Source of the DNA: a virus
IMG/VR virus record: IMGVR_UViG_3300050821_002279
Span: 1-64,000 of that record
Length of the DNA: 64,000 nucleotides
Strand: one strand, 5' to 3'
In this document: positions 1 to 64,000 of the stretch, one piece after another
Layout: the number at the start of each line of letters is the position of its first letter
Position numbering within the stretch: the stretch's first letter is position 1
Program-made: the position numbers and the translations under genes
The notes under the pieces: generated by a model
Seen by the model: the letters and a program-made list of their open reading frames with translations, nothing else
What the model was told of the DNA's origin: nothing
The model's database searches: none

Positions 1-106
1 ACCACACTTGCGACTCCACTTGCGACCCCACTTGCGACCACACTTGCGACCGCACTTGCGACTCCACTTGCGACCCCACTTGCGACCGCACTTGCGACCG
101 CACTTG
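1..106. repeat. 12-base tandem repeat encoding S-Q-V-x
   Basis: About nine units of a 12-base repeat (cttgcgaccnca on the plus strand, with one or two variable positions). The period is a multiple of three, and on the minus strand the units translate as Ser-Gln-Val-x with x = Arg, Gly, Glu or Trp. It is therefore a coding repeat inside the gene on the minus strand and not an intergenic array. It continues past the window edge. Confidence 0.9.
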
Positions 107-322
107 CTTGTTAGAGAACAAGAGAACCCCAAGCCAGCAACCTAGCGGGCTGGAAAGATGCAGAACAACTCTCTCCTTTTTGAAAAAACATTTGTCCCAG
201 GCTCGCGCTAACTCATGCGCCTTTTTGATTTCAATCTGGGTTGTATTCAGCCCTCGCCGAATCCAATCCTTGGCAATGCGATCCAGTTCCTCTTCTTGAG
301 ATTTTGATAGCTTGGTAATCAT
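1..322 (-). CDS. S-Q-V-x repeat protein, DUF6745-like, cut by window edge
   Basis: From an ATG at 322 the frame stays open to base 1, giving at least 107 residues. It starts with a charged helical segment (about residues 5-45), passes through a hydrophobic stretch containing LSSPLGCWLG (about 62-71), and then runs into nine copies of S-Q-V-x. A helical start, a small hydrophobic patch and then Q-V every fourth residue is the pattern I know from DUF6745-type proteins of phages and actinobacteria, whose function is unknown. The start overlaps the stop of the preceding gene by ATGA, so it is the last visible gene of the early minus-strand operon. The repeat probably forms a stacked solenoid; that is inference. 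The C-terminus is missing. Confidence 0.7.
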   Translation of the reverse strand, partial: MITKLSKSQEEELDRIAKDWIRRGLNTTQIEIKKAHELARAWDKCFFKKERVVLHLSSPLGCWLGVLLFSNKQVRSQVRSQVGSQVESQVRSQVWSQVGSQVESQVW

Positions 323-480
323 GTTGCCGCCGCCTTTTCCGCTTCCTTGGCCTTCTTCACGCGGGTTTGCCACGAACGCTTTCCCCCGAGAGCTTTTTGC
401 TCACGAGTAAGCGCAGCATTGCCTTTCTTCCCGGCTTCGGAAAGTTTCTGGCGCAAGGAATCTGGGATTTGTTTCATCAT
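319..480 (-). CDS. Small basic hypothetical protein
   Basis: 53 residues from ATG at 480 (a TTG at 501 is possible). Lysine- and alanine-rich with a GGKRSWQTRV segment. I do not recognise a family, but similar short proteins of the type LREAGKKG...LGGKRSW occur in phages. It overlaps the start of the S-Q-V-x gene, which supports co-translation. No function can be given. Confidence 0.5.
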   Translation of the reverse strand: MMKQIPDSLRQKLSEAGKKGNAALTREQKALGGKRSWQTRVKKAKEAEKAAAT

Positions 481-537
481 TGTGTTTTTTATCGCTGGCA
501 AAGAACCATAGAGGCAAAGAGGGAAAGTGTCAATGGG

Positions 538-1356
538 TTATTTGATTCTTTTGAATTGAAGTTTCCAGACCCAAGGACCGGAGAGGAACGATGACGGGTA
601 TTTGCCGTGGATTGAATCCCATAAAAGACGAAACGAAAGACGGTGTGGGTCTCCACTAAACGGCATAGTTGGGTAAGTTGTGCCTTCAGCTTTCGCGTCA
701 GCTTCGCTAATCTCGTTCACTCGCTGCGGAGTTGGATCGGCCATTAGCTCAAGCTCGATTCTAGCATATCGCCGGGGCATGAATATCGACGGCTTCCAAC
801 GTTTAATCAAAGACGGCGGGCACATTCCACCCCCATCTGCACGATAGCAGATCCACCCCACTCCGATGTTGGAAAACTTTCGCGCTCCACATCCTTTGTG
901 AACCCCAAATGTTTCCTTTGCCCACAGAACATCTCCCTTCTTCCACTTCGCAAACAACGCCTCCGTTCTCTGATTCCAACACGCCCCACCCATTGAGTAA
1001 AGGCACCAGCCAGATTTGACCTGTCCGGTAAATGGATTACCAAGGCTCAAACTTGACGCTGTAAGATTTAATCCAGGCTCAATAGGCACGAAGTCTGCCA
1101 GTCTCCGTGTCTGCCACTTGAAGGGCAACTCAGGATTAATCGGCTCCGCTGGCCAAGATCCAACTTTTGTGTTTAGCAGGGCAAGAATCATCTCGGCCCT
1201 AAAAAGTGCCCCGTGTTCTTTCATAAAATCTGAATCCGCCTTCTGCTGCTCGCGCATTCTTCGTTCTGCTGATTCGCGCTCGCCGTCCTGCGCCGTTTCG
1301 CTGGCCAGATTGAAAGCGTTCTCGGTGTTTGGTAATTCGAATTGAGGAATTTTCAT
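538..1356 (-). CDS. ASCH-like phage protein (morphogenetic-protein family)
   Basis: 272 residues. The start is taken at MKIPQF (1356), which follows the upstream stop directly. The core has QTRRLADF, GDVLWAKETFG, ICYRADGG, WKPSIFMPRRYARI, EADAKAEGT and LLWDSIHGK followed by WVWKLQFKRI. This order (QTRR, G-D-x-L-W-x-R/K-E-T, YRAD, W-K-P-S-x-x-M-P-R-x-x-S/A-R-I, EAxAEG, LWDSI, PWVWxxxFK) is that of phage ASCH-like proteins often labelled hypothetical morphogenetic proteins. The ASCH fold is thought to bind RNA or nucleotides; the phage role is not established. It has an additional N-terminal charged extension of about 85 residues. It lies in the early minus-strand operon. Confidence 0.75.
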   Translation of the reverse strand: MKIPQFELPNTENAFNLASETAQDGERESAERRMREQQKADSDFMKEHGALFRAEMILALLNTKVGSWPAEPINPELPFKWQTRRLADFVPIEPGLNLTASSLSLGNPFTGQVKSGWCLYSMGGACWNQRTEALFAKWKKGDVLWAKETFGVHKGCGARKFSNIGVGWICYRADGGGMCPPSLIKRWKPSIFMPRRYARIELELMADPTPQRVNEISEADAKAEGTTYPTMPFSGDPHRLSFRLLWDSIHGKYPSSFLSGPWVWKLQFKRIK

Positions 1357-1357
1357 A

Positions 1358-1696
1358 TCAGTTTGCCTCCGCGCAATCATCGCACTCCATAGCGTAATAA
1401 GGCCCGCTTTCATCCTGCCCGCTTTCTATAAAGGCACGAATGACTTGCGAGATTTCTTTTGTGGTTCCGGCGCTCAATGGAATTCGCATGGCGCAATACC
1501 CGTTATCGTCAGGCAGCAAATACCCGTGGTATTGCGTCACGGTATAAACGAAGTCGTCTGCCGTAAACGTAACGTGTGTTCTGAACGGCCCGGTTACTTC
1601 GATGCGCGGTACCAGATGCGTTTGCTTGCCATGCTTCACGAGGAGCATTTTGATCTCTTCGTCGTCTTCGCAGATTGCTACAGGAAGAGCGTTCAT
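1358..1696 (-). CDS. Hypothetical acidic protein
   Basis: 112 residues starting MNALPVAICEDDEE. The ATG overlaps the stop of the upstream gene (ATGA), which decides the start against a longer reading from 1813. The C-terminus ends in MECDDCAEAN, a possible metal-binding CxxC. I do not recognise a family. It is sandwiched in the early minus-strand operon. Confidence 0.6.
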   Translation of the reverse strand: MNALPVAICEDDEEIKMLLVKHGKQTHLVPRIEVTGPFRTHVTFTADDFVYTVTQYHGYLLPDDNGYCAMRIPLSAGTTKEISQVIRAFIESGQDESGPYYAMECDDCAEAN

Positions 1697-1977
1697 CGCA
1701 ATTCCCTCCTCGCCAGTTCCAAAGCTGTGCCGCCTTCTGCGTCGGGATATTCGGCAAGGCGAGCGGTGACAAGGCGCAAAAGATTGCGAAGTCTTTGCCG
1801 TTCGATTGGCCACGCTTCAGGGGTGCTCTTCGTTGTGTCTTGAGGGGCGTTCTGGGGTTGCTGCCCGGGTGCCCGGGGTGCCTCGCCGTAAACGTATCCA
1901 CAGTCCGCGCATTTCCAAACGTGACTTGTGGCGTTTGAACCGTCATTTAAAACCATGTTGTTGTGCTGGCAATTCAT
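1693..1977 (-). CDS. Small zinc-ribbon-like protein
   Basis: 94 residues from MNCQHNN at 1977; a GTG at 2019 would add 14 residues that overlap the upstream terminator, so the later start is preferred. It contains C-x-H near the start and CADCGYVYG at about residues 22-30, which suggests one zinc ribbon, followed by a Pro/Gln-rich linker and a helical tail. It overlaps the next gene by ATGA. Function unknown. Confidence 0.6.
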   Translation of the reverse strand: MNCQHNNMVLNDGSNATSHVWKCADCGYVYGEAPRAPGQQPQNAPQDTTKSTPEAWPIERQRLRNLLRLVTARLAEYPDAEGGTALELARRELR

Positions 1978-1996
1978 AGGGAAAGAAAAAAGGGTT

Positions 1997-2030
1997 AAAA
2001 AGTCCCCGGGCTTAGTCACCCCGCCCGGGG
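1997..2030 (-). terminator. Rho-independent terminator, minus strand
   Basis: On the minus strand CCCCGGGC (2030-2023) and GCCCGGGG (2011-2004) form a perfect 8-bp stem with an 11-base loop, followed by ACTTTTTAACCCTTTTTT. It lies just after the gene ending at 2048 and before the gene starting at 1977, so it probably attenuates the early operon. Confidence 0.7.
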
Positions 2031-2047
2031 TTCCGAGTCAAGGATCA

Positions 2048-3091
2048 TCAATCCTCGGAAAGATCGAACCGGCGCGAGGGTTGCTTGGTGATCATCGTGT
2101 CAATCTGAGCCTTGATCGCGTCGAACTGTTCCCGGGTTGCCTCTCTCACGTTCGCATACTTTCGCAGGCGATCCGGTTGTAATCCGGTCAAGACTTGCTT
2201 GGCTTGGCCCACCAGGGAAGCAAGCTCTTGATCGTTCATCAGGTTTCGAGACTCGAACACACTGCAAAACTGCTGTATGTTCCCGATCATGCTGTCTCTG
2301 AAGACTGGCGATTTTTCGCCGGGTGCGGCGGGTTTCAACTTTTCGCTGGCATGGCTGATAAGGTCCGCAAAGCTTTCCCGCAATGCGTTTTTAACCTCCT
2401 CTGCCGCCTCTGTAAACTGTCGTTCGAGCTTCTCTGCCGCCTCTTGTCGTAATGCTGCCGGTAGATCATCGGGCACCCCCAGTGCGAGCCATTGCCATTC
2501 CAGCCCAAAGCAAGCTAAGAATTCCGACATCGGGGGATAATCTGCCTCACGGTAAAGCGGACCTAACCCGCCTTGTTTAACTGGGGTTGTCTTGGCCCGT
2601 TCCTTTGACATCGGGTATTCATCGCGCACAAGCGGGATATAATCGTTTTGGAGCTTGGTTAAAGTCGCCTGTAGTTCATCCTCGAATTCCTGTACGAGAT
2701 CCTTGCGGACAACAAAAAGCCCCTCTTTGATCTTGCTTGGCAAGGCTCGCCCAAATCGCCCGGTAAGCTTCTCCTTTGCCTCATTGAGAAAGGCGCACGT
2801 ATTGACGTAGGGATCGGGCTCCGGGTCTTCCTTGGTAGGTTTGCGGCCCAGCAATAGGCGTTTAGTGATCTTCACCGTGTCGCCGTTGCCCTTGAAATTC
2901 TTGGGCAAGTCCACTGCCGGGGTTGATCCGGTGTCATCACCGTTTGCATTGTCGGCATGCAACAGGGTTAAGTATTGCTCCAATGCAGATAAATCTCGAA
3001 CTTTTGCGCGATTCCCAGGCTTCCTTACAGTTAGGCTAAAGAATACACATTCTCTAAACTGCTCAATATCTACAGTGTTTACAGTTTGCAT
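2048..3091 (-). CDS. DUF3150-like protein next to the AAA module
   Basis: 347 residues, mostly helical, with a segment KIKEGLFVVRKDLVQEFED (about 120-138) and a coiled-coil-rich middle. Length, helical layout and position near a MoxR/AAA-type ATPase recall DUF3150 proteins, but I see no diagnostic motif, so this is a tentative match. An AAGGATCAAA ribosome-binding site precedes the ATG, as for other genes of this operon. A terminator follows it. Confidence 0.55.
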   Translation of the reverse strand: MQTVNTVDIEQFRECVFFSLTVRKPGNRAKVRDLSALEQYLTLLHADNANGDDTGSTPAVDLPKNFKGNGDTVKITKRLLLGRKPTKEDPEPDPYVNTCAFLNEAKEKLTGRFGRALPSKIKEGLFVVRKDLVQEFEDELQATLTKLQNDYIPLVRDEYPMSKERAKTTPVKQGGLGPLYREADYPPMSEFLACFGLEWQWLALGVPDDLPAALRQEAAEKLERQFTEAAEEVKNALRESFADLISHASEKLKPAAPGEKSPVFRDSMIGNIQQFCSVFESRNLMNDQELASLVGQAKQVLTGLQPDRLRKYANVREATREQFDAIKAQIDTMITKQPSRRFDLSED

Positions 3092-3146
3092 TTTATTTGA
3101 TCCTTTTGGTTGTGTGTTTACTGCTCTGCGGTGTTGTCCGCATTCT

Positions 3147-3176
3147 ACCCGGGCACATTGCCAACTATGCCCGGGT
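3147..3176. promoter_or_regulatory. 9-bp perfect hairpin in the gap before the DUF3150-like gene
   Basis: ACCCGGGCA (3147-3155) and TGCCCGGGT (3168-3176) form a perfect inverted repeat with a 12-base loop. It lies in the 91-base gap between two genes and has no T tract on either strand, so it is more likely an operator or an mRNA stability or processing element than a terminator. Confidence 0.5.
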
Positions 3177-3182
3177 GAATGA

Positions 3183-3434
3183 TTACAGCCCCAAAATCCG
3201 CTTGTTTAGCTGCGACACTTCCCAATCAAGACAGGCTTTACGGCTGGCATGCTGAAAGACAACCTTGCCCGGTTTATTCGCCCAGCACACTTCCCATACT
3301 TGCTTTGCGTGATTGAACTCGATCTGACTTGCCCGGGTAACAACGAGAGACCCTATCTCGTTTAATGGTATTGTATCCGTTGCGAGACAGACCCCGGACC
3401 CATCGGGCTTGAACTGGATTGCGCAGGCGATCAT
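3183..3434 (-). CDS. Conserved hypothetical protein
   Basis: 83 residues. The pattern FKPDGSG near the N-terminus, RASQIEFNHAKQVWEV in the middle and HASRKACLDWE at the end looks like a small conserved phage family, but I cannot name it. The ATG overlaps the stop of the DUF2997 gene, so it is translationally coupled to the Ycf35/Ycf46-like module. Confidence 0.6.
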   Translation of the reverse strand: MIACAIQFKPDGSGVCLATDTIPLNEIGSLVVTRASQIEFNHAKQVWEVCWANKPGKVVFQHASRKACLDWEVSQLNKRILGL

Positions 3435-3619
3435 TGCCCGACCTTTGCTTGCTGAGTGTTGCCCTGATAATACTCAGGTTTCTTGCTACGCTTGCCCGAC
3501 GTGCCCAAAGCTTGTTCGATTGCTTTGGTTGCTTTCTCACAGGAAGACCCTTTGAAGCCTACAGCCTCAATCGAGACTTCCCCATCTGGTGAAACAGTGA
3601 CGATTACTTGCTTGTTCAT
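3431..3619 (-). CDS. DUF2997 family protein
   Basis: 62 residues: MNKQVIVTVSPDGEVSIEA, then GFKGSSCEKATKAIEQALG, then KKPEYYQG. The order (I-V-T-V-x-P-D-G, G-x-x-G-x-x-C, T-K-A-I/L-E-x-A-L-G, K-P-E-Y-Y) is diagnostic of DUF2997. Family knowledge: these small proteins sit beside DUF1257 (Ycf35) and Ycf46-type AAA genes in cyanobacteria and other bacteria. Its start shares an A with the stop of the DUF1257 gene (TAATG). Molecular role unknown. Confidence 0.85.
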   Translation of the reverse strand: MNKQVIVTVSPDGEVSIEAVGFKGSSCEKATKAIEQALGTSGKRSKKPEYYQGNTQQAKVGQ

Positions 3620-4017
3620 TAGAATCGCCCCCCGGAAATAAGGACATTAATTGCGCCGGTTTTGGTGATTTGCCTAGTGACTGCGTGGCCTAATCTTCTG
3701 GCTGACATTTCAGCTTTATTTACGCCATACATTTGCACTAACCGCTTCCCGTTCTCCCCGATCTCTTTTGCGACCGATCCGGCCCAGAAGTCTGTCTGCA
3801 TTTTGTAAGTGCCCTTTGGCTCCCTGGTGAGAATGACATCGTACGGCCCGTCGAGCTTCACGTACGCATCGCAGTCAACCATTGTCCCGCCATAGGTGCG
3901 GCCCTGTACTTTCTGCCCCATTGGAGCGCGAACAAGTTGCTTGTGAAGATCCCGACACGCCAGGGACAGCGCATCAAGATCCCTGATTTCGCATTTGATT
4001 TCAACTAAATGGCTCAA
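3619..4017 (-). CDS. DUF1257 (Ycf35-like) protein
   Basis: 132 residues with a TTG start at 4017. GAAAGGATCAAA lies directly before it, the same ribosome-binding site used by neighbouring genes, and the family typically begins M-S-H. The protein begins SHLVEIKCEIRDLDALSLAC, continues with YDVILTREPKGTYKMQTDFWA and ends in an ITKTGAINVLI strand, matching DUF1257/Ycf35. Ycf35 is conserved in plastids and cyanobacteria next to Ycf46-type ATPases. The biochemical role is unknown. It overlaps the HNH gene stop, so that gene has been inserted between this one and the ATPase. Confidence 0.8.
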   Translation of the reverse strand: MSHLVEIKCEIRDLDALSLACRDLHKQLVRAPMGQKVQGRTYGGTMVDCDAYVKLDGPYDVILTREPKGTYKMQTDFWAGSVAKEIGENGKRLVQMYGVNKAEMSARRLGHAVTRQITKTGAINVLISGGRF

Positions 4018-4493
4018 TTTGATCCTTTCTTTTTGTATTGTAAACCGCTTGGCCTGCGCCATCCATTAGCGCGACGGCCTGCGATTAATTCTTGTCTGTG
4101 TGTTGCAATGTGATGTTTTCGGCAAAGCGTTTGGAGATTATCCAAAACGTTGTTCGGGTTGTCTTTCCCGCGTCCATTGCCGTCTTTGTGATGGACTGTA
4201 AGCTTTTCAGTTGTGCCGCAAACGACACACTTGTAATCATCGCGCTCAAGCGCAGCTTGGCGCATTCCGCCATAATGAATCTGCTCCCGCTGAACCTTTG
4301 CCCAGCTTTTCCCGCCTGCCTTAGAATACCATTTGCGCTTGTGCGCTTTGATTTTGGCAAGATTGGCGGGAACATATTCAGCAAAGTAGCACGGTTGACA
4401 CTGGCCCCTTGAGAAGTAAGGCCGATCCACCGTGCCGCATTTGACGCATCGATCATAATTAAGCGACCATTGCCCGGGTTGTTTTCGACTCAT
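4014..4493 (-). CDS. HNH endonuclease with N-terminal zinc finger
   Basis: 159 residues. N-terminal CVKCGTVDRPYFSRGQCQPC forms a four-cysteine zinc finger. The HNH core is CVVCGTTEKLTVHHKDGNG, then NNVLDNLQTLCRKHH, giving both cysteine pairs and the His-His/Asn/His catalytic set. It separates the DUF1257 gene from the Ycf46-like ATPase, genes usually adjacent, so a mobile homing-type nuclease is likely. The stop overlaps the next start. Confidence 0.9.
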   Translation of the reverse strand: MSRKQPGQWSLNYDRCVKCGTVDRPYFSRGQCQPCYFAEYVPANLAKIKAHKRKWYSKAGGKSWAKVQREQIHYGGMRQAALERDDYKCVVCGTTEKLTVHHKDGNGRGKDNPNNVLDNLQTLCRKHHIATHRQELIAGRRANGWRRPSGLQYKKKGSN

Positions 4494-4529
4494 CCCGACA
4501 ATCTAAAACCGAGCGAAAAGCTTTTCAAC

Positions 4530-6098
4530 TCAAATCTGAATCTGCCGCTTGCCCGCTTCTTTCGTGGGGGCAAGGGAAGGATCTTGATAGCGATAAACCC
4601 CAGGCGCGCTTGCGCTCAAAAAGCGATTGTTAGCCATGCGACACAATTCCGCAATTTGTTCGGGTGCGCTTTTAACAATTGGGACGATATATTTTGATGC
4701 CTCTTTCAACGACAATTCGGTTCTATAGGCAACATCGCAGCACGCTTTGATTTCAGCCCCGGTAAATCCGTCATCATCCGGCAACGCTTGGCGTTTTTGC
4801 AATTCGTAGTAATCGATCCAGTGTGGCCAAATTGCCGCTCTTTCCTCTTTATCGGGAAGCGGAAAAAACCAAGTGCCTAGCGTGCATCGTCTCCGAAATT
4901 CCGGGGGAATACCCGCGAGCTTATTGCAAGTCATGATCATGATGAGCTTGCCCGCACTCACAGAGACGGCAACTTCTAGTGCTGCTCTGATTTGCTCCTC
5001 CGACTGGCCAACAAGAGATCCTTTCATTGCGCCCATATCCATCCCAAGCACAGGACGGCCCGCAATATTCCCGGTAGCTTTAGCGATTGCCGACTTGCCC
5101 GTTCCCGGGTGCCCTAAAAGCAGCATTGCCGGTATGTTGAAGTCCTGCAAAAAACGAAGCAAAGCCCCGAGTTGATCTTGACTTGTGCCGCTCATGTCGC
5201 CTTGCGCTCCCGCAATCTGTTTTTCCACTTCATCGGCCCAGAGCACGCAATCAACAGGGGTTTTGCCGCTTGTGACGATGCGCGTTAAGTAGTCTTTGAT
5301 CGCCCATAACCCGCCAAGCATTTCAAAGGTTTCACCACCGCGCCAAACAGATAAACCCTTGGTTTGCTCGATCATCTTCTTTTGTCGGTTCCAAAGGGTA
5401 TCACGGTTAATCCCATCTTTAGTCACCGACATTGCCAGGATTTGTTTTGCGCCGAAAGCCGAAGTCCCCGACATCGTATCGATCACGATATCACGATCCC
5501 CGATCTTTTCCTCGGTTAGCTGCGCATCATCAGCGATATGGTCAAGGATCTTCCCTAGCTCCTCATGCCCGGGCAATGGCTCGGAGATGATCACAACATC
5601 ATTTTTAAGCTCTACAGGCAGCTTGATTGACGGCCCAATGAGCACAAGGGTAAACCCAATAGGCTCAAATGCGTCCCGGGCATTCCAAACAGCTTGCATG
5701 CATTCGGTGTCTTCCAACCACCTATTCGAGTGAACCATATACAAGATCCCCGCGACGGCCCGCCGCTTGTCCTCTGGTTTTTCAAGCTCGCTTTCTGGCA
5801 TCACAGAGAGCTTGTCCGATTTTGAAACAAGGGTTGCAAGGCAGTTTGCTGGACTGTTTAACGGCAGTTCATCAGCGAAATGCGAGAGAACGTGGCCGCC
5901 CAAAGTATTGAGCGCGATCAATCCACGCACGATGTCCCATCGAATTTGTGGGGTTGAATCATGCGACCCGTTTAGAGCTTTGGCGCATTGAACGATTGTT
6001 GCTGCCGGGTCTGCGGACTCGATAGCGACAATCGGCACCCCAGCCCTGCGAGCAGAGCGGAATGGATTAGGCGCGGCTTGTGTGGTTTTAGGTGCCAT
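4530..6098 (-). CDS. Ycf46-like AAA ATPase with Walker B placed before Walker A
   Basis: 522 residues, ATG at 6098 just after the upstream TGA. The N-terminal half (GVPIVAIES, later GFTLVLIGPSIKLPVEL and a following PLP) matches the regulatory domain of Ycf46-type AAA proteins. The ATPase half carries CVLWADEVEK (about 283-292), then GHPGTGKS (about 327-334), then GSLVGQSEEQIRAAL, IMTCNK as sensor 1 (about 388-393) and PPEFRRRC as an arginine-finger region. In canonical family members the DExE Walker B lies between Walker A and sensor 1; here that segment precedes Walker A and the usual place is short. It is probably an active NTPase working with the DUF1257 and DUF2997 products. Confidence 0.85.
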   Translation of the reverse strand: MAPKTTQAAPNPFRSARRAGVPIVAIESADPAATIVQCAKALNGSHDSTPQIRWDIVRGLIALNTLGGHVLSHFADELPLNSPANCLATLVSKSDKLSVMPESELEKPEDKRRAVAGILYMVHSNRWLEDTECMQAVWNARDAFEPIGFTLVLIGPSIKLPVELKNDVVIISEPLPGHEELGKILDHIADDAQLTEEKIGDRDIVIDTMSGTSAFGAKQILAMSVTKDGINRDTLWNRQKKMIEQTKGLSVWRGGETFEMLGGLWAIKDYLTRIVTSGKTPVDCVLWADEVEKQIAGAQGDMSGTSQDQLGALLRFLQDFNIPAMLLLGHPGTGKSAIAKATGNIAGRPVLGMDMGAMKGSLVGQSEEQIRAALEVAVSVSAGKLIMIMTCNKLAGIPPEFRRRCTLGTWFFPLPDKEERAAIWPHWIDYYELQKRQALPDDDGFTGAEIKACCDVAYRTELSLKEASKYIVPIVKSAPEQIAELCRMANNRFLSASAPGVYRYQDPSLAPTKEAGKRQIQI

Positions 6099-6100
6099 AA

Positions 6101-6268
6101 TCAATCCCCGATTTGAACCGTGATTTTGATCTGTTTGGCGGAATTAATTTCCGCAACGTCACGCGATACGTAAACATTAGTGATCGCGGCTTTCGGGTCT
6201 GGGGCAGCAAAGCGGACACTGCCTTTGCATTCTTTATCCCGGGTTAACGTGATTTCAATAGACTTCAT
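6101..6268 (-). CDS. Small conserved protein (55 residues)
   Basis: ATG at 6268 is preceded by GAAAGGATCAA, the operon's characteristic ribosome-binding site. The protein starts MKSIEITLTRDKECKGSVRF and ends in KQIKITVQIGD, a beta-rich small protein with T-L-x-R-D-K-E, which I have seen as a widespread unnamed family in actinobacterial and phage genomes. The stop is two bases before the ATG of the AAA ATPase, so the two are coupled. Function unknown. Confidence 0.7.
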   Translation of the reverse strand: MKSIEITLTRDKECKGSVRFAAPDPKAAITNVYVSRDVAEINSAKQIKITVQIGD

Positions 6269-6336
6269 TTGATCCTTTCTGTTCTGGCGTGATTGCCAGC
6301 CTTGCCCGAGGGTTTAAACTCAGGCAACGCTGAAAA

Positions 6337-6603
6337 TCAATCCCCCAAATCCCCCGCATTAATCACGGTGTATTCCGGCACAACCTGCCGCACCAAAACC
6401 GGGAACGAGACCTCTGTAGCGAACTCCGCACAGACAGAGCAAATTGCCGGTTCATCCCCCGAGATAACCCGCCCGCAAGATAGACAGATATTCTCTTGAT
6501 CGCCTGTAGCCCGAATCAACACAGGGTTTGAATACAGGAGAACGACAAGGCCCACAATCACGGAGAATGAAAACCAGAGGAGGAGGAATGAGAGGGTTGT
6601 CAT
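6337..6603 (-). CDS. Membrane-anchored zinc-ribbon protein
   Basis: 88 residues. Residues 3-28 (FLLLWFSFSVIVGLVVLLY) form one transmembrane segment; it is followed by CLSCGRVISGDEPAICSVC, a four-cysteine zinc ribbon predicted to be cytoplasmic. I do not recognise a named family. It sits between small early genes. Confidence 0.65.
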   Translation of the reverse strand: MTTLSFLLLWFSFSVIVGLVVLLYSNPVLIRATGDQENICLSCGRVISGDEPAICSVCAEFATEVSFPVLVRQVVPEYTVINAGDLGD

Positions 6604-6609
6604 TGTGGA

Positions 6610-6834
6610 TTACTGTGTAACGGTTACGTCATAAAAGCTTTGAGCAGCCAAAATCACAGCTTGCTCTTCCGTGAGATTGTCCCCGACGTGGAAAGTCTTG
6701 GACCCCACATCAATCGTGATCGCGCCCCGGACCTTGATCACCTCATAACGACACGGCAACTCTACTTCTTCAGTGGCGAACCCCTCACATAATCGAACGC
6801 GAGACAGCGTAACGCTAACTTGTGCTTTTCTCAC
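6610..6834 (-). CDS. Hypothetical protein, first gene of the early minus operon
   Basis: 74 residues from GTG at 6834 with AAAGGATC eight bases upstream. Beta-rich sequence (VSVTLSRVRL, AITIDVGSKTFHVG, then a short helix). No family recognised. It is the promoter-proximal gene of the minus-strand early operon. Confidence 0.6.
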   Translation of the reverse strand: MRKAQVSVTLSRVRLCEGFATEEVELPCRYEVIKVRGAITIDVGSKTFHVGDNLTEEQAVILAAQSFYDVTVTQ

Positions 6835-7660
6835 TTGTTTTGATCCTTTCCTTCACTCTGCATTCAACGGGCTTGTGACCGTTCACCCGGAACGATACCG
6901 GGCAAGCTGCATTACGGCCCTTATGCTCCCAGGTTCGGGAACTACGGGCTTAGGGTACACTTAAGCCATCCTCCGATCATCGCGCTATAGTTGCCTTGCG
7001 CCATCGGGGAGAACAGCAATCGCTCCCAAGTCTCACTGAGCTTGCATCAGGCAGAAGCCCGATAGCTACCTTACGAGTGCGGATTCAACATCAAACACCC
7101 GGGCCATTCTCCCCGGCACCAGGGATGCCAGCTTTCGCTTGGCACTGCGGACCTCACACAGCGAACATGCTGCGCGGTTCCCCGCTTCACCGACAATCCA
7201 ACCTCCGAGAGAGACAATGAACTATCACAGTCAAACAGTCAAGCATCGAAGCAAAGATTGTTGAAAACAACCACGGGGATAAAATGAGCTTTCCTTGCTT
7301 GTTTGGCACCTTGCTTGCTATGCGACGACAAATCATTGCAACGATATACACTTAGAACAAATGCCCGTAATCGAGCGGAAACAGGGTTTTAAGCGTTCAG
7401 ACCCCCGATCCGCTGTCATCATATTGCCTTGAGACTGTCTGCCTGATTGCCTCTGAAATATTGCATTGCATATCAGTGACTTAGCTGCGGTTTGAAAAAG
7501 ATTGGCACGATTAATGGGGTGAGACAACAGAATGCCCTATAAACGATTTTAGAGCGTTTCGAGCCTAAGCTGGCAATCGACGGGCAAAAACAGGATTGAA
7601 CGGCCCCGGGGAACTGGCGACAAGGCAAAGCCGATCAACACACAGCGCATTCAACCCAGG
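6835..7660. other. Long non-coding control region
   Basis: About 825 bases between the divergent early operon and the helix-turn-helix gene. Short open frames here lack ribosome-binding sites and protein-like composition. A hairpin TGCCA-...-TGGCA lies near 7128-7146 and there are clustered cttgctt repeats near 7295-7320. No tRNA-like fold was found. It probably holds promoters and operators for the early genes. Confidence 0.5.
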
Positions 7661-8392
7661 ATGACGATCAACCCCAGGAAGAGAAACAAGCTTGACCGGA
7701 CACCGGGAGGCATGCGATTGACATTGAGTATGGCTGATTCAATCATTGAGTGCGAACCGCTAACAGTTGAGGCTTGCGACCCAAAACCGACTCAAAAACG
7801 CATCTCCCCCAGGAAGCTAAGGATCTCGGATGATATCAGGGAACACGCTAAAAACCTATGGGTGCGAGGGGTTAAGATAGCTGTAATCTCGGTTGAGACC
7901 GGACTACCAAAGAGCACAATCAAGAATTGGGCTGCGCGTTATGGCTGGATTCAATTGACACGCAATACCACCAAGATCCTAGAGGCGCGCCAAGCAAGCC
8001 TTGTAACACCTGAGGGTAACGCTATACGTAATGCCCTACGGAGAGAGGCGACCCGGCAGATTGAAGTCTTGGAGAGTACCCCAATAAAAGGCTATGACGA
8101 CCTGCCAAACACCCCAGACAGACAGGGCAGAACTACAATGCTCAAGACCATGACTGAAACCGTCAGCATGATCGATGATTGGGAAAGCTCCAACAGGCCC
8201 GGGCTTATTCTGGCTGGTGCGCTATGCTCCGAGTCTCCTGTAGAGATTGCGGCCAGTGTTGAGACGGTCCAAGATCCCGCTTGTGGCATCGGACCCACTA
8301 CAGATAGTGCCCCGATCCAGATTGAAGATAACAGCATACCACAAGCGGAACAAGTCACTGATAGTCATAGCGATGCCAGTCAAGCGCATTGA
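7661..8392 (+). CDS. Helix-turn-helix protein (small-terminase or regulator-like)
   Basis: 243 residues. Residues about 60-95 read DIREHAKNLWVRGVKI followed by AVISVETGLPKSTIKNW and then AARYGW, a helix-turn-helix of the type found in gpP-like terminase small subunits and transposase-like regulators. The rest is low complexity and acidic towards the C-terminus. It stands alone on the plus strand, opposite to the early operon, and far from the large terminase at 33.3 kb, so a regulator of the early region is at least as likely as a small terminase. Confidence 0.6.
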   Translation: MTINPRKRNKLDRTPGGMRLTLSMADSIIECEPLTVEACDPKPTQKRISPRKLRISDDIREHAKNLWVRGVKIAVISVETGLPKSTIKNWAARYGWIQLTRNTTKILEARQASLVTPEGNAIRNALRREATRQIEVLESTPIKGYDDLPNTPDRQGRTTMLKTMTETVSMIDDWESSNRPGLILAGALCSESPVEIAASVETVQDPACGIGPTTDSAPIQIEDNSIPQAEQVTDSHSDASQAH

Positions 8393-8640
8393 AGCTAAGT
8401 GATATTGTGCGATCGCTGGCCCCGGGGGACCGTGAAGCATGCTTGTTTGGCCCAGGTTCAGACCACCCCCCCCCCGCAGCCCCTTTTGGCCCCCGTCGAT
8501 AATTCACTCCCCCTCTCGCTAATTTCTGGAGTTTTACCAAACTTTATTTTTGTTGACGATGGCGTTTACGGGCTGATTCGTGGATAGCAGTTTGAATCCA
8601 CGCGGAAGGTCTTACTCTGTATCTGTATATGTCCTCATTC

Positions 8641-8668
8641 TGTCCACTGGGTGTCCACGCATATCCAC
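8641..8668 (+). repeat. Three helically phased T(G/A)TCCAC repeats
   Basis: TGTCCAC at 8641, TGTCCAC at 8652 and TATCCAC at 8662, spaced 11 and 10 bases, lie immediately upstream of a TTGACA promoter. They resemble degenerate DnaA boxes or operator half-sites. CCACTG and CAGTGG also flank the -35 element as a 6-bp inverted repeat. Confidence 0.5.
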
Positions 8669-8670
8669 TG

Positions 8671-8699
8671 TTGACATTTTTGAATCAGTGGTTTAATCT
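8671..8699 (+). promoter_or_regulatory. Sigma-70-type promoter upstream of the 8709 gene
   Basis: TTGACA at 8671-8676, 17-base spacer, TAATCT at 8694-8699. The ATG at 8709 is only nine bases after the -10, so the mRNA would have almost no leader. The upstream phased repeats suggest regulation. Confidence 0.55.
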
Positions 8700-8708
8700 G
8701 TGTTGAGA

Positions 8709-9188
8709 ATGAACACTTGGACACCTCTTTTTTCGAAGATTGTTGATTCCTCAATTTGGGCTGAGCCGGATTACGTGGTGAAGATTTTTCTTACGATGTT
8801 GGCGCTAAAGGATGCCGATCAGGTTGTGCGCTACAACGCATTTGCGCTGGCTCAGAGGGCGCACAAGACAGAGAAGGAGGTGCTGGACGCGCTGAAGATT
8901 TTAAGTTCACCTGACAAGAAGCGATTGGAGCCACAACCGTTTGATGGGCGCAGGATAGAGCGTGTGGAAGACGGATGGAAGCTTCTCAACGGTCAATTTT
9001 ACGAAGACATGATGCGTGGCATAAACAGGAGGGCTTACAAAGCCAGCAAGCAACGCGAATACCGCGAGCGTAAAAAGACCGCGCAGCAGGTGAAAGCTGA
9101 GAATGATGCTCGCGAGGCGCGGTTTGTCAGGGCCGAAGGCGCGGGGGACTCGGCGGCAATGGATAGGATTGCGGCGGAAGGATTATGA
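8709..9188 (+). CDS. Phage replication-type winged-helix protein
   Basis: 159 residues from ATG at 8709 (GTG at 8700 possible). The N-terminal domain contains WTPLFSKIVDSSIWAEPDYV, then VKIFLTMLALKDADQVVR, ALKILSSPDKKRLEPQPFDG and RRIERVEDGWKLLNG, a pattern I know from conserved phage replisome-organiser-like proteins with a winged helix. A basic NRR...KQREYRERKK segment follows. It ends in a 6-base convergent overlap with the minus-strand gene at 9183. Confidence 0.65.
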   Translation: MNTWTPLFSKIVDSSIWAEPDYVVKIFLTMLALKDADQVVRYNAFALAQRAHKTEKEVLDALKILSSPDKKRLEPQPFDGRRIERVEDGWKLLNGQFYEDMMRGINRRAYKASKQREYRERKKTAQQVKAENDAREARFVRAEGAGDSAAMDRIAAEGL

Positions 9189-9416
9189 TCCCGCCACCCC
9201 GCATTCAATCAGCGACACGATTGCCCCTCGTTTAATATTCAAGCACTCGGTCTCCAGGCCGTCCGCGCAGATTAATATCAGGGGGCCGTCGCAGCCTGCT
9301 GGAGCCGCCCAGAACTTGTCGCCGCGAAGGTTGAACAACTCCACGTCTTTGCCGTCCTTGTCCTTGATAATCTCTCCGTGTGTAGCCTCCCGAACGACTT
9401 GTAGAACCACCCGCAC
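9183..9416 (-). CDS. Hypothetical protein, possibly frameshifted
   Basis: 77 residues from GTG at 9416. The C-terminal part (GEIIKDKDGKDVELFNLRGD, KFWAAP, LETECLNIKRGAIVSLIEC) looks like a real protein. It overlaps in another frame the gene starting at 9457, whose N-terminus is a membrane segment. One membrane protein broken by a frameshift, or two overlapping genes, are both possible. No family recognised. Confidence 0.45.
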   Translation of the reverse strand: MRVVLQVVREATHGEIIKDKDGKDVELFNLRGDKFWAAPAGCDGPLILICADGLETECLNIKRGAIVSLIECGVAGS

Positions 9417-9457
9417 AGCGCCAGGGCGAGGACTGCGGATAAAAGGTTGAGGTTCAT
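9278..9457 (-). CDS. Small membrane protein overlapping the next frame
   Basis: 59 residues from ATG at 9457, coupled by ATGA to the zinc-finger gene upstream. NLLSAVLALALCGWFY is one transmembrane segment. The remaining sequence (Ser/Thr/Arg-rich) looks out of frame and may be a frameshift artefact of a gene that continues in the 9183-9416 frame. Confidence 0.4.
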   Translation of the reverse strand: MNLNLLSAVLALALCGWFYKSFGRLHTERLSRTRTAKTWSCSTFAATSSGRLQQAATAP

Positions 9458-9600
9458 TGGCGTGACTTTACTTGCGTGATTGGGTGCTGGTGCGCGGCGT
9501 AAGGGCATCCCCTCGCATGACGGTAATCGTCTGGATGTTTGCGCTTTTGGCCTTTCTTGAGCATCGGACAACCGCAGAATTTACAAAGTTTATAGCTCAC
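9454..9600 (-). CDS. Small zinc-finger protein
   Basis: 48 residues from GTG at 9600, which overlaps the upstream stop and has GGAAGGGAG nearby. CKFCGCPM and later RGCPYAAHQH give a Cys/His set suggestive of one zinc site. Common composition in phage small genes; function unknown. Confidence 0.55.
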   Translation of the reverse strand: MSYKLCKFCGCPMLKKGQKRKHPDDYRHARGCPYAAHQHPITQVKSRQ

Positions 9601-9893
9601 TTCGCGCTCCCTTCCTGCCCTTGCCTCAAAATCGCTTCGCACTGGGCGAGGGCTTCGCGTGATTTAATTTCAAACACGCATTTATTGCAAACACAGTCAG
9701 AAGTATAGACCACATGTCCTGGTCGTGACCTCAACGCCTCTACCGCCTTTTCGAGCGCGGAGTGGAGTTGCTGACAGTCGGTGATTAGCTTTGCGTGTGA
9801 GGGCGACACTTCACCAAAGCCATCGCACTTGTCGCACCCTTTGCCGTAACACGATGGGCACGCGACTGGATAACCGGCCATGTCAGTTTTCAC
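9597..9893 (-). CDS. DnaJ-type zinc-finger protein
   Basis: 98 residues. CPSCYGKGCDKCDGFG at about residues 13-28 is a CxxCxGxGCxxCxGxG DnaJ-type zinc knuckle without any J domain. A helical middle and a second CVCNKC motif follow. The start is a GTG at 9893; a later ATG at 9881 is possible. Probably a small nucleic-acid- or protein-binding accessory factor. Confidence 0.6.
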   Translation of the reverse strand: MKTDMAGYPVACPSCYGKGCDKCDGFGEVSPSHAKLITDCQQLHSALEKAVEALRSRPGHVVYTSDCVCNKCVFEIKSREALAQCEAILRQGQEGSAK

Positions 9894-9908
9894 GGCTGTT
9901 TTGTCTTT

Positions 9909-10112
9909 TTATGATTGTTCGTTTGTTGCCGCCGTCCAGACGGCGCGGAGCAGGGCGTTGAATCTCGGAGGCCTGGATTCAGGAGATGAAAGACTGAAAA
10001 GCTCTTTGCAGAGTCGGTTCCATGCCCGAGACGCTTCACAGCCCTCAAGTTTAGACGCTTGTTTCCACGTCCATTCAATTTTCTGCTTTCGGTCGCGCTT
10101 GATTGTTTTCAC
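9909..10112 (-). CDS. Hypothetical basic protein
   Basis: 67 residues from GTG at 10112, chosen because GGAGG lies ten bases upstream; an ATG at 10154 would add 14 residues. It is Lys/Arg/Trp-rich (KRDRKQKIEWTWKQAS) with a helical C-terminus. No family recognised. Confidence 0.5.
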   Translation of the reverse strand: MKTIKRDRKQKIEWTWKQASKLEGCEASRAWNRLCKELFSLSSPESRPPRFNALLRAVWTAATNEQS

Positions 10113-10278
10113 AGCTTCGTTTCCTCCAAGAATTTGTCGCGGTCTGTAAACCATTGTCCCACTTCACAAGTATGCATGTTTGCGTGAACTCGTTTCTTGA
10201 CCAGAAATCGTTCAATGGGTTTGGTGTTGGCGCTGGGACTTGATCTTTACCACTTGGGGATTCGTCAGAAGTTTTCAT
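10075..10278 (-). CDS. Hypothetical protein
   Basis: 67 residues beginning MKTSDESPSG; the ATG overlaps the stop of the coiled-coil gene. The N-terminal half looks protein-like, the C-terminal third overlaps the next gene and is less convincing. No family recognised. Confidence 0.45.
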   Translation of the reverse strand: MKTSDESPSGKDQVPAPTPNPLNDFWSRNEFTQTCILVKWDNGLQTATNSWRKRSCENNQARPKAEN

Positions 10279-10913
10279 GTTGCATTGCCCTCCAGCCACT
10301 TCTGGCAGCGTTCAAACCATTCTCGATTTTCCTCATATCGGCAATTCTCCAACAGCCATTCCGCCTCCTCCATCCGAGCAAGGAACGCTTTGCCGCAGTC
10401 TCTGGAAAGTTGACAATCAAATAGTGTTTTGAACGCGGCATCAACATCGCTGCAAAACTGATTAAACGGAATATGGCCAACAGTGGCCGGGAATTGGAAG
10501 TTCATATACTCTTTCAGCCCTCGCCCGCTGAAACTTTCGCGTAATTGAGTTAACGCAATCATAATTTCGCTTCGCATCCCACCCGCCGCCGCTTCCAATT
10601 CCTTTAGAAGTTTCTCGAAATCTTCCCGTAGCTGGTGGTCTATATCGCGCTCTTTGGTCAGCCGCTCAATCGTCTCTTCTGCATCCTTTGAAATTCCGGA
10701 ACGCAGCCGGTCAAGCTGCTCCTTTGAAAACTCAAATGGCAATCCTTCAACAAACCACTTGTTTCGATTTGTGATGAAGCCGCCGTAGTCGCGGCCACGC
10801 ATCGAGTCTTGCGACGGCACAACCTGATTGAGGAGCAAAGCAGCCGCGTTGACCTTCTCTTTCAGCCGCTCAATCGTCTCGTTGGCCTGCGCTAGTTGTG
10901 GGTCGGGGGTCAT
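10275..10913 (-). CDS. Coiled-coil hypothetical protein
   Basis: 212 residues starting at MTPDPQLAQ two bases after the preceding stop. Residues about 5-30 (ANETIERLKEKVNAAALLL) and 70-115 (ETIERLTKERD and following) form heptad-rich helices; the C-terminus is a Trp/Glu-rich helical segment (EAEWLLENCRYEENREWFER). No known family. It belongs to the minus-strand run of small accessory genes. Confidence 0.55.
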   Translation of the reverse strand: MTPDPQLAQANETIERLKEKVNAAALLLNQVVPSQDSMRGRDYGGFITNRNKWFVEGLPFEFSKEQLDRLRSGISKDAEETIERLTKERDIDHQLREDFEKLLKELEAAAGGMRSEIMIALTQLRESFSGRGLKEYMNFQFPATVGHIPFNQFCSDVDAAFKTLFDCQLSRDCGKAFLARMEEAEWLLENCRYEENREWFERCQKWLEGNAT

Positions 10914-10915
10914 AA

Positions 10916-11134
10916 TTAGTATGTTGGCTCTCGCCACGGTGGGTTGAGTGATTGTTCGTAAAGAGCGGTTTCAATTCTTCTAAGACGCTCTTCAACTGTT
11001 AAGCCGTCTAACTTTGAGAAATGTTCCCGCTTGGCTCTTGTTGCCTCTTTTGCAGAACACTCACCGCACTCACCGTTGTAATGACCAGTCGTCTTGCGGC
11101 ATTTGGTGCAGTATATTTGTCGAAACGCCACCAT
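10916..11134 (-). CDS. Small zinc-ribbon protein
   Basis: 72 residues. CTKCRKTTGHYNGECGEC at residues about 9-26 forms a four-cysteine zinc ribbon; a short helical tail follows. Unknown function. Confidence 0.6.
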   Translation of the reverse strand: MVAFRQIYCTKCRKTTGHYNGECGECSAKEATRAKREHFSKLDGLTVEERLRRIETALYEQSLNPPWREPTY

Positions 11135-11136
11135 AT

Positions 11137-11376
11137 TTATTCCCCATCCGATTCCTGATCGCGGTGTTTCGCGTCGATGGCGTCTCGCACTGTTTTGGAA
11201 CCAACGCTGTCATTGTGGAGCCTGAATCCCCTGCCGGTCGTTGAATGTCGAGCAATCCAACACCTTCCGTCAGACATCGAGTCGAGCCAGTCAAGTCGCG
11301 CTTTGTCTTCCAGCAGCCTCTCAATCTCCGTGCGCTGCTGGGAGATGATGCGCTGTAGTTTGTCGATTTCGTTCAT
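11137..11376 (-). CDS. Small coiled-coil protein
   Basis: 79 residues beginning MNEIDKLQRIISQQRTEIE, with GGAGGGG just upstream and an ATGA overlap with the larger gene before it, which decides this start. N-terminal coiled coil, then RLDWLDSM and GRGFRLHND. Short phage proteins with a D-W-L-D-S/x motif after a coiled coil are frequent, but I cannot name a function. Confidence 0.6.
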   Translation of the reverse strand: MNEIDKLQRIISQQRTEIERLLEDKARLDWLDSMSDGRCWIARHSTTGRGFRLHNDSVGSKTVRDAIDAKHRDQESDGE

Positions 11377-12296
11377 GACGCCCCTCCTAAACGTTCCTTG
11401 CGTGTCGCCTTCGTGTACCAATATTCCGGGGTATAACCAGATCCGACAAAGAAGCCTGTACCGGTTTGGCCTCTGTAGTGCTTAACGGCAACCTTGTTTC
11501 TTTCAATGTCGCCGAACGGGGTGAACGAAATATCTCGGACGTGAGTTGGCCTTAGCAGGTCCGTCATTGTGATCTTGATGGCTCTTTTTGCCTGCTGTTG
11601 AAACCGCGTAGTGCGATTGGCCAGCTCCCTCTTGTTCATCTTTGGCAATCTGACTTCAGGGTGGCGTTTTTTGATAAGTTCACTGAGCCACCAATCAAGC
11701 ATCTGTGCACCCTTCGGGATATTGCCCTTGCGCTTGATACTCACTGAGCGTTTCCAAAGCCCAAAACATCTATTTGAGTCTTTGGGGCAGTCGCAGAAAC
11801 GGTGAACCAATTCATCGCGATCGCCCTCTTTTAAGCCATATCCCCAGGCGTACAACTTGATTCCAGTTTTCCGCCACCAGTTCATGACGGCCTTTTCCCT
11901 TCGCCGAAAGAAGGCTGTCCGGCCAGGGTCGGCATTCAGCTTTTTTCCGACATCTCGGTTGTACCTGACAGCAAAATGAAGGTGACCGCCACCAAGGTAA
12001 GGGGTGACAGCCAAATACAAACCTCTAATGGGCGTAGTTAGCGTCCACGTGCAAAGTTTTTTATAATCATCGCTTCCAGAATTAGGCCATCCGAAACGGC
12101 GGAGCATATAGCAACAGAGCCACGCCCCGTCAATTTCATCTCCGAATAACTCCTCAGCCCAACTGCATGGATCTGCACCAGGGCCAGCCGCATAACCTCC
12201 TGTTATCGTTGCCTGATTTGACGAGGGCTTAGTCGTGAATTTCACACGCTGCGCGATCACGCGGTCCTTTTGGTCGAGAAGGTTGTGCTGGGTCAT
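11373..12296 (-). CDS. Hypothetical protein, possible rolling-circle- or replication-type
   Basis: 307 residues from ATG at 12296, preceded by GGAAAGGAAAG and overlapping the stop of the small gene upstream. It has PYLGGGHLHFAVRYNRD (about 110-126), Cys-rich HRFCDCPKDSNRCFG, RRREKAVMNWWRKTG and a basic C-terminus. The H-x-H next to a glycine patch could be read as a nuclease-type motif, but I do not recognise the family and treat it as unknown. It is the largest gene of this minus-strand run, beside the putative origin. Confidence 0.5.
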   Translation of the reverse strand: MTQHNLLDQKDRVIAQRVKFTTKPSSNQATITGGYAAGPGADPCSWAEELFGDEIDGAWLCCYMLRRFGWPNSGSDDYKKLCTWTLTTPIRGLYLAVTPYLGGGHLHFAVRYNRDVGKKLNADPGRTAFFRRREKAVMNWWRKTGIKLYAWGYGLKEGDRDELVHRFCDCPKDSNRCFGLWKRSVSIKRKGNIPKGAQMLDWWLSELIKKRHPEVRLPKMNKRELANRTTRFQQQAKRAIKITMTDLLRPTHVRDISFTPFGDIERNKVAVKHYRGQTGTGFFVGSGYTPEYWYTKATRKERLGGAS

Positions 12297-12475
12297 TTCT
12301 TTCCTTTCCTGAAAATCCTCGCGTTGTAAAGATTTGAAACCATTCTTGGCATTCCAAGGGTAACAGCCTGATTCGCGAGCATTGTGAGAGACAGGTTGAG
12401 GCTGCACCTCTCCTTGATCGAGCAAAGCTTTTTGACGTTTTCTTTGCTGAGTTCGATTTGCGGTCGTAGCGCCAT
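12293..12475 (-). CDS. Putative ribbon-helix-helix regulator
   Basis: 60 residues from ATG at 12475. IELSKENVKKLCSIKERC, then SLNLSLTMLANQAVTLG, has a short strand and two helices in the order expected for Arc-type ribbon-helix-helix DNA-binding proteins. The ATG is six bases after a -10 element, so the message would be leaderless. As first gene of the operon beside the candidate origin, it may regulate its own divergent promoter region (inference). Confidence 0.5.
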   Translation of the reverse strand: MALRPQIELSKENVKKLCSIKERCSLNLSLTMLANQAVTLGMPRMVSNLYNARIFRKGKK

Positions 12476-12481
12476 ATCCAC

Positions 12482-12510
12482 AATTATCCACACCGGCCCA
12501 AAATTGTCAA
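12482..12510 (-). promoter_or_regulatory. Promoter of the 12475-to-9183 minus-strand operon
   Basis: On the minus strand TTGACA (12510-12505), 17-base spacer, ATAATT (12487-12482). The predicted start of transcription coincides with the ATG at 12475. The -10 overlaps a perfect DnaA box, so DnaA binding could couple replication and transcription. Confidence 0.65.
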
Positions 12511-12532
12511 CGAATTATTTTCAACTTTTTTA

Positions 12533-12562
12533 TTGACGCGGGGAAAGGCAATACGGTATAAC
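12533..12562 (+). promoter_or_regulatory. Promoter for the replication operon
   Basis: TTGACG (12533-12538), 18-base spacer, TATAAC (12557-12562) on the plus strand, pointing at the genes from 12726. The leader would be about 155 bases. Confidence 0.65.
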
Positions 12563-12725
12563 CCCCATGCTTGATTGAGCCGGGGCTTGGATAGCTCCGT
12601 AAGAAAAATGCGACATCGACACATTTTCAAAGTTCCGTGCCCGCTTCGATGCCAGAGGTTTCCCATGCCGCCAGGGTGGGTTTATCCTTTATCCACGTCG
12701 AAGCGCGGCACAGAGCCTTGAAACT

Positions 12726-13607
12726 GTGAAGCCCTGGTACCGAAACAGCACGCTCCAGATGGACGACCCGGAGATGGAGTGGCTACAATCCAAAGATCCA
12801 GCCTCTTGCGCAATTTGGGAATGGATCAAGGCCGACTGTCAAAAACGAGACACAGATCAACTCAGGACGCTTTCACCACAGGAGATGGAGTGCGTTTGTA
12901 GGCGGCTCGGGGTGAGTCTCCCCACTTTCTCCCAAGTCTCCCAAAACCTCCAACAGGTCGGGTGGGTGGTCGATGGAAGGGTTAAGGGCTGGAAAAAGTG
13001 GAACGACAGAAACCGGACGCCAGAGGAGGATGCGCTTCGAAAGCAGGTCGAATACTGGAAGCAAAAGGCTGATTCAAAAGACGTTGCAAAGTCGTCACAA
13101 CAACCTCCCCAATTTCTCCCAAATCCTCCCAGACCTCCCCAGTCAGAGGAGAGGAGAGGAGAGGAGAGTACAAATACAGTACCCCCTACCCCCTTAGAAG
13201 CTTTTGAAATCTTCTGGAGTGAATACCCCAGGAAGATGAAACGCGGGGATGCGGAACATGCTTTTGCAGAGGTTAACGCCCACAAGTTTATAAACGACAT
13301 CGTCGCTGCCATTCGCTCCCAAAAATCATCTGAGGGATGGCTTAAGGACTCTGGCAAATTTATCCCGTACCCGGCAAATTGGATTCGCGACAAGCAATGG
13401 TTGGATCAGGCGAACGGTCACGAAATTAAACTGGAAGAATTTTGTACAAAAAATGCGACCCGGTTCAGGGTGATTAGCAATAAAGGATACATTTACTGGA
13501 CTCGCACTGATGGGGGGCCAAGGCGCGAGCAGTGGGGGAACAATCAAGATCAGGAAAAGTCCTTTCAGGCGACTCGTCAGGCATACGACGACTGGGTAAA
13601 GCTGTAA
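12726..13607 (+). CDS. Phage replication protein (initiator / helicase-loader type)
   Basis: 293 residues from GTG at 12726. N-terminal winged-helix-like part (about 1-90), a Pro/Gln-rich linker with a ggaga-repeat DNA tract near 13147-13168, then FEIFWSEYPRKMKRGDAEHA and SGKFIPYPANWIRDKQWLD, the C-terminal signature of phage replication proteins of the O/DnaT-like type (YPRK...A...F...P.PANWI...W). It lies immediately upstream of dnaB and next to the candidate origin, so it probably recruits the helicase. Confidence 0.7.
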   Translation: MKPWYRNSTLQMDDPEMEWLQSKDPASCAIWEWIKADCQKRDTDQLRTLSPQEMECVCRRLGVSLPTFSQVSQNLQQVGWVVDGRVKGWKKWNDRNRTPEEDALRKQVEYWKQKADSKDVAKSSQQPPQFLPNPPRPPQSEERRGEESTNTVPPTPLEAFEIFWSEYPRKMKRGDAEHAFAEVNAHKFINDIVAAIRSQKSSEGWLKDSGKFIPYPANWIRDKQWLDQANGHEIKLEEFCTKNATRFRVISNKGYIYWTRTDGGPRREQWGNNQDQEKSFQATRQAYDDWVKL

Positions 13608-13612
13608 ATTTT

Positions 13613-15076
13613 ATGTCTGACCGATTTGAAGATACAAATTGTGAAAACAGGGAAAGTACAAGCTCGGCAGATCGCCTGCCCCCTCACGACGAGGGCGCTG
13701 AGCGGGCTGTGCTTGGGTCGATACTCATCGATCCGTCAGTTAACATTCACGAGGTTATTCTTCATCTAAAAAACGGCTCAGATGTTTTTTTTGATCACAG
13801 GCACCGGCTGATTTTCAACACGATGTTGGAACTATTTGATGATGATGTGCCAATCGACACGGTGACTCTTTATGAGCGCCTTAACATCTGGGGAAAATCA
13901 GAACAAGCCGGGGGAGTCTCTTATATTTCCACGCTGGCTGACGCAGTAACCTCAACGCAGAATCTTAAAACATGGATGCAAATAATTCTTGGGAAGTACA
14001 TCGTCAGGAACGTGCTTGCGTTCTGCACCGAAAGAGCCCAAGCAGCTTTCGGGGTCAACGGCAACTCAGAACAATTTTTAAGCCAGTTTGAACACGATGC
14101 TTTGGCAATACGCGGTTCAGCGGAATCGTGTGCATCAACAGTGGACGTTCACTCGTCGATATCGTCTCTGTTGGTTGATTACGAGAACGCCGCCAACAAT
14201 AGTGCGCCGGTCGGAATTCAAACCGGATTTATCGATCTCGACCGGCTTGGCGGTGGAATGATGGAGCAGGAATTAATCATCCTGGCTGGACTTAGGAGCA
14301 CCGGAAAAACAACGCTTGCACTCAACATCGCTTACAATGTGGCTATGGCCGGAATTGGCGTTGGAATAATTTCACTGGAGACCAGCGGCAAGAAATTAAT
14401 TCATCGGCTGGCGTGTTACTCTGGGGAAATTTCCGGTTCCGATTTAATGAGAGGCAGAAATCTAGATACGAATGCTCCAAAAGTTACTGCCGCATTTGGC
14501 CGCATAATTTCATTTCAGGAACGGCTATTGATTTGCGAGCGGGCCGATATGAGCACAACGGAACTGGGCGCATTGTGCCGTCGAATGCACCAAAGAGGGG
14601 CAAGACTGTTTATCATCGACTACCTTCAGCTTTTAAACACACAGGGAAAATCCGAGTACGAGAGGATCACTGCCGCTTCTAAGTTTGGGAAACGACTCGC
14701 GAAGTCGCTGAACGCTCCAGTTATCTTACTCTCGGCGCTCAACCGGGAATCTGAAAAGGGTAACAAACCAAGGAAGCCAAGACTTTCCGACTTGAGGGCC
14801 TCGGGACAAATTGAATACGACGCGGACAAGGCTTGGCTCCTTTACGATCCTGAGTTCAAAGAAGAGTTCAACAACGAAGAATCTCGCCACGTCGCTCTCG
14901 ACTTCGCAAAAAATAAAGACGGCCCGACTGGAACGGTCAACCTCACCTTTTTCCCAAAACAATTTCGCATGGCATCAGCGGCCAGTGTCAGCGATGATTA
15001 TGTTCCGCCGCACATTTACCACGAACCACAACAACAAGCAGGACTACCTTACGCCGATGACTCGGGCACAACTTAA
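13613..15076 (+). CDS. dnaB: Replicative DNA helicase DnaB
   Basis: 487 residues from ATG at 13613 (an upstream in-frame ATG at 13532 would overlap the previous gene). N-terminal DnaB domain: LPPHDEGAERAVLGSILID, HRLIFNTMLEL, DTVTLYERL. RecA-like core: GFIDLDRLGGGM, Walker A GLRSTGKTT (about 225-233), GIISLETSGKKL, Walker B LFIIDYLQLL (about 331-340), SALNRESEKG, LRASGQIEYDAD and C-terminal DFAKNKDGPTGTV. All motifs of a hexameric 5'-3' helicase are present, and length is normal. Confidence 0.95.
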   Translation: MSDRFEDTNCENRESTSSADRLPPHDEGAERAVLGSILIDPSVNIHEVILHLKNGSDVFFDHRHRLIFNTMLELFDDDVPIDTVTLYERLNIWGKSEQAGGVSYISTLADAVTSTQNLKTWMQIILGKYIVRNVLAFCTERAQAAFGVNGNSEQFLSQFEHDALAIRGSAESCASTVDVHSSISSLLVDYENAANNSAPVGIQTGFIDLDRLGGGMMEQELIILAGLRSTGKTTLALNIAYNVAMAGIGVGIISLETSGKKLIHRLACYSGEISGSDLMRGRNLDTNAPKVTAAFGRIISFQERLLICERADMSTTELGALCRRMHQRGARLFIIDYLQLLNTQGKSEYERITAASKFGKRLAKSLNAPVILLSALNRESEKGNKPRKPRLSDLRASGQIEYDADKAWLLYDPEFKEEFNNEESRHVALDFAKNKDGPTGTVNLTFFPKQFRMASAASVSDDYVPPHIYHEPQQQAGLPYADDSGTT

Positions 15077-15251
15077 TTGCAGGACTGAGCAAATGGAGGC
15101 ATTCAGAAGAGATTTTGAAATCTTTTGGGCACCTGTAAGAGAGCGCATCATTAAGGAAGGCTATATGGAAAAACGCCACATCGCCATGCTCGAATTGTTC
15201 CTGTGGCGCGAATGGCTAAAGCGACACGATCACAAAACAAATAACCAATGA
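15057..15251 (+). CDS. Small hypothetical protein
   Basis: 64 residues from ATG at 15057, overlapping the dnaB 3' end in another frame (ATG at 15093 is an alternative). Trp- and Arg-rich helical sequence (FRRDFEIFWAPVRERI, LWREWLKRHDHK). Overlaps the next gene by ATGA. Function unknown. Confidence 0.5.
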   Translation: MTRAQLNCRTEQMEAFRRDFEIFWAPVRERIIKEGYMEKRHIAMLELFLWREWLKRHDHKTNNQ

Positions 15252-15451
15252 ACACAACGATTGACATACCCCCAAAAAACACCGGCTTATCCCAGAAGTG
15301 GCGGGACAAGATCCTTGCGACGAAGATCGGGGGACACTTCGACGTGGATACTGAGATGCACCGCAAATCCGTGATGAGTCATCGGCATGGAGCAAAACTT
15401 ACGTCGCGAAAGATCGTGGGGCTGGGATATAGGATTTGGAGACTCGCATGA
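15248..15451 (+). CDS. Small basic hypothetical protein
   Basis: 67 residues; ATGA overlap upstream and downstream. Basic with WRDKILATKIGGHFDVD. No family recognised; part of the replication operon. Confidence 0.5.
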   Translation: MNTTIDIPPKNTGLSQKWRDKILATKIGGHFDVDTEMHRKSVMSHRHGAKLTSRKIVGLGYRIWRLA

Positions 15452-15741
15452 GTGTTTACGTTGACGATATGAAGGCCGGGTTCGGCAACATGATCATGTG
15501 CCACATGATTGCTGATACCACCGAAGAGCTTGTCGCAATGGCCGTCGCTATCGGAGTCAAAACCAAATGGATTCAGAAGCCCGGAACACACGCTGAGCAC
15601 TTCGATATTTGCCTCACGAAAAGAGCTTTAGCGATTATTCACGGAGCACTTCCAATTTCACAGATGGAGCTTGGCCGTAAGCTTCTCAAGCGAAGGCGCA
15701 ATAAAACGGCATTGCAGCTTGTCGTGGAAGATGCGTTGTGA
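15448..15741 (+). CDS. DUF4031 family protein
   Basis: 97 residues starting MSVYVDDMKAGFGNMIMCHM, then ADTTEELVAMAVAIGV, IQKPGTHAEHFDICLTKRA and LAIIHGA. The VYVDDM, MCHMxADT, EL.AMA..IG, H.D..L.KR..A sequence is characteristic of DUF4031, a small family of bacteria and phages with unknown biochemical role. Start chosen by ATGA overlap. Confidence 0.8.
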   Translation: MSVYVDDMKAGFGNMIMCHMIADTTEELVAMAVAIGVKTKWIQKPGTHAEHFDICLTKRALAIIHGALPISQMELGRKLLKRRRNKTALQLVVEDAL

Positions 15742-15905
15742 GTGCAACTTCTTTCCATCGCGGGAAGAGCGGCGTGTACGTTTCGCCGTTGGATATTCCA
15801 CGGCTGTTAAAATGGAAGCCAAGCAAGCGCCTCAAACGAAAGCTCGCGGAGCTTCAGACGATAACGATGACGGTGATACCGGATAACAACGTGAGAATTC
15901 GGTGA
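15738..15905 (+). CDS. Small basic protein (55 residues)
   Basis: GTG at 15738 overlaps the DUF4031 stop (GTGA). The product is beta/basic (HRGKSGVYVSPLDIPRLLKW, then KRLKRKL and TMTVIPDNNVRIR) and looks like a genuine small gene. Its stop overlaps the GTG of the next gene. No family recognised. Confidence 0.5.
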   Translation: MSATSFHRGKSGVYVSPLDIPRLLKWKPSKRLKRKLAELQTITMTVIPDNNVRIR

Positions 15906-16147
15906 GCGAAGAAACGGAAATACTTTGGAGAAACAAACCCCACACCCACCAACCGCACAATGCGTGCAAGGGATGGAAGCATTACGACTACGTTTCGCAG
16001 AAGGACGCGGAATGGTTTATGAAGAATAGGGCGAGCTTCGACGAGCACTTTGAATACGCTATTGCGCGACCGGCTCGGGCCGAGAAAGCTCTTCCTTGTC
16101 CTCAGGTTGAGACGCCATCTGAGCCTTTGCCCGAAGGAAAAGCTTGA
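15902..16147 (+). CDS. Hypothetical protein at the end of the replication operon
   Basis: 81 residues from GTG at 15902. HTHQPHNACKGWKHYDYVSQ and KDAEWFMKNRASFDEHF look protein-like; the last 29 residues lie antisense to the 3' end of the giant late gene (89-base convergent overlap). Unknown function. Confidence 0.5.
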   Translation: MSEETEILWRNKPHTHQPHNACKGWKHYDYVSQKDAEWFMKNRASFDEHFEYAIARPARAEKALPCPQVETPSEPLPEGKA

Positions 16148-19100
16148 ACATTGCTTTCTTCGATTGCTTCGCAGATTCAACGGTCTTTTTTTGATCGGCT
16201 GTCAGCGTCTTGATAAACTCCTTTTCATTATCAACGCCTCCCGCAAACGGACTGGTTGAATACTTTCTCCAATATTCATTAAGATGGAAGTTAGTGTTGC
16301 CCTTTTTATCCGCGTGCCACTTCGCATCTTTAAGCCTTTTGATTTCTTTCACAGCGCCAGCCTCGTCTCCATTCGCAAGGGCGAGCTTTAGTGGGCGCAA
16401 TGGATCTTTATCGCTGTCGTAAATAAACTCGCCCTTTTCTTGGATGCCGTGTTTGTCTTTCCACTTCTGCGCCATCTTATACGCCTGATCGGTGTCGGCA
16501 TAGCGTCTCGCGGTGACGCCAAACCCATTCCACAAAGATTCGACCAGGCTGCGTTCTCGGCTCGACCGCAGTGTAATCGGGGTAAGTGTTGTAACATCGT
16601 CCCATATTTGCTCCATCCAACTGCGCTTCCTCCCGAAGTAATCGCGCCCAGTAGCCATCTCAATAATCGGTCGAACAAGAATCGGATTCACGCGAGACAT
16701 CCAGAACTGGCGCTCATTGGAAAGCATGTGAAGCACGTCTCCCTGGACCGTGCGCAACCCGTAAGCCTTGCCTTTATAGATAATGCTGAAAGCATTTTCC
16801 GGCTCAAGGTGAGGCTGGCCGTTAAGGATTTGATTGCCGATCCTGGCAAGCGCGTACATAACCGATGCCCCAAGAAGCAAGGCCTGCCTTTGCTCATTGC
16901 TCGTAAGCGGGCCTCCACGCTTCCAATACTCAGCAGTTCGAATGTCACCAGCCCCCGGCTGGAAAGCCTGTCCAACGAACTTAGCGCGGGAAATTAAAAA
17001 GTCGGGCGCAAACATTATGATGCTTCGCAAGTCCTGCATCGTCTTGCTGTTTTCAAGGACAATTCGATTTTGGCCCCCAAAGGCTCCGTTGGCTTGATTC
17101 GCCGTCTTGTGGTACAAATCTTCCATCGAGACTTCGCCGCTGGCCAATTCGTTTTTATATCGCTGCACGTTTCTTTCGAGAGCGTGAGTCGCCATCGTCA
17201 TTTTAAGGCGTGGGATAAAGTCCTTGAAAAGATAGTTGTGATACCACTCCAAAAACCCGCCAAGATAGGGAATGTGTTTCGAAATGGAACGCCCCATCAA
17301 TCCCTCGCTCTGCATGATGTAATCGCCGCCGATAGTTAATCCACCTCGAAGCAATCCATCAACGTCAGGTTTTCCAAATTCGATCTTTTGATCGATTTTC
17401 CAAGGCAATACTCCGTGTTCGATTCCGTGAACTATTTCTTGAACTTGGTGAAACCCGGACAAATCCAACATTGTTTGCTTGGCGGTAGATCCAACCGACA
17501 ACACTGCTCTTGCGGCGGTGCGAAGACCCGGGCGCTCGGCATCGCGCAACCCGGACTTTCCAAGCAGGGCATCCACGCGATGAACGAAGTCTGGGTGAAT
17601 TGCGAGATCGCCCTTGACCCAAATCGGAACCGCCCCACCTTCGTCGGCATTGGCAACCCACTTCCAACCCTGTAACGCTGGATACTTTCTATCGGTTGCA
17701 TAATCCGTTCGTTCATTTTCCGGGTTCGACACCTTCTTGAGAAAAGCCTTGCGATTGATTTCGTCCTGAGTCAATGGACCCGGCTTATTATTCAACTGAC
17801 TTAATTCCGTTTTTTCATCGGAGGTCAATTCCCTGAAGCTCGGAAGGTAAGACGGGTTTATGAAATGAGCGGTAGCTGGAGCCCCATCAAATTCAGTAAG
17901 TTTTCTATCGCCACCGGCAACGGCGAAAACCGGCCTGCCGTCTGGAGCCTTTATGCCCGCATGCTTGACACCATTCGCATCCTTGTATCCAACCATTTTC
18001 GCGACGAACTCTCTCGCGGCAATCGCCTTGCTCAAAGATGACTCATAATGCGTGATGCGCGGAACAAAATCTTGAACAGGCTTATATCCCAATCGCTCCG
18101 CTTCCCAATCCATCTGGAAAACTCTCTTTCTAATCAATGACGGATTCCGAGAAAGAATTCCACTTTGAACGTACCCAATCATCTTGTTGGCCGCTTCCGG
18201 GTCGTGTTCAAAAATACGATGGATGAAATTTTCAACGCCGTGTTCGAGCACGCCAGCATCAATAGCCTCCTGCAAACGAGCCTCAAAATAATTGCGAATG
18301 TTTTGCGCTGCCGTCAAAGCATCTCCGCTCAAGTGCATCGCGTCGATGTAGGCTTGTCGATATTGCGGCTTTGTGTGATTAGCGCCCCACAACAAGTCTC
18401 CGGTTGATCCGCCAGCATCAACCCACTTTAAAACAGCCGCCCTTTCTGATTTGCTCTTTACGTTTTTAAGAACGGTATTTGCAAACTGAGTAACGCGATA
18501 CCCCCGCTCTTCAAGCGCCTTGGACAATTCGCCCTTCTCTCGAAGCATATCGTCGATATTATCAAAGCCTTTCCATGCTGCTTTGACATAATCGCCAGAG
18601 GCTTTCAGTCCCGCGACCGCTTTGGAAACGACATCGCTGCCTTTTGCAAGGTCTTGCCCGACTTGATAAACCGCCTTCACTTTATCGGAAATCGAACCGG
18701 GAGTTTGGATGGCATCCTTGAAATCTTTGTAAACCCTGACCGTGCCAGCGAACTCCTCGGCGGCACGCTGCCTTGCGGTTAGCTTCTTCCCCTTTATGTT
18801 CTGGAAGGATTCGGTTAATTGCTCGATCTGCGTTTTAGGATCTGGCCCTTGGAATATCGAAGGAGATCCCGGGCCTTTCAGTTTTTCTCGCCGCAACGCC
18901 TCTTTCTTTTCCCTGTTACTTTTAAACGACGAAGGATCAAGGCCAACTCGCCGAAGCTCATCATCCAGTTCTTTCTTGGACATTCCCTTTCCCTTGGCCT
19001 TTTCTTCGGGGGAACGCTCGCGAACTTCCTGCAACTGCGATTCGAGAACAACTTCTTCTTTCCCCGTCTTGTCGTTCTTGATTCGCACTGGCTGCTCACC

Positions 19101-21854
19101 ATTGGCGATTTCAACTTCCGTCGCGGGAAGATGCTCAATGACTGAGTAAGTCTGCGGGCCTTCGTTCTTCAAGCGCACCTTCCCGCGTTGTTTCGGTACT
19201 TCTGGCGGTGCGCCTGCGGGTTCTGGTTTAGCGCCCTCGGGCACTTCTCGCTTCTCCAGCAAATCGCCCTGTTGCTTCCGCTCAATCTCCCTTGCTTCCG
19301 CCGCAGTCTTTTCAGCCTTCGCTTTCTCAGCGGCAATGCGCTCCGAGTCGGAACCTTTTTCGCCAACAAGCGCAAATTCTTCATCGACGTTCTTGAGAAG
19401 ATCGCCGGTACCTTTTTCCATCGCGCCAAGCTTCGGAACTTCCGGTTTGGCTTCAGGCTTTATCGGCTCCGCTTCCGGTGCGGCGGGTTCCGGCGCAAAG
19501 GTTGCCTCGTCTTCCGGCGATGGCTCCCACTTCTCAACCCAGATACTTTCTCCTTCTGCTAATTTCTGAGTCCCGAATTTTCGACCGTCTTCCAAGATTA
19601 AATCGCCTGTGTCGTGATCGAGCTTCGTAATCTCAATGCGCTCCCCGCCAACTTCGAGCTGATCACCGACCTTTAATTGATTCCATGAAAGATGTTTCAC
19701 CCCTTCCTCGGTTGCTTTCAGCCAATCTGCGTTCTTCTTCGAAAACGAAACATGCTCTTCCTCTTCCTCCTTCCGAAACTTTTCCTCTCGCGCCTCGACT
19801 TCGAAAGCCTTCGACCGCGCCTTGCTCGCCTTATCCATTTTGGCGAAAAGTTCATTAACGGAAGGCTCTTTGAGAAGTCCAGCTTCGTACGCTGTTTGCG
19901 CCACAACATCCGGGGTAGATCCTTTCTCGCTGTAAACAAGGTTGTGATGTGCCCGTTGCAAAGTAACTGAGTCATCGTAGAGCGATTTGTTCTGCCGAAA
20001 CCATTCCCTGCCTTTTTTTAGACGCGCAGCCGACTTGCTCAGCATCTTCATGTTGTCGCGCATCCACGAGAGAATGTCGGGACCGTTTAGCTCGGTCTCT
20101 CGGTCAAAACGTTTTGTGGAGCTTAGGGCTTGCGCTACCCTTTGTTCCTTGGATGCTTCGGGTTTGGGTGCTTCTTGACCCCCTCGTGCGCCATCTTCCG
20201 GCTTTGCGCCTTCGACGGGCATTTCCCGTGCGCCTTCTCCGGGTTGTGGCTGCACAGTTCGAAGAAGTTGTGGGCTTTCTGGGTGTAAGGCATTCGGCTT
20301 TCCTTTCTCGTTTATGATTTCGTCAATCTGCTGCGCTTTGTCGGCAACAGCTTCCAAGTCTTCCTCACCGTGAATCTTCGTGGCGATATCCGTAGCGCGT
20401 TCTTTGCCCGATTCAAGATCCGCAATATCGGCATCGCTCAATCCAAGCGCCTTGAGCATTGTCCTCTTTTCAAACGGGATGGCGAACCACACCTCATCGG
20501 AATGCAGCTTCCCCCTTTGCGGCTCATTCAAAAGCTGACCGGACTTGCGAGCAATCTCTAAACTCTCATCCCGCGACACGTACCGCGTCTTGCCTGTTTG
20601 TGGATCTTGGACTTCGAAACCGTATTCGTCGCCGTGTCTCTCGGTCGGGATCTTCGGCGCTTCGACGTTTTGACCCTTCGCAGCCTCAATGTGATTCTTT
20701 CCTGTGGATGTTTCTCCGGTCTCGGGATGGGTAAAACTTGCCGCAGTGAGTTGCTCGGGAACGGCGCTAGAAGGCTGTTCTGCGTTCTCCGGTGCCTCTG
20801 TGGGTGGTTTTTCGGCCTCGGGTGGGGTGGAGACAGCGCCCAAATCGTCCTGGGGCTTTTTAACCTCAACCACACCCTGTTTCGGCTCTTGGGCCATCAG
20901 CCCTTCAAAAATCTTTTCTCCACTCGTTTTCGCAGATTCGAGAATTGCGGGTTGCTGAGCAACGGCAGCGGCAGTCATCGGCGCAACCGCTTCAGCGCCT
21001 TTTGCCGCATTCTGCAAAGCTACGTCGGCGGGTTTCTCTTGTGCGCGACGGGTCAGAGTTTTGATGAGATTGGAAATGACCGGCTTAACTGGAGGCTGTC
21101 CAAGGCCTGCCCTTCTGTCGTTAATCCTGTCAATAGCCGCGCTATGGGTTATCGCCCCGGCCATAACCGCAGTAGCCAAACCCTCGGTGATATCCTGTGG
21201 ATCTTTAGTGACCGAAGCTGTTCCAAGCTGTTGACCCGCTTCCTTGGCCATCAGACCGGCAAATATTCCCTTGAGGACTGGGCCGATAAACCTTGCAGGT
21301 AGGGTTTCAGGCGCAAGCATCGTCGCGATGCCAGATGGAGAAAGACCGAAGTTAACAGCGCCAGCGCCAGCATTGTACAACCCAGCCGCAACCTTTTCAG
21401 ACATACCGGCTTCCGGTGGAGTCCGAACAGTTGGAATCCCCATGCCTTCAACAGGCATTACCTTTGTGCCGCCGATGTCGATTGGCTTTTTGCTTACATC
21501 AGATGGAGCGGTAAGCATTCCCGCCTGTTCCCAGTTTCTTGCAGCACGTTCAAGAGCATTTCGCGGCGGTTGCCCTTCTTGGCCAATAGCGCGGAGAAAT
21601 GAGGATTCCTCACGTCCAGCCTGAGCAGCTTCCCCCGCAGCCGGATTTGAAAGAACGTCGATTAACGAGCTAACCCCTGATTGAACGGCCTTGATTGATC
21701 GATCCGCGACTACTCCCTGGAACTCGGTTTTGAACGCGGGATCGCTATCGAGATAGGCTGGATATTTTGAGCCAATTCGAAGCGTAAGCTCATCCTCTGG
21801 AACATCGGCATATTGAGGATACTTCTCGCGAACCTTGTCCAGAACTTCGCTCAT
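16059..21854 (-). CDS. Large polyvalent / internal virion (ejection) protein, 1931 residues
   Basis: N-terminus MSEVLDKVREKYPQYADVPE with a segment DELTLRIGSKYP is common at the start of phage internal virion proteins. Residues about 150-260 are hydrophobic Gly/Ala-rich, 340-470 are Pro/Glu-rich disordered, 700-1000 are highly charged coiled coil, and about 1030-1930 are a large helical domain with W/R-rich motifs (for example KRKSWMEQIWDDVTTLTP near 1790). The architecture is that of large polyvalent proteins and DNA-ejection proteins of podovirus-like phages, which enter the cell with the DNA. I see no transglycosylase catalytic motif. Start overlaps the upstream gene stop by ATGA. Confidence 0.7.
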   Translation of the reverse strand: MSEVLDKVREKYPQYADVPEDELTLRIGSKYPAYLDSDPAFKTEFQGVVADRSIKAVQSGVSSLIDVLSNPAAGEAAQAGREESSFLRAIGQEGQPPRNALERAARNWEQAGMLTAPSDVSKKPIDIGGTKVMPVEGMGIPTVRTPPEAGMSEKVAAGLYNAGAGAVNFGLSPSGIATMLAPETLPARFIGPVLKGIFAGLMAKEAGQQLGTASVTKDPQDITEGLATAVMAGAITHSAAIDRINDRRAGLGQPPVKPVISNLIKTLTRRAQEKPADVALQNAAKGAEAVAPMTAAAVAQQPAILESAKTSGEKIFEGLMAQEPKQGVVEVKKPQDDLGAVSTPPEAEKPPTEAPENAEQPSSAVPEQLTAASFTHPETGETSTGKNHIEAAKGQNVEAPKIPTERHGDEYGFEVQDPQTGKTRYVSRDESLEIARKSGQLLNEPQRGKLHSDEVWFAIPFEKRTMLKALGLSDADIADLESGKERATDIATKIHGEEDLEAVADKAQQIDEIINEKGKPNALHPESPQLLRTVQPQPGEGAREMPVEGAKPEDGARGGQEAPKPEASKEQRVAQALSSTKRFDRETELNGPDILSWMRDNMKMLSKSAARLKKGREWFRQNKSLYDDSVTLQRAHHNLVYSEKGSTPDVVAQTAYEAGLLKEPSVNELFAKMDKASKARSKAFEVEAREEKFRKEEEEEHVSFSKKNADWLKATEEGVKHLSWNQLKVGDQLEVGGERIEITKLDHDTGDLILEDGRKFGTQKLAEGESIWVEKWEPSPEDEATFAPEPAAPEAEPIKPEAKPEVPKLGAMEKGTGDLLKNVDEEFALVGEKGSDSERIAAEKAKAEKTAAEAREIERKQQGDLLEKREVPEGAKPEPAGAPPEVPKQRGKVRLKNEGPQTYSVIEHLPATEVEIANGEQPVRIKNDKTGKEEVVLESQLQEVRERSPEEKAKGKGMSKKELDDELRRVGLDPSSFKSNREKKEALRREKLKGPGSPSIFQGPDPKTQIEQLTESFQNIKGKKLTARQRAAEEFAGTVRVYKDFKDAIQTPGSISDKVKAVYQVGQDLAKGSDVVSKAVAGLKASGDYVKAAWKGFDNIDDMLREKGELSKALEERGYRVTQFANTVLKNVKSKSERAAVLKWVDAGGSTGDLLWGANHTKPQYRQAYIDAMHLSGDALTAAQNIRNYFEARLQEAIDAGVLEHGVENFIHRIFEHDPEAANKMIGYVQSGILSRNPSLIRKRVFQMDWEAERLGYKPVQDFVPRITHYESSLSKAIAAREFVAKMVGYKDANGVKHAGIKAPDGRPVFAVAGGDRKLTEFDGAPATAHFINPSYLPSFRELTSDEKTELSQLNNKPGPLTQDEINRKAFLKKVSNPENERTDYATDRKYPALQGWKWVANADEGGAVPIWVKGDLAIHPDFVHRVDALLGKSGLRDAERPGLRTAARAVLSVGSTAKQTMLDLSGFHQVQEIVHGIEHGVLPWKIDQKIEFGKPDVDGLLRGGLTIGGDYIMQSEGLMGRSISKHIPYLGGFLEWYHNYLFKDFIPRLKMTMATHALERNVQRYKNELASGEVSMEDLYHKTANQANGAFGGQNRIVLENSKTMQDLRSIIMFAPDFLISRAKFVGQAFQPGAGDIRTAEYWKRGGPLTSNEQRQALLLGASVMYALARIGNQILNGQPHLEPENAFSIIYKGKAYGLRTVQGDVLHMLSNERQFWMSRVNPILVRPIIEMATGRDYFGRKRSWMEQIWDDVTTLTPITLRSSRERSLVESLWNGFGVTARRYADTDQAYKMAQKWKDKHGIQEKGEFIYDSDKDPLRPLKLALANGDEAGAVKEIKRLKDAKWHADKKGNTNFHLNEYWRKYSTSPFAGGVDNEKEFIKTLTADQKKTVESAKQSKKAMFKLFLRAKAQMASQPEDKEELSRPEPVAQ

Positions 21855-22993
21855 TTGCTGAACAATCCAAGGGGATCTTTGTCGGATGCGGCTGGGGCTG
21901 GGGCGGCAGCAGGCGCGTTGGTCGAAGCATCCGGTTTTGGAGCTTCCACTTTGGGAGTCGGCGTCATCGACCGATAAACCCTGGCAAGAATCTGCCGCGT
22001 TTTCTGAGCAGATACGGCTTCCGTTTCAATGTTCCCAGCCGCGTCAACGGCAGGATTCTTTCGGAGAGAAGCGTACACCGTGTTGTAATGACGGTTGATA
22101 AAGTCGGTTTCGCCAATCGTGTTCCCCTTCGAATCCTTCCGCGAAAGCCCCCTGAGTTTCTCGATGTCAACGCGGCCCTCCTGCTTTATCTTTTCAAGCT
22201 CAATCCGATCTTCCTGCCGAATATCCTCTGTCTTTCTGGTCTCCTCACCGCGAGCTTTGGCGACATCGACTGGGGAAACATTGGCCTTTGTTATCGCATC
22301 GTCGTAAGCCTTCAATACCTCCGTTGGCGCTCCAGACTCAGCCGCCCTTTGCCGCTCAGCCTGAAGCTTCCCGATTGGCGATAAGGTTTGCTGAATACGC
22401 TCCGACTTATCCATGCCAAACGCGGAGTAACCCTCTCGCTTCCTGGCATTGTCCACGATGCCTAAAATGTCATCATCGGGGCCAATAGGCTTACCGTTAA
22501 CCATTCGCCAGCCGCGATCATTGAGCTTGCCCTGACTGTCCTGAATGATTTGCGCGATTTGCCCCTTCTCTGCGGGGTTAAGCAATCCAAAGCTTTTACC
22601 CCAGTCGCCGTATTCTTGAACACGCTGAATCTCTTGCTGGCCTTCCGCCGATTTCTGTTTGATGGTATCCGCGCCCATGAGGTTTTTACCAAGCTCCATC
22701 CAGTAAGGCTGAGTGCGCGGGCTCAGCAGGTACTCCGGGTGTTCCTGATTGACCTTGAGCCAAGCGGCGGTTGAATCCAAACCTTGCGCGTGTTCAATGA
22801 TCGGCTTTAGCTCATCCTTGGTTTTCTGGATCTCTTTTTCTTTCAGCGCCTCCTGCTGCTGTCGGGCATACGACGCCTGAAAAGCTTGATCGAACGACGC
22901 AGCATTGGCGCGGCCCTCTTGACCAAGGATCGCGTCTCTTTCCTCGGGGGCCATCCAGCGAGGTGTTGCGGTTCCGCCAAACAAGTCACTCAT
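21851..22993 (-). CDS. Coiled-coil virion protein
   Basis: 380 residues. Glu/Gln/Lys-rich helices at about 35-130 and 225-290, and a Pro/Ala-rich tail (KVEAPKPDASTNAP). WMAPEERDAILGQEGR near the N-terminus. Directly upstream of, and coupled by ATGA to, the giant polyvalent protein, so a second internal-core or ejection protein is likely by position. No sequence family recognised. Confidence 0.55.
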   Translation of the reverse strand: MSDLFGGTATPRWMAPEERDAILGQEGRANAASFDQAFQASYARQQQEALKEKEIQKTKDELKPIIEHAQGLDSTAAWLKVNQEHPEYLLSPRTQPYWMELGKNLMGADTIKQKSAEGQQEIQRVQEYGDWGKSFGLLNPAEKGQIAQIIQDSQGKLNDRGWRMVNGKPIGPDDDILGIVDNARKREGYSAFGMDKSERIQQTLSPIGKLQAERQRAAESGAPTEVLKAYDDAITKANVSPVDVAKARGEETRKTEDIRQEDRIELEKIKQEGRVDIEKLRGLSRKDSKGNTIGETDFINRHYNTVYASLRKNPAVDAAGNIETEAVSAQKTRQILARVYRSMTPTPKVEAPKPDASTNAPAAAPAPAASDKDPLGLFSK

Positions 22994-23005
22994 TCAGAAT
23001 TCCCT

Positions 23006-23470
23006 TCACGTCGGGTTATCATGTTTATCGTGCTGAAGCAAATAATCAGTCTCGCGAATCTTCGGGCTCAGGCTGCGCATGTGCTTCCAACCGCCACAGA
23101 TCGCGGCGACTACGAGCAACATTTCGTCTCCGCAACAGCGAAGCACGTCGGCAATCTTCCTTCGGTGAGGCTCTGGCGACCTCTCCCAGGCCACCGAGTC
23201 AGCGTAAAGATTTGTGACGGTTAACACTGGCGAGAACAGCTTGTCCCGATGCGCCACGTAAAAAGAGCAGTTGTAAAGAAGCGCGGCCATGACGAAGCAC
23301 TCAAGGATTTCTTCATTGCTAGTCGTCGGCCTGCCGTCCTCTTTGTTGTCGATGATATCATCAATGCGATGGCAGTAGGTGTACCAAAGGTGACAGAATT
23401 CCTCCGCTGCCTTGTTGCCCCGGCAAAGCTCAACGGTAAAAGCGTGTGCCGCTTTGGTTTCTTCACTCAT
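23006..23470 (-). CDS. Helical hypothetical protein
   Basis: 154 residues, mostly alpha-helical with WYTYCHRIDDIIDNKEDG at about 29-46 and a Cys-containing core. The D-D-x-x-D pattern resembles isoprenoid-synthase-type aspartates only superficially. It is placed among late virion genes. No family name can be given. Confidence 0.5.
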   Translation of the reverse strand: MSEETKAAHAFTVELCRGNKAAEEFCHLWYTYCHRIDDIIDNKEDGRPTTSNEEILECFVMAALLYNCSFYVAHRDKLFSPVLTVTNLYADSVAWERSPEPHRRKIADVLRCCGDEMLLVVAAICGGWKHMRSLSPKIRETDYLLQHDKHDNPT

Positions 23471-23716
23471 CTAATCTTCCCACAAGGGATTCTTCTCGAT
23501 AATTTGGTATTGATGCGGCTGAAGGACTTTTCCGCCGTGGGCCATGTGTTTCTGAACTCTCATTCGCTTCGGCTTGCCTTCCGTTGTCGCGTCGATGCAG
23601 TTGCAAAGAAGTCTCTCTTTGAACTCTGGCGCGTAAACGATGTACCAAGACCCGATGCAATCAGGCTTGTAGATTGTCAGTGTTCCGCTTGGGGTTTCGC
23701 AGGTTACGGTGCTCAT
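23471..23716 (-). CDS. Small hypothetical protein
   Basis: 81 residues starting MSTVTCETPSGTLTIYKPD; ATGA overlap with the glycosyltransferase gene upstream decides the start. Beta-rich N-terminus, Lys/His-rich C-terminus. Function unknown. Confidence 0.5.
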   Translation of the reverse strand: MSTVTCETPSGTLTIYKPDCIGSWYIVYAPEFKERLLCNCIDATTEGKPKRMRVQKHMAHGGKVLQPHQYQIIEKNPLWED

Positions 23717-24480
23717 ACGAGGTGGTTGTTGTAAAATTCCTCCTGACTTCGCCACGCGCCAATTCCCCAACTCGGATTGGACATGATGCATCGGCGGGCC
23801 TGTTCCATCTGCGAGGCTTCTTTCGCTGGTAATCGTGGAAGAACAATGTCGGGTATTGTTCCGAAGTTAAAATGGCAAAAGGCGCTCTTCTGTTCTTCTG
23901 TGAAGGCACGCCCCCCAACCGCGTGATAAAGCAGCGAGCCAGTGTCGTAAAAGTAAGGCTCGTTTTTGAACGGCAGGACAAGTGGGTAAAACAGGTTGAC
24001 CTTTGGCGTAAAAGGCGTCTCAGCTATCCTTGCTTCGTACGCCGTGATTTTCTCACGTAACAGCTTTGGATTAATCCGCAGCAAACTCGTGTGCAGCCTC
24101 GCCCTGGTTATTGCACCGGAAAACGAGTCGCGCCACTCTGGGATTCTCCATCCCGCCAAATGATCGGATGTAAACTCGGGATCGAACCGTTCGATGCTCT
24201 CGTAAAAAATAACGTCCGTGTCGCAGATCCAAAACGGTTCGTTGTTATTTTCAACGAGTCTTTCAATCCATTCGTGATGAATCGTCGGCGTTGTGAACTC
24301 GAACGAGCCCCGGATATTCGTCGCCTCGGATCGAACCGCATCCCTCGCATCCCACGAAAGACCATTGGCAAAGACCGTCAGATTAGCCTTCGGAAAACCG
24401 ACACGGAAAGTTTTGAACACCATCGTCGCCATGTTTAGCAACTCTGGCCTTCGGCATGTCGCGAGAATTAAGACGTTCAT
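23713..24480 (-). CDS. GT-A-fold glycosyltransferase-like protein
   Basis: 255 residues. MNVLILATCRRPELLNMAT at the N-terminus is a nucleotide-sugar-binding start; FWICDTDVIFYES at about 83-95 supplies a D-x-D metal motif; a later FYDTGSLLYHAVGG segment resembles acceptor-side loops. It likely transfers a sugar from an NDP donor. It is the only glycosyltransferase outside the 40-51 kb island, and sits between virion genes, so a virion or receptor glycan is a plausible target. Confidence 0.65.
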   Translation of the reverse strand: MNVLILATCRRPELLNMATMVFKTFRVGFPKANLTVFANGLSWDARDAVRSEATNIRGSFEFTTPTIHHEWIERLVENNNEPFWICDTDVIFYESIERFDPEFTSDHLAGWRIPEWRDSFSGAITRARLHTSLLRINPKLLREKITAYEARIAETPFTPKVNLFYPLVLPFKNEPYFYDTGSLLYHAVGGRAFTEEQKSAFCHFNFGTIPDIVLPRLPAKEASQMEQARRCIMSNPSWGIGAWRSQEEFYNNHLV

Positions 24481-25193
24481 AATCCGCCACCGCCCCCGCC
24501 GCCTCCACCAGCCGCACTTCCAGCTATCGACCCGATCATGGAATTCAACTGCGATGAATCAGTCTGAAGTTCATTGCCCGCGAGATAACCCAAGGATGAC
24601 TGCCAATCGATCTGATTTTGAGTCCAGTCATGTTGGAACTGCGCATTGCGCTCTGACGTATCGCTGGCTATCTGTTGCCCGGGAGTCACGAACATTGAAG
24701 AGAACAAAGCCTGTCCAGCGCCAAGAGCCGGTGCATAGAGCGCATCAGTTTTCTGCGTCCAATCCTCGAACGAGCTTAGCCCCTGCTGCGTTATGGCAAG
24801 ACTCGTCAACCCAAGGTCTCTGGCAACAAGAGCGCCATGAGCGCCACTCCCACCATAGCCGCCACCCAAGGCTTTAGCGGCAGCGGAGTCTTGAACCACG
24901 TTCTGATCCGCTTGCGGTATCTGCCCCGCCATTTCTTGCGAAATCGTGCTCCCAGCCTGCGCCTGCATCCCCTGAAAACCCGGAAGCGTCTGGTTCAACA
25001 TCTGGGTTATTTGATCCATGTTGAACTTGTTGATCCCGCCAACGAGATTCTCTATCCCAGGAAGCGCGGCCTGATTACCGGCGATGGCCTTCTGCTGTTC
25101 CTCTTGAACATTGATTGGGTTGAATCCCGGCAGGTTAGGCTTGCCGCGAAGAATTCCGCTAAGGATTCCCATCCCAGGGTCGAATAGTCCCAT
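24477..25193 (-). CDS. Virion structural protein, Gly-rich C-terminus
   Basis: 238 residues beginning MGLFDPGMGILSGILRG; Gln/Ala/Gly-rich helical body and a run of glycines at the C-terminus. The start and composition match internal-core type proteins found next to ejection proteins in podovirus-like phages. The assignment rests on composition and position. Confidence 0.55.
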   Translation of the reverse strand: MGLFDPGMGILSGILRGKPNLPGFNPINVQEEQQKAIAGNQAALPGIENLVGGINKFNMDQITQMLNQTLPGFQGMQAQAGSTISQEMAGQIPQADQNVVQDSAAAKALGGGYGGSGAHGALVARDLGLTSLAITQQGLSSFEDWTQKTDALYAPALGAGQALFSSMFVTPGQQIASDTSERNAQFQHDWTQNQIDWQSSLGYLAGNELQTDSSQLNSMIGSIAGSAAGGGGGGGGGL

Positions 25194-25196
25194 AAT

Positions 25197-26039
25197 TCAA
25201 AGATTTAAAAGTTTTTGGTCGATAAACTGAATCTCAGAAGGGAGTTTAGAACCTTTCTTGAGATTACACTTCGGGCACGATGCACAGAGATTCTCCGAAG
25301 CATGGTTGCCATCCTTCGATAGCGCAATTACATGATCGACGTGTACTTCTTTTCCAGAGAACCATTCCCCGCAATAATAACAACGGATGCGATCCTTGGA
25401 ACGAACGAATGTATAGAAAACTGTAGCCGTATCGTCTGTTAAAGCATTCTTGAGCCTCGCCCTTCTGCGATTAGACGCGGCTCGTACTTTTCCGGGATTT
25501 GCCCTAGCCCATTGTCGCTGGCACTCTCGGTATAATTCTGGATGCTCCCGCTTCCATTTACTCGCCGCTTGCGGATTCTTAAGATGATATTTTAGCTTAT
25601 AAGCTTTTACCAATTCGGGGTGAGATTTAGCCCAGCGAAGCGCAATATCGGGATTAGCCCTCGACCACTTTAATTTCGAAGCCTTAGCCAGTTCTGGGTT
25701 TTCATTCTGCCATTTGCGATTGATTTCTGGATGTGCCTTTGCATAGGCGCTGCTTCTCGCCCTGTTCCTTTGTTTTTGCTCGTCCGTCAAATTAAGCCTA
25801 TAATTGCGATCATAAGCGGCCTTTTTGTCCTTGTTGCTGTCGTACCACTTACGGAGTCGCTTGCCGATCTTCTCACTGTTTCTGCGGTAGTATTCTTTCT
25901 GTCTAGCTAAAATAATGGCTTTGTGTTTGTGGTACGATCGCCGCTTCATTTCCCTCACATCATTGCGGTGCTCTCGCTTCCACTTTCTAGCCAATTCCAA
26001 GCAACGCTCCCGATTTTCTTGGTACCAGAGCTTATCCAT
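25197..26039 (-). CDS. Freestanding HNH homing-type endonuclease
   Basis: 280 residues from ATG at 26039. Residues about 1-200 are about ten degenerate repeats of a basic unit resembling K-x-x-x-x-N-P-E-x-x-x-x-x-W (for example NENPELAKASKLKWSRANPD), probably DNA-binding. The C-terminal nuclease has CYYCGEWFSGKEVHVDHVIA and ASENLCASCPKCNLKKG with both CxxC pairs and the D-H catalytic pair. Its insertion between two virion genes, in the same direction, is typical of mobile HNH genes. Confidence 0.9.
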   Translation of the reverse strand: MDKLWYQENRERCLELARKWKREHRNDVREMKRRSYHKHKAIILARQKEYYRRNSEKIGKRLRKWYDSNKDKKAAYDRNYRLNLTDEQKQRNRARSSAYAKAHPEINRKWQNENPELAKASKLKWSRANPDIALRWAKSHPELVKAYKLKYHLKNPQAASKWKREHPELYRECQRQWARANPGKVRAASNRRRARLKNALTDDTATVFYTFVRSKDRIRCYYCGEWFSGKEVHVDHVIALSKDGNHASENLCASCPKCNLKKGSKLPSEIQFIDQKLLNL

Positions 26040-26040
26040 A

Positions 26041-27084
26041 TTAAAATAATGCCACAACAGGATCGTCTCCGTAGCCACTTCCTTGTATATCAATGCCGAT
26101 ATGCCTTCCGCTTCCAAGCATGTGTTCAAGCTCAAGATCCATTTCGTTTACAGCCCCGATAATTCCTTGCTTCGTCTTTGGATCTGTCCCGCCTTCCCAG
26201 AGAAGGGAGGCTTCTGGCCAATTACTTTCTTCTTCCGCTTTGATTGCACGGCACGCGAGCTTAACCGCCGCAAGATTGCCAACGCTCAGATAATCCGTTG
26301 GCTTGGCGACCGGGATGAAAGCGTTCTTGCCGACAAGCTGAATGGTGCTCACCGTTGAATTAAGGAATGGCACCTGATATCTTTGATAAAGTGGCGAGCT
26401 TTCGAACCACTGAAAATTAGAAAGCAGCGTGCCAGTCGCCACGGTTCCCGCATAGAGCCACGATTGCCCACTCTGCGGAGTGCCAGCAACCCCGATTTGG
26501 ATCGCGGTGATTTTCGAGAACGAGTTTAACGTGCTCGTGCCAGCACCTTGAGATAACAGAATGGTCTCTCCATCCTGCCAAACCCCGCCGACTAGAGTTC
26601 TAATCCAGTTTGGAGGCGTTGACCCATCGTAACCAAGGATCGTCATCGGACTGCCAACATCCGCCGCCACATCGCACTTCCCGGTTAACGTCGTAGCTGC
26701 GTTCGTTGATCCTGGCGGAATAACGTCAACAAAAGTCGGGAATACGCCAACCTGAAGAGCTTCCCAAACGCCGCTTCCATTCGGCGAGGTTTGATCGCGA
26801 GTGCCCCAACCCCCTTGCAGGTATTGATAGAGCATGTCGTGAATCGGAAGGATGGCATTTCCAAGAGATATACCTTCGACGGTATCGAGGTAAGGCGGCA
26901 GGCTGAAATACTGAGAGGTTAAAGCCACTGCGTAAGTCGATGTAGTACCCCAAAACTTGCCGCGTTTAAGCAGCCTTTCGCACGCTTCATTCACGAACTG
27001 AATAAGCCGCACATCCCCAGGCGGAATGTTCAAGAGTTGCGGAGTCCTCGAGTTCTGAACCATTGCGAAAGTAGTGCGATACAT
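26041..27084 (-). CDS. Tail tubular / connector-like virion protein
   Basis: 347 residues. DVRLIQFVNEACERLLKRGK at about 24-43 followed by YFSLPPYLDTVEGI resembles the N-terminus of T7 gp11-like tail-tube (head-completion) proteins, while the rest is beta-rich. Located in the tail gene block. Moderate support only. Confidence 0.55.
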   Translation of the reverse strand: MYRTTFAMVQNSRTPQLLNIPPGDVRLIQFVNEACERLLKRGKFWGTTSTYAVALTSQYFSLPPYLDTVEGISLGNAILPIHDMLYQYLQGGWGTRDQTSPNGSGVWEALQVGVFPTFVDVIPPGSTNAATTLTGKCDVAADVGSPMTILGYDGSTPPNWIRTLVGGVWQDGETILLSQGAGTSTLNSFSKITAIQIGVAGTPQSGQSWLYAGTVATGTLLSNFQWFESSPLYQRYQVPFLNSTVSTIQLVGKNAFIPVAKPTDYLSVGNLAAVKLACRAIKAEEESNWPEASLLWEGGTDPKTKQGIIGAVNEMDLELEHMLGSGRHIGIDIQGSGYGDDPVVALF

Positions 27085-27085
27085 A

Positions 27086-27841
27086 TCACGTTCCCTGTAT
27101 CAAAGCCCTCGCCGTTCTCTGGATGAAGAAGCCGCCAAGGAAGGGCGGAAGATTCTGATGGCTCAGCGCAGTAACAGGGGGAGTTCCACTCGCCGGATTA
27201 CCGCCGCCTGAAACCGTATTTGCATCCGGTTGCCCATCGGTAGTCGATGCCTTAAATACCGCATTGTCGGCAGGCGCGTGACCGACTAATCCTTGATGCT
27301 GCAAGTGAACATGGGGCGCAAGTTCGGAGCTTATCAATATATGCCTCTCCTCGCCAGCCGCTCCAGAGCTTGTTACAGAAGCGCCTTGAGCAATCGAGTT
27401 CGCCGGATTGCCGTCATAAGGCACCGTGTTCGTCCCCGCTCCGATCACCATCTTGAAATCCATCGAATGATCGACCTGCCACATTGCGCCGGTCGTTGAA
27501 GTTGGTGGAGTAATTGTCGGGTTCGTTCCATCGCCACCGTCGAAAGCCCATACGGAAGCTTCGGTGTTGAACCAAATCTGACGCACGCTACTGCTCGCCG
27601 GAATTGGATGCGGACGAAACCAGCCGCCGTTATACTGATAAATGCCCTCCAAATACCCGCTTACAATCCTTGCCCACAACGCGCTTTGATTCGCCGGTCC
27701 AGGCGGGGCGGAAGAAATGATTATGCCGCTGTCAGGGACAGTGCCGGAAAGAATTGTGCCGAAGTCGATGGCGAATTGTTGCGCCCCGGACCAACAATAG
27801 TTCGCCGGAAGGTTCCCAATCGTGAATGTGACTGCTGCCAT
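27086..27841 (-). CDS. Tail collar / fibre protein
   Basis: 251 residues. The beta-rich N-terminus with QIWFNTEASVWAFDGGDG leads into a C-terminal module with GAGEERHILISSELAPHVH-like sequence and LSHQNLPPFLGGFFIQRTA. An L-P-x-H-x-H motif followed by L-P-P-F/Y-x-x-x-x-F-I is typical of phage tail collar domains (Pfam tail collar, MdpB-like). Likely receptor-contacting. Confidence 0.7.
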   Translation of the reverse strand: MAAVTFTIGNLPANYCWSGAQQFAIDFGTILSGTVPDSGIIISSAPPGPANQSALWARIVSGYLEGIYQYNGGWFRPHPIPASSSVRQIWFNTEASVWAFDGGDGTNPTITPPTSTTGAMWQVDHSMDFKMVIGAGTNTVPYDGNPANSIAQGASVTSSGAAGEERHILISSELAPHVHLQHQGLVGHAPADNAVFKASTTDGQPDANTVSGGGNPASGTPPVTALSHQNLPPFLGGFFIQRTARALIQGT

Positions 27842-27846
27842 AGGTT

Positions 27847-28374
27847 TTAAGTTTTAACTATGTGATCGAAGTAACATGGAAACGCCCCAATGTTGCTATC
27901 GAGATTACAACGAAGCTCCACCCAAGTCGCCCCGGTTGCGGTTGTCGTCGTGACGTTGACCGGCCCAATCATTGTCCATGTTGCCGAAGGAGGCGCAAAG
28001 CTCTCGATATCAGCAAGGATACCAATCGCGGGATTCGCCCTAATTGCCAGCGACGGCCTGGGATTCAGGTTAACCGCTTGCATGACGTTAACTGAAATCG
28101 TGTGCTGTCCAACGGGCAACGCCCAGCGAAATTTCCAGATGCCATTCGCGTCAAGCCTGAGACAGGGTGCGGCGGGATTGCCTTGAATGAAATCCTCTCC
28201 ACCCATTACCATATATTCCGATTCGCGCATGATGCACCGCAAGCGAGCAGATATCCCGCCAAGGGCTAGGCTTGTCGCGGCATCGCCAAGGACAGCACCA
28301 GACAAAGCGGCAGCGGGCTGGCCCCCAATAGCGGAGTCAGTGGTGTTGCCGTCGTATATAAGATAGGCTGGCAT
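27847..28374 (-). CDS. Virion-associated hypothetical protein
   Basis: 175 residues, almost entirely beta-strand (YMVMGGEDFIQG, GQHTISVNVMQAV, ATWVELRCNLDS). A jelly-roll-like composition suggests a fibre or appendage component. Overlaps the next gene by one base. No family recognised. Confidence 0.5.
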   Translation of the reverse strand: MPAYLIYDGNTTDSAIGGQPAAALSGAVLGDAATSLALGGISARLRCIMRESEYMVMGGEDFIQGNPAAPCLRLDANGIWKFRWALPVGQHTISVNVMQAVNLNPRPSLAIRANPAIGILADIESFAPPSATWTMIGPVNVTTTTATGATWVELRCNLDSNIGAFPCYFDHIVKT

Positions 28375-29297
28375 TAATTCGTTGGCAGTGTCGCTGAAGT
28401 CTCAATAATCAATGCGGCGATTTGCGTGTTGTCGGCGGCTGGCGTGAAAGCCATGAACGTCTTCCCGGCGAGCGTCCCGGTGCCGTTATACACCTGTAAA
28501 TTGTTCAAGCTCGTATTGGGGTGTAAGAAGTGCCAAATCCCCCTCATCTGCCCGCGAATGTTGTAAATCGGAGCCGTCGTTGGATCTGAAATCCAAATTG
28601 GAGAAAGGTAAAGCCCGCCATTCACAGGATCGGGAAACGGGATAACGCCGTTCATGAGCGCAGAGCTATTGGACTTAGCGGCGTCTCCGGTGCAAGCCAC
28701 ATTGATAGCGGTTCCTACTCCTGTGTATCCGCGAGGCATGTACGCGTTAGCTGAGGCCGTCTCGATGCTGTTGCTCAAGGCGGGGAATTTGTCGTAGTTA
28801 ACCCCGTTGTTGCTGCACTTGAGTAGCGTCCTATAGGCGTCGGACCCAAGGAATGAAAATATCTCCCCAAAGTAGAATGCGCCGTAGCCAGTAGCAACGG
28901 AGAAGGCTTTGCCGAGGATAACGATAACCGTTCGAGAATCCGCAAAGACGTGCCACTCGTTTGTTGCGGAACTTCCCTTGGATGTTTGGTTGTTCGTCGC
29001 GCCACTCGGGAATTGTCCAGTCCCAGTGTTGAATCCACTCATGGTCTCGAAGCCCCACATCGTAGCGATGGCCCCGATGTTGTCGTTGACCTGCCAATAA
29101 TGCTGAACGCCGCTCGGGGCGCGGTAAACTGCGATGTTTGTGCTGGTGAAAGGGCTCGTCCAGCCAGCGGCAACCTGAGTGCCGTAGCCGTTCACGAGGC
29201 AGGCATTGAGAACGCCGATTAGCGAGCCGACTGAGTTGAAATTTAGCACAGGAGCGGAGGCGTCCGTTGAAGCGTAGTGCGTGTATTGATTGCTCAT
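28374..29297 (-). CDS. Virion structural protein (fibre-associated)
   Basis: 307 residues, beta-rich with Ser/Thr/Asn/Gly-rich strands (SGFNTGTGQFPSG, WHVFADSRTVIVILG). Conserved in similar phage tail modules in my experience, without assigned role. Neighbours are tail proteins. Confidence 0.5.
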   Translation of the reverse strand: MSNQYTHYASTDASAPVLNFNSVGSLIGVLNACLVNGYGTQVAAGWTSPFTSTNIAVYRAPSGVQHYWQVNDNIGAIATMWGFETMSGFNTGTGQFPSGATNNQTSKGSSATNEWHVFADSRTVIVILGKAFSVATGYGAFYFGEIFSFLGSDAYRTLLKCSNNGVNYDKFPALSNSIETASANAYMPRGYTGVGTAINVACTGDAAKSNSSALMNGVIPFPDPVNGGLYLSPIWISDPTTAPIYNIRGQMRGIWHFLHPNTSLNNLQVYNGTGTLAGKTFMAFTPAADNTQIAALIIETSATLPTN

Positions 29298-29303
29298 GAC
29301 ATT

Positions 29304-29591
29304 TCAATAAGTATCAGATTTTTCGACAAAAGGCGATCCTTCAAACCAAAGCCCGAAATCCTCATCCCCGGAAGAGCAGAGGACGGGAGCACCTTCCAAC
29401 CATACCCCAAAGTCGTTTAGAGTATTGCATGTCACCGTTGGCGGCGGTCCCGGGGGACTTGGAATGACGTTGAATAATCCCGGCTCGCAACACTCTTGGC
29501 TGTTGCAAGAATTGGCGCTAACAGCTTCTCTGTTTACGCTGCTAAACGGCGACGGCGCACAACATTCAAGCGATGGGCAAGGAAGGCTCAT
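29304..29591 (-). CDS. Cys-rich small protein with internal repeat
   Basis: 95 residues from ATG at 29591 (ATGA overlap with the tail protein upstream). Contains DFGVWLEGAPV and DFGLWFEGSPF, two copies of an eleven-residue motif, and several cysteines (CPSLECC, NSQECCEPG). Possibly a small virion component stabilised by metal or disulfides. Confidence 0.45.
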   Translation of the reverse strand: MSLPCPSLECCAPSPFSSVNREAVSANSCNSQECCEPGLFNVIPSPPGPPPTVTCNTLNDFGVWLEGAPVLCSSGDEDFGLWFEGSPFVEKSDTY

Positions 29592-31602
29592 GTTGCGTTC
29601 GGTTCTGGAGAGAGGCTCTCGGCCTCGTCCAAATTGTAAACTCGGAATTGCCGCATCCAACCATAGCCGGTAAATTCGATCCTTGGTTGCACCTCGTAGT
29701 TCGTGCGAAACTTCCTTCCTGCAATCGTATCGAAATCATCAGGCGGCATTCCAAGCTTGATCGGAGTGCGCTCTTGTTCACGGTACGTGTGCGGCCCCGT
29801 GCAATCAAAACCAGTGTAGGATACCGAAGCCCCGCTCGGCACGATTGTCCCAGGTGTCACCCCCGCCGTATTTTTCAAAGTTACCTGCGTCATCGAATTA
29901 ACAAGCGTGATCGTGAACGAGAATCCACCGATAACGACCGCACTGTTGAACGTGTTCATTCCGGCAGTCGTTGTCAATGTAACAACAACGGTTGCATTTA
30001 ATGCTGGCACGGTGAAAGGCCCGTTCGTTGTCGTTGTCTTCGGCCCGCCGCAATCCCGATACTTCGAGCAAACGGTACCAGATGACCAAAGCTGGTAGCA
30101 TGGGCTTTCGTCGGTGCGGTAGCGAACGGTGTAGGAAAGGCTTCCAACAAGATTCGAAACGATGATTCTGCCAGTTTCCAGACGCTTGAAAGCATCCGAG
30201 TCTCCGCAATTATAGCTCCTCAAGTCAACGCTCCACGAAATCGGCGAGCTTCCGTTGTCGAAGAGATCCCCGGTTGTAAGCTCCCAAAGCTCGATTTGAT
30301 TGCTCGCATTGAGGTTGTAGATGAAGCAACGCTCGCGACGATTGACGATGCCCTTGACGATTTTAAGAACGCGAAGACCGGACCAAATTCCCTCCCATGC
30401 CGGGGAACTGCTTCCACGAAGACTGCTGATAAGGTTGAAATCCAGAACCGCCAATCCGCGATGATAAACGCCATACGGAGAGTTTACCGGGCTGATCGTC
30501 ATCAAAAGGCGATTGTTGAACAACACCGCAGACCCGTACTCCAGAAGCTCCGGGGTATCGACGGAAATTTCATCGTCTATTTCGGAGCTTTGCGGCGTGT
30601 TGCCCTCGCTGCCGTTGAACTGCCTTTGAGCGGAGATATAGCTTCGAATGCCATCGATGGCTCGATACCAAATGTCTGAATTGACGAGCACCGTCGAATC
30701 CTGTCCCAACGCCCCATATATGGGATTCACCGTCTGAATCGGGTTCGCAAGATTCTTCCACGTCGTTCTGTCGAAAGGCAATTGTACCGTAAACACGGTG
30801 TAAGGCGTGAAAACAACAAGCGGACCCTGACCAAGAGCGGTGTCGCCTTGCGCACCAGACTTCATCGCGAGGATTGGCCCTACGGCGCTTGGGGCTCCAA
30901 AGACACGCGCCACGAAGTCTCCTCCCTCGTTGTAATAATTGTTCTCCGTGTAACGCAGCATCGCGTCACGATATTGGAGCGCGGGAGTGCCGGAAGATCC
31001 AAAGACAAGATCGCCAATGCGGAAGCTCTGACGGTCGGGCAGCGCAACTGTCAATCTGCCCTGGCAATAGCACATGACATTGCCAACGGGGACTTCGCTC
31101 AAAGATTGGTTTGATCTCCTTGCCAAGCTTCCGTTGAAGATTATCGGCAGGCTTTGGTTGTCTTGCAAAACAAAGTAGTTTTCGGCCTGAATGCCCCAGT
31201 TGATCGGAAGGATCGGGGAATTCACGTCCAAATTCCCACTCCCATCAGTTTTGAATGGGGTGATCTCCGTGACGGTGAAAGTGGTCAAATCCAGCATGAA
31301 CATCCGGCCACCTTGCGTTGAGACAAGGCACGGAACGTTAGCGCCGTCGTAAAAACCGGCTGATTGGAATGGACCTGAAGGGCTTTGGAATGGTGTTTGG
31401 ACGTTCGCGGCAAATGTTAAAGGCCGAAAACGATAACCCGGGCGAGGGGCAGCAGGACCGCCACGAAACGTGGTATTTACGGCAGCGGCTACTTGATCCG
31501 CCGCGATGTCGGATGCTGGCCGAGAGCCATCGACGCCGGAGACGAACGAGGCGTTTCCGTCCTTGCGCCAGTTTTTTGCGTCGGCTCGACTCGAAATAGC
31601 AT
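29588..31602 (-). CDS. Tail protein, N-terminus apparently frameshifted
   Basis: The first ATG of the main frame is at 31303 (571 residues). The same frame is open back to 31636 and encodes a convincing N-terminus: NWRKDGNASFVSGVDGSRP, AADQVAAAVNTTFRGG, RPGYRFRPLTF and CLVSTQGGR. Those strings match the start of phage tail proteins with a G-V-D-S-G-R and N-T-T-F-R-G-G pattern. No ATG, GTG or TTG occurs in that stretch. An ATG at 31602 in the +1 frame is seven bases after a TGTAAT -10 and reaches this frame by a -1 shift on the A6 run at 31577-31572. A sequence error, programmed shift or non-canonical start would all fit. Confidence 0.7.
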
Positions 31603-31606
31603 TTGA

Positions 31607-31632
31607 CGGATTACAAAGGTGGCACGCGCCAC
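31607..31632. promoter_or_regulatory. Divergent control site between minus and plus late operons
   Basis: GTGGC-ACGC-GCCAC (31619-31632) is a perfect inverted repeat in the gap between the divergent operons. On the minus strand TGTAAT (31612-31607) is a good -10 seven bases before the ATG at 31602. On the plus strand TTGACG at 31602-31607 is a possible -35. A shared late operator is plausible. Confidence 0.4.
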
Positions 31633-31691
31633 AACATCAGCGAATCCGATTGATTTATTGTCGCCTGCGAGCCTAAAGTCAATGAAAGATT

Positions 31692-32378
31692 GTGGCCACG
31701 ACACTTCCGCTACCATCCTCAGTACCGCAAACGACCTCTGCGATTGCTCAAAGCAATATCTTTCCAGGGGCAGCAATCTCGCAATCGGCGGATAAGGCTT
31801 CCTTGGCTGGAAACGGTGTCCTTGCAACGCACATCGTCAACCTTGGGGCTCGCGTCAAAGGCATTGCTTCGATTGTCGCTAGCGGGATCGTCTTCCTCGA
31901 TGATTGGACGTTGGCAACCGGAAAAAAGACGTTAGCAACCGGGGCTACGTACTATGCCGGGAGCGGCGGAATGCTGTCAACTTCAGGGTCTCAGCCAGTC
32001 GGGATTGCCATTTCGCCAACAAGCCTATCGGTTACGATACAGAATCAAGTTGCTCCCGTCGCACCGGCAAACACGAGCGGGTTTCAGTCTCAAATCGCGA
32101 GTTTGACTCAGCAACTCGCTTCTCTACAACTTTCGATACCGAAGATTTTCGCTGGAACATTCGCCATCGGAAGCGGGGTTAACTCCGGTACCGTGACCGG
32201 GCAAGCGGTACCTTTCACGCCTACTAGGGCAATCGCGGTGGTTCGCAAGCAAACCGGGGCTTTGAACATTTTCGCGACGGTAGTGGATACCACAATTACA
32301 ACGGATGGATTTGGATTTGTTCTCTCCTCGTTGACGGATACCGCGAACTACAAGCTGGATTTCATTATGTTGCCATGA
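31692..32378 (+). CDS. Fibre/appendage protein, paralogue of the 58058 gene
   Basis: 228 residues from GTG at 31692. N-terminal Ser/Ala-rich stretch, a DUF2190-like region around VNLGARVKGIASIV and ATGATYYAGSGG (tentative), a short coiled coil (QSQIASLTQQLASLQLS) and a C-terminal beta domain beginning GVNSGTVTGQAVPFTPT. That last domain recurs in the gene at 58058 (NVSSGTVTGLALPGTP). Followed, with ATGA overlap, by a signal-anchored small fibre gene, the same gene order as at 58 kb. Confidence 0.6.
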   Translation: MATTLPLPSSVPQTTSAIAQSNIFPGAAISQSADKASLAGNGVLATHIVNLGARVKGIASIVASGIVFLDDWTLATGKKTLATGATYYAGSGGMLSTSGSQPVGIAISPTSLSVTIQNQVAPVAPANTSGFQSQIASLTQQLASLQLSIPKIFAGTFAIGSGVNSGTVTGQAVPFTPTRAIAVVRKQTGALNIFATVVDTTITTDGFGFVLSSLTDTANYKLDFIMLP

Positions 32379-32701
32379 AAAAGATTGCCGTAGGTTTCGG
32401 TATTGGGATCGCCTTTTGCCTGCTTCTCGCGGCGGATCGGCTTGGTCTTTATCAAACTTTCCTGCAAAGCAATCTCGACGGCGGCGGGCAATCTGTAACG
32501 AACCTCAATAGCCTCACAGCGACAAATCTCACATCATCGTCAAATACCACCGCGCTTTTCTTCACTGTCAGCGGTGCAACGAATCAGGTTATTTTCGGAG
32601 CAACCAACACAGCGCCGGTCAATACGACGAACCCCGTGTATTGGATAAGCGTTCAAGTGGCTGGGTCGAACAACGTGCTGAGATTGCCTGTTTACCAATA
32701 A
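32375..32701 (+). CDS. Signal-anchored fibre-like protein, short paralogue of the 58448 gene
   Basis: 108 residues. MKKIAVGFGIGIAFCLLLAA is a signal peptide or anchor; LQSNLDGGGQSVTNLNSL then matches LQGDLDAGGNSITNAQNL of the 1290-residue protein at 58448. The rest is Asn/Thr-rich beta sequence (TNPVYWISVQVAGSN). It looks like a short, perhaps degenerate, version of that fibre. Confidence 0.6.
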   Translation: MKKIAVGFGIGIAFCLLLAADRLGLYQTFLQSNLDGGGQSVTNLNSLTATNLTSSSNTTALFFTVSGATNQVIFGATNTAPVNTTNPVYWISVQVAGSNNVLRLPVYQ

Positions 32702-32854
32702 TGCCATTGACTTTTAACGTGAAATCAATCAAAGTATCACGAGCATTAAGACTGCTTAAAACATGGCTTACAAATTTCTCGCCCTTTCAGGAATTGCCGC
32801 TTTCCATGTGCGGGTCTTACTTTTTCTGTTGGGGCGAGCTTGCTTTTCAAAAAC

Positions 32855-33370
32855 ATGGACCCGATTCGTTGTTTAGATTGCGGAGAGCTTTACAGGAATT
32901 CCCCAGGCTGGAAATGTTGGTGTACCAGAAAATTGCACGTCCAAGAGAGAGTCCTAGAAAGAACCTACGTGGACGAAAATGGATGCTGGGTTTTCACCGG
33001 GGTAAAGATCGGAAGGGGATATCCTGCGATGGGTTGTGCTCGACACGGAGGGCAAATACATCAAGGCCATCGAGTATCATATTCGGCATTCATAGGAGAC
33101 ATACCGGAAGGCTGCCAATTAGATCACATGTGCGAAAACAAAGCCTGCATGAATCCGTGGCATCTGGAGCCGAAGACCGCGAAAATACACAAGCCGAGAC
33201 ATTATATCACTGTATGTCTGCGCGGCCATCCATACGATGAACAGAACACCAACATTTATGTTACAAAAAATGGATTCATTCACAGGACGTGCCGGACGTG
33301 CAATAGATTAAGGAGAACGCTGAGAACCATAAGGGATCGTGCCAAGAAAACCACCACCCAAACCACTTGA
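32855..33370 (+). CDS. HNH endonuclease (HNH_3 type)
   Basis: 171 residues from ATG at 32855 (ATG at 32840 possible). N-terminal CLDCG...CWC zinc finger; GCWVFTGVKIGRGYPAM, HRVSYSAFIGDIPEGCQLDH, MCENKACMNPWHLEP and a final CLRGHPYDEQNTN and CRTC-N motif. That is the HNH_3 arrangement used by freestanding phage homing endonucleases. It sits between a fibre gene and terL and overlaps terL by 32 bases. Confidence 0.9.
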   Translation: MDPIRCLDCGELYRNSPGWKCWCTRKLHVQERVLERTYVDENGCWVFTGVKIGRGYPAMGCARHGGQIHQGHRVSYSAFIGDIPEGCQLDHMCENKACMNPWHLEPKTAKIHKPRHYITVCLRGHPYDEQNTNIYVTKNGFIHRTCRTCNRLRRTLRTIRDRAKKTTTQTT

Positions 33371-35198
33371 TGTCGGGCTTGTAAAAACATACGGATGCCC
33401 GGTAAAGGTTGATTTAGTAAGATCCCAGCTTGGAAACAACACGCCTTTTTTTTATTGGCAGTGGGCATTTGCCCATCCAAAAGTTGCAAATGATAATGGT
33501 GCGCCTCCACGCGACGAGTTGTTTTGGAAAATAGCCGATGTCCTAACCCCTGGTTATTTCTGCCGCGATCCTTGGTCGGAGAGGATGATCAAAGCGTTGT
33601 GTTACAATAACTGGGTAGGAATTGCAGGATGCTCAAGCTCATCTAAAACTCACAATCTTACTGGATTTGCCGTAATATGGTGGCTTTGCTCGCCAAACGA
33701 ATCCAGCGTTATTTTCTGCTCCACTACCGCAAAATCGCTCCGAAAACGCAACTGGGCCAACGTTCAAAAAATCCGCTCGCTCATCCCGGGAATCCCGCAT
33801 GGAAATTTTGTAGATTCTCGGATGGTGTGGCAGACGAACAAGGGAGATGATCTTAACTCTATTTCTGGAATCGCCGTAGAAGAAGGCGACACCAAGGCTT
33901 CTGCTGATAAGATTAAAGGCACTCACACAAAGCGCCAGATGGTTGTCGCCAATGAAGCCAACTCGATTAACGGCGGCATCTGGGAAGCGTGCTACAACCT
34001 TTACTCGTACCCGGAGCAATGCGGCGGGGAATTCATTCTCGCAGCGGAAGCCAATCCTTCATCCTGGCATGACGAGTTTGGTAAATTCACAGAGCCCGAC
34101 AAAGGCATAACGAGCGTTTCGGTGGAGACCGAGGAATGGGACACAAGGCCGCAGTTGAACGGCAAGAATGGCATTTGCATACGCTTCGACGTTGAGCGTA
34201 CTCCAAACCTTGATTACCCTAGTGATAAGCCAATCAATAGGCATCTTCCCTCTCGTGAACGCGCAGAACGCTGTATGCGCTCAACGCAGAAAGACTCCGC
34301 TCTTTACTGGTCGAACGAACGCGGCTTTCCGCCTCCCGAAGGACTCAGTAAAAACGTCTTCTCAGAAGTCGCGCTTGAAATGGTCGGGGCCATGCAATCA
34401 CAGCGATTTACCGGGGAAGCGTTTCAAATCCTGGGAGCATTCGACCCGGCGAGAACTGGGGACAAGCCAACGCTGCGTTTTGCCGCTATGGGAAAGCTCG
34501 ACAACGGAAACATGGGCATCGAGTTGATGAAGCCCATCGAGCTTAGGGTGGACTTGAACAAAAGCGTTAATCAGAAAATCTCCATCGACTACCAGCTAAA
34601 AGACCAGCTTAAACGCGAGATGGAGAACGTTCAATATCGCGGGACAAAGACCGTGTGCCCTTGGAACAATCTGGGTATTGACGGTACCGGCGGCGGTGCG
34701 GACTTCTGCGACATCATCAATCAAACGTGTTCTTGGGACATCAAGCGCGTTGTGTTCTCAGAAGCGCCAAGTTCGGACGCGGTAAGCCATGAGGATCTTC
34801 GACCGGCAAACGAGAGGTACAGAAACCTGAGAGCGGAGATGTATTTTCGCGCACGGCAAGCCTTTGACACCGGGCAAATGAAGGGGCTCGACCCGGAGAC
34901 GAAGAAGGAGATGGCGACAATCACCTTTGATGATTCAAAGCCCTTGATCACGATTGTCTCAAAGGAAGATTACCGGCTCAAATACAAGTGTTCTCCCGAC
35001 AAGACAGATACCATCGTTATCCTGATTGAGGTCGCAAGGCGCAAGGGATTCAAGCTGGCAGTTGTCGGAGAGACGGTGAAGCGAGTTCAAGAGGTTGAGA
35101 AGGTATTCGAGCAATCTCAGGAAGTGTTCGCGGAGATTAATTATTCGCAAGACAACGAGGAATTTCAGGAGACGGATGCCAATTCGATTTACGCATGA
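33339..35198 (+). CDS. terL: Terminase large subunit
   Basis: 619 residues from GTG at 33339. ATPase: deviant Walker A AGCSSSSKTHN at about 95-105, Walker B-like MVVANEAN at about 200-207. RNase H-like nuclease: GAFDPARTGDKP (first Asp, about 366), GIDGTGGGADF (second, about 446) and SPDKTDT (third, about 552). All needed acidic residues for headful or site-specific cleavage are present. It is the packaging motor; the portal lies 1.4 kb downstream. Confidence 0.9.
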   Translation: MPRKPPPKPLDVGLVKTYGCPVKVDLVRSQLGNNTPFFYWQWAFAHPKVANDNGAPPRDELFWKIADVLTPGYFCRDPWSERMIKALCYNNWVGIAGCSSSSKTHNLTGFAVIWWLCSPNESSVIFCSTTAKSLRKRNWANVQKIRSLIPGIPHGNFVDSRMVWQTNKGDDLNSISGIAVEEGDTKASADKIKGTHTKRQMVVANEANSINGGIWEACYNLYSYPEQCGGEFILAAEANPSSWHDEFGKFTEPDKGITSVSVETEEWDTRPQLNGKNGICIRFDVERTPNLDYPSDKPINRHLPSRERAERCMRSTQKDSALYWSNERGFPPPEGLSKNVFSEVALEMVGAMQSQRFTGEAFQILGAFDPARTGDKPTLRFAAMGKLDNGNMGIELMKPIELRVDLNKSVNQKISIDYQLKDQLKREMENVQYRGTKTVCPWNNLGIDGTGGGADFCDIINQTCSWDIKRVVFSEAPSSDAVSHEDLRPANERYRNLRAEMYFRARQAFDTGQMKGLDPETKKEMATITFDDSKPLITIVSKEDYRLKYKCSPDKTDTIVILIEVARRKGFKLAVVGETVKRVQEVEKVFEQSQEVFAEINYSQDNEEFQETDANSIYA

Positions 35199-35830
35199 AA
35201 ATGAAGCTTAGTCGCATTGGCGGCGTACCGTATGGTGGCCGATACGAAATCAACCGCCCCGATCTCGGAATGGTCGGCATGGGCACGGCGTTCGATATGC
35301 TTGAGACCAACGTGCGCAGATATCGTAAGGCCAACGGCATCCCAACCGGCCTTGGTTTTTCAGAAGAACTTGAGCAAGAAATTTGTAAGCTCTACCCCCA
35401 GGAATGTGAGCACGCCGATCCAAATCTGCCGTCAAATATCCGGCTCAGCTTTGAAGATGTCGTTCACGGCACGCAAGTGCTGGCATCGTTTAAACTCGCC
35501 GGATCTCCTTTAGTTCCCAAGCAAGAGGCGGAAAGACGCGCTTCGATTTGTTCTCAATGCAAGCTTCTTGTTCCATTTGCGCGGCCTTGCGGCGGGCTAT
35601 GCGGAGCATTGAAGACCGCCGTGGACGAACTCGTTGGCGGATACGAAATCGCTTTCGACAACGATTTGCGGGCGTGCGGTATCTGTCATTGCTTCGCCGC
35701 CTCACAGGTGAGGATACCATACGAACACCTCGAAAAAGGGCTCACCGAGCAGATGAAGGTGCAGTTTCAGGCGGCAAAGGCTGCGTGGGGGTGTTGGAAG
35801 GTGCAAGATTCTTCCACATCCGCCCCTTGA
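35195..35830 (+). CDS. Cys-rich protein downstream of terminase
   Basis: 211 residues; ATGA overlap with terL. C-terminal half has CSQCKLLVPFARPCGGLCG and ACGICHCFAASQVRIPYEHL, about eight cysteines probably binding zinc or iron. Similar proteins with this double Cys cluster accompany terL in related phages, without known function. Its last 29 codons are antisense to the HNH-type gene that ends at 35742. Confidence 0.6.
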   Translation: MKMKLSRIGGVPYGGRYEINRPDLGMVGMGTAFDMLETNVRRYRKANGIPTGLGFSEELEQEICKLYPQECEHADPNLPSNIRLSFEDVVHGTQVLASFKLAGSPLVPKQEAERRASICSQCKLLVPFARPCGGLCGALKTAVDELVGGYEIAFDNDLRACGICHCFAASQVRIPYEHLEKGLTEQMKVQFQAAKAAWGCWKVQDSSTSAP

Positions 35831-36437
35831 TAATATTGCGGATGGTCTCACGAAGAACTCCGCACTCCTTCGCCATGCCAGCCACAAGGCCCCATTTAGA
35901 TTTACTTGAATTGTAGCGCTGTCTTATTTTCAAAACTTGCTCCTCGGTAAACTTTGTAGTAACCGGGTGTTTCCTTGGTGGTTCGGTGAGAATTCGCTCG
36001 TCAGACCATCCTAGTTTCTTTCTTTGGTGGATTAGTTTTATAGATATGCCTGTTATTGTTTCCCATTCTTTGGCGTGGAGTGTTTGACCTTCGAACGTTA
36101 ACAAACTCCTCGGTCTCCGATTCAGCGCTTGTTCATTTGGATTTGCCCACCGGCAATTCATGGGCCAATTGTTAGCAATGCATTCAGGACACTGACCGCA
36201 CGAATAATGACCGTCATTATTTTTCCGATCTAACGATCTCCCTTCAGGACATGGCCCCATTATAGCCATGAAATTCAACTTGTCTTTAAAACCCTCACAC
36301 ATCTTAATTCCGCGACCTCCGTAGGCAAAATAATTCCAGCATTTCGGATTGCTGGTTCTTGCAAAGGCACTCCTTTGCGCGTGAAAAGCTCTAATTACTT
36401 CCTTGAAATGGACTACTTGGTTTTCAAACGGTTTCAT
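35742..36437 (-). CDS. AP2/HNH-type mobile endonuclease, paralogue of 54592
   Basis: 231 residues from ATG at 36437. YGGRGIKMCEGF, SLDRKNNDGHYSCGQCPEC, NCRWANPNEQALNRR and an AP2/HTH-like tail (GVLRETIRNIIKG). The middle block matches the gene at 54592 almost word for word in key residues. This is the compact phage HNH family (R-G-I, S-L-D-R-x-x-N-x-G-x-Y, N-C-R-W-x-x-x-x-x-Q-x-x-N-R). It runs against the surrounding late operon between terL's partner and the portal, a classic insertion. Confidence 0.8.
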   Translation of the reverse strand: MKPFENQVVHFKEVIRAFHAQRSAFARTSNPKCWNYFAYGGRGIKMCEGFKDKLNFMAIMGPCPEGRSLDRKNNDGHYSCGQCPECIANNWPMNCRWANPNEQALNRRPRSLLTFEGQTLHAKEWETITGISIKLIHQRKKLGWSDERILTEPPRKHPVTTKFTEEQVLKIRQRYNSSKSKWGLVAGMAKECGVLRETIRNIIKGRMWKNLAPSNTPTQPLPPETAPSSAR

Positions 36438-36444
36438 AACAAAA

Positions 36445-36546
36445 CTCCGCGAAACAGGTTGTAACGTTCGGCCCATTTGAGGCAAAACACCCGAAACGCG
36501 GAGCTAAATTGTCTTGATTATTAAGGTAAAACGAACCAAACGTTAC
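36445..36546. repeat. Nested inverted repeats beside the inserted HNH gene
   Basis: CTCCGCG (36445-36451) pairs with CGCGGAG (36497-36503), and GTAACGTTCGG (36461-36471) pairs with CCAAACGTTAC (36536-36546) with one mismatch. They lie between the HNH start and the portal ribosome-binding site and may be regulatory or an insertion footprint. Confidence 0.4.
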
Positions 36547-36594
36547 GGTGTGAGCATAAAACTTAACGCAAACCAAGTCAACCAAGGAGTTTAA

Positions 36595-38874
36595 ATGTCT
36601 TACGTCGGCGGAGAAGGTGATTACGGCTTGGAGAGTCTCCAGCTAAAAGAAAACGGAGGCGTTGCGGTTCCCGAGACGCGCATGAAGTCTGCGGCCCAGG
36701 TGCAAGACTTTGGCCGTCGCCTGTGGTTCAATGATGAGAAACGTTCCTTAAAAAGAGGCAAGGTAAATGGGCTCGTCGGTGGTTTTCCGCCGTACCGCAA
36801 TTCGAAGCTTCGGGATGCTGGGCTCGCGGCCAACTGTAACGCCAACTTCGGCACCGCTTCTGCCTACATGGAGAACGGTTCAGGAGCATACTACGATCTT
36901 TTCTCCGAAGCCCCCGGCACTGTTGGCATAAAAACCTCTCACGGCACGGATGAGCAAAGAGATGATTATTCCCGCATCATGTCGTCTGAAGCCGATAAGA
37001 TTTTCGCCAAAGACGATCTTTGGGATTACGAGATGCAAAGGAGTCAATGGGAAATGACGCTGCACGGTCCCGGGCCATTAATCTTCGAAGATGCTTTCAA
37101 AGTGCTTCCGCGTGCTGTCGGGGCTGGCGATTTCAAAGTGCCCGAACGAACCAAGGCTGATGCCGGGTATTACGAAATTGTTTGGGCTGATGTCGATTAT
37201 TACCCGCCAGAGCTGTACCAGTTTATCAAAAACGAGGCGGCGGCGGCTCAGGTTGGATGGGATGTCGATTACACTCAGCGTTGCATTGCAAACGCGATGG
37301 ATATTCGGCAACCAGAGCAGCGCGGGTACGACTGGGAATTTTACCAACAGGAAATCAAGAACAACAGTCTTAGCTATTACGACGATTCAAAGGTTATTCA
37401 CGTCGGCATTTGCTGGTGGAAAGAGTTCGATGGCAGGATTACCCAGGCAATCGTTGAGCGGGAGAGCACAACGGCAGAAGCTAGCACGGACGATTTGAGC
37501 AAGGGCGATGGGGGCGGGGTTAAATTCCTGTTCATCCACATAGGCCGGTACGCGAACTTTCGGGAAGCGGTTCATCCGATGTACTTCGACCGTGGCAACG
37601 GCGGGTACCATCATTCGGTCACGGGGCTTGGCTCGAAGATGTATTCGGCGATGGAATTCGAAAATCGTGGCCTTTGCCGCCTCTGGGACGGCGTATTCGC
37701 CCCCAAAGTCCTCTTCAAGCCGACAACCACGGAAGCCTCTCAGAAGATGCAGCTTGCCCACATGGGCAACTACGGCGTCATTCCCGCTGGATGGGAGGCA
37801 GAGGACATGCCGATTAATGGTTATATCAACGAGGGCTTGGCGATGTACCGGGCATCGTCGGACCTGATGCGCTCGAATCTTTCGAATTATCGGCAGCAAC
37901 CGGAGCCACAGAAACCCGGAAACCCGGAAACAAAGTTTGGTCGTCAACTCGATGCTGCCGCGCAATCCAGCCTTTCGAAAACCACGTTTAATCGGTACTA
38001 CCGACAGCTTGATTTGCTTTACGCCGAGATTGTTCGACGGCTTTGCAATCTCAACTCGACGGATAAACGCGCTCAAGAATTTCAGCAGCGTTGCATGGAT
38101 CAAGGCGTTCCAAAGGAATGCTTCGGTCGAATTGAAAGTGTGGAAGCAATTCGGGTCGTTGGCGAAGGCAGCGCGTTTCTTCGAAAATCTTCTCTTGGAG
38201 AGATGGGCAGTCTTGTGCCTGGATTACCAGAAGAAGGACAGCAAGCCTGGAAAGACGATATGATTGCCGCGACGTGCGGTCAACGCAGCGTCTCGCGGTA
38301 CAACCCAAGGAAGACGCCGGGGAAGATGCCGAATGACCAGCAATTCATGGCGCTCGAAGGCGTTTGCATGATGAAGAACGGCATTCCGCCGATTGTCACG
38401 TCATCGCAGAACGCGGTTACTTTTGCAGCCGCATATCTAAACGCTGGCGTGCAAGCCCTGCAAAGCGTCCAGAAGGGCGGAAACCCGGCAGAAGTATTGA
38501 AGTTCCTGGGACTGTGCGGACCCGCGATTCTGGCGCATCTAAAGCGATTTGCCAAAGATCCGTTGCGGCAGCAGGTTTTCAAGGCGATCTTAAAACAGTT
38601 TCAGCAGTTGGCTAAACTCACAGACCAATTGAAGAAAAAAGTTCAACAGATGCAGCAAAAGCAGAAGGAACAACAAGACAAGACGCAACAAGCGATGTCC
38701 GACCAGCAGATCGCCACTCAAAAGTTGAAGGGTGACGAAGCCAGAAAAAACGCGAAGCTTCAATTCCAAATCAAGAGGGATGCAATTAAAACGCGCTCTC
38801 AACTCGCCATTGCAGACGCCCAAGCGGCTTCACAGATTCATAGAAGTAATTCGTTAGCTGCTTTTCAAGAATAA
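36595..38874 (+). CDS. Portal protein
   Basis: 759 residues; AAGGAG seven bases before the ATG. N-terminal LVGGFPPYRNSKLRDAGL, then NFGTASAYMENGSGAYYDLF and the WEMTLHGPGPLIFEDA segment, a helical central part and a very Gln/Lys-rich coiled C-terminus (about 690-740, QQMQQKQKEQQDKTQQAMSD). Size, position after terL and before scaffold and capsid, and coiled tail fit a large podovirus-type portal. It forms the dodecameric DNA entry channel. Confidence 0.8.
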   Translation: MSYVGGEGDYGLESLQLKENGGVAVPETRMKSAAQVQDFGRRLWFNDEKRSLKRGKVNGLVGGFPPYRNSKLRDAGLAANCNANFGTASAYMENGSGAYYDLFSEAPGTVGIKTSHGTDEQRDDYSRIMSSEADKIFAKDDLWDYEMQRSQWEMTLHGPGPLIFEDAFKVLPRAVGAGDFKVPERTKADAGYYEIVWADVDYYPPELYQFIKNEAAAAQVGWDVDYTQRCIANAMDIRQPEQRGYDWEFYQQEIKNNSLSYYDDSKVIHVGICWWKEFDGRITQAIVERESTTAEASTDDLSKGDGGGVKFLFIHIGRYANFREAVHPMYFDRGNGGYHHSVTGLGSKMYSAMEFENRGLCRLWDGVFAPKVLFKPTTTEASQKMQLAHMGNYGVIPAGWEAEDMPINGYINEGLAMYRASSDLMRSNLSNYRQQPEPQKPGNPETKFGRQLDAAAQSSLSKTTFNRYYRQLDLLYAEIVRRLCNLNSTDKRAQEFQQRCMDQGVPKECFGRIESVEAIRVVGEGSAFLRKSSLGEMGSLVPGLPEEGQQAWKDDMIAATCGQRSVSRYNPRKTPGKMPNDQQFMALEGVCMMKNGIPPIVTSSQNAVTFAAAYLNAGVQALQSVQKGGNPAEVLKFLGLCGPAILAHLKRFAKDPLRQQVFKAILKQFQQLAKLTDQLKKKVQQMQQKQKEQQDKTQQAMSDQQIATQKLKGDEARKNAKLQFQIKRDAIKTRSQLAIADAQAASQIHRSNSLAAFQE

Positions 38875-38880
38875 AAAGAA

Positions 38881-38910
38881 AATGACTGCCCAAAAAATCA
38901 GGCAGTCATT
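38881..38910 (-). terminator. Terminator of the minus-strand RAMP-like cassette
   Basis: AATGACTGCC (38881-38890) and GGCAGTCATT (38901-38910) form a perfect 10-bp stem with a 10-base loop. On the minus strand it is followed by TTCTTTTTATTC, a T-rich tail, so it ends transcription arriving from the right. On the plus strand there is no T tract. Confidence 0.75.
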
Positions 38911-38972
38911 TATCTGACCACACCATGACTTTACTTACCAGAGATTAGCTCACCATAGCGCACTGCATCCTG

Positions 38973-39310
38973 CCAGTCCCGAACTTGCCAATCCTGATTG
39001 TTCCAAACCTTACCGGCTTTTCAGCCCGTGCCTTACCAAACCAAACCGGACCCGGCCTGAGAATGGAGAGCCACAACCCGCCAAGTCTCTCCATGCCATA
39101 TCATGCAACTCCACTACCTACCGCCCCACGCTCGACCTCTGCCAACCGGAACGCGCCTAAGCAGACCGGCCAAAAGGCCCGTACCAAACCTAACACTTCC
39201 GAACCACTCCGAAGCCAGCCTGACCGCACTCAACCATTCCAAACCATGCACGATCTCGCCGAAACCAGCCTTTGCTAACCGGACACGAGCCCACACTACC
39301 GCACCACTCC
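38973..39310 (-). ncRNA. Pentanucleotide-periodic GGNNN region, 3' of the RAMP-like gene
   Basis: On the plus strand CC dinucleotides (GG on the transcribed minus strand) fall at exact five-base spacing in three phase blocks: 7 of 9 slots from 38973 to 39014, 18 of 29 slots from 39026 to 39167, 16 of 26 slots from 39184 to 39310. Bases between are variable. The period is not a codon multiple, frames here are broken, and no gene is seen. It lies between the RAMP-like gene's stop (39323) and its terminator (38881-38910), so it would be the 3' untranslated part of that transcript. Confidence 0.7.
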
Positions 39311-39322
39311 TGAGCGTGTCCG

Positions 39323-39955
39323 TCACAGATCGAGGATTTTGAAACCCACGATCTGAAATCTTCCGAAAGTTGGACGAAAATCCCCAACGCCGATTAACTT
39401 TCCGGCCTGCGTGATAACCTCGTTAAGCAAAGTTGGACTGACATACTCGGGAAGGTTGACCATTAATTGAATTTTGGCCGTCCACCCAGCTTTCATCGCC
39501 GGTCTCGTTCGAGTGATCGCATTTCGCTGGATCACAACCCGTCTTTTATCTTCGTAATCCCAATCCTTAACGCCAAGGCTTGCGAGGTTGGTAACGCTCA
39601 CAACCGCCGCCTTGAACAGATCCGCAGCAGACTTTCTCGGACTTCGCGGGTCTTGGCGAAACTTGGATGCGGCGATGATACTCATCCGTAGGTACTCACC
39701 GGGGATGGCAAGGTTGCCTTTCTCGTCACGATAAACATAACTTTCCAAGTTATCCGACTTCTTTGCAGCACTGCCCTTCTTGGCTTTGGCCTTTTCTTCA
39801 ACCGCTTCACAATTCCAACGGTGGAAAAGAAGATCCGCACTTCCCTGAATCTGAATTTCCGCAATGTACGGAATTTCCATTTCGATTGCATCTTTAGCAC
39901 CATTTGTGGGACAACGATCCCCGCCGAGTTCTGTGGTTTTTGTCGCTGATTTCAT
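39323..39955 (-). CDS. RAMP/Cas7-like RNA-binding protein candidate
   Basis: 210 residues from ATG at 39955 (an upstream reading to 40009 runs through the periodic sequence and is rejected). EIQIQGSADLLFHRW near the start, NLAIPGEYLRMSIIAASKF in the middle, RTRPAMKAGWTAKIQLMVN, then TQAGKLIGVGDFRPTFGRF. An opening strand, an I-P-G-x-x-L-(K/R) element and a C-terminal helix running into a glycine-rich loop G-x-G-D-x-R-P-x-F-G-R-F are what RAMP-fold (Cas7/Cas6-like) proteins show. I infer RNA binding; no catalytic residues are evident. It is transcribed against the late operon and flanked by the GGNNN sequences. Confidence 0.6.
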   Translation of the reverse strand: MKSATKTTELGGDRCPTNGAKDAIEMEIPYIAEIQIQGSADLLFHRWNCEAVEEKAKAKKGSAAKKSDNLESYVYRDEKGNLAIPGEYLRMSIIAASKFRQDPRSPRKSAADLFKAAVVSVTNLASLGVKDWDYEDKRRVVIQRNAITRTRPAMKAGWTAKIQLMVNLPEYVSPTLLNEVITQAGKLIGVGDFRPTFGRFQIVGFKILDL

Positions 39956-39961
39956 AATTAA

Positions 39962-40048
39962 CCATTCCACGCCGTAACACGCCGCGACTGGCCAAGGCAA
40001 TGACGGCACTGCCGCATCCAGCCCTGCCGTGTTTCTGGCAACGCACCC
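39962..40048 (-). ncRNA. Pentanucleotide-periodic GGNNN leader, 5' of the RAMP-like gene
   Basis: CC on the plus strand (GG in the transcript) occupies 9 of 18 five-base slots from 39962 to 40047 in one phase. It ends seven bases before the ATG at 39955. With the 3' block it makes a gene whose two untranslated regions share the same unusual periodicity. Confidence 0.6.
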
Positions 40049-40156
40049 GCCCGTCGATTGCTGTAACGCAGCAGTTGGGAACCGCTACCAAACGGCGAAC
40101 GAGTGCAAATTTGTTTTGGTTGTTTCATCCGGTTACAGTCGGACTTTACGCTTGCT

Positions 40157-40184
40157 ACTTTATCAAAAATGGCATTACTGTCAA
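40157..40184 (-). promoter_or_regulatory. Promoter of the RAMP-like cassette
   Basis: On the minus strand perfect TTGACA (40184-40179), 16-base spacer, TAAAGT (40162-40157). Transcription would start about 40150 and read the GGNNN leader, the RAMP-like gene, the GGNNN trailer and stop at the 38881-38910 hairpin. Confidence 0.6.
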
Positions 40185-40193
40185 CTAGAATTT

Positions 40194-40337
40194 ATGCCCG
40201 AAGGTTCCACCGATACCGACGATCAAGGTTTGCCAGAAGACGAGCCGGATGATTCTGATGAAGACGAGTGCGAAACTCCAGCCGATATTTTCCGCAGCCG
40301 CACCGAAGACTTAGGCGATAACCCGCAAACACGATAA
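40194..40337 (+). CDS. Small acidic protein
   Basis: 47 residues, nearly half Asp/Glu (DDQGLPEDEPDDSDEDECE). The ATG at 40194 lies ten bases beyond the RAMP promoter -35 on the other strand. DNA-mimic-like composition is notable but function is unknown. The next start shares its stop base (TAATG). Confidence 0.5.
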   Translation: MPEGSTDTDDQGLPEDEPDDSDEDECETPADIFRSRTEDLGDNPQTR

Positions 40338-40534
40338 TGCCAGATAGAGAACAGGGTAAAATGCTTATGAGTGACTTCGGCTGGTGCCTGGAGTCGGATA
40401 AGCCTGAGCGCAAAGACCTTTTATGGGTGCCTACGGGGACGAAGGATATTTACGTTTGGCAAAGCGATGAAGACGGCTGGATAAAGATTCGACCGCCGCA
40501 GACGTTTCCGTGCAGAGAACTCAACCACGGTTAG
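40337..40534 (+). CDS. Small hypothetical protein
   Basis: 65 residues; TAATG coupling upstream, and its stop abuts the ATG of the ATP-grasp gene. Trp/Asp-rich (FGWCLESDKPERKDLLWVPT). No family recognised. Confidence 0.5.
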   Translation: MPDREQGKMLMSDFGWCLESDKPERKDLLWVPTGTKDIYVWQSDEDGWIKIRPPQTFPCRELNHG

Positions 40535-41881
40535 ATGAGCGGCGACATTTCAGAAAAATCGTGTTGCGTCTTTGACCCGGGATACAACATCTCCCTCGCT
40601 CGCCGACTTGCCAGAGAGTTTGGGCGCGTAGATTTCTTCGCTGGTTGGAAAGACTCAGATCCCGAGACCCTAAAGCTCGCCATCGGAACAGGCTTTCCTG
40701 AAATAAACCGGGTGCGGCATTTCAGTGATGCGATAAGTCGCAACGACATTTTCATTTTCCCGAACATCTATCACGGCGATCTCCAGAGGGACTTGATCAA
40801 TCGCGGGAAGAGGGTTTGGGGAAGTCGCAAGGCGGAAAGGCTGGAGTACGATCGCCCGTTTTTCTATAAGACGCTTGAAAAGGTTGGGCTTCCAGTCCCC
40901 GAATACCACGTTTTACAAGGGCTTGATGAGCTTGAGGAATTCCTTCAGGAGAACGAAGGCTGGTGGGTGAAGCTGAATCTTCGCGGGGATGATGAAACGT
41001 GGAAGCATGAGACTTGGGAGTTAACCGAGCCAAAGTTTCGCTCGATGCGACAACGCTACGGCCCGGTCGGAAAGTTCATAACGTTCACACTCGTTAAGCA
41101 CATTGATTCGATTATTGAAGCTGCTTACGACGGTTTCATGGTGGCATCTCCTACCGGACTTCCGCAATTCCCGAAGATTGGATTTCTCGGGTACGAGGAC
41201 AAAGATCTCTCGCACATTGTTCACGCCATCCCGTACGACGATTTTGCCGATCCGGTTCGCGAAGTGAACGACCTGTTTGCTCCGGTCGCTGCAAGTTACT
41301 TCATGCGCAGTGGCTTCGGCACAGAGATAAAGATTGCGGAAGACGAGGAAACCAAGGAGCAGATCAATTACTTCTTGGACTTCACCGCGAGACAGCCAGA
41401 ACCGCCAGGGGCTATAATCATGGAGCAGGTAACAAATCTCGGAGCGTTCTTCTGGCATGGTTCGGAAGGCGAGCTTATCCCGCTCGAAATCGAAGAGGAA
41501 TTCGGCGTGCAAATCATCATGTACGCTGAGCCATCGCGCTCGAACGTTGTGCCGTTGCTTTACCCCAAAGAGCTAGATCAATGGGTGAAGCCGTCGCGTT
41601 GCTGCATGATCGATGGCACGGTGAACATCCTGCCAGATTTGCTCCTGCGACCGCGATCTGAGTCCACCGCGCCGATAGGCTCTGTAGTTGCTCTAGGCGA
41701 TTCAATCGAGGGCGCGATTGATAAAATCAAAGGGTATCTGGATGAGATTAAGTGCTCTGGCCTGGATGCTGAGGTTGAATCGCTGGCCGAAGTGCTGAAG
41801 AGAATCCAGAAAGGTGAAGAGGAAGAGATACCTTTTGCCGACGAAGTGCCAGCGCCAGAGGTTGTGACGAACGGAGAATGA
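40535..41881 (+). CDS. ATP-grasp ligase-like protein
   Basis: 448 residues. An N-terminal Rossmann-like part (NDIFIFPNIYHGDLQRDLIN) is followed by GKRVWGSRKAERLEYDRPFF, LEKVGLPVPEYHVLQGLDEL and WWVKLNLRGDDETWKH, the lid and nucleotide-binding start of ATP-grasp enzymes such as GAR synthetase or biotin carboxylase, and by a FLDFTARQPEPPGAIIMEQ metal-side segment. It would form an amide or similar bond at ATP cost; substrate unknown. First gene of the phage modification island. Confidence 0.7.
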   Translation: MSGDISEKSCCVFDPGYNISLARRLAREFGRVDFFAGWKDSDPETLKLAIGTGFPEINRVRHFSDAISRNDIFIFPNIYHGDLQRDLINRGKRVWGSRKAERLEYDRPFFYKTLEKVGLPVPEYHVLQGLDELEEFLQENEGWWVKLNLRGDDETWKHETWELTEPKFRSMRQRYGPVGKFITFTLVKHIDSIIEAAYDGFMVASPTGLPQFPKIGFLGYEDKDLSHIVHAIPYDDFADPVREVNDLFAPVAASYFMRSGFGTEIKIAEDEETKEQINYFLDFTARQPEPPGAIIMEQVTNLGAFFWHGSEGELIPLEIEEEFGVQIIMYAEPSRSNVVPLLYPKELDQWVKPSRCCMIDGTVNILPDLLLRPRSESTAPIGSVVALGDSIEGAIDKIKGYLDEIKCSGLDAEVESLAEVLKRIQKGEEEEIPFADEVPAPEVVTNGE

Positions 41882-41884
41882 TTT

Positions 41885-42124
41885 ATGGATGAATCAGCAT
41901 CGCCGGAAGGCCAGAGGATGCTCAACCAAGTAACGGAAGTGCTGGGGACTCCAATTCCGCCAAACGTCGAAGGCTGGCCGTTCCCAAGGAAGCCCGTTGG
42001 CCCCACCGCTCACCCGCAAAAGTTCAAATCCACATCCAGAGCGCCAAAAGGCCACTCTCGCCACAGCCGCTCACAGCGCGGTCACGTCAAAGGCAAAAAG
42101 AACATTTTTGCGGGCTGGGATTAG
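41885..42124 (+). CDS. Small basic hypothetical protein
   Basis: 79 residues. Pro-rich middle (GTPIPPNVEGWPFPRKPVGP) and a basic His/Ser/Arg C-terminus. Possibly disordered and nucleic-acid binding. No family recognised. Confidence 0.5.
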   Translation: MDESASPEGQRMLNQVTEVLGTPIPPNVEGWPFPRKPVGPTAHPQKFKSTSRAPKGHSRHSRSQRGHVKGKKNIFAGWD

Positions 42125-42158
42125 GCGCAGAAAATATTTCACTTTTCCGCTTGACCTT

Positions 42159-42185
42159 CTCAGCATAATCAATGAGTATGCTGAG
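42159..42185. promoter_or_regulatory. Perfect 9-bp inverted repeat before the winged-helix gene
   Basis: CTCAGCATA (42159-42167) and TATGCTGAG (42177-42185) with a 9-base spacer end two bases before the TTG start at 42188. There is no T tract. It is a likely operator for the downstream DNA-binding protein or a translation-blocking hairpin. Confidence 0.5.
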
Positions 42186-42187
42186 CA

Positions 42188-42445
42188 TTGAACAGCGAAA
42201 TCCCAAAAGTTAAGTGCGAATCCTGCGACGGAACCGGGGAAGTAGAACTTGACCAAACGCTTCTCGAAACGCTGAAGATAGTTCGCAAGCTGGGCAGGGC
42301 AACCGCGTCAGAGGTTTATGCACACAAGGACTTCAAGGACAAGGTGGTTTTAACCGCCGTGAATAATCGCCTGGACGAACTTTTCAATCTTGGATTCTTG
42401 ACACGCAGCAAATGCTCTAGGCAGTGGATGTATTGCGAGAAATGA
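42188..42445 (+). CDS. Winged-helix protein with CxxC motif
   Basis: 85 residues from TTG at 42188. VKCESCDGTGEVEL gives half a zinc knuckle; then LETLKIVRKLGRATASEVYA, LTAVNNRLDELFNLGFLTR and QWMY make a winged helix (MarR/PaaX-like layout). It may bind the inverted repeat at its own start (inference). Confidence 0.6.
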   Translation: MNSEIPKVKCESCDGTGEVELDQTLLETLKIVRKLGRATASEVYAHKDFKDKVVLTAVNNRLDELFNLGFLTRSKCSRQWMYCEK

Positions 42446-42825
42446 AAGACGAATCCGAAAAGCAAACACCCGACGTAATCGCGAGGCAGTGGTTGTATGC
42501 CTTCGAACGATGCGCCAGGGATCGAAATTACGATGAAGCCCTTTCTCTCCTGCACAAGAATTGCGTGTATTTCGGTCTTGCTGCGGATTCGCCCACGGCA
42601 GATTGGCTCGCGTGGTGGCCGCATCAGTTGAACTATACAGTGGACATGGCCGCAACGAAGTTCATCCCCGAGGGAAACTTGATCATGTTCTCTTGCGCTT
42701 GGCTCGCTAAGCCGGTTGTTATCGGCGCACCAGATAGAGTTGGCAATATGAGCGGGGCGCTCATGAGATTTGCGAACGAGAAGGTTTTGGCGGTAATGGT
42801 ACATATTTCTAGGAGGATGGAATAA
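42442..42825 (+). CDS. SnoaL/NTF2-like protein
   Basis: 127 residues from ATG at 42442 (ATGA overlap). DVIARQWLYAFERCARDRNY, EALSLLHKNCVYFGLA, WWPHQLNY, LIMFSCAW and VLAVMVHISRR follow the helix-then-curved-sheet order of NTF2-like (SnoaL) folds. Ligand or reaction unknown. Confidence 0.6.
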   Translation: MKDESEKQTPDVIARQWLYAFERCARDRNYDEALSLLHKNCVYFGLAADSPTADWLAWWPHQLNYTVDMAATKFIPEGNLIMFSCAWLAKPVVIGAPDRVGNMSGALMRFANEKVLAVMVHISRRME

Positions 42826-42834
42826 ACACACAAC

Positions 42835-43746
42835 ATGAAAACCACAGTCATTCACCACAGCGCAGACTACGACGGCATTTTCTGCCGTGAAATTGCACGG
42901 AAGTTTTTGACTGAAGCTGAGTTGATCGGATGGGATTTTGCCGATCCGCCACTGCCGGTCCCTGAAGGAAACGTGCTTGTCATGGATCTGCCACTGGACG
43001 CAACGTTTGGTGGAAAGTCTGGACAGTTCAACATGGGAGTCGTAAACGCATGGGAGTCCAACCGCTTGATTTGGATTGATCATCATCAAAGCGCGATAAA
43101 AACGCACCCCCCTGAAGTTGGCGGCTATCAAATCGACGGCGTTGCAGCATGTCGGTTGGCGTGGCAATGGTTCACTCAGACCGGACCCGACAATCCCCCC
43201 AGCGATCCGGCGCTTGCTAAAAAGGAAGACTTCATAGAGCGCAGGGTTTCAGAGCCAATCGCTGTTCGCCTCGCCGGTGAATACGACATTTGGGACAAAC
43301 GCGATCCTAACGCTGAACTGTTTCAGCATGGATTGAGAAGCCAGGAGCTTTCGCGTAACGAATGGGAATGGTTGCTCAGCATGAATCCCGGGGCAGTTCA
43401 AGTAGTTGAAAAGCTACTCAATCAGGGCTCTGCGGTTCAATATGCTCAACGCAAGCAAGACGAGTTCATTGCCAAAAGCCGCTCATTCGACGTGGAATGG
43501 GAGGGCTTGAAGTTCATGGCGATTAACGCCGTGCGCTGCAACTCTCTGACGTTCGAGGCCGCAACCCGTGCAGACCACGACGCGCTTATGGGCTTCTACT
43601 GGAACGGCAAATTCTGGAACGTGAGCCTGTACCATGCGCCGCACCGGAAGGATTTGGACCTGTCGGCCATCGCAGTGAAGTACGGCGGCGGCGGTCACAG
43701 GGGAGCATGCGGTTTCAGGGCTGATAAACTTCCGTTTATTCCGTAG
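42835..43746 (+). CDS. DHH/DHHA1 phosphoesterase
   Basis: 303 residues. TVIHHSADYDGIFCREIA (about 4-21) is the first DHH motif, LIWIDHHQSA (about 78-87) the D-H-H itself, GEYDIWDKRDP a further Asp motif, and KYGGGGHRGACGF (about 282-294) the DHHA1 substrate loop. Metal-dependent 3'-5' nanoRNase, cyclic-dinucleotide or pAp phosphatase activity is expected of the family. In a phage it could remove cyclic-dinucleotide or short-oligonucleotide alarm signals (inference). Confidence 0.85.
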   Translation: MKTTVIHHSADYDGIFCREIARKFLTEAELIGWDFADPPLPVPEGNVLVMDLPLDATFGGKSGQFNMGVVNAWESNRLIWIDHHQSAIKTHPPEVGGYQIDGVAACRLAWQWFTQTGPDNPPSDPALAKKEDFIERRVSEPIAVRLAGEYDIWDKRDPNAELFQHGLRSQELSRNEWEWLLSMNPGAVQVVEKLLNQGSAVQYAQRKQDEFIAKSRSFDVEWEGLKFMAINAVRCNSLTFEAATRADHDALMGFYWNGKFWNVSLYHAPHRKDLDLSAIAVKYGGGGHRGACGFRADKLPFIP

Positions 43747-43748
43747 TC

Positions 43749-45344
43749 GTGCTCCTCGCCCTCGCAACAAACCCGAAGGACGTTGATCGTGCCTCCGATC
43801 TAATCTCATGGATTGGCGAGCTTGGCTCTTACCCGAAACACTGGATGCTTCTCATCGGAGCATTTACGCTGGATGAAAGCATAATCTTTCAACTCGCGGC
43901 CCAGGCCAGAACGTGCGGTTTTAAGCAGGTTGTTTCGATTCGAGCGAAGACCGAGCCGGATAATCCTTGGCCGCAGGCTGCGAACCACATGTTCCATCTC
44001 GCGGCGGATTATGCGGCAAATCACGCCCGCGTCCCCTTTTTCTGGATAGAGCCGGATTGCGCACCCATGAGGGAAGGCTGGCTGGATGCTATCGAAGCTG
44101 AGTATCAAGCGATGCGCAAAGCCTTCATGGGCACAGTTTACGACCAGCCTTATCGCCACATGAACGGTGTAGGGTGCTATCCAGACAACATTCGCCGGTA
44201 TAACCCACTCATGTTTAATGCGGAGTTTGCCGGTCTGCCGTTCGATACCGTTCGCCCCGATCTGGTTCTCAACACGCGAAACGCCCACGTCACTCGCCTG
44301 ATTCACCGAAGCCTCGAAGATCCGGCGACGAACACGGCGCATCATTTCGCGACGATGGATGACCTTTCAATCATTCCGCGTGAATGCCTGCTTTTCCACG
44401 GATGCAAGGATGGCTCTCTCATCGCCCGTCTCCGCGAACAACGCAACGGATTATCCACCGTGATCAATCCGCCTCTTGAGACTGGACCGACTTTGAAAGA
44501 ACGATTCGTCCAAGGGATGAAGAAGCTGATTTCGTGGGATGGTGGGCCTTTCTATCATTCGGGGAACCTGGGCGATGTCGTTTACGGGTTGCCAGCGATC
44601 AAAGCTGTCGGCGGTGGGGATCTTATCATCGGCCCAGAGCAGCGAAAAACCGCTCTCTGCGCCGTCCCTATCGACAAGAAACAGTTCGAGATGTTCAAGC
44701 CCCTTCTGGATGCGCAATCGTATCTGAAGCACGTTGCTTACTCGGAGAAATATCCGCCGCAATGCAGGGATTTGAATCACTTCAGGACGATTTGGAACAC
44801 TCCCGCACTGCGAAAGAAGCACGATATTACCACCCTTTGCCAAGCTCATTTCCTTGAGCTTGGAGTGCTCGATAAATTCGACGCGCAAGAGCAGGCCGCG
44901 TGGCTCACATGCACAAAGCCGATGGAGACCGGGAAGCTCATCGTGCATCGTTCTCCCAGGTATAACGCGCCAGCGACCGGCAAAGATTCTTTTCCGTGGC
45001 AACGTGCCGTGGATAAATACCACGAGGATATGCTATTCGTTGGTCTGGAAAGCGAGCATGATGCCTTTTGTCGCAACTTCGGGAAGAAAGTCTCGTTTTG
45101 GAAGGTGAAAGACTTCATGGAAATGGCGAATATAATCGCTGGCGGCAAGGTTTGTCTCATGAACCAAAGCTTCCCGCTTTCTATCGCGATTGGGCTTGGT
45201 AAACGAGTGGTTTGTGAAGCCTTACCCCGAAGCCCGGATTGCAGGTTCTTCAGAAATTCATATACAGACCAGCTATTAGAGAAAGATCAAACATCCCTGT
45301 TGGATTTCATTGACAATCCGAAGCCGTTGGGTTTAATTGCATGA
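43749..45344 (+). CDS. Two-domain glycosyltransferase (GT-A plus GT9-like)
   Basis: 531 residues from GTG at 43749. Residues about 1-250 look like a GT-A domain (PFFWIEPDCAPMREGWLDAI supplies the D-containing donor motif). Residues about 265-531 resemble heptosyltransferase-type GT-B proteins: YHSGNLGDVVYGLPAIKAVG, and KVCLMNQSFPLSIAIGLGKR with a following PRSP. A fusion of two transferases suggests sequential sugar additions. It heads the glycosylation genes in the island. Confidence 0.7.
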   Translation: MLLALATNPKDVDRASDLISWIGELGSYPKHWMLLIGAFTLDESIIFQLAAQARTCGFKQVVSIRAKTEPDNPWPQAANHMFHLAADYAANHARVPFFWIEPDCAPMREGWLDAIEAEYQAMRKAFMGTVYDQPYRHMNGVGCYPDNIRRYNPLMFNAEFAGLPFDTVRPDLVLNTRNAHVTRLIHRSLEDPATNTAHHFATMDDLSIIPRECLLFHGCKDGSLIARLREQRNGLSTVINPPLETGPTLKERFVQGMKKLISWDGGPFYHSGNLGDVVYGLPAIKAVGGGDLIIGPEQRKTALCAVPIDKKQFEMFKPLLDAQSYLKHVAYSEKYPPQCRDLNHFRTIWNTPALRKKHDITTLCQAHFLELGVLDKFDAQEQAAWLTCTKPMETGKLIVHRSPRYNAPATGKDSFPWQRAVDKYHEDMLFVGLESEHDAFCRNFGKKVSFWKVKDFMEMANIIAGGKVCLMNQSFPLSIAIGLGKRVVCEALPRSPDCRFFRNSYTDQLLEKDQTSLLDFIDNPKPLGLIA

Positions 45345-45523
45345 ATGACTCAATCAGCAAGCTCGCAAGTCAATTTGGAAGGATGGGTGGATTATCTCGA
45401 TCTCCTGCCAAATCGCGTGCGGCAAAACGTAATGGAAGGCTTGGCGGGCGGCCAAAGCGTTGGAAGACCAGTTCGCCTGTTCAGCAGAGAGCATCTGCGC
45501 CAAAGGCTTCAAAAAAAGATTAA
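45341..45523 (+). CDS. Small basic GRxGG-type protein
   Basis: 60 residues, ATGA overlap with the previous gene. GRMGGLSRSPAKSRAAKRNG and GRLGGRPK are typical of small phage/bacterial basic proteins of unknown role. Its 3' half overlaps the HNH gene in another frame, so the HNH element may have inserted into it. Confidence 0.55.
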   Translation: MNDSISKLASQFGRMGGLSRSPAKSRAAKRNGRLGGRPKRWKTSSPVQQRASAPKASKKD

Positions 45524-45956
45524 TGTTGACCTAGTATCAGGTTGCTGGAATTGGACTGGATACATAATGAAAAATGGATACGCAACAATAGGAGTCCATC
45601 ATGCTAAGATTTTGATTCATAGATTATCGTGGGTCTTATTTGTCGGCTCTATCCCGCTTGGACTATGCGTCCTTCATCACTGCGACAACCGCAAGTGTTG
45701 CAACTGGGAGCACCTTTTTACTGGAACTAATCAGGAAAACCAAGACGATTGCAGACAGAAAGGAAGACATCGCTGGCTGAGGGGTGAATTGCATCCAAAG
45801 CGTATCCTGACAGAGCTAGAAGTAATTGCAATAAAACAACGACACGCGAGCACTGGAGAATCTTTTACTAGCATCTCCCTAGATTACCCTTCTGTCCATA
45901 AAGATACAATTCGGGCGATTCTTAATAATAAATCTTGGGGTTGGCTGAATCCATGA
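45432..45956 (+). CDS. HNH endonuclease (HNH_3 type)
   Basis: 174 residues if started at ATG 45432; a later unconventional start near 45480 is possible since the conserved part begins at RLFSREHLRQRL. GCWNWTGYIMKNGYATI, HRLSWVLFVGSIPLGLCVLH, HCDNRKCCNWEHLF, GTNQENQDDCRQKGRH and GELHPKRILTELEV are the full HNH_3 core plus the usual helix-turn-helix. Mobile nuclease inserted in the modification island. Confidence 0.85.
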   Translation: MEGLAGGQSVGRPVRLFSREHLRQRLQKKINVDLVSGCWNWTGYIMKNGYATIGVHHAKILIHRLSWVLFVGSIPLGLCVLHHCDNRKCCNWEHLFTGTNQENQDDCRQKGRHRWLRGELHPKRILTELEVIAIKQRHASTGESFTSISLDYPSVHKDTIRAILNNKSWGWLNP

Positions 45957-46768
45957 ACTACACCGAGCGCATCCCGTGTCCCGTCTGCAAATCCTCAGAG
46001 GCAAAAACCGCGAGGACTTCGCGGGACATTGTGCAATGCGACTCTTGCGGCATCGTTTACCTTCGCACGAGACCGCCCGTGAAGGAGTTGGAAGCGTGGT
46101 ACCAACGCTATGCGAGCAATCCAGGCTCACACATGAAGTGTCCCGAGACATTCGATCAAGTCCGAACAACGCCGCTTCGCCGCAACGATCTAATGTCGGA
46201 CTTGCTAGGCTTCGTCGGGCCAGAGCGGAGACAATTTATTGATTGCGGCTCAGGCTGGGGCGCTTTCCTTCATAATGCCCGTGAGCACGATTTCGCCGTG
46301 ACTGGGATCGAGATATGCAGGGAGATGGCCGACTTCGCAACGAGCATGCTTGGGATTTATACGCACCGTTGCCAGCTTGAGGAGACAGACCTTCTTTCTG
46401 ACGGCACGCAAGTCGTAAGCCTTTGCCACAGCTTAGAGCATCTTCCTGATACCGCTTCCGCTTTGGGCTACATTCATCGCATCCTTGAGCCAAACGGGAT
46501 TATTTGCGGCATCGTGCCTAACTTCGCCGGATGGGGCTCGATTACCATGCGCGAGAAATGGCCCTGGATCGACGCAGATTATCATTATACCCACTATTCA
46601 CCAGAGACGCTCAAGACAACGCTTTGGCGGTTTGGTTTCAATACCTTGAAGATGTACACAACTACCGGCGACTTTGACCGCAAACTTCTTCCAACCGGCG
46701 CATCCTTGGCAAGGCTTGAGGCGGATGGAAAGGGTGAGGAAATACATTGGATAGCGCAGAAGCTATGA
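45953..46768 (+). CDS. SAM methyltransferase with zinc ribbon
   Basis: 271 residues from ATG at 45953 (ATGA overlap). N-terminal CPVC...CDSCGIVYLR zinc ribbon; QFIDCGSGWGAFLHNAREH (about 94-112) is SAM motif I, GIEICREMADFA motif II, VVSLCHSLEHLPD motif IV-like and LEPNGIICGIVPN the post-motif. This matches class I O/C-methyltransferases of sugar and glycan modification clusters. Probably methylates a sugar made by its neighbours. Confidence 0.8.
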   Translation: MNYTERIPCPVCKSSEAKTARTSRDIVQCDSCGIVYLRTRPPVKELEAWYQRYASNPGSHMKCPETFDQVRTTPLRRNDLMSDLLGFVGPERRQFIDCGSGWGAFLHNAREHDFAVTGIEICREMADFATSMLGIYTHRCQLEETDLLSDGTQVVSLCHSLEHLPDTASALGYIHRILEPNGIICGIVPNFAGWGSITMREKWPWIDADYHYTHYSPETLKTTLWRFGFNTLKMYTTTGDFDRKLLPTGASLARLEADGKGEEIHWIAQKL

Positions 46769-46905
46769 AATCCGACATGACTGATTTTTGGAGTGGTTTA
46801 GGACTGGCCCTGATAATCCTAGCGTGCTTTCTTGGACTTGGCGGGTGCATTTATTTGGCCGAAAAAGGCGATCAAAGGCCCACACCAGCAGAATCGTCGA
46901 AATGA
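46765..46905 (+). CDS. Small membrane protein
   Basis: 46 residues: MKSDMTDFWSGLGLALIILA then a continuing hydrophobic GLGGC stretch makes one transmembrane helix (a lipobox-like LGGC is present but not at a normal signal position). ATGA overlaps on both sides. Function unknown. Confidence 0.5.
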   Translation: MKSDMTDFWSGLGLALIILACFLGLGGCIYLAEKGDQRPTPAESSK

Positions 46906-47906
46906 TTAAAATCTTTGCCACAACCCTAAACACCTTTGCCGGGAATAATCCCTATGGCGTCCATCCTGTTTGCCATTATGCTCTGGATACCCTCGTTTAT
47001 TATTGTCCAGAACAGTTTGAAAAGACATCGAGTTTGGCTGAATGTGACGCTGTTCTCACAAACGCCCCCGCCGCCCCGCCCTACTCCTTCGATTGGGTCA
47101 CGGCAGATTCGGTAATCGCGCTCAAAAAGCCAATCTTCATCTTGAACGATGCTGATGGCGCAATGCCTGACTGCGAGGGGCAAACACCAGACAAGGTGCG
47201 AAACTTCCAAAACTTCGTTCGCGGCGGAAACGGGATACGAGCTTACTTCTACCGCGAGTGGTTTGAAGGCTACGAACGCCCCGATCTCCCATTCCCGCTC
47301 CTGCCATTTGAACTCGTCGGTTATCTTTGGACGGCCCACCCCAAGGACCGCCAGGATTATCACACCAATGAAACGCTGGAGAACTTCAAATCGCGACAAT
47401 GGGACATCCTTTTCGCGCAATCCTTAAACTGCCAAGCCAGGATTGCTCTCCACAATGCCCTTCTTCGACTCCCAAGGACGGCTGTGCGCAATCTTTATAG
47501 CACTGGGAAGCTTCCAGCCGCGCAACACCTCTCAGACCAAGGCACGGCGCGAATAACGACCGCGATTGAAGGCTCAGGGATTAAATGCTGCTCAACCCAC
47601 GAAGCCTCGCTAAACTCCGTGATGGCGATGGGCGATATCGCGATGCATTGGACTTACCCCTGGATTGACGGCGAAAACTGCATACGGCTCGTTTACGAAA
47701 AGAACAAGGGGGAAGGCTCGCTGGTTCACAACTTTGGAAGGGGACTGCCTGACGTGGACAAATCGATCTTGAAGCTCCAAGCGCATTTGGATGCACCGGA
47801 AAGGCTGTACAACATCATGCAGGCCGGAATGGAGACGGCAAGGAAGTATTCGCTGCCGGAATATTACAAGAATCATCTTGGGGCAAACATCATCAAGTAT
47901 TTATGA
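46902..47906 (+). CDS. Glycosyltransferase-like protein, paralogue of 49847
   Basis: 334 residues from ATG at 46902 (ATGA overlap). GT-B-like layout; the C-terminal domain has IKCCSTHEASLNSVMAMGDI, WTYPWIDGENCIRL and then AGMETARKYSLPEYYKNHLG, closely paralleling KCFRCAEASYNAVMAQQ, WSYPWVAGRNCIQL and KGMENNQRYHNATYARDYL in the 49847 gene. Such E-A-S-x-N-x-V/A and P-W-x-x-x-x-N-C-I motifs resemble exostosin-type transferases. Donor and acceptor unknown. Confidence 0.6.
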   Translation: MIKIFATTLNTFAGNNPYGVHPVCHYALDTLVYYCPEQFEKTSSLAECDAVLTNAPAAPPYSFDWVTADSVIALKKPIFILNDADGAMPDCEGQTPDKVRNFQNFVRGGNGIRAYFYREWFEGYERPDLPFPLLPFELVGYLWTAHPKDRQDYHTNETLENFKSRQWDILFAQSLNCQARIALHNALLRLPRTAVRNLYSTGKLPAAQHLSDQGTARITTAIEGSGIKCCSTHEASLNSVMAMGDIAMHWTYPWIDGENCIRLVYEKNKGEGSLVHNFGRGLPDVDKSILKLQAHLDAPERLYNIMQAGMETARKYSLPEYYKNHLGANIIKYL

Positions 47907-48133
47907 AAGCACACCTTCACGTCCACGACGGAGACGCGCAGCTTGAAATCATCGCGGAAACGGAGTTCGAGAAACGCGCTTTGGCAATGTGTCACGAAAA
48001 CTTCCCGATTCAATCGTTGCGGATCGTAATTGACGAGGGTGGCTATTTAGGACAAGCGCCAAGGACAGCTTGTGCCCTGATTGACTTCGAGCCAAAGCCG
48101 CAACCATTTAAAAGCGTGTCATTAAACCCATGA
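47903..48133 (+). CDS. Small hypothetical protein
   Basis: 76 residues, ATGA overlaps at both ends. MKAHLHVHDGDAQLEIIAE and LRIVIDEGGYLGQAP form a small beta/alpha unit. No family recognised. Confidence 0.5.
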   Translation: MKAHLHVHDGDAQLEIIAETEFEKRALAMCHENFPIQSLRIVIDEGGYLGQAPRTACALIDFEPKPQPFKSVSLNP

Positions 48134-48864
48134 ACCTTACGCCCGAACTCCAAGCCTTCGTCGATCTCTGGCGCAACGAAGACGCGTACAATAACGACTT
48201 TCACGCCCGCTGCACGAAGATGGTCGATGAATCCAAGCTTCTCAAGGAGCACCGCGACTGGATCGAAGCGAATCAATTCGGTTTCGGCGACAGAGCCTTT
48301 CACTGTATTTGGCTGGCTCTCATGGCCCAAATGCCCCCGGACTTTTCCTTCCTCGAAATCGGCGTCTTCAAAGGGCAGGTCTTGAGCCTCGTCGGGCTCA
48401 TCGCAAAGACGATGGAAAAGAAGGCGCACATCTACGGCGTGACAACCTTAACGAATACTGAGGACGTTCGATGCCGGTATCCTGCTGGCGATTACAAGGG
48501 ATGGATAAATCAGATTCACGAACATTTTCAAGTGCAGAAACCGATCCTGATTGTCGGAAAATCGAGCAATCCAACGGTTGTTGAGCAATGCACCGGATTT
48601 GCGCCGTATGATTTGGTGTACGTGGACGGGTCTCACGACTATCCAGATGTCGTGTTCGACATTAAGACCTATGCGCCGATGACGAAGGCGGGCGGGTTTT
48701 TGGTGATGGACGATGCCAGCATCAACCGTCTCAACGTGGGAAGTTGCTGGAGTGGCCTCGAAGATGTCGCGCAGGCCGTTAAGGATCATTTGGACAATGA
48801 TCCGAGGTTCAAGTTTCTCCTAGCATGCGGCCACCTCAACCTGTTCCAGAGAGTTAAGGATTAA
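48130..48864 (+). CDS. SAM methyltransferase (Methyltransf_24 type)
   Basis: 244 residues. FSFLEIGVFKGQVLSLVGLI (about 75-94) is SAM motif I, APYDLVYVDGSHDYPDVVFD (about 158-177) with AGGFLVMDDAS the metal-binding acidic cluster of cephalosporin-hydroxylase/macrocin-type O-methyltransferases. Probably methylates a sugar hydroxyl. Located among glycosyltransferases. Confidence 0.8.
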   Translation: MNLTPELQAFVDLWRNEDAYNNDFHARCTKMVDESKLLKEHRDWIEANQFGFGDRAFHCIWLALMAQMPPDFSFLEIGVFKGQVLSLVGLIAKTMEKKAHIYGVTTLTNTEDVRCRYPAGDYKGWINQIHEHFQVQKPILIVGKSSNPTVVEQCTGFAPYDLVYVDGSHDYPDVVFDIKTYAPMTKAGGFLVMDDASINRLNVGSCWSGLEDVAQAVKDHLDNDPRFKFLLACGHLNLFQRVKD

Positions 48865-48921
48865 CCATGCCAATCCGTTACAAAGCTGAGCATTTCGAGT
48901 GGCTTATATAAAGAAGCACGC

Positions 48922-49644
48922 ATGACGACTCCTGTTGTAACTATTTCTAGCAGGACTCCAGATCGGATTAAAGAGCCCTATTACCACCTTGATGCTTTCA
49001 TTGAGAGCGCCAAGAGGCAAGGAATATCGCCTGTGTTTTTACCGGGTAAATATTTCGGCTTGATGAGTAAGCCACGATTGCTCCTCGACTGGATTCACAC
49101 CAACGGGGCGGCTTTTCAGCATTTGATCTGTTGCGATGCATGGGATGTCGCGCTAATCTGCGGAACCGAAGAAATCATTTACAATTACAAAGGCTTCGGC
49201 TTTCCAATCGTGATGAATGCAGAACGCAACTGTTTCCCTCTTGCTGACCTCGCAGACAAGTTTCCAGAATCTCCAACGCCCTATAAGTACGTTAATAGTG
49301 GCTTCTACGTTGGCGAGACTGCTGCGATCGTCTCCATGCTCGAAACCATGCGCGATACCTACGGCTTTCCAGACGACGTTCATAATCCCGATGGAAGTTG
49401 GACCGCGAGAAACGACCAGGGCGACTACAGCCTTTATTTTTTGGAGCATCAAAACATCATCAAGCTCGACACGACCGCGATCTTGGCCCAAACCCTTCAC
49501 GATGCCGATCCGCAAGAATTTGCCTATTTGCCAGATACTAAGCGCGTGATAAGTCTGCTTACTAAAAATCAACCCTGCGCGATCCACGGCAACGGCTCCG
49601 GCAAATCATGGTTAAAACGAATCATCGGATGGCTTGGACTATGA
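48922..49644 (+). CDS. PLOD/GT25-like glycosyltransferase
   Basis: 240 residues. LICCDAWDVALICGTEEII (about 69-87) supplies the D-x-x-D donor-metal motif, FPIVMNAERNCFPLADLAD follows and YKYVNSGFYVGETAAIVSML completes the domain. The order D-A-x-D, x-x-x-x-A-E-x-x-C-x-P, Y-L/V-N-S-G is that of procollagen-lysine glycosyltransferase-type (PLOD, GT25-related) domains found in giant viruses and phages. Likely adds glucose or galactose. Confidence 0.75.
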   Translation: MTTPVVTISSRTPDRIKEPYYHLDAFIESAKRQGISPVFLPGKYFGLMSKPRLLLDWIHTNGAAFQHLICCDAWDVALICGTEEIIYNYKGFGFPIVMNAERNCFPLADLADKFPESPTPYKYVNSGFYVGETAAIVSMLETMRDTYGFPDDVHNPDGSWTARNDQGDYSLYFLEHQNIIKLDTTAILAQTLHDADPQEFAYLPDTKRVISLLTKNQPCAIHGNGSGKSWLKRIIGWLGL

Positions 49645-49850
49645 GAGTTGTGAACGCATTCATCCTAGTTGTTGGGGTTTGCCTCTGGAGTTTTCTTATT
49701 TGCAAGACTCGCAGGAGACTGAGAATTCAACGCGATTTTGATCGCAATAATGAAGCCTTCTTTCGTGCCGCCCTTAATAGAAACACGACGGCCATGAAAT
49801 CTCACCACGAGCAATGCGAGGCCGCTTTGGAGGAGCTTAAAAAGCTGTGA
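49641..49850 (+). CDS. Small membrane-anchored coiled-coil protein
   Basis: 69 residues from ATG at 49641 (ATGA overlap). One transmembrane helix (FILVVGVCLWSFLIC) followed by a charged helical tail. It has the size of a spanin-like or accessory membrane protein, but no lysis genes surround it. Function unknown. Confidence 0.5.
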   Translation: MRVVNAFILVVGVCLWSFLICKTRRRLRIQRDFDRNNEAFFRAALNRNTTAMKSHHEQCEAALEELKKL

Positions 49851-50875
49851 GGGCTTTAATCACCTCCTTCAACCAAAAGCTCGGGCTGAATCCGATGGTC
49901 TCCCGCCTTCTCCACGCAATCCCCGGCTTCGAACCAGCAGGCGTACACGATTGCGATGTTGTGTTCCTGTCCTTTATCGCTCCCGAGCAAGACTTCGTTC
50001 CCGACAAGATGACGCTGGATGCGATCTCGCGGCGGAAGCTGCCGGTGATAATCTTTGACCATTCGGAAACGTTCAAGGAACCATTCATTTTAGGATTTTC
50101 GCCCGTTGAGCCTGGAGGCCAGTACGAGCTTGTTCACTCTATTCTGGCGCGGGAACTGAACACTAAGGCGTATTTTAAACGCGAGATGTCGCCAACTCCA
50201 CCAAGTCCGTTTAATCTAATATTCCCAGTCTATCCCCTCGACTGGACCCTCAACGCCCTTTCGCCAGCCCATGTTGATACCCGCGAGGAGTACAACGCTC
50301 GCCCCATCGACATTTTCTATAGCTGGGGATACTCAAACGAATCCCGTCCCCGCCTCATGGGGGAACTGCTCCGACAAGCTGGAAGATTCTGCGCTCACTT
50401 CTGTTTAACTGAGGAAGATTTGGACGTTGCTTTGAAAGAAGGGCGCGAGCGGATCTTCGCACTGCTCTTTACCCCGCACTTCAGGCGGATTCACTACAGC
50501 AAAATCTTCGAGTGGCAGGGCAAGGCGAAGGTGAGTATTTCGATGTTTGGGGCAGGGAAGAAGTGTTTTCGCTGCGCAGAGGCATCGTATAACGCGGTTA
50601 TGGCGCAACAAGCCCCGGATGAACTTCAGTGGTCTTACCCTTGGGTTGCGGGACGGAACTGTATTCAGCTTCCGACCGGAAGAAGGCTTGATAAGGATTC
50701 GTTTTGGCGCGAAGAGGAAGAAGTCGCCGTTGCATGGCTTTATAGTGGACTCCGCGAAACACAAGGCTCCCTTTACGACATCTACCTCAAAGGCATGGAA
50801 AACAATCAACGGTACCACAATGCGACGTACGCGAGGGATTATCTTGCACCGCGAATCATGGAGGCTTTGAAATGA
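49847..50875 (+). CDS. Glycosyltransferase-like protein, paralogue of 46902
   Basis: 342 residues from GTG at 49847. N-terminal half has HDCDVVFLSFIAPEQDF and RRKLPVIIFDHSE (Rossmann strands); C-terminal half FRCAEASYNAVMAQQAPDEL, WSYPWVAGRNCIQL as in the 46902 gene. Exostosin-like GT-B architecture. It closes the run of transferases in the island. Confidence 0.6.
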   Translation: MRALITSFNQKLGLNPMVSRLLHAIPGFEPAGVHDCDVVFLSFIAPEQDFVPDKMTLDAISRRKLPVIIFDHSETFKEPFILGFSPVEPGGQYELVHSILARELNTKAYFKREMSPTPPSPFNLIFPVYPLDWTLNALSPAHVDTREEYNARPIDIFYSWGYSNESRPRLMGELLRQAGRFCAHFCLTEEDLDVALKEGRERIFALLFTPHFRRIHYSKIFEWQGKAKVSISMFGAGKKCFRCAEASYNAVMAQQAPDELQWSYPWVAGRNCIQLPTGRRLDKDSFWREEEEVAVAWLYSGLRETQGSLYDIYLKGMENNQRYHNATYARDYLAPRIMEALK

Positions 50876-51072
50876 GTCGGGAGGTGTCTAAGTCTGAACT
50901 GCTCGTGGAATGTTTAGAGCAGATGAAAATCACCTATCACATGCTTGAAAAACTCGAATCCGGTCATGATTACCAAGCGACGTTTCAGCATTTCAAAATG
51001 GCCGCTTTGACCGCCGCTAAGATAATGAACGAAAACGATGTCAATATCGCTGCGATGATAAAAGACAAATGA
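50872..51072 (+). CDS. Small helical protein
   Basis: 66 residues, ATGA overlaps on both sides, entirely helical (LEQMKITYHMLEKLESGHDY, MAALTAAKIMNENDV). No family recognised. Confidence 0.5.
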   Translation: MSREVSKSELLVECLEQMKITYHMLEKLESGHDYQATFQHFKMAALTAAKIMNENDVNIAAMIKDK

Positions 51073-51341
51073 ACAGTACTTGCTCACCAGAAACACCGTG
51101 GACGTGGCGCGATAAGTTATGCGCCAGAGTCTTCCCATTCACAATCTGCAACATCCCCGAAGCGCCAGCATCGTATCAGGACGTGATTGTTAGCAAATCA
51201 CGCTCAAGTCTTTGCTTTACCGATAGACTTCGTGTGCTGTTTACCGGCAAAGTGGAAGTCGAAACGAGAATCGTAACAGAGAACATGATCGGCTCCCACA
51301 GGACCAACAGCGTAATTCGGTGTGGGAGGTTCTTTGAATGA
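51069..51341 (+). CDS. Small hypothetical protein
   Basis: 90 residues, ATGA overlap on both sides. Beta-rich C-terminal half (DRLRVLFTGKVEVETRI). No family recognised. Confidence 0.5.
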   Translation: MNSTCSPETPWTWRDKLCARVFPFTICNIPEAPASYQDVIVSKSRSSLCFTDRLRVLFTGKVEVETRIVTENMIGSHRTNSVIRCGRFFE

Positions 51342-51568
51342 ATGACATCCGAGAGCGCCTTCAGGAGACTGCGGCGATGATTCAAACACGCCTGCCTCCA
51401 AACACCATGTTCGTCTTACTTGCTGGCGATTTTGGCCCAGGGACGCTTGAGTATATCTCGAACGGTCGTCGGGAGGACGTGGTTAAGCTACTGAAAGAGT
51501 TCATAAAAAAGACTGAAGGCGAACGCTGGATGAGGCATTGCGACGAAGGCCCGCAAGCACCAACATGA
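51338..51568 (+). CDS. Small hypothetical protein
   Basis: 76 residues: MNDIRERLQETAAMIQTRLP, MFVLLAGDFGPGTLEYISNG, REDVVKLLKEFIKKTE. A helix-strand-helix layout common to many short phage proteins of unknown role. One base separates it from the next start. Confidence 0.5.
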   Translation: MNDIRERLQETAAMIQTRLPPNTMFVLLAGDFGPGTLEYISNGRREDVVKLLKEFIKKTEGERWMRHCDEGPQAPT

Positions 51569-51569
51569 A

Positions 51570-51761
51570 ATGACCCCCAACCGACTACAAGCCCTCACCA
51601 CGAACCCCGATCTTGAGCTTACTGCCGAGGAAGTCAAAGAAGGCTGGCATTTCTGCTATAGTTACGAGAAGCTCGTTGGCCCTGGAATGCCAGAGTTCAC
51701 GACCTGTCAATGTGGAAATCGGCAACAAAGCGCGGAAGGCGAACCAGTGATACTGCCATGA
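51570..51761 (+). CDS. Small conserved phage protein with CxC motif
   Basis: 63 residues. LTAEEVKEGWHFCYSYEKLV, then GPGMPEFTTCQCG. The pattern L-T-x-E-E-x-x-x-G-W-H-F-C-x-x-x-x-x-L-x-x-P-G-M-P-E-x-x-x-C-x-C recurs in phage genomes before capsid genes; three cysteines and a His could bind zinc. Function unknown. Confidence 0.6.
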   Translation: MTPNRLQALTTNPDLELTAEEVKEGWHFCYSYEKLVGPGMPEFTTCQCGNRQQSAEGEPVILP

Positions 51762-51994
51762 AACAACCGTTGTGGAATCCCATTATTAACCAAAAGTGCT
51801 ACGTGATCCTCGACGAGCACGGCAACATGATTTGTGAACAACTGGCGGATTCAGAACACTTGGCTTTGAGGCAGGCGAAGGAAGAGCCTTACTCGAAGAA
51901 ATACGCGAGGACTGCGATCTTGAAAACCGAGCACGAACGCACGGAGAAGTTACAGGACAAGTGGATTAAGGCGGCGAAAAAGGCGGAAATGTGA
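51758..51994 (+). CDS. Small hypothetical protein
   Basis: 78 residues from ATG at 51758 (ATGA overlap). CYVILDEHGNMICEQLADSE then a charged helical tail. No family recognised. Confidence 0.5.
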   Translation: MKQPLWNPIINQKCYVILDEHGNMICEQLADSEHLALRQAKEEPYSKKYARTAILKTEHERTEKLQDKWIKAAKKAEM

Positions 51995-52248
51995 ACAGCA
52001 GATCCTTTTTCAAATCGCTCGCCATGCTTACTGCCGGTGCCGCAGTAGCACCCGGGATCTTCATTCCTAAGTTTGAGCCGGTGAAGTGGAAGCTGACTCG
52101 CGGAGGCTTGACCCAAGCTTATCTAGATGAAGTTGCGGCGGAACTCGAACCCAATCCCGCGTGGATCGATGCTGAGCCGATGTATTTCATTGTCCACCCA
52201 GACTTTAAGAAAGCTTACTACGGCGAATGGAAGTTTGAAACAAAATGA
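51991..52248 (+). CDS. Small protein with degenerate Tat-like signal
   Basis: 85 residues from GTG at 51991. MNSRSFFKSLAMLTAGAAVA resembles a Tat signal (S-R-R-x-F-L-K) with one Arg replaced by Ser, followed by a hydrophobic Ala-rich core. The mature part ends in YFIVHPDFKKAYYGEWKF. Similar short signal-bearing genes precede capsid genes in some uncultivated phages. Export is inference. Confidence 0.5.
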   Translation: MNSRSFFKSLAMLTAGAAVAPGIFIPKFEPVKWKLTRGGLTQAYLDEVAAELEPNPAWIDAEPMYFIVHPDFKKAYYGEWKFETK

Positions 52249-52607
52249 AGAGACTGCTTAACTTCTTCCGTCCCCAACCGCGCAAGCTGCTTCTCATACG
52301 AAGGCTTTCATCCCGCATCAGCATCGAGGAATGGCGCTCGAACGCGGATCTGGTCACGATGGCCAGAAAGTTTCTCAACGACCCAGATTTTCAAATCATG
52401 ATCGATGCCTTGGAAAACGCCGCGCCACACAACTATATCGCCTTGCGCGAAATGAGCATCGACGCCCGGGCAATGGAGCAATCGAAGTCGGAAGGGTACC
52501 AACTCGCCCTGAACAACCTTTTCGCGCTTGGATCGCCGCAAGTGCCGAAGGTGGACCTTGAAGCTGACTTTTCTCAGCCCGAAGAAGAATTGCCAGAACA
52601 TGCTTGA
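52245..52607 (+). CDS. Hypothetical protein upstream of the scaffold
   Basis: 120 residues, ATGA overlap. Basic N-terminus (LNFFRPQPRKLLLIRRL), DPDFQIMIDALENAAPHNYI helix, SEGYQLALNNLFALG and an acidic end. Proteins with an x-D-P-x-F-x-x-M-x-D-x-L and G-Y-x-x-x-L-x-x-L pattern commonly precede scaffold genes. No role known. Confidence 0.55.
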   Translation: MKRLLNFFRPQPRKLLLIRRLSSRISIEEWRSNADLVTMARKFLNDPDFQIMIDALENAAPHNYIALREMSIDARAMEQSKSEGYQLALNNLFALGSPQVPKVDLEADFSQPEEELPEHA

Positions 52608-52645
52608 AATCCCACAAAGATAAGTGTTAGTTAAATAACTGCTTT

Positions 52646-54061
52646 ATGATATTGAACCACATCCTGCGCAGTCCCGCCGCTGTTGAAGGCACAACTGAAG
52701 CCAAATCCGCCGAAGACCTGCAACTTGGAATGGGCGAATGGGTCGAAGCCCTGCCGAATCTCGAAAACGACGGCCCGATTCAACCGAACGAACCACCACC
52801 GCCACAGCGAAAAAAGGAATCCGATGGCACAACTACTCCGCAACCTACAGGAGATCGAGGCACTGGATTGCCTGGGGCTGCTAAGCCTGCAAGCGAGTCC
52901 GCTGGCCAGCCTGCCGATGCCGCTCAAAAGCAGCGATTGGCCGATGAGTCTGCTAAAGCTGCGGCGGCTGATAAGGCGAAGGCTGAAGCTGAAGCTGCGG
53001 CTGCTAAAGCGGCTGAAGAAGCCAAGAAAGCCGAAGAAGCGGCGAAGAAGGTCGAACCGGGGCAGGAAAAGTGGCCTCGCAACTCAAGCGACTGGGACAA
53101 GTACAAGAAGGTTCACGCCGATAAGGAGGCAAAGCTTCAGGCCGAAATCGACGCCCGGGAAGCGAAGCTCAAGGACATGGAGACCCAGCTTAAAACCGTT
53201 CAAGAAACGGCTGCAAAGGCTGGAGAAGCATCACCGGAAGTCACGTCCAAGCTTCAACGCCTTGAAAAAGAGAACGAAGAGATGTCAAAACGTCTCCAAG
53301 TTCTCGACGTAACGCAGCATCCAAAGTTCCAGGCATACTTCGAAAACAAGGTCGCCGCGCAAAAAGAGCTTGGCAAGCGCATCGTCGGTGCGGAAAAAGG
53401 CCCAGCATTCGAAAAGCTGCTGGCACTCCCCGACTCCGATTACAAAAACCAGCAGATCGAGGAATTCGTTTCCGATCTCCCCATTCTCCAGCAATCACGT
53501 ATAGGGGCTGTCCTGAATGCCTTGGAAGGGATTAACCAAGAGAAGACGGCGGAAATCGCCAAAGCCGGGGAACACCGGACGCAGTTAACCGAGGAGCAGA
53601 AGGTTAAACAGGCGCAGAACGCAGCGGCGAAGGAGCGCGTCATCAACGAGGTTACAGCCCAGATAACTTCTGAAAAGGACGGCATGGCGATATTCCAGAA
53701 ACGCGCTGATGATGTCGCATGGAATCAGGCCGTGGATGAGCGCATTGCCACCGCCAAGAAGCTTTTGAGCGGGCAAGGACTCAAACCCGCCGACATTGTG
53801 AGAGCCGCCTTCCACGCGACGGCGGTACCCGCGATTCTCCAGGCGTACCAAAACGACATGAAGGAGAGCCAGGAAACGATTACTAAGCTCGAAGAGCAGG
53901 TGAAAGCTCTCACAGCGGCTCAACCTGGGGCCGGAAAAGGCGGGACGGGAAGCGCGGCTAATGGGGATACGACTCCGAGAGCGGATCTCAAGGCTGGAAT
54001 GAATCCGATGGAAGCAACGAACGCATGGACGAAGAATTTGCCGGGATGGGGAGAAAGTTAA
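52646..54061 (+). CDS. Scaffold protein
   Basis: 471 residues. Disordered acidic/Pro-rich N-terminus, Ala/Lys/Glu-rich coiled coil at about 100-140 and 165-230, helical C-terminal half and a Gly/Ser-rich tail ending NPMEATNAWTKNLPGWGES. Size, charge pattern and position directly before the capsid genes fit an internal scaffolding protein that is released during maturation. I did not see a protease domain. Confidence 0.7.
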   Translation: MILNHILRSPAAVEGTTEAKSAEDLQLGMGEWVEALPNLENDGPIQPNEPPPPQRKKESDGTTTPQPTGDRGTGLPGAAKPASESAGQPADAAQKQRLADESAKAAAADKAKAEAEAAAAKAAEEAKKAEEAAKKVEPGQEKWPRNSSDWDKYKKVHADKEAKLQAEIDAREAKLKDMETQLKTVQETAAKAGEASPEVTSKLQRLEKENEEMSKRLQVLDVTQHPKFQAYFENKVAAQKELGKRIVGAEKGPAFEKLLALPDSDYKNQQIEEFVSDLPILQQSRIGAVLNALEGINQEKTAEIAKAGEHRTQLTEEQKVKQAQNAAAKERVINEVTAQITSEKDGMAIFQKRADDVAWNQAVDERIATAKKLLSGQGLKPADIVRAAFHATAVPAILQAYQNDMKESQETITKLEEQVKALTAAQPGAGKGGTGSAANGDTTPRADLKAGMNPMEATNAWTKNLPGWGES

Positions 54062-54083
54062 ACAATCAATCATAGGAAAACAC

Positions 54084-54392
54084 ATGCATTACAAGAATGG
54101 TAGGGTAGCGAAAAACGGGGATAAGGTTGTTATCGTTACGACCGGACAAAGCGGCATCCTTTACAACGCGGTCGCCGGAAACGATTACTGCAATGGCAGG
54201 CTGGCGCAGATGAGGAATGATGACCCATGCCCAAATCTCAAGGAATGTCTGCATCTTGACGATGTTGCGGCGGCGGGAGTGCCCGATTCAACGCAAGCGC
54301 AACTTTCAGTTCTGAATACCCAAGGTGAAGCGGCGGCAGTACCGGCAACTACCGAAACAGTCGCCACTGAAGCGCCTCCCGCAGCAACGTAA
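54084..54392 (+). CDS. Small putative head protein
   Basis: 102 residues. HYKNGRVAKNGDKVVIVTTG and GILYNAVAGNDYCNGRLAQM form a compact beta domain; the Ala/Thr/Pro-rich tail looks disordered. Between scaffold and capsid, a decoration or head-stabilising role is possible. A terminator follows. Confidence 0.5.
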   Translation: MHYKNGRVAKNGDKVVIVTTGQSGILYNAVAGNDYCNGRLAQMRNDDPCPNLKECLHLDDVAAAGVPDSTQAQLSVLNTQGEAAAVPATTETVATEAPPAAT

Positions 54393-54418
54393 TTTCCCAA
54401 GCTCGCCACCGTTCCCAC

Positions 54419-54454
54419 AACTCCCGCTGAAGGACACGGCGGGAGTTTCTGTTT
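54419..54454 (+). terminator. Rho-independent terminator after the 54084 gene
   Basis: AACTCCCGC (54419-54427) and GCGGGAGTT (54439-54447) pair perfectly across an 11-base loop, followed by TCTGTTT. It would end or attenuate transcription before the capsid region. Confidence 0.7.
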
Positions 54455-54519
54455 GACAAAATTGTTCTACGTGGTACTTTTGGGGCATTCGAGTAATACC
54501 GAATGAATCCAAACCAAAA

Positions 54520-54591
54520 CAATTAGCCCTCGGCAGTGTCCCTTTCCGCACAGGATCGGGAGTATTACCACTGTCGGGGGCGATTGGTTTT
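54520..54591 (+). promoter_or_regulatory. Long hairpin directly before the HNH-type gene
   Basis: CAATTAGCCCTCGGCAGTG (54520-54538) pairs with CACTGTCGGGGGCGATTG (54569-54586): 18 base pairs with G-U pairs and one bulge, closing a 30-base loop that itself holds TCCC/GGGA. It is followed by GTTTT and then the ATG at 54592, so it can act as a terminator/attenuator or sequester the start. Confidence 0.55.
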
Positions 54592-55254
54592 ATGAACGAC
54601 CTGCCTTATAAAAACGATCTCAATGGTAAAATGTTCGGACAGCTTTACGTCAGGAAATTCGCTGGAAAAGGCGAGGATGGAATGAGCCTTTGGGAATGCC
54701 GATGCTATCGCTGTTTTCGAATCCTTAATGTACGAGCGCAATCGCTGGTTCGTGGTCAGTCTAAAACGTGCGGCTGTTCAAATATCACTCACGGGCTAAC
54801 TCGCGGGCCGGTTGGAACGGAAAAGCCTACCGAATACAAATCGTGGATTCATGCGAAAGGTAGATGTTTCGACCCCGAACATCAGGCATGGAACGATTAT
54901 GGAGGCAGGGGAATTACAATGTGTGCCGGATGGAAACACGATTACGCTCAATTTTACAAAGACCTTGGGCCAAAGCCGGAACGCACATCGTTAGATCGTC
55001 TAGATAACAACGGTCACTACTCCTGCGGCCATTGCGAGGAGTGTCTTTCAAAAGGATGGAAGGCGAATTGTGCTTGGAGGACGCCTAAAGAGCAATGCCG
55101 CAATCGACGCAGCACTACGTTTTACGAGGTCGATGGCAAGCGCCGGTCGCTCGCGGCATGGGCTGATGAGCTAAACGTTGATATTAAAGTTCTTTGGAAG
55201 AGATTGCGGACGCTCAGAATGCCAGCAGCTATCGCGCTTTCTAAAAGGGCTTGA
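54592..55254 (+). CDS. AP2/HNH-type mobile endonuclease, paralogue of 35742
   Basis: 220 residues. N-terminal C-R-C-Y-R-C-F and TCGCSN zinc-binding part, then YGGRGITMCAGWKHDYAQFY, TSLDRLDNNGHYSCGHCEEC, NCAWRTPKEQCRNRR and a helix-turn-helix-like tail. The R-G-I, S-L-D-R-x-D-N-N-G-x-Y and N-C-x-W-x-T-x-x-x-Q-x-x-N-R core is that of compact phage HNH nucleases. It sits 300 bases upstream of the intron-containing capsid gene, so it could promote homing of that intron. Confidence 0.8.
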   Translation: MNDLPYKNDLNGKMFGQLYVRKFAGKGEDGMSLWECRCYRCFRILNVRAQSLVRGQSKTCGCSNITHGLTRGPVGTEKPTEYKSWIHAKGRCFDPEHQAWNDYGGRGITMCAGWKHDYAQFYKDLGPKPERTSLDRLDNNGHYSCGHCEECLSKGWKANCAWRTPKEQCRNRRSTTFYEVDGKRRSLAAWADELNVDIKVLWKRLRTLRMPAAIALSKRA

Positions 55255-55552
55255 CAGGGTTCACAACATAAGATAGTTCTCTTCTCAGATTCGGTGATCG
55301 CATCCCGTGGACGCCAGGGGGCCGAAGCGAGACAAGATCGCGTGTCTGTAAGTTGCCTACGATTGGTTACAAGGCTGGGTGTGGCTAACACCTAACCAAA
55401 GGCAGCAGCAACAGAGCGCAGCATCCTGACAAGGTGCATGCCGCCAAAGTCGCCATCCCAGGCGACAGTCACCCCCCCCGATAAACGCAAGCGGTATGTA
55501 GTGTGCCTGTGTGGGCCACTCGAATCCGTAACAATCTTAAAGACAACAATTT
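55255..55552 (+). other. Structured non-coding leader of the capsid gene
   Basis: No gene is seen. Several stems are visible: TTGGTTA...TAACCAA extended outward by GCCT/AGGC (about 55358-55408) with an inner GGTGT/ACACC; GTCGCC-ATCCCA-GGCGAC (55448-55465); AGACA/TGTCT around 55331-55348. A C8 run lies at 55472-55479. This density of helices suggests a structured RNA or intron remnant, not simple spacer. Confidence 0.45.
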
Positions 55553-57166
55553 ATGGCATGCACAACCCCCTTCGACGTACTACGGGCGAAGGTTGAAGAT
55601 TTGGGACCGATAAACTGATGTCGCCGCATTAGCGTAGCGCAAAAGTGCTTATGCGAGAAAATCTGGAAAATTCGGGGGAACTGCTTTGTGGCAATAGCGC
55701 ACCCAAAGGACAATCCCGAGCCGAGCCGAGTAATACCGGAAGGTGTAACGACTATGCCGCCAATCGAGAGGTTGGTAGCCGCCCCAGAGCCCGATCTACC
55801 GGGCATGATATAGTCTGAACCGGCAGGTAACTGCTGGAGCTTGGCAGAAATGACCAAGCCGCCCCGCAAGAGGTTGTAACACACTTGGTTACTCGTCCGC
55901 GCAAGCTGGAAAGATCCGTGGCTTAACCTCATTCCACGGGATAATTACCCCCAAGGTGCCGGGTACGTCCGTTCGCAGTTCACAATCGGTCGGTCGGAGC
56001 CTGCAACTGATGAGGAAACTTGGAATGCTATCGCGGCGATTGATTCCAATGCTAATCCCAACGGCGCTTGTAACCTGACCTACAATCAGACGTACGTGGG
56101 GCAGGTCGAAGCGCAGTACAAACCCGAGAACTTCGGCCTGATGGGTCCGCTCATCTGCCAAGACGACCTCGTGATGTATTGGAACTCCAAAGCGTTCTGG
56201 GAGCGGTATTTCCAAGCCCTTGAAAAACGCAATCGCAAGTCGATCATCAACCGGATCGGCAATGTGTACCGGCAATACTCCAGCAAAGCGGCGGCAAACG
56301 CGAGCTTTGCGTTCACTGCTGGCGACTTCACTACCCAGCCCGCGCCATCGTCTCCTAACGTGACTTCCCTGCAAGGCGGTAACGTTCCGACTTCCGAGCT
56401 TACCCAGGAAATGCTGGACAGCACGGCGGTCGAACTCGCTGAAGAGGGTGCGGACGAACCCAATTCGAACGGCTGGATCACGCAGGGGCCGGATGGTCCT
56501 GTTTATCCCCTGTATATCGGTCAGACGATGAGCCATCGCTTGCTGCTTAACAACAGCGAGTTGCGCTCTGACTTCAACCAGTCGTTCCAGGGCTGGGGCG
56601 ACACTAACCCGGTGATTAAACGCCTTGGCGCGTCTCGCATCATCAAGAACTTCCGGCACGTCATCAACCGCTTCCCGGCGCGTTGGACGATGCAGCAGGT
56701 TGACCTTACCGGCGCACAGGGACAGGGCGTTGGATTCGTTTACGGTGCCAATGACGGCATCCTGAAGCGTGTTCCGACGTGGCAGATGTCCACAGCGTCC
56801 ATCAACGCGACCAAGGGGCAGGTTGCCATTGTTAACCCCTCGTGGCGCAATCCGGCGCTGGCGCAGTACGAAAGCTGCGAAGTGCTCAATCCTTGGGTAA
56901 TGACTGAGGAAGTCCTGATGCCGATGAACTCGGCTCCCGGGATGAAGCTCAACGCGCAGAACTACTTCGGCGAATGGCACTTCGTTACCGGCAATGATGC
57001 CCTCCTTGGCATCGCAAGCTGCACGGGCGTCCAAGACCCGATGAAGAAGTACGGGCGACATTTCGCGGAATACCGTCATGCACTCCGTCCTATGTTCCCG
57101 TTGTACGGGCGCATGATCATGTTCGTTCGGTGTTCCTCGGCGTTCGATACAGTTACCTGCTCGTAA
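55553..57166 (+). CDS. Major capsid protein, split by a group I intron
   Basis: Exon 1 starts at ATG 55553 (MACTTPFDVLRAKV) and runs into a stop at 55616 if unspliced. The downstream frame is open from before 55889 to the stop at 57166: RASWKDPWLNLIPRDNYPQG, TIGRSEPATDEETWNAIAAI, NQTYVGQVEAQYKPENFGLM, SELTQEMLDSTAVELAEEGA, then GRHFAEYRHALRPMFPLYGR. Joining 55553-55594 to 55889-57166 gives 439 residues, about the size of HK97-fold capsid proteins, and removes the stop. The exact splice sites are inferred; an exon 1 extending to about 55616 (adding EDLGPIN) is an alternative. The segment from 56096 alone would lack the N-terminus. Confidence 0.75.
55595..55888 (+). ncRNA. Group I intron in the capsid gene
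   Basis: The core is legible. P-like AATTCGGGGGAA (55669-55680) pairs with Q-like AATCCCGAGCC (55712-55722) as P4. R-like GTGTAACGACTATGCC (55743-55758) and S-like ATGATATAGTCTGAAC (55805-55820) form P7 as GACTAT/ATAGTC. P2 is CGCAT...ATGCG (about 55626-55656), P9 is CGGCAG-GTAA-CTGCTG with a GNRA-type loop (55821-55836), then GCTTGG/CCAAGC (55839-55859). Exon end GGTT pairs with GACC (55605-55608) as P1 with the U-G wobble at the splice site. The intron has no internal ORF. Boundaries are inferred. Confidence 0.8.
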
Positions 57167-57219
57167 TTGACAGGCTTACAACATCTTCGGTTAGCGAATG
57201 ACCGGAGTTTGGTTAGTTG

Positions 57220-57260
57220 TGTGGTTGGGGTGGTTGGTGCAACGACCGGCCACCCTTTTT
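57220..57260 (+). terminator. Terminator after the capsid gene
   Basis: GGGTGG-type stem at 57225-57232 pairs with CCACCC at 57250-57255, with an inner GGTTG/CGACC stem, followed by TTTTT (57256-57260). It separates capsid transcription from the next genes, whose ribosome-binding site GAAAGG follows at once. Confidence 0.6.
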
Positions 57261-57271
57261 GAAAGGTCACT

Positions 57272-57556
57272 ATGAGCGAAAAAATCGAATTCACGCCGCC
57301 TAAAGGTTTCCATGCCCCAGAGAACGTCGAACCCGACAAGGATTTTGATCTGGTCTGTTCCTTTCGCGCCAAAGAAGGCGGGAAGCTTTGCATGACGAAG
57401 CTCGGCGATACCGATTGCCCTGGTTACGGCGACAAAAAGGAAGAGGGCGGCGAAGAGCGACAAGAGCACAAGCCGGATTACAGCGGTTACGCTCAGGAAC
57501 TCTCAACCAGCATGGGTGAAGGTGGAGCGCCTAACCCGAACAGTTACAACGGTTAA
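57272..57556 (+). CDS. Small putative head/neck protein
   Basis: 94 residues; GAAAGG eight bases before ATG. EFTPPKGFHAPENVEPDKDF, DLVCSFRAKEGGKLCMTKLG, then a Gly/Glu-rich disordered tail. Position after the capsid suggests a minor head protein; no family recognised. Confidence 0.5.
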   Translation: MSEKIEFTPPKGFHAPENVEPDKDFDLVCSFRAKEGGKLCMTKLGDTDCPGYGDKKEEGGEERQEHKPDYSGYAQELSTSMGEGGAPNPNSYNG

Positions 57557-57580
57557 ACAATCAACGGAAACAAATCAATT

Positions 57581-57826
57581 ATGCCAAGAGTCATTCACAC
57601 GGTTAGACACGAGCGTTCCCTGTTCAACAAGATCGGGTTTGCTCAAGCTTACTGGCTGTCCAGTGGCGGCACAGCCACCACTCCGCGTATTAAGGCTGGG
57701 AGAACCGGCTACATTGGCGGTTGGGCAAGCGACGGATCGCGTACCGTAACTGCGGAGTCAGCAACCAATGTTGCCGTGGTTAAGGTGCCCGGTACCTTCA
57801 TGGCCCAGAATCGAACTGGCGAATAA
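57581..57826 (+). CDS. Small beta-rich protein
   Basis: 81 residues: MPRVIHTVRHERSLFNKIGF, GYIGGWASDGSRTVTAESAT, VAVVKVPGTFM. Likely a small virion component by position. No family recognised. Confidence 0.5.
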   Translation: MPRVIHTVRHERSLFNKIGFAQAYWLSSGGTATTPRIKAGRTGYIGGWASDGSRTVTAESATNVAVVKVPGTFMAQNRTGE

Positions 57827-57835
57827 GGGCGCTTC

Positions 57836-58048
57836 ATGCCGACTGAAATCTGGTCGGGCGGAAAGCAGGAGCGTTATGGGAGCGGTGTAGTGCCGAAAAC
57901 TTCGGATACCCGCCGCATCCTTCTGGTAAAGCGCCTGCGTTCGCTCATCCAGAATAAAGGCGCAGTGAGTGCGGATCGTTATCCGATGTCGTCAGATACG
58001 CGGCGAGTCTTGTTGTTGAAAATTGACGCCGTTCAAAACGGCATTTGA
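57836..58048 (+). CDS. Small protein with YGSG-PKT-DTRRILL repeats
   Basis: 70 residues. Contains RYGSGVVPKTSDTRRILLVK and then RYPMSSDTRRVLLLK, two copies of a motif that appears a third time in the next gene. Probably a structural adapter that anchors fibres (inference). Confidence 0.5.
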   Translation: MPTEIWSGGKQERYGSGVVPKTSDTRRILLVKRLRSLIQNKGAVSADRYPMSSDTRRVLLLKIDAVQNGI

Positions 58049-58057
58049 AAGGATACA

Positions 58058-58441
58058 ATGCCACCAACAGAGTTCTACGGTAGCGGGACAATTCCCAAAA
58101 CGGGCGATACGCGCCGGATCTTGCTCTTGAAAGAGCTTCAAGCCACCAACTCTGGCGGGGGCGGGGGTGGAGGTGGCGGCGGTATCCCCATAGGCAATCC
58201 AGGCTCATTCAAAGCGGGCGTCGTCAACCTGGGGAATAATGTTTCATCCGGTACCGTGACCGGCCTCGCCCTTCCTGGGACTCCGGTTTCCTTCCAACTC
58301 ACCGTTAAACAGCCAGCAAATGGGCTTGTCCTTGTCGCCAGCACGGTTTCAGGGTCGGAAACATCAGACGGTTATCAGTTCTCGATGAACGGCCACACCG
58401 ATAGCGCAAGCTACAAAATGGCGTGGCTCGCAGCCTTTTAA
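58058..58441 (+). CDS. Fibre-anchor protein with poly-Gly linker
   Basis: 127 residues; GAAAGGATAC before the ATG. N-terminal FYGSGTIPKTGDTRRILLLK (third copy of the motif), a run of ten glycines, then a beta domain starting NVSSGTVTGLALPGTPVSF and ending DSASYKMAWLAAF that matches the C-terminus of the 31692 gene. It is followed by the large fibre, as the 31692 gene is followed by its short paralogue. Confidence 0.6.
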   Translation: MPPTEFYGSGTIPKTGDTRRILLLKELQATNSGGGGGGGGGGIPIGNPGSFKAGVVNLGNNVSSGTVTGLALPGTPVSFQLTVKQPANGLVLVASTVSGSETSDGYQFSMNGHTDSASYKMAWLAAF

Positions 58442-58447
58442 ACAACC

Positions 58448-61400
58448 ATGAAAAAGTTCCTATGGGGTGGATTCCTGACAGGGATCGCCATTCTTTGCAT
58501 TGCGGCAGTGTCCCATTTCCCGATTGTTAACGGGGTTCTGCAAGGTGATTTGGACGCGGGGGGCAATAGCATTACGAATGCGCAAAACCTCGTTGGCAAC
58601 TTCCATTACGGCGACGGGTCTAATCTTTCGAACGTTACAGCGGGAGTCACAGTGCAGACCAATGGCGTGCAGCTTGCGACTGGGCAGGGCACGTTAAACA
58701 TTAACGCGGGCGCAAACGTCACGGTCACGGGAAGCTCTGCTGGTTCGGTTGCCACAGTAACTATAGCCTCTACTGGCGCTGGAGGCGGCGGCATTGCCAC
58801 CGTGCAATCGAACGGGGTTAATCAGGTCACTAGCGCAACGGCTCTTAATTTCTGGAATACAGGCGACGTTCTTTTCGGGCCTTACACTAACGCGCCAGCG
58901 GGAACTGCGGATATTCCGGCCTTCCTGAAAAATACCGGGACGGCGGGAACCTACAGGAGTGTGACCTTCGATGCGCAAGGGCGAGAGACGAGCGGAAGCA
59001 ATCCGACAACTTTCGCGGGCTACGGCATCAGTGATACGGCTGCGAATCTCAAGGCCGCGCTGAGCACTTGGGATGGTAGCTTTTGGACGAACCTCACTGG
59101 TCCGAACATTGTGGGCGGGCCGATCACCAATGCCATCAATACGACCGGCAACGGAACTTTCGGCGGAAACCTATCGGTGACTGGATGGGAATTCGTGACT
59201 GGTGGCGAAACTAATGTGGGGAAACTTTACCTTTCTTCTATCAACATTTCCAACGCTGGAAGCGCGGCGGCAACGTGGATGCTGGGAGTGACGGCGGCTG
59301 GCGATGTCGTCACTAACGCCGTTCCAAGTGGAGGCACGGTGTCGGCTGGTGTGGATATCTTGGTGAGCGGCTCGCAAGTCAGTTTGAACACCAACATGAC
59401 CAATGTGGCCTCGATCACGTTTACCAATGGCGCAGTCATGCAAGGTTCATCCCCGGGAAGCTCCAACGCCGTCACATGGTCATCGAGCCAAAGCCAGCCA
59501 AACGGGTTGACGAATCAGGTTGCGGCAGTGGCCACCAACGGATTCGTTGACCTTGGAACCAACCATCAATTTCTTTTGGACACTTCTGGCAACGAGACGA
59601 TTAAGGGGACAATGACCGCGACGAGTTACAACGGGCTCGACACTTCATTGACCAATGCATCCGGGGTGACGCTTCCAATAGAACTCTCTCAAAAGGTTGC
59701 TACGAACGACAGCCGCACGGTTGCCTTGACTGGGCTATTCAGCGAAACAGCGCTTTCCACTTTCAGCGGCGGTCTTGTGGATAACTGGCAATTTGATTCT
59801 GGGCCATCAACAAACGTCGGCAAAACCTATCTCTCGTCTGTCAATATATCCAACGCAGGCAGTGCGGCGGCGGTGATGATGCTCGGCGTTACTGCCGCCG
59901 GAGATGTGGTTACCAACGGGATCCCCGGAGGCGGGGCCGGCCCAAACCCAACCAACAACGATCTGGTTCTGAGCAACAATCTCACGAGCCTGACGATCTA
60001 CGTCGCAACGAACGGCTCGAGCGGGAATTTCCCCGGCACGCCGCTGGCCCCAGTGGACGCGGCGACTGCCCAGGCCGCTGCGACCAACGGCAATACGATC
60101 ATCCTTCTGGATTATAACTATTTCACCGGTCCCTGGCAGTTCACTGGAGCTTGGGGAACTCCACAGCATCCGACAACGGTTAAATCTCAGCACAAGTGGA
60201 CGGCTGGAATCGTGAACTCGGTCAATGGTGGAATTCTGATGGTGGCGTCGCCCGTCATCACCAACTTCGTTTTGGATGGTTTGATCATCAGCAACTCGGC
60301 AGTGGACGGCCTCGGCGGCGGCGGACATGACAATACCTTTCGCAACCTCTGGATCGACCGATCTTCACAGCAGGGAGTCAACCTGACCGAAGTTAACTGC
60401 TCAAACAACATCGTGGAGTATTGCCTACTGACTCGCAACGGGACAACTAACGACACCACCGGGGCGCACTTCCACAATCTTTACGTGAACGGACGAAATA
60501 ACACGGTGCGCTTCACCGTGGGGCTCTTCCCAACCAATGGCTGCAATTTCCAGTTCTTCTCTGGCATCACTGGCGACACGATTACCGGGGACCGGATTTA
60601 CGGCAACTTCACCTATGGCGCGACCAACAATTACGGCTGCGTAGTGTGGGCGACTGATGGCGCGGCGGCCACGGCTGGCACGAACACGGTTTATAACAAT
60701 GACTTCCTTGACTCGATGGGCGTGCGATACGGGGCCATGTATCTCACGAATAACATCGTTCTCACCAATACCGTCCAGTCGATAACCGTGGCGATTTCAT
60801 TGGGCGTTGCGGGTGCGGCTCCGACTATCTTTGGCGACTATCAGCTTGGCACCATTGCGATGCCTGCCGGAGTTGCTGGGGCTCATGACGTGGTTTCGTC
60901 TTTCGCCAATATCGGATTCGTGAACTTCCCGGCGGGTGTCTTCTGGCTCAATGGCACCAATTCGACTGCTTATGGGAAGGGCCTCTCGACAACCTTTCCG
61001 ACGCAGGACATTTGGGGCAACCAGAAGCAGACCATCACAGACATCGGGGCGGCTCAGTTCGACACGATTGCGGCGGGCGACACGCGGACCTTCATCCCGA
61101 TTCAAAACACCGGTGACGACTACTTCACCAAGCCGACGATTTACAACACGATTAAGATGCCGACGATTTCAGCGATCAGCGGCATCACCGTGACTCCAAC
61201 GACGAGCGGTGACGGCTCAACAAACTATGGTCTGACGGTGAGTGGTGGAGGTTCGACAACCAACGGTTATCTCGCAAACACCAATTTTATCTCTGGGCAA
61301 CTTTATACCAACACGCTCGGAGGTCCGATCCACGTGAGTGTGAACGTAAACACGCACGTTTCCAATGTGAGCGGTCAGGCGGCTGTAGCTCTGTGGGTAT

Positions 61401-62320
61401 TTGGGAGCACCACTAATGCTGTTGGATACACTAGCTCGACCCTTGGATTTGCTGCCGACCAAACAAATCTGCTTAGCGGATGGGTGGCAAATGGGCTCGG
61501 TTACGTGTTTACAAACATCTTAGCCGGGGCCGGTGACACCGCCACGCTCTTCGGTGGACAGATCGCAATGCCAAGCGGAACAAACCTCACTGGAGTCCAG
61601 GGCATTACTGGCACCGCGAATCAGGTGACAGTAGGCGGGACAGCGGCCAACCCTATTCTTTCCACCCCGAGCACTTTTGTAGGGCCGGGAAGCGTGACGG
61701 CTACGACAGTGTTCAACGGCACTGCCGGGTCGGGACTAACAAATTTGAACGGTGGCGCAATTACCGGCGGCGTATGGCGCATCGACATCCCCGGATTTGC
61801 ACTTAACCCGGCGGATACTGGATCAATGTCTTACGTCACAAACACGCCTGGAGCCGCCTCTACGTCGATCCAGGGCGCTGGACCGTCCCGTCCTATGTGG
61901 CAGGTGACGGCAACGGGAACAAACATTTATGCAGTATTCCCGCTCCCTTACAACTACGACAGCACTCCGATCACTGCGGAGGCGTGGTTCGTGGGCGGCA
62001 CAAACTTCAACACGAAGACAACCAACGTAGTTACCGCCTCAGCGAGCACCTACGGCTCGGCTCTCGGGACTGCGGTCACGGTCACAAACCGGGTTGACAC
62101 GGTAGGCGTCTCGACGTTTTGGACTACCAATACGCAGTTGCCTGGGATTGTAATAGCCAATAGCACCGCCGCTCCTCTCCCCGGCAGGGCTGTGACGGTT
62201 CAATTCGCGGTGAATAACACAGCGCCGCAGTTCTCAATTTCAAATACCCTCTACCTTCACCATGTCTCGATATTTGGAACCGCGACCAACGTCGCCAGGG
62301 GCAGCATAACAATGCCGTGA
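58448..62320 (+). CDS. Large fibre / beta-helix protein with signal-type N-terminus, 1290 residues
   Basis: MKKFLWGGFLTGIAILCIAA is a signal peptide or anchor, then GVLQGDLDAGGNSITNAQNL as in the 32375 gene. Two copies of an about 60-residue unit (TNVGKLYLSSINISNAGSAA and TNVGKTYLSSVNISNAGSAA) lie about 200 residues apart. Residues about 515-780 form a right-handed beta-helix (VITNFVLDGLIISNSAVDGL, DNTFRNLWIDRSSQQGVNL, NNTVRFTVGLFPTNGCNF). The C-terminal third is Asn/Thr/Gly-rich beta structure. Beta-helices in phage fibres are typically polysaccharide-degrading tailspikes; I do not see a certain active site. Confidence 0.7.
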   Translation: MKKFLWGGFLTGIAILCIAAVSHFPIVNGVLQGDLDAGGNSITNAQNLVGNFHYGDGSNLSNVTAGVTVQTNGVQLATGQGTLNINAGANVTVTGSSAGSVATVTIASTGAGGGGIATVQSNGVNQVTSATALNFWNTGDVLFGPYTNAPAGTADIPAFLKNTGTAGTYRSVTFDAQGRETSGSNPTTFAGYGISDTAANLKAALSTWDGSFWTNLTGPNIVGGPITNAINTTGNGTFGGNLSVTGWEFVTGGETNVGKLYLSSINISNAGSAAATWMLGVTAAGDVVTNAVPSGGTVSAGVDILVSGSQVSLNTNMTNVASITFTNGAVMQGSSPGSSNAVTWSSSQSQPNGLTNQVAAVATNGFVDLGTNHQFLLDTSGNETIKGTMTATSYNGLDTSLTNASGVTLPIELSQKVATNDSRTVALTGLFSETALSTFSGGLVDNWQFDSGPSTNVGKTYLSSVNISNAGSAAAVMMLGVTAAGDVVTNGIPGGGAGPNPTNNDLVLSNNLTSLTIYVATNGSSGNFPGTPLAPVDAATAQAAATNGNTIILLDYNYFTGPWQFTGAWGTPQHPTTVKSQHKWTAGIVNSVNGGILMVASPVITNFVLDGLIISNSAVDGLGGGGHDNTFRNLWIDRSSQQGVNLTEVNCSNNIVEYCLLTRNGTTNDTTGAHFHNLYVNGRNNTVRFTVGLFPTNGCNFQFFSGITGDTITGDRIYGNFTYGATNNYGCVVWATDGAAATAGTNTVYNNDFLDSMGVRYGAMYLTNNIVLTNTVQSITVAISLGVAGAAPTIFGDYQLGTIAMPAGVAGAHDVVSSFANIGFVNFPAGVFWLNGTNSTAYGKGLSTTFPTQDIWGNQKQTITDIGAAQFDTIAAGDTRTFIPIQNTGDDYFTKPTIYNTIKMPTISAISGITVTPTTSGDGSTNYGLTVSGGGSTTNGYLANTNFISGQLYTNTLGGPIHVSVNVNTHVSNVSGQAAVALWVFGSTTNAVGYTSSTLGFAADQTNLLSGWVANGLGYVFTNILAGAGDTATLFGGQIAMPSGTNLTGVQGITGTANQVTVGGTAANPILSTPSTFVGPGSVTATTVFNGTAGSGLTNLNGGAITGGVWRIDIPGFALNPADTGSMSYVTNTPGAASTSIQGAGPSRPMWQVTATGTNIYAVFPLPYNYDSTPITAEAWFVGGTNFNTKTTNVVTASASTYGSALGTAVTVTNRVDTVGVSTFWTTNTQLPGIVIANSTAAPLPGRAVTVQFAVNNTAPQFSISNTLYLHHVSIFGTATNVARGSITMP

Positions 62321-63009
62321 GAAACATCCTGATATCATTGCTATTGGTTGTCGCGCAGTTGGCAAGCGGCCAAAGCGAGGTGATCTTTGCTCCTTGGAAT
62401 CAGTACGCCTCGACCGCTGCCGGTTGCAGCATCAACGCCGCTGACACCTTCCACCGTGCTAATGAGAACCCATTGAGCCAAGGCGGGAATTGGAAACTGG
62501 TATCAGGTCAAGGGGCCTTACAGGTCTCCGGAAATGTCTGCACTTGGACCAACTGCGCAAGTCCTAACGGTGAAATGTATTTCGACGGGGCGCTTGGGTG
62601 GACTAATTGCCCATCCCAAACCTCAAGCACTTGGGTAACTGGAGGTCCGAATACCGCTGCTGGCGGCGGGTGGGGGCCATTCGTTCGATGCAGTCCGACG
62701 GTGAGGACATATTACGAGGCTATCGTTTGGCAGGGCAACGTGAGGCTGGAAGAGCGTATATCTGGCGTCGGGAATACACAGCTTGCAGACATTACTGTTA
62801 CCTACGTCACAGGAGCAGAACTCACGCTATCTGTCACCGGGAGCGACCTCACGAACAATGTGAATCTGATCGTAACTTACAATAACGTCCAGTTGACCAA
62901 CATGCACCCGTTCCACGTCATCACTAATGGGTTTCCGGGGATTCGGTATAGTTCAGCGGATAGCACTTGCCTCATGGCCGTGACAAACTGGGTTGGAAGC
63001 TCGCCGTGA
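62317..63009 (+). CDS. Secreted beta-sandwich protein
   Basis: 230 residues from GTG at 62317 (GTGA overlap). MRNILISLLLVVAQLASGQS is a Sec signal peptide. The mature part (DTFHRANENPLSQGGNWKLV, GEMYFDGALGWTNCP, YYEAIVWQGNVRLEERISGV) resembles concanavalin-like lectin/glucanase domains with D-x-F-x-R. Probably carbohydrate binding. Coupled to the neighbouring hydrolase-like gene. Confidence 0.55.
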   Translation: MRNILISLLLVVAQLASGQSEVIFAPWNQYASTAAGCSINAADTFHRANENPLSQGGNWKLVSGQGALQVSGNVCTWTNCASPNGEMYFDGALGWTNCPSQTSSTWVTGGPNTAAGGGWGPFVRCSPTVRTYYEAIVWQGNVRLEERISGVGNTQLADITVTYVTGAELTLSVTGSDLTNNVNLIVTYNNVQLTNMHPFHVITNGFPGIRYSSADSTCLMAVTNWVGSSP

Positions 63010-64000
63010 GACTCGCACTCTCCATCCTGCTTTGCTGCCTGAGCGCGAACGCCGCGACGATTACGAGTGTCCTGCGCGCGTCCAGCAACCCCAATTACTT
63101 CACCGACGCAACAGGCAAGGGCGTCATTCTCGTTGGCTCTCAAACATGGAACGACTTTCTGGATCTCGGGTTAGCCTCTGGCGGCTCAGTAACCCCTCTC
63201 AACTTCGATCAATATGTGACGAACCTTGTTTTTTGGGGCCATTCCGCAACGATTGTTTGGCACAAAGACTTTCCGCAAATGTACAACTGGGGTGCAGCGG
63301 GCGGTAGCACTACATGGATTATGTCGCCGTATCAATGGGCGAGAAACGGCCCCGGTAACGCGACAGATGGGCTGCTCAAGTTCGATTTTACCGTGTTCGA
63401 CACGAATTACTTTGCCCGCCTGAGGAGTAGGGTGATCGAACTTCAGACAAACGGGATTTACGCAATCGTCCAACTTTTTGACGGCACCGGCTTGATTTTC
63501 TTTCGCGGTTCTGGGGACGGTTATCCATACACGGCAGCAAATAATATCAACGGCATTGATGACGGCGGCGGAAGCTCGCAAACCTCGATGACGATGGTGG
63601 CAACCAATGCAATTACTGACGTGCAGGATAAATACATTGCGCACGTCATCAGCCAGATTGGAGATTTGCCAAACATCCTTTGGGAGCCTTCTGAGGAAGC
63701 GCCGACAAACTCACAGTTTTGGCAGAATCATGTTATTAGTGTTATTCGAGCAGTGGAGGCAACCAACACTTTGCAGCATCCTATCATGTACGCCAGCCTC
63801 ACGACCCCGCCCCCTACCGACAGTGTGCTTTACAATTCTGCCGCCGATGCGGTTGCTCCTGGGACTAAGATTTCTACGTCCACAAGCTGCGGCACGAATA
63901 CCCCGACGTGCAAGGTCGTGCTGGCTGATAGTGATCACCTTTACTTCGGCATGTGGAATGATTCACAGCAGGTAAATCGCAACTGGATTTGGGAAGAAGT
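63006..64000 (+). CDS. Secreted glycoside-hydrolase-like (DUF4038/apiosidase-type) protein, cut by window edge
   Basis: At least 331 residues from GTG at 63006 (GTGA overlap), open to the window end. RLALSILLCCLSANA is a Sec signal. TDATGKGVILVGSQTWNDFL, LNFDQYVTNLVFWGHSATIV, YFARLRSRVIELQTNGIYAI, LPNILWEPSEEAPTNSQFWQ follow the TIM-barrel order of DUF4038/GH140-like apiosidases (strand 1 G-K-x-x-x-x-x-G, a Y-F-x-x-x-x-x-I/V helix, then W-E-P-S-E/x). Likely a capsule or cell-wall polysaccharide depolymerase. The C-terminus is outside the window. Confidence 0.65.
   Translation, partial: MRLALSILLCCLSANAATITSVLRASSNPNYFTDATGKGVILVGSQTWNDFLDLGLASGGSVTPLNFDQYVTNLVFWGHSATIVWHKDFPQMYNWGAAGGSTTWIMSPYQWARNGPGNATDGLLKFDFTVFDTNYFARLRSRVIELQTNGIYAIVQLFDGTGLIFFRGSGDGYPYTAANNINGIDDGGGSSQTSMTMVATNAITDVQDKYIAHVISQIGDLPNILWEPSEEAPTNSQFWQNHVISVIRAVEATNTLQHPIMYASLTTPPPTDSVLYNSAADAVAPGTKISTSTSCGTNTPTCKVVLADSDHLYFGMWNDSQQVNRNWIWEE

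Follow-up and report, generated by a model that had tools for sequence, protein, structure and literature searches.

Closest described systems

Viral Interference Programmable Repeat (VIPR) systems were described in a preprint made public in April 2026 (PMC13142463). Their effector, Vipr, is a phage-encoded ancestral RAMP protein that binds vrRNAs composed of 9-16 YNNGG repeats and a 3' tail; the GGY of the vrRNA is left unpaired, the NN pairs read double-stranded DNA and pass over one base each time, usually at the wobble position, and the Vipr-vrRNA complex represses transcription (PMC13142463). In nature VIPR is directed against competing phages, against satellites and against further VIPR systems, and the loci "typically" carry a vap gene (PMC13142463). 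Type II VIPR is represented by Escherichia phage SUSP1 and a Pseudomonas fulva prophage (PMC13142463, PDB 36pp), and the SUSP1 RAMP protein was reported to form a stable complex with the periodic RNA (PMC13142463).

The Cas7/Csm3 proteins of class 1 CRISPR-Cas systems share the RAMP fold and likewise assemble as a backbone along a guide RNA at regular steps. In these proteins the thumb disrupts the pairing of the guide at intervals. This feature is also discussed in PMC13142463.

Layout of the cassette

We analyzed a stretch of 64,000 nucleotides (hereafter the window) from the uncultivated virus record IMGVR_UViG_3300050821_002279. Its minus strand carries a compact cassette that is almost certainly a VIPR system; the window thereby represents a further example of VIPR and not a new kind of system, and the statement in the initial annotation that no system with this layout had been described is superseded by PMC13142463. 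The following elements were assigned:

40157..40184, minus strand: candidate sigma-70-like promoter, TTGACA-16-TAAAGT with an extended TG (10/12 consensus matches)
39959..40048, minus strand: upstream GGYNN array U, about 18 slots, 9 of them with GG, running up to the vipr start codon (z ~4.6-5.1)
39323..39955, minus strand: vipr gene, 210 aa, predicted RAMP protein (PHROG 4652)
39181..39320, minus strand: downstream array block B1, 28 GGYNN slots (putative guide RNA region)
39168..39180, minus strand: 13-nt hairpin linker GGGCC-TTTT-GGCC, candidate vrRNA tail
39028..39167, minus strand: downstream array block B2, 28 GGYNN slots
39015..39027, minus strand: 13-nt hairpin linker GGGCT-GAAA-AGCC
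38910..39014, minus strand: downstream array block B3, 21 GGYNN slots, continuing into the terminator
38880..38911, minus strand: intrinsic terminator, 14-pair stem and T tract

Translation of the vipr gene gives 210 residues with zero internal stops. The terminator predicted earlier was recovered as a 14-pair stem at 38911-38880, and it may also form the tail of the last vrRNA. The promoter proposed in the initial annotation (40184-40157) fits the consensus well and has an extended TG. It is retained here as a candidate only, since chance alone predicts 0.9 sites of this quality over the 1.6-kb stretch. Elsewhere in the window, a gene at 42835-43746 (plus strand) resembles DHH-family phosphoesterases (phrog_4771, E-value 1.8e-18).

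Five-base periodicity and the GGY-NN unit

The initial annotation reported GG at five-base steps on both sides of the gene, and the comparison with 5000 dinucleotide-preserving shuffles confirms it. Counted on the strand of the gene, GG pairs at lags 5+10+15+20 number 93 in the downstream stretch 38911-39322 (36.8 +/- 5.5 in the shuffled sequences, z = 10.2, reached in 0/5000 shuffles) and 15 in the upstream stretch 39956-40184 (4.5 +/- 2.1, z = 5.1, reached in 4/5000), with no lag-5 excess of GG within the body of the vipr gene. A small hidden Markov model for GGYNN, used as the array detector on both strands of the whole record (76,955 bases), reported these two arrays only.

The third position of the downstream slots is a pyrimidine in 34 of the 44 slots with GG and in 29 of the 33 without it, which indicates that the unit is GGY-NN and that the register is held even where the GG has been lost. 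Pooled across loci, the slot composition agrees with this unit (G 0.86 at position 1, G 0.77 at position 2, Y 0.84 at position 3, positions 4-5 near uniform). Since the full GG is retained in only 44/77 downstream slots (~57%), some of the guides may be decayed, a point that weighs against the assignment to VIPR; in the upstream array GG is missing from about 9 of 18 slots. The three downstream phase blocks noticed earlier were found again, as runs of 28, 28 and 21 slots divided by two 13-nt hairpins, whose length (13 mod 5 = 3) accounts for the two phase shifts. Comparison of the two linkers reveals a compensatory change of the last stem pair from C-G to U-A, and the related locus L002 has a GGGCC-GAAA-GGCC hairpin with the same fold as the first linker at the matching place. 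The GG occupancy of L002 is similar to that of the window.

The Vipr protein

The window protein matches PHROG 4652 (E-value 7e-18), for which PHROGs lists no function and which is also matched by the SUSP1, Medea1 and LESphi2 proteins; no model in Pfam, NCBIfam or PADLOC matches it. A search of the PDB with hmmsearch, using a family profile built from 12 relatives, identified 36pp_D ("SUSP1 Vipr protein", E-value 5.5e-11) as the sole significant sequence, the next best being lectins (E-value 2). The single window sequence retrieved the same 36pp chain (E-value 1.5e-5), over the conserved GVGDFRPTFGRF region. The pairwise homology to SUSP1 is thus distant, which we counted against the assignment to VIPR, and the identity to the Pseudomonas Medea1 homologue is ~28% over 61% of the length. 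A VIPR effector is a small RAMP protein with an RRM core and a glycine-rich loop, and the window protein agrees with this in its size and fold; the motif GxxDxRPxxGRF is conserved across the family alignment. The homologue from phage DSL-LC04 (OR003939.1 22429-23046; L016:5965-6582) is annotated, apparently wrongly, as a helix-turn-helix regulator.

The AlphaFold2 model of the window protein (mean pLDDT 77, pTM 0.71) retrieved 87 PDB structures with Foldseek at E <= 1e-3, and the best hits were all CRISPR Csm3/Cas7-type RAMPs (probability 1.00, TM ~0.5, E ~5e-6). Judged from this model and from the solved homologue, the 210-aa product is a RAMP protein, as the initial annotation had supposed. 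A class 1 CRISPR-Cas locus is not indicated: PADLOC reports no match for the protein, no cas-like neighbor is conserved, and the flanks consist of GGYNN arrays and phage genes. Unlike the class 1 systems, with their 6-nt step, the cassette has a 5-nt step and a guide contained in noncontiguous NN pairs.

Arrays among relatives

The initial annotation had proposed as a check that the flanks of homologues be periodic, and this is what we found: of 43 relatives, 41 have GGYNN arrays beside the gene on the sense strand. Among the viral relatives, which include phage DSL-LC04, sense arrays lie within 600 nt of vipr at 11 of 12 non-redundant loci; these loci also supplied the emission values of the detector and therefore do not form an independent set. 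The relatives on bacterial contigs (labeled Phycisphaerae, Stenomitos, Thermomonas, Alicyclobacillus and others) constitute an independent set, in which 30 of 31 have sense arrays and none has an antisense array; the single exception, L216, begins at a contig edge. As a positive control, the detector applied to SUSP1 (KT454805) recovered the arrays described in PMC13142463, one before and three after vipr.

The exceptional locus L004 (IMGVR_UViG_3300005471_000003, 2956-3700) carries a vipr of 70% identity in the corresponding position, next to the homologous large gene, and has no recognizable GGYNN array near vipr or elsewhere in the 58.6-kb record. It is perhaps an orphan vipr, whose guides are supplied in trans or have decayed. 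In the case of L002 the protein is 85% identical to that of the window and the NN series agree at the chance rate only, as expected of guides that turn over.

Several further arrangements were observed. L007 has, in addition to sense arrays, one antisense GGYNN array, the only such array near vipr among the viral relatives. Short GGYNN arrays are found at least 1 kb from vipr, beside other genes, at L012:1873-1968 and 5063-5272 and at L168:1500-1560. The Stenomitos rutilans contig JAHHIE010000002.1 carries two vipr loci (L203 and L204) ~100 kb apart, with arrays of equal size at the same positions. In IMG/VR at least 120 stretches contain eight consecutive perfect GGYNN repeats.

The one-base-skip code and candidate targets in the clade

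We compared 12-slot windows (every third start) of 488 decoded arrays with both strands of 3.8 Mb of fetched sequence, allowing skips of 0, 1, 2 or 4 bases between the NN pairs (a skip of 3 would be the array itself). At least 10 of 12 NN pairs matched in 12 cases with the 1-nt skip vs 0, 0 and 1 cases with skips of 0, 2 and 4; about 8 of the 12 are independent, because L180/L187, L193/L197 and two L195 windows are related arrays and because a later targeted fetch added extra copies of the first L005 match. The matched triplets form an open frame, with the skipped base as the third codon position, in 11 of the 12 cases; in the remaining case it is the opposite strand that is open. Taken alone, openness across 12 codons is weak evidence; the matches to vipr genes are unambiguous.

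The targets that could be read are the codons of the vipr G-loop (antisense), the KGSKAKKTD codons of vipr and a Walker-A motif, PTGGGKT. The ten NN pairs of the guide at L005:3594-3670 match, in antisense, the codons for GDFRPTYGRF, a motif universal in vipr. When a nine-pair pattern decoded from this guide was scanned against 2.9 million viral contigs, in what is close to a blind test, all 18 of the 18 hits fell in vipr genes, at the GDFRPTYGRF codons, and the skipped bases were wobble positions. Between the L005 guide and the vipr gene of the window, 9/10 pairs match. KGSxAKKTD, the other conserved motif of vipr, is matched in other phages at its sense codons by guides at L187:10 (minus strand) and L180:628 (plus strand), and the L193, L197 and L005 arrays match Walker-A (PTGGGKT) codons of other phages (L138 and L073), possibly of a helicase. 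In long arrays a match spans ~10-15 slots and then ends, hence the long blocks are probably strings of guides. Altogether, the sequence comparisons support the view that the 1-nt-skip rule also operates in this clade.

The guides of the window itself gave no such matches. Peptides decoded from them in both readings had no match at E <= 10 among phage records, and nothing above chance indicated self-targeting within the own genome. Alignments of decoded B2 and B1 with viral contigs yielded 23 and 16 short-pattern stretches, of which none was confirmed, and the exact 8-pair patterns of B3, B2 and B1 gave 8, 17 and 0 hits, which beyond the seed extended no better, or hardly better, than chance. 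The best extension (L156/L164, 5/20 outside the seed) is unconvincing among 25 tried. This negative outcome was counted against the assignment to VIPR.

Comparison with type II VIPR

The cassette shares with the SUSP1 and P. fulva systems (PMC13142463, PDB 36pp) a homologous, phage-encoded RAMP protein, GGY/NN arrays on both sides of the gene and on its own strand, hairpin-like elements at the ends of arrays, and, as far as the clade is concerned, the 1-nt-skip matches. It differs from them in several respects. No vap1-like (PHROG 5926) gene adjoins vipr in the window; vipr has no conserved neighbor in the clade, vap-like or other, and PHROG 5926 was found in SUSP1, Medea1 and LESphi2 only. 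As vap is only "typical" according to PMC13142463, its absence, although a point against the assignment, is compatible with membership in VIPR. Instead of 9-16 repeats and a pseudoknotted tail, the window has blocks of 21-28 slots that end in short hairpins (13-nt tetraloop linkers) or in the terminator, and we counted this block length against the assignment to VIPR. The occupancy of GG in the window is ~57%. A search of the window and six related loci against Rfam, including hammerhead ribozymes, gave no match at the gathering score, so the hammerhead-interspersed type of VIPR was not encountered. Both the missing vap and the combination of long blocks with short hairpins between them may be marks of a variant, or the cassette may belong to one of the published types I-VII.

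We tentatively consider a bolder description, which at present appears somewhat less probable than its contrary: a VIPR clade that lacks vap and places its guides head to tail in long blocks with 13-nt tetraloop hairpins between them. One transcript would then give rise to many guides, and these would recurrently be aimed at the vipr genes of rivals, at the invariant codons of the G-loop and of KGSxAKKTD, where the wobble skip would defeat synonymous escape.

Alternative explanations

One alternative, which develops the proposal of the initial annotation, is that the product forms a structural or autoregulatory filament along its own transcript, with GG read at every fifth base and the bases in between uninformative. 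In its favor, the protein is RAMP-like and its gene lies between sense-strand arrays, and the association of such a protein with periodic RNA has a precedent in the SUSP1 complex (PMC13142463). Mere coating of the mRNA is nonetheless unsupported, and we regard it as very improbable: the NN series match coding sequences of other phages far more often at the 1-nt skip than at other skips, the decoded L005 pattern found vipr genes exclusively, and the solved and tested homologue uses its guides against DNA (PMC13142463). The intervening bases, which this model leaves without information, are the guide in VIPR, and the target matches in the clade fit this code. Even less credible is an explanation by two-tetrad RNA G-quadruplexes (GG-N3-GG), in which the repeats would act structurally or in regulation and the RAMP-like protein would be incidental. 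GG at 5-nt steps formally fits such a motif; a quadruplex, however, does not need the register and the position-3 pyrimidine that persist in slots without GG (29/33), and the arrays accompany vipr homologues across phyla and are absent elsewhere in the record.

Decay of a VIPR locus, with vipr kept and GG lost from many repeats so that the system no longer functions, is a more serious alternative, albeit still an improbable one. It would explain why GG is missing from 33/77 downstream and about 9/18 upstream slots, it has a parallel in L004, with vipr at the same site and no arrays, and it agrees with the failure to find targets for the window guides. On the other hand, the register is exact through all blocks and position 3 is still a pyrimidine, the hairpin linkers are preserved, with a compensatory stem change between them, the reading frame of vipr is uninterrupted, and L002 has a similar occupancy. 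We prefer the reading of the cassette as a VIPR system whose copy in the window would be active.

Proposed mechanism

By analogy with the homologues, the VIPR cassette probably allows the phage to recognize and silence the DNA of rival phages. One minus-strand unit would give rise to Vipr and to vrRNAs of GGY-NN pentamers from the flanking untranslated stretches, the window blocks presumably being cut into guides of ~10-15 repeats. Vipr subunits would assemble along the vrRNA, probably one per pentamer, and hold the GGY, which would stay unpaired as in the homologues (PMC13142463). Successive NN pairs could then bind double-stranded DNA, each separated from the next by one skipped target base, usually the codon wobble, as suggested by the homologues and by the matches in the clade. 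Binding would repress a gene of a competing phage or of a rival VIPR (PMC13142463), and the targets of the window guides are expected to be rival phages. RNA binding, recognition of double-stranded DNA and repression are borrowed from the homologues in the preprint (PMC13142463); the present analysis contributes the arrays with their strand and position, the homology to a solved Vipr, the RAMP fold, the arrangement conserved across phyla and the excess of 1-nt-skip matches.

Implications

The analysis places a recently described RNA-guided system in an uncultivated phage and extends its clade to contigs labeled Planctomycetota, Cyanobacteria, Proteobacteria and Alicyclobacillus. PHROG 4652, of function unknown so far, can now be named Vipr. 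To the tests that PMC13142463 carried out in two other clades, the matches in the clade add independent computational support for the 1-nt-skip code, and, as the guides of several phages aim at the most conserved vipr codons, a conflict of VIPR against VIPR becomes directly testable.

Follow-up and report, generated by a model that had tools for sequence, protein, structure and literature searches.

How is a conserved phage protein made from a reading frame that closes soon after its start codon and is open again only further downstream? The question arises in a stretch of 64,000 nucleotides (the window) that forms part of a 76,955-base IMG/VR virus record. In the window sequence the frame starting with ATG at 55553 runs into TGA at 55616-55618; a long open frame then extends over 55880-57166. 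In the preliminary description this arrangement was read as a major capsid gene split by a group I intron. We consider it very probable that a group I intron of 276 nt, predicted from sequence to splice itself out, resides here in a conserved gene of an uncultured phage, most likely that for the major capsid protein.

Predicted splice junction and intron-free relatives

The interrupted region comprises three parts:

55553-55611, + strand: 5' exon of 19 codons and two further bases (MACTTPFDVLRAKVEDLGP), with U as its final base; the N-termini of the relatives L006, L002 and L003, which are uninterrupted, align with it
55612-55887, + strand: group I intron of 276 nt that ends with G and includes the in-frame UGA (55616-55618)
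55888-57166, + strand: 3' exon, which encodes the remaining capsid-candidate protein and supplies the stop codon; 55-84% identity to the intron-free L003, L002 and L006

Relatives were drawn from IMG/VR and from one metagenome-assembled genome, and all seven distinct relatives that could be aligned are uninterrupted at the insertion place. The junction 55611/55888 is fixed by alignment to these intron-free genes. Joining the two bases gives MACTTPFDVLRAKVEDLGPMLLVRASWKDPW and a frame of 445 codons, which has the same length as that of the closest relative, L006 (84% identity), and aligns with it without a single gap; the uninterrupted counterpart in L006 reads MACTNPFDVLRAKTEDLGPHLLVRASWKDPW. 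Removal of the intron restores the host frame seen in the intron-free relatives. A product of 439 residues had originally been proposed, and the junction on which that figure was based is slightly displaced from the one given by the relatives, which leads to 445 residues. Nine pairings of a U-ending 5' site with a G-ending 3' site near the boundaries leave the frame open, and among these only 55611/55887 retains both the length of the relatives and the motif LLVRASW.

Both exons are under purifying selection. Compared with L006, the 19 codons of exon 1 yield a pN of 0.097 and a pS of 0.855, the corresponding values for the 3' exon being 0.11 and 0.70 and those for the entire gene 0.112 and 0.702. 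Taken at the level of sequence, the intron-free relatives and the RNA model described below strongly support the earlier proposal that the gene is split and that its premature stop would be removed by splicing. The 84% identical capsid-candidate gene of L006 (JAGWWT010000007.1) sits in an assembly labelled Patescibacteria.

Identity of the interrupted gene

The interrupted gene is probably the major capsid gene, an assignment based on gene order, size, conservation and the following neighbours:

52646-54061, + strand: coiled-coil-like gene, scaffold-like by position; 44% identical to the gene at the same place in L006
57272-57556, + strand: small conserved gene directly downstream; short proteins of the VEFTPPxxFxxPE...-type follow the capsid candidate in L002, L003, L006 and L021

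Genes resembling that at 52646-54061 in size and make-up are also present in L002, L003 and L021. In several relatives the capsid candidate, well conserved and roughly 400-490 residues long, is encoded between a scaffold-like gene of coiled-coil type and a small gene that is also conserved. The claim of a major capsid gene, as put forward in the preliminary description, agrees with size, conservation and gene order, while sequence and fold searches recognised nothing: the capsid-candidate family had no matches in Pfam, PHROG, NCBIfam, PDB or INPHARED, the structure models of the protein were poor (mean pLDDT 27 and 36), and all matches in fold searches with the second model (pLDDT 36) had E-values above 1.

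It is for these reasons that the intron might be real and yet reside in a gene for another conserved phage protein. Besides the absence of family matches and the unusable fold models, such a reading draws on a gene order that is anchored by neither a recognised terminase nor a recognised portal gene. A search for terminase (PF03237) returned none in the record to which the window belongs, and the PF03237 matches in the assembly behind L006 fall on numbered contigs that may be unrelated to the phage contig. A conserved protein of this size between scaffold-like and small conserved genes nevertheless fits a capsid gene, and we regard a different function as unlikely, albeit worth serious consideration. 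ARAGORN detected no tRNA in the window.

Intron fold and covariance evidence

The capsid-candidate gene is interrupted by an RNA that can be folded into a group I catalytic core comprising P3 to P9 with Q, R and S elements, and all core helices form. Helices were assigned by hand:

55608-55623, + strand: P1, exon CGAU (55608-55611) with guide GUCG (55620-55623), U.G at the 5' splice site
55662-55788, + strand: P3, UCUGG (55662-55666) with CCAGA (55784-55788)
55671-55744, + strand: P4 UUCGGG/CCCGAG, P5 CUUUG/CAAAG and P6 GCC/GGU with Q and R elements; the core is similar to known phage introns
55750-55815, + strand: P7, GACUAU (55750-55755) with AUAGUC (55810-55815), a perfect 6-bp helix
55760-55775 and 55789-55804, + strand: P7.1-like hairpin and P8, respectively, both within P7
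55820-55837, + strand: P9, CCGGCAG-GUAA-CUGCUGG, with a GNRA-type GUAA loop
about 55839-55859, + strand: P9.1 (P9 and P9.1 together 55820-55860)

The core elements, the perfect P7 and the GNRA-capped P9 noticed at the outset are all found where they had been placed between the exons. U55611, which ends exon 1, pairs with G55620 in P1, and the intron ends with G55887. The hairpin between P7 and the 3' strand of P3 suggests what we presume to be subgroup IA. In 12 introns P3 occurs at a near-constant distance from P4 and P8, and its letters differ yet pair, that is the changes are compensated; in shuffles preserving the composition of the two stretches in the window, a helix arose at the expected place in 0.9% of cases. 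The calculated folding energy (-91.6 kcal/mol for the group I fold without P3 versus -94.1 kcal/mol for the unconstrained minimum) is compatible with a group I fold but does not demand it.

At gathering thresholds, Rfam gave no matches in the whole window, so we turned to relaxed thresholds and to an independent model. Under relaxed settings, the group I model RF00028 (Intron_gpI) matched 55612-55837 with 29.2 bits, which is below its gathering score of 50. The E-values of this match were 8.8e-5 for a 3.3 kb region, 0.0017 for the whole window and 4.8e-7 for a single-family search of the record. The same relaxed search of the window pointed to a candidate type-P1 twister ribozyme (RF03160) at 6850-6918 on the minus strand (42.6 bits, the gathering score being 67.2; the E-value for the whole window is 5.1e-6).

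When phage records were searched by BLAST with the 276-nt intron, the core gave short, weak matches, and an RF00028 match of 48 to 103 bits, in ten cases above the gathering score, is carried by 11 of the 13 loci that were fetched. One of these 11 introns is the annotated group I intron in psbA of Synechococcus phage S-CBWM1. A covariance model, R1, was constructed from an alignment of the 11 phage introns with the window excluded, and it matched 55612-55837 with 99.3 bits and an E-value of 2e-23, a score that is partly circular and somewhat inflated in P4 to P6, where most of the BLAST similarity by which the introns had been picked is located; the helices outside P4 to P6 are less affected, and models of this kind give only approximate E-values. 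R1 matched nothing in six loci with intron-free relatives. A second, weak R1 match in the window (36395-36568; E-value 0.53, 10 bits) we take as chance. IMG/VR contained no exact match to a 22-base piece of the intron.

A degenerate remnant that has lost splicing and leaves the capsid-candidate gene broken or internally started would be consistent with the RF00028 score below the gathering level and with the absence near the 3' strand of P3 of some bases common to other introns, namely GAAGCG, which precedes this strand in most of them. On the other hand, all core helices are intact, the R1 score is high, and exon 1 is kept under purifying selection along with exon 2. Since exon 1 would otherwise decay, its conservation disfavours a long-standing loss of splicing, and we consider such a remnant improbable.

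For a functional intron, the following course of events is proposed. In the transcript, the intron would fold through P3 to P9 and bind guanosine at P7, while P1, with the U.G pair at the cut, would present the 5' splice site, located after 55611. At the other end, the 3' splice site would be marked by G55887, the last base of the intron. By two transesterifications, ...GGACCGAU would be joined to GUUACUCGUC..., the in-frame UGA would be lost and the 445-residue protein could be made.

The adjoining HNH gene, the leader and known phage introns

Two further elements lie directly upstream of the 5' exon, the first of which does not appear in the preliminary description:

54592-55254, + strand: free-standing HNH endonuclease gene (220 aa; phrog_374, E 1.2e-43), upstream of the leader and outside the intron
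55288-55552, + strand: conserved non-coding leader preceding the 5' exon, alignable with L006 2441-2699

Proteins similar to the HNH endonuclease occur in 759 phage records, and no close relative was found in IMG/VR. The gene is absent at this junction from L006 and L002, and in the matching interval of L021 another HNH gene is found. Situated between the scaffold-like gene and the capsid candidate, the interval 54084-55254 (L021 2456-3046) resembles an insertion hotspot, since its HNH gene differs between the window and L021 and is missing from L006 and L002. A second HNH endonuclease gene is located at 45345-45956 (phrog_1872, E 1.2e-27). Short open reading frames across the intron on both strands had no PHROG family matches, so that an endonuclease gene adjoins an intron without a recognisable endonuclease of its own. 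By analogy with collaborative homing, the HNH enzyme may aid the spread of the intron by cleaving intron-free copies of the gene.

The leader appears to be structured: in a two-sequence consensus fold of the window and L006, eight pairs are changed on both sides. In IMG/VR a short leader motif matched a single contig, which is that of L003; of the loci fetched, only the record of the window, the contig of L003 and L006 have it. It is a speculative idea, to which we attach very little probability, that structured leader, intron and HNH gene form a functional unit, with a new leader RNA and intron splicing jointly governing when or how strongly the capsid protein is made. Many group I introns carry an endonuclease gene inside, and 298 bases separate the HNH gene from the ATG downstream of it; a longer intron enclosing this gene, with the 5' exon further upstream, is nonetheless rejected as highly implausible, as the group I core and P1 are contained entirely within 55608-55887 and in relatives lacking the HNH gene the protein begins at the position equivalent to 55553, preceded by the same leader.

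The 276-nt intron can be compared with several established systems. In mycobacteriophage LittleE, an intron of about 819 bp with an endonuclease gene inside, most likely of group I, interrupts the major capsid gene, and RT-PCR together with N-terminal sequencing proved that it is spliced (PMC3706429). Both cases concern a phage major capsid gene, a candidate one here, in both exon 1 ends with U and the intron with G, and in both intron-free relatives restore the frame. The intron reported here differs in its smaller size, its clear group I core, the location of the endonuclease gene outside and in that capsid identity and splicing are predicted. Lactococcal phage Tuc2009, known here from a citation, likewise has a group I intron in a capsid gene. 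For the terminase gene of phage ICP1, an endonuclease gene beside the N-terminal exon has been described under the term collaborative homing (PMC10448857). There, too, an intron without its own endonuclease gene is accompanied by a free-standing one adjoining the N-terminal exon, but a terminase gene and a T5orf172 endonuclease are involved, whereas an HNH endonuclease adjoins a capsid candidate in our case. With small phage group I introns such as intron 2 of S-CBWM1 psbA and those in terminase and reductase genes, the window intron shares core letters and helix positions, but it lacks some bases before the 3' strand of P3 and has a lower RF00028 score.

Group I introns are known to split essential phage genes, many with metatranscriptome support (PMC12363816). 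As introns in phage capsid genes have already been published, the element described here comes as a limited surprise and is a sound further example. What it contributes is an intron that lacks an endonuclease gene of its own and is adjoined by an HNH gene, in a phage lineage remote from those in culture. If the intron is spliced, an intron-blind gene caller would miss the true N-terminus, and the output of an abundant virion protein would depend on a ribozyme situated 59 bases into its coding sequence.
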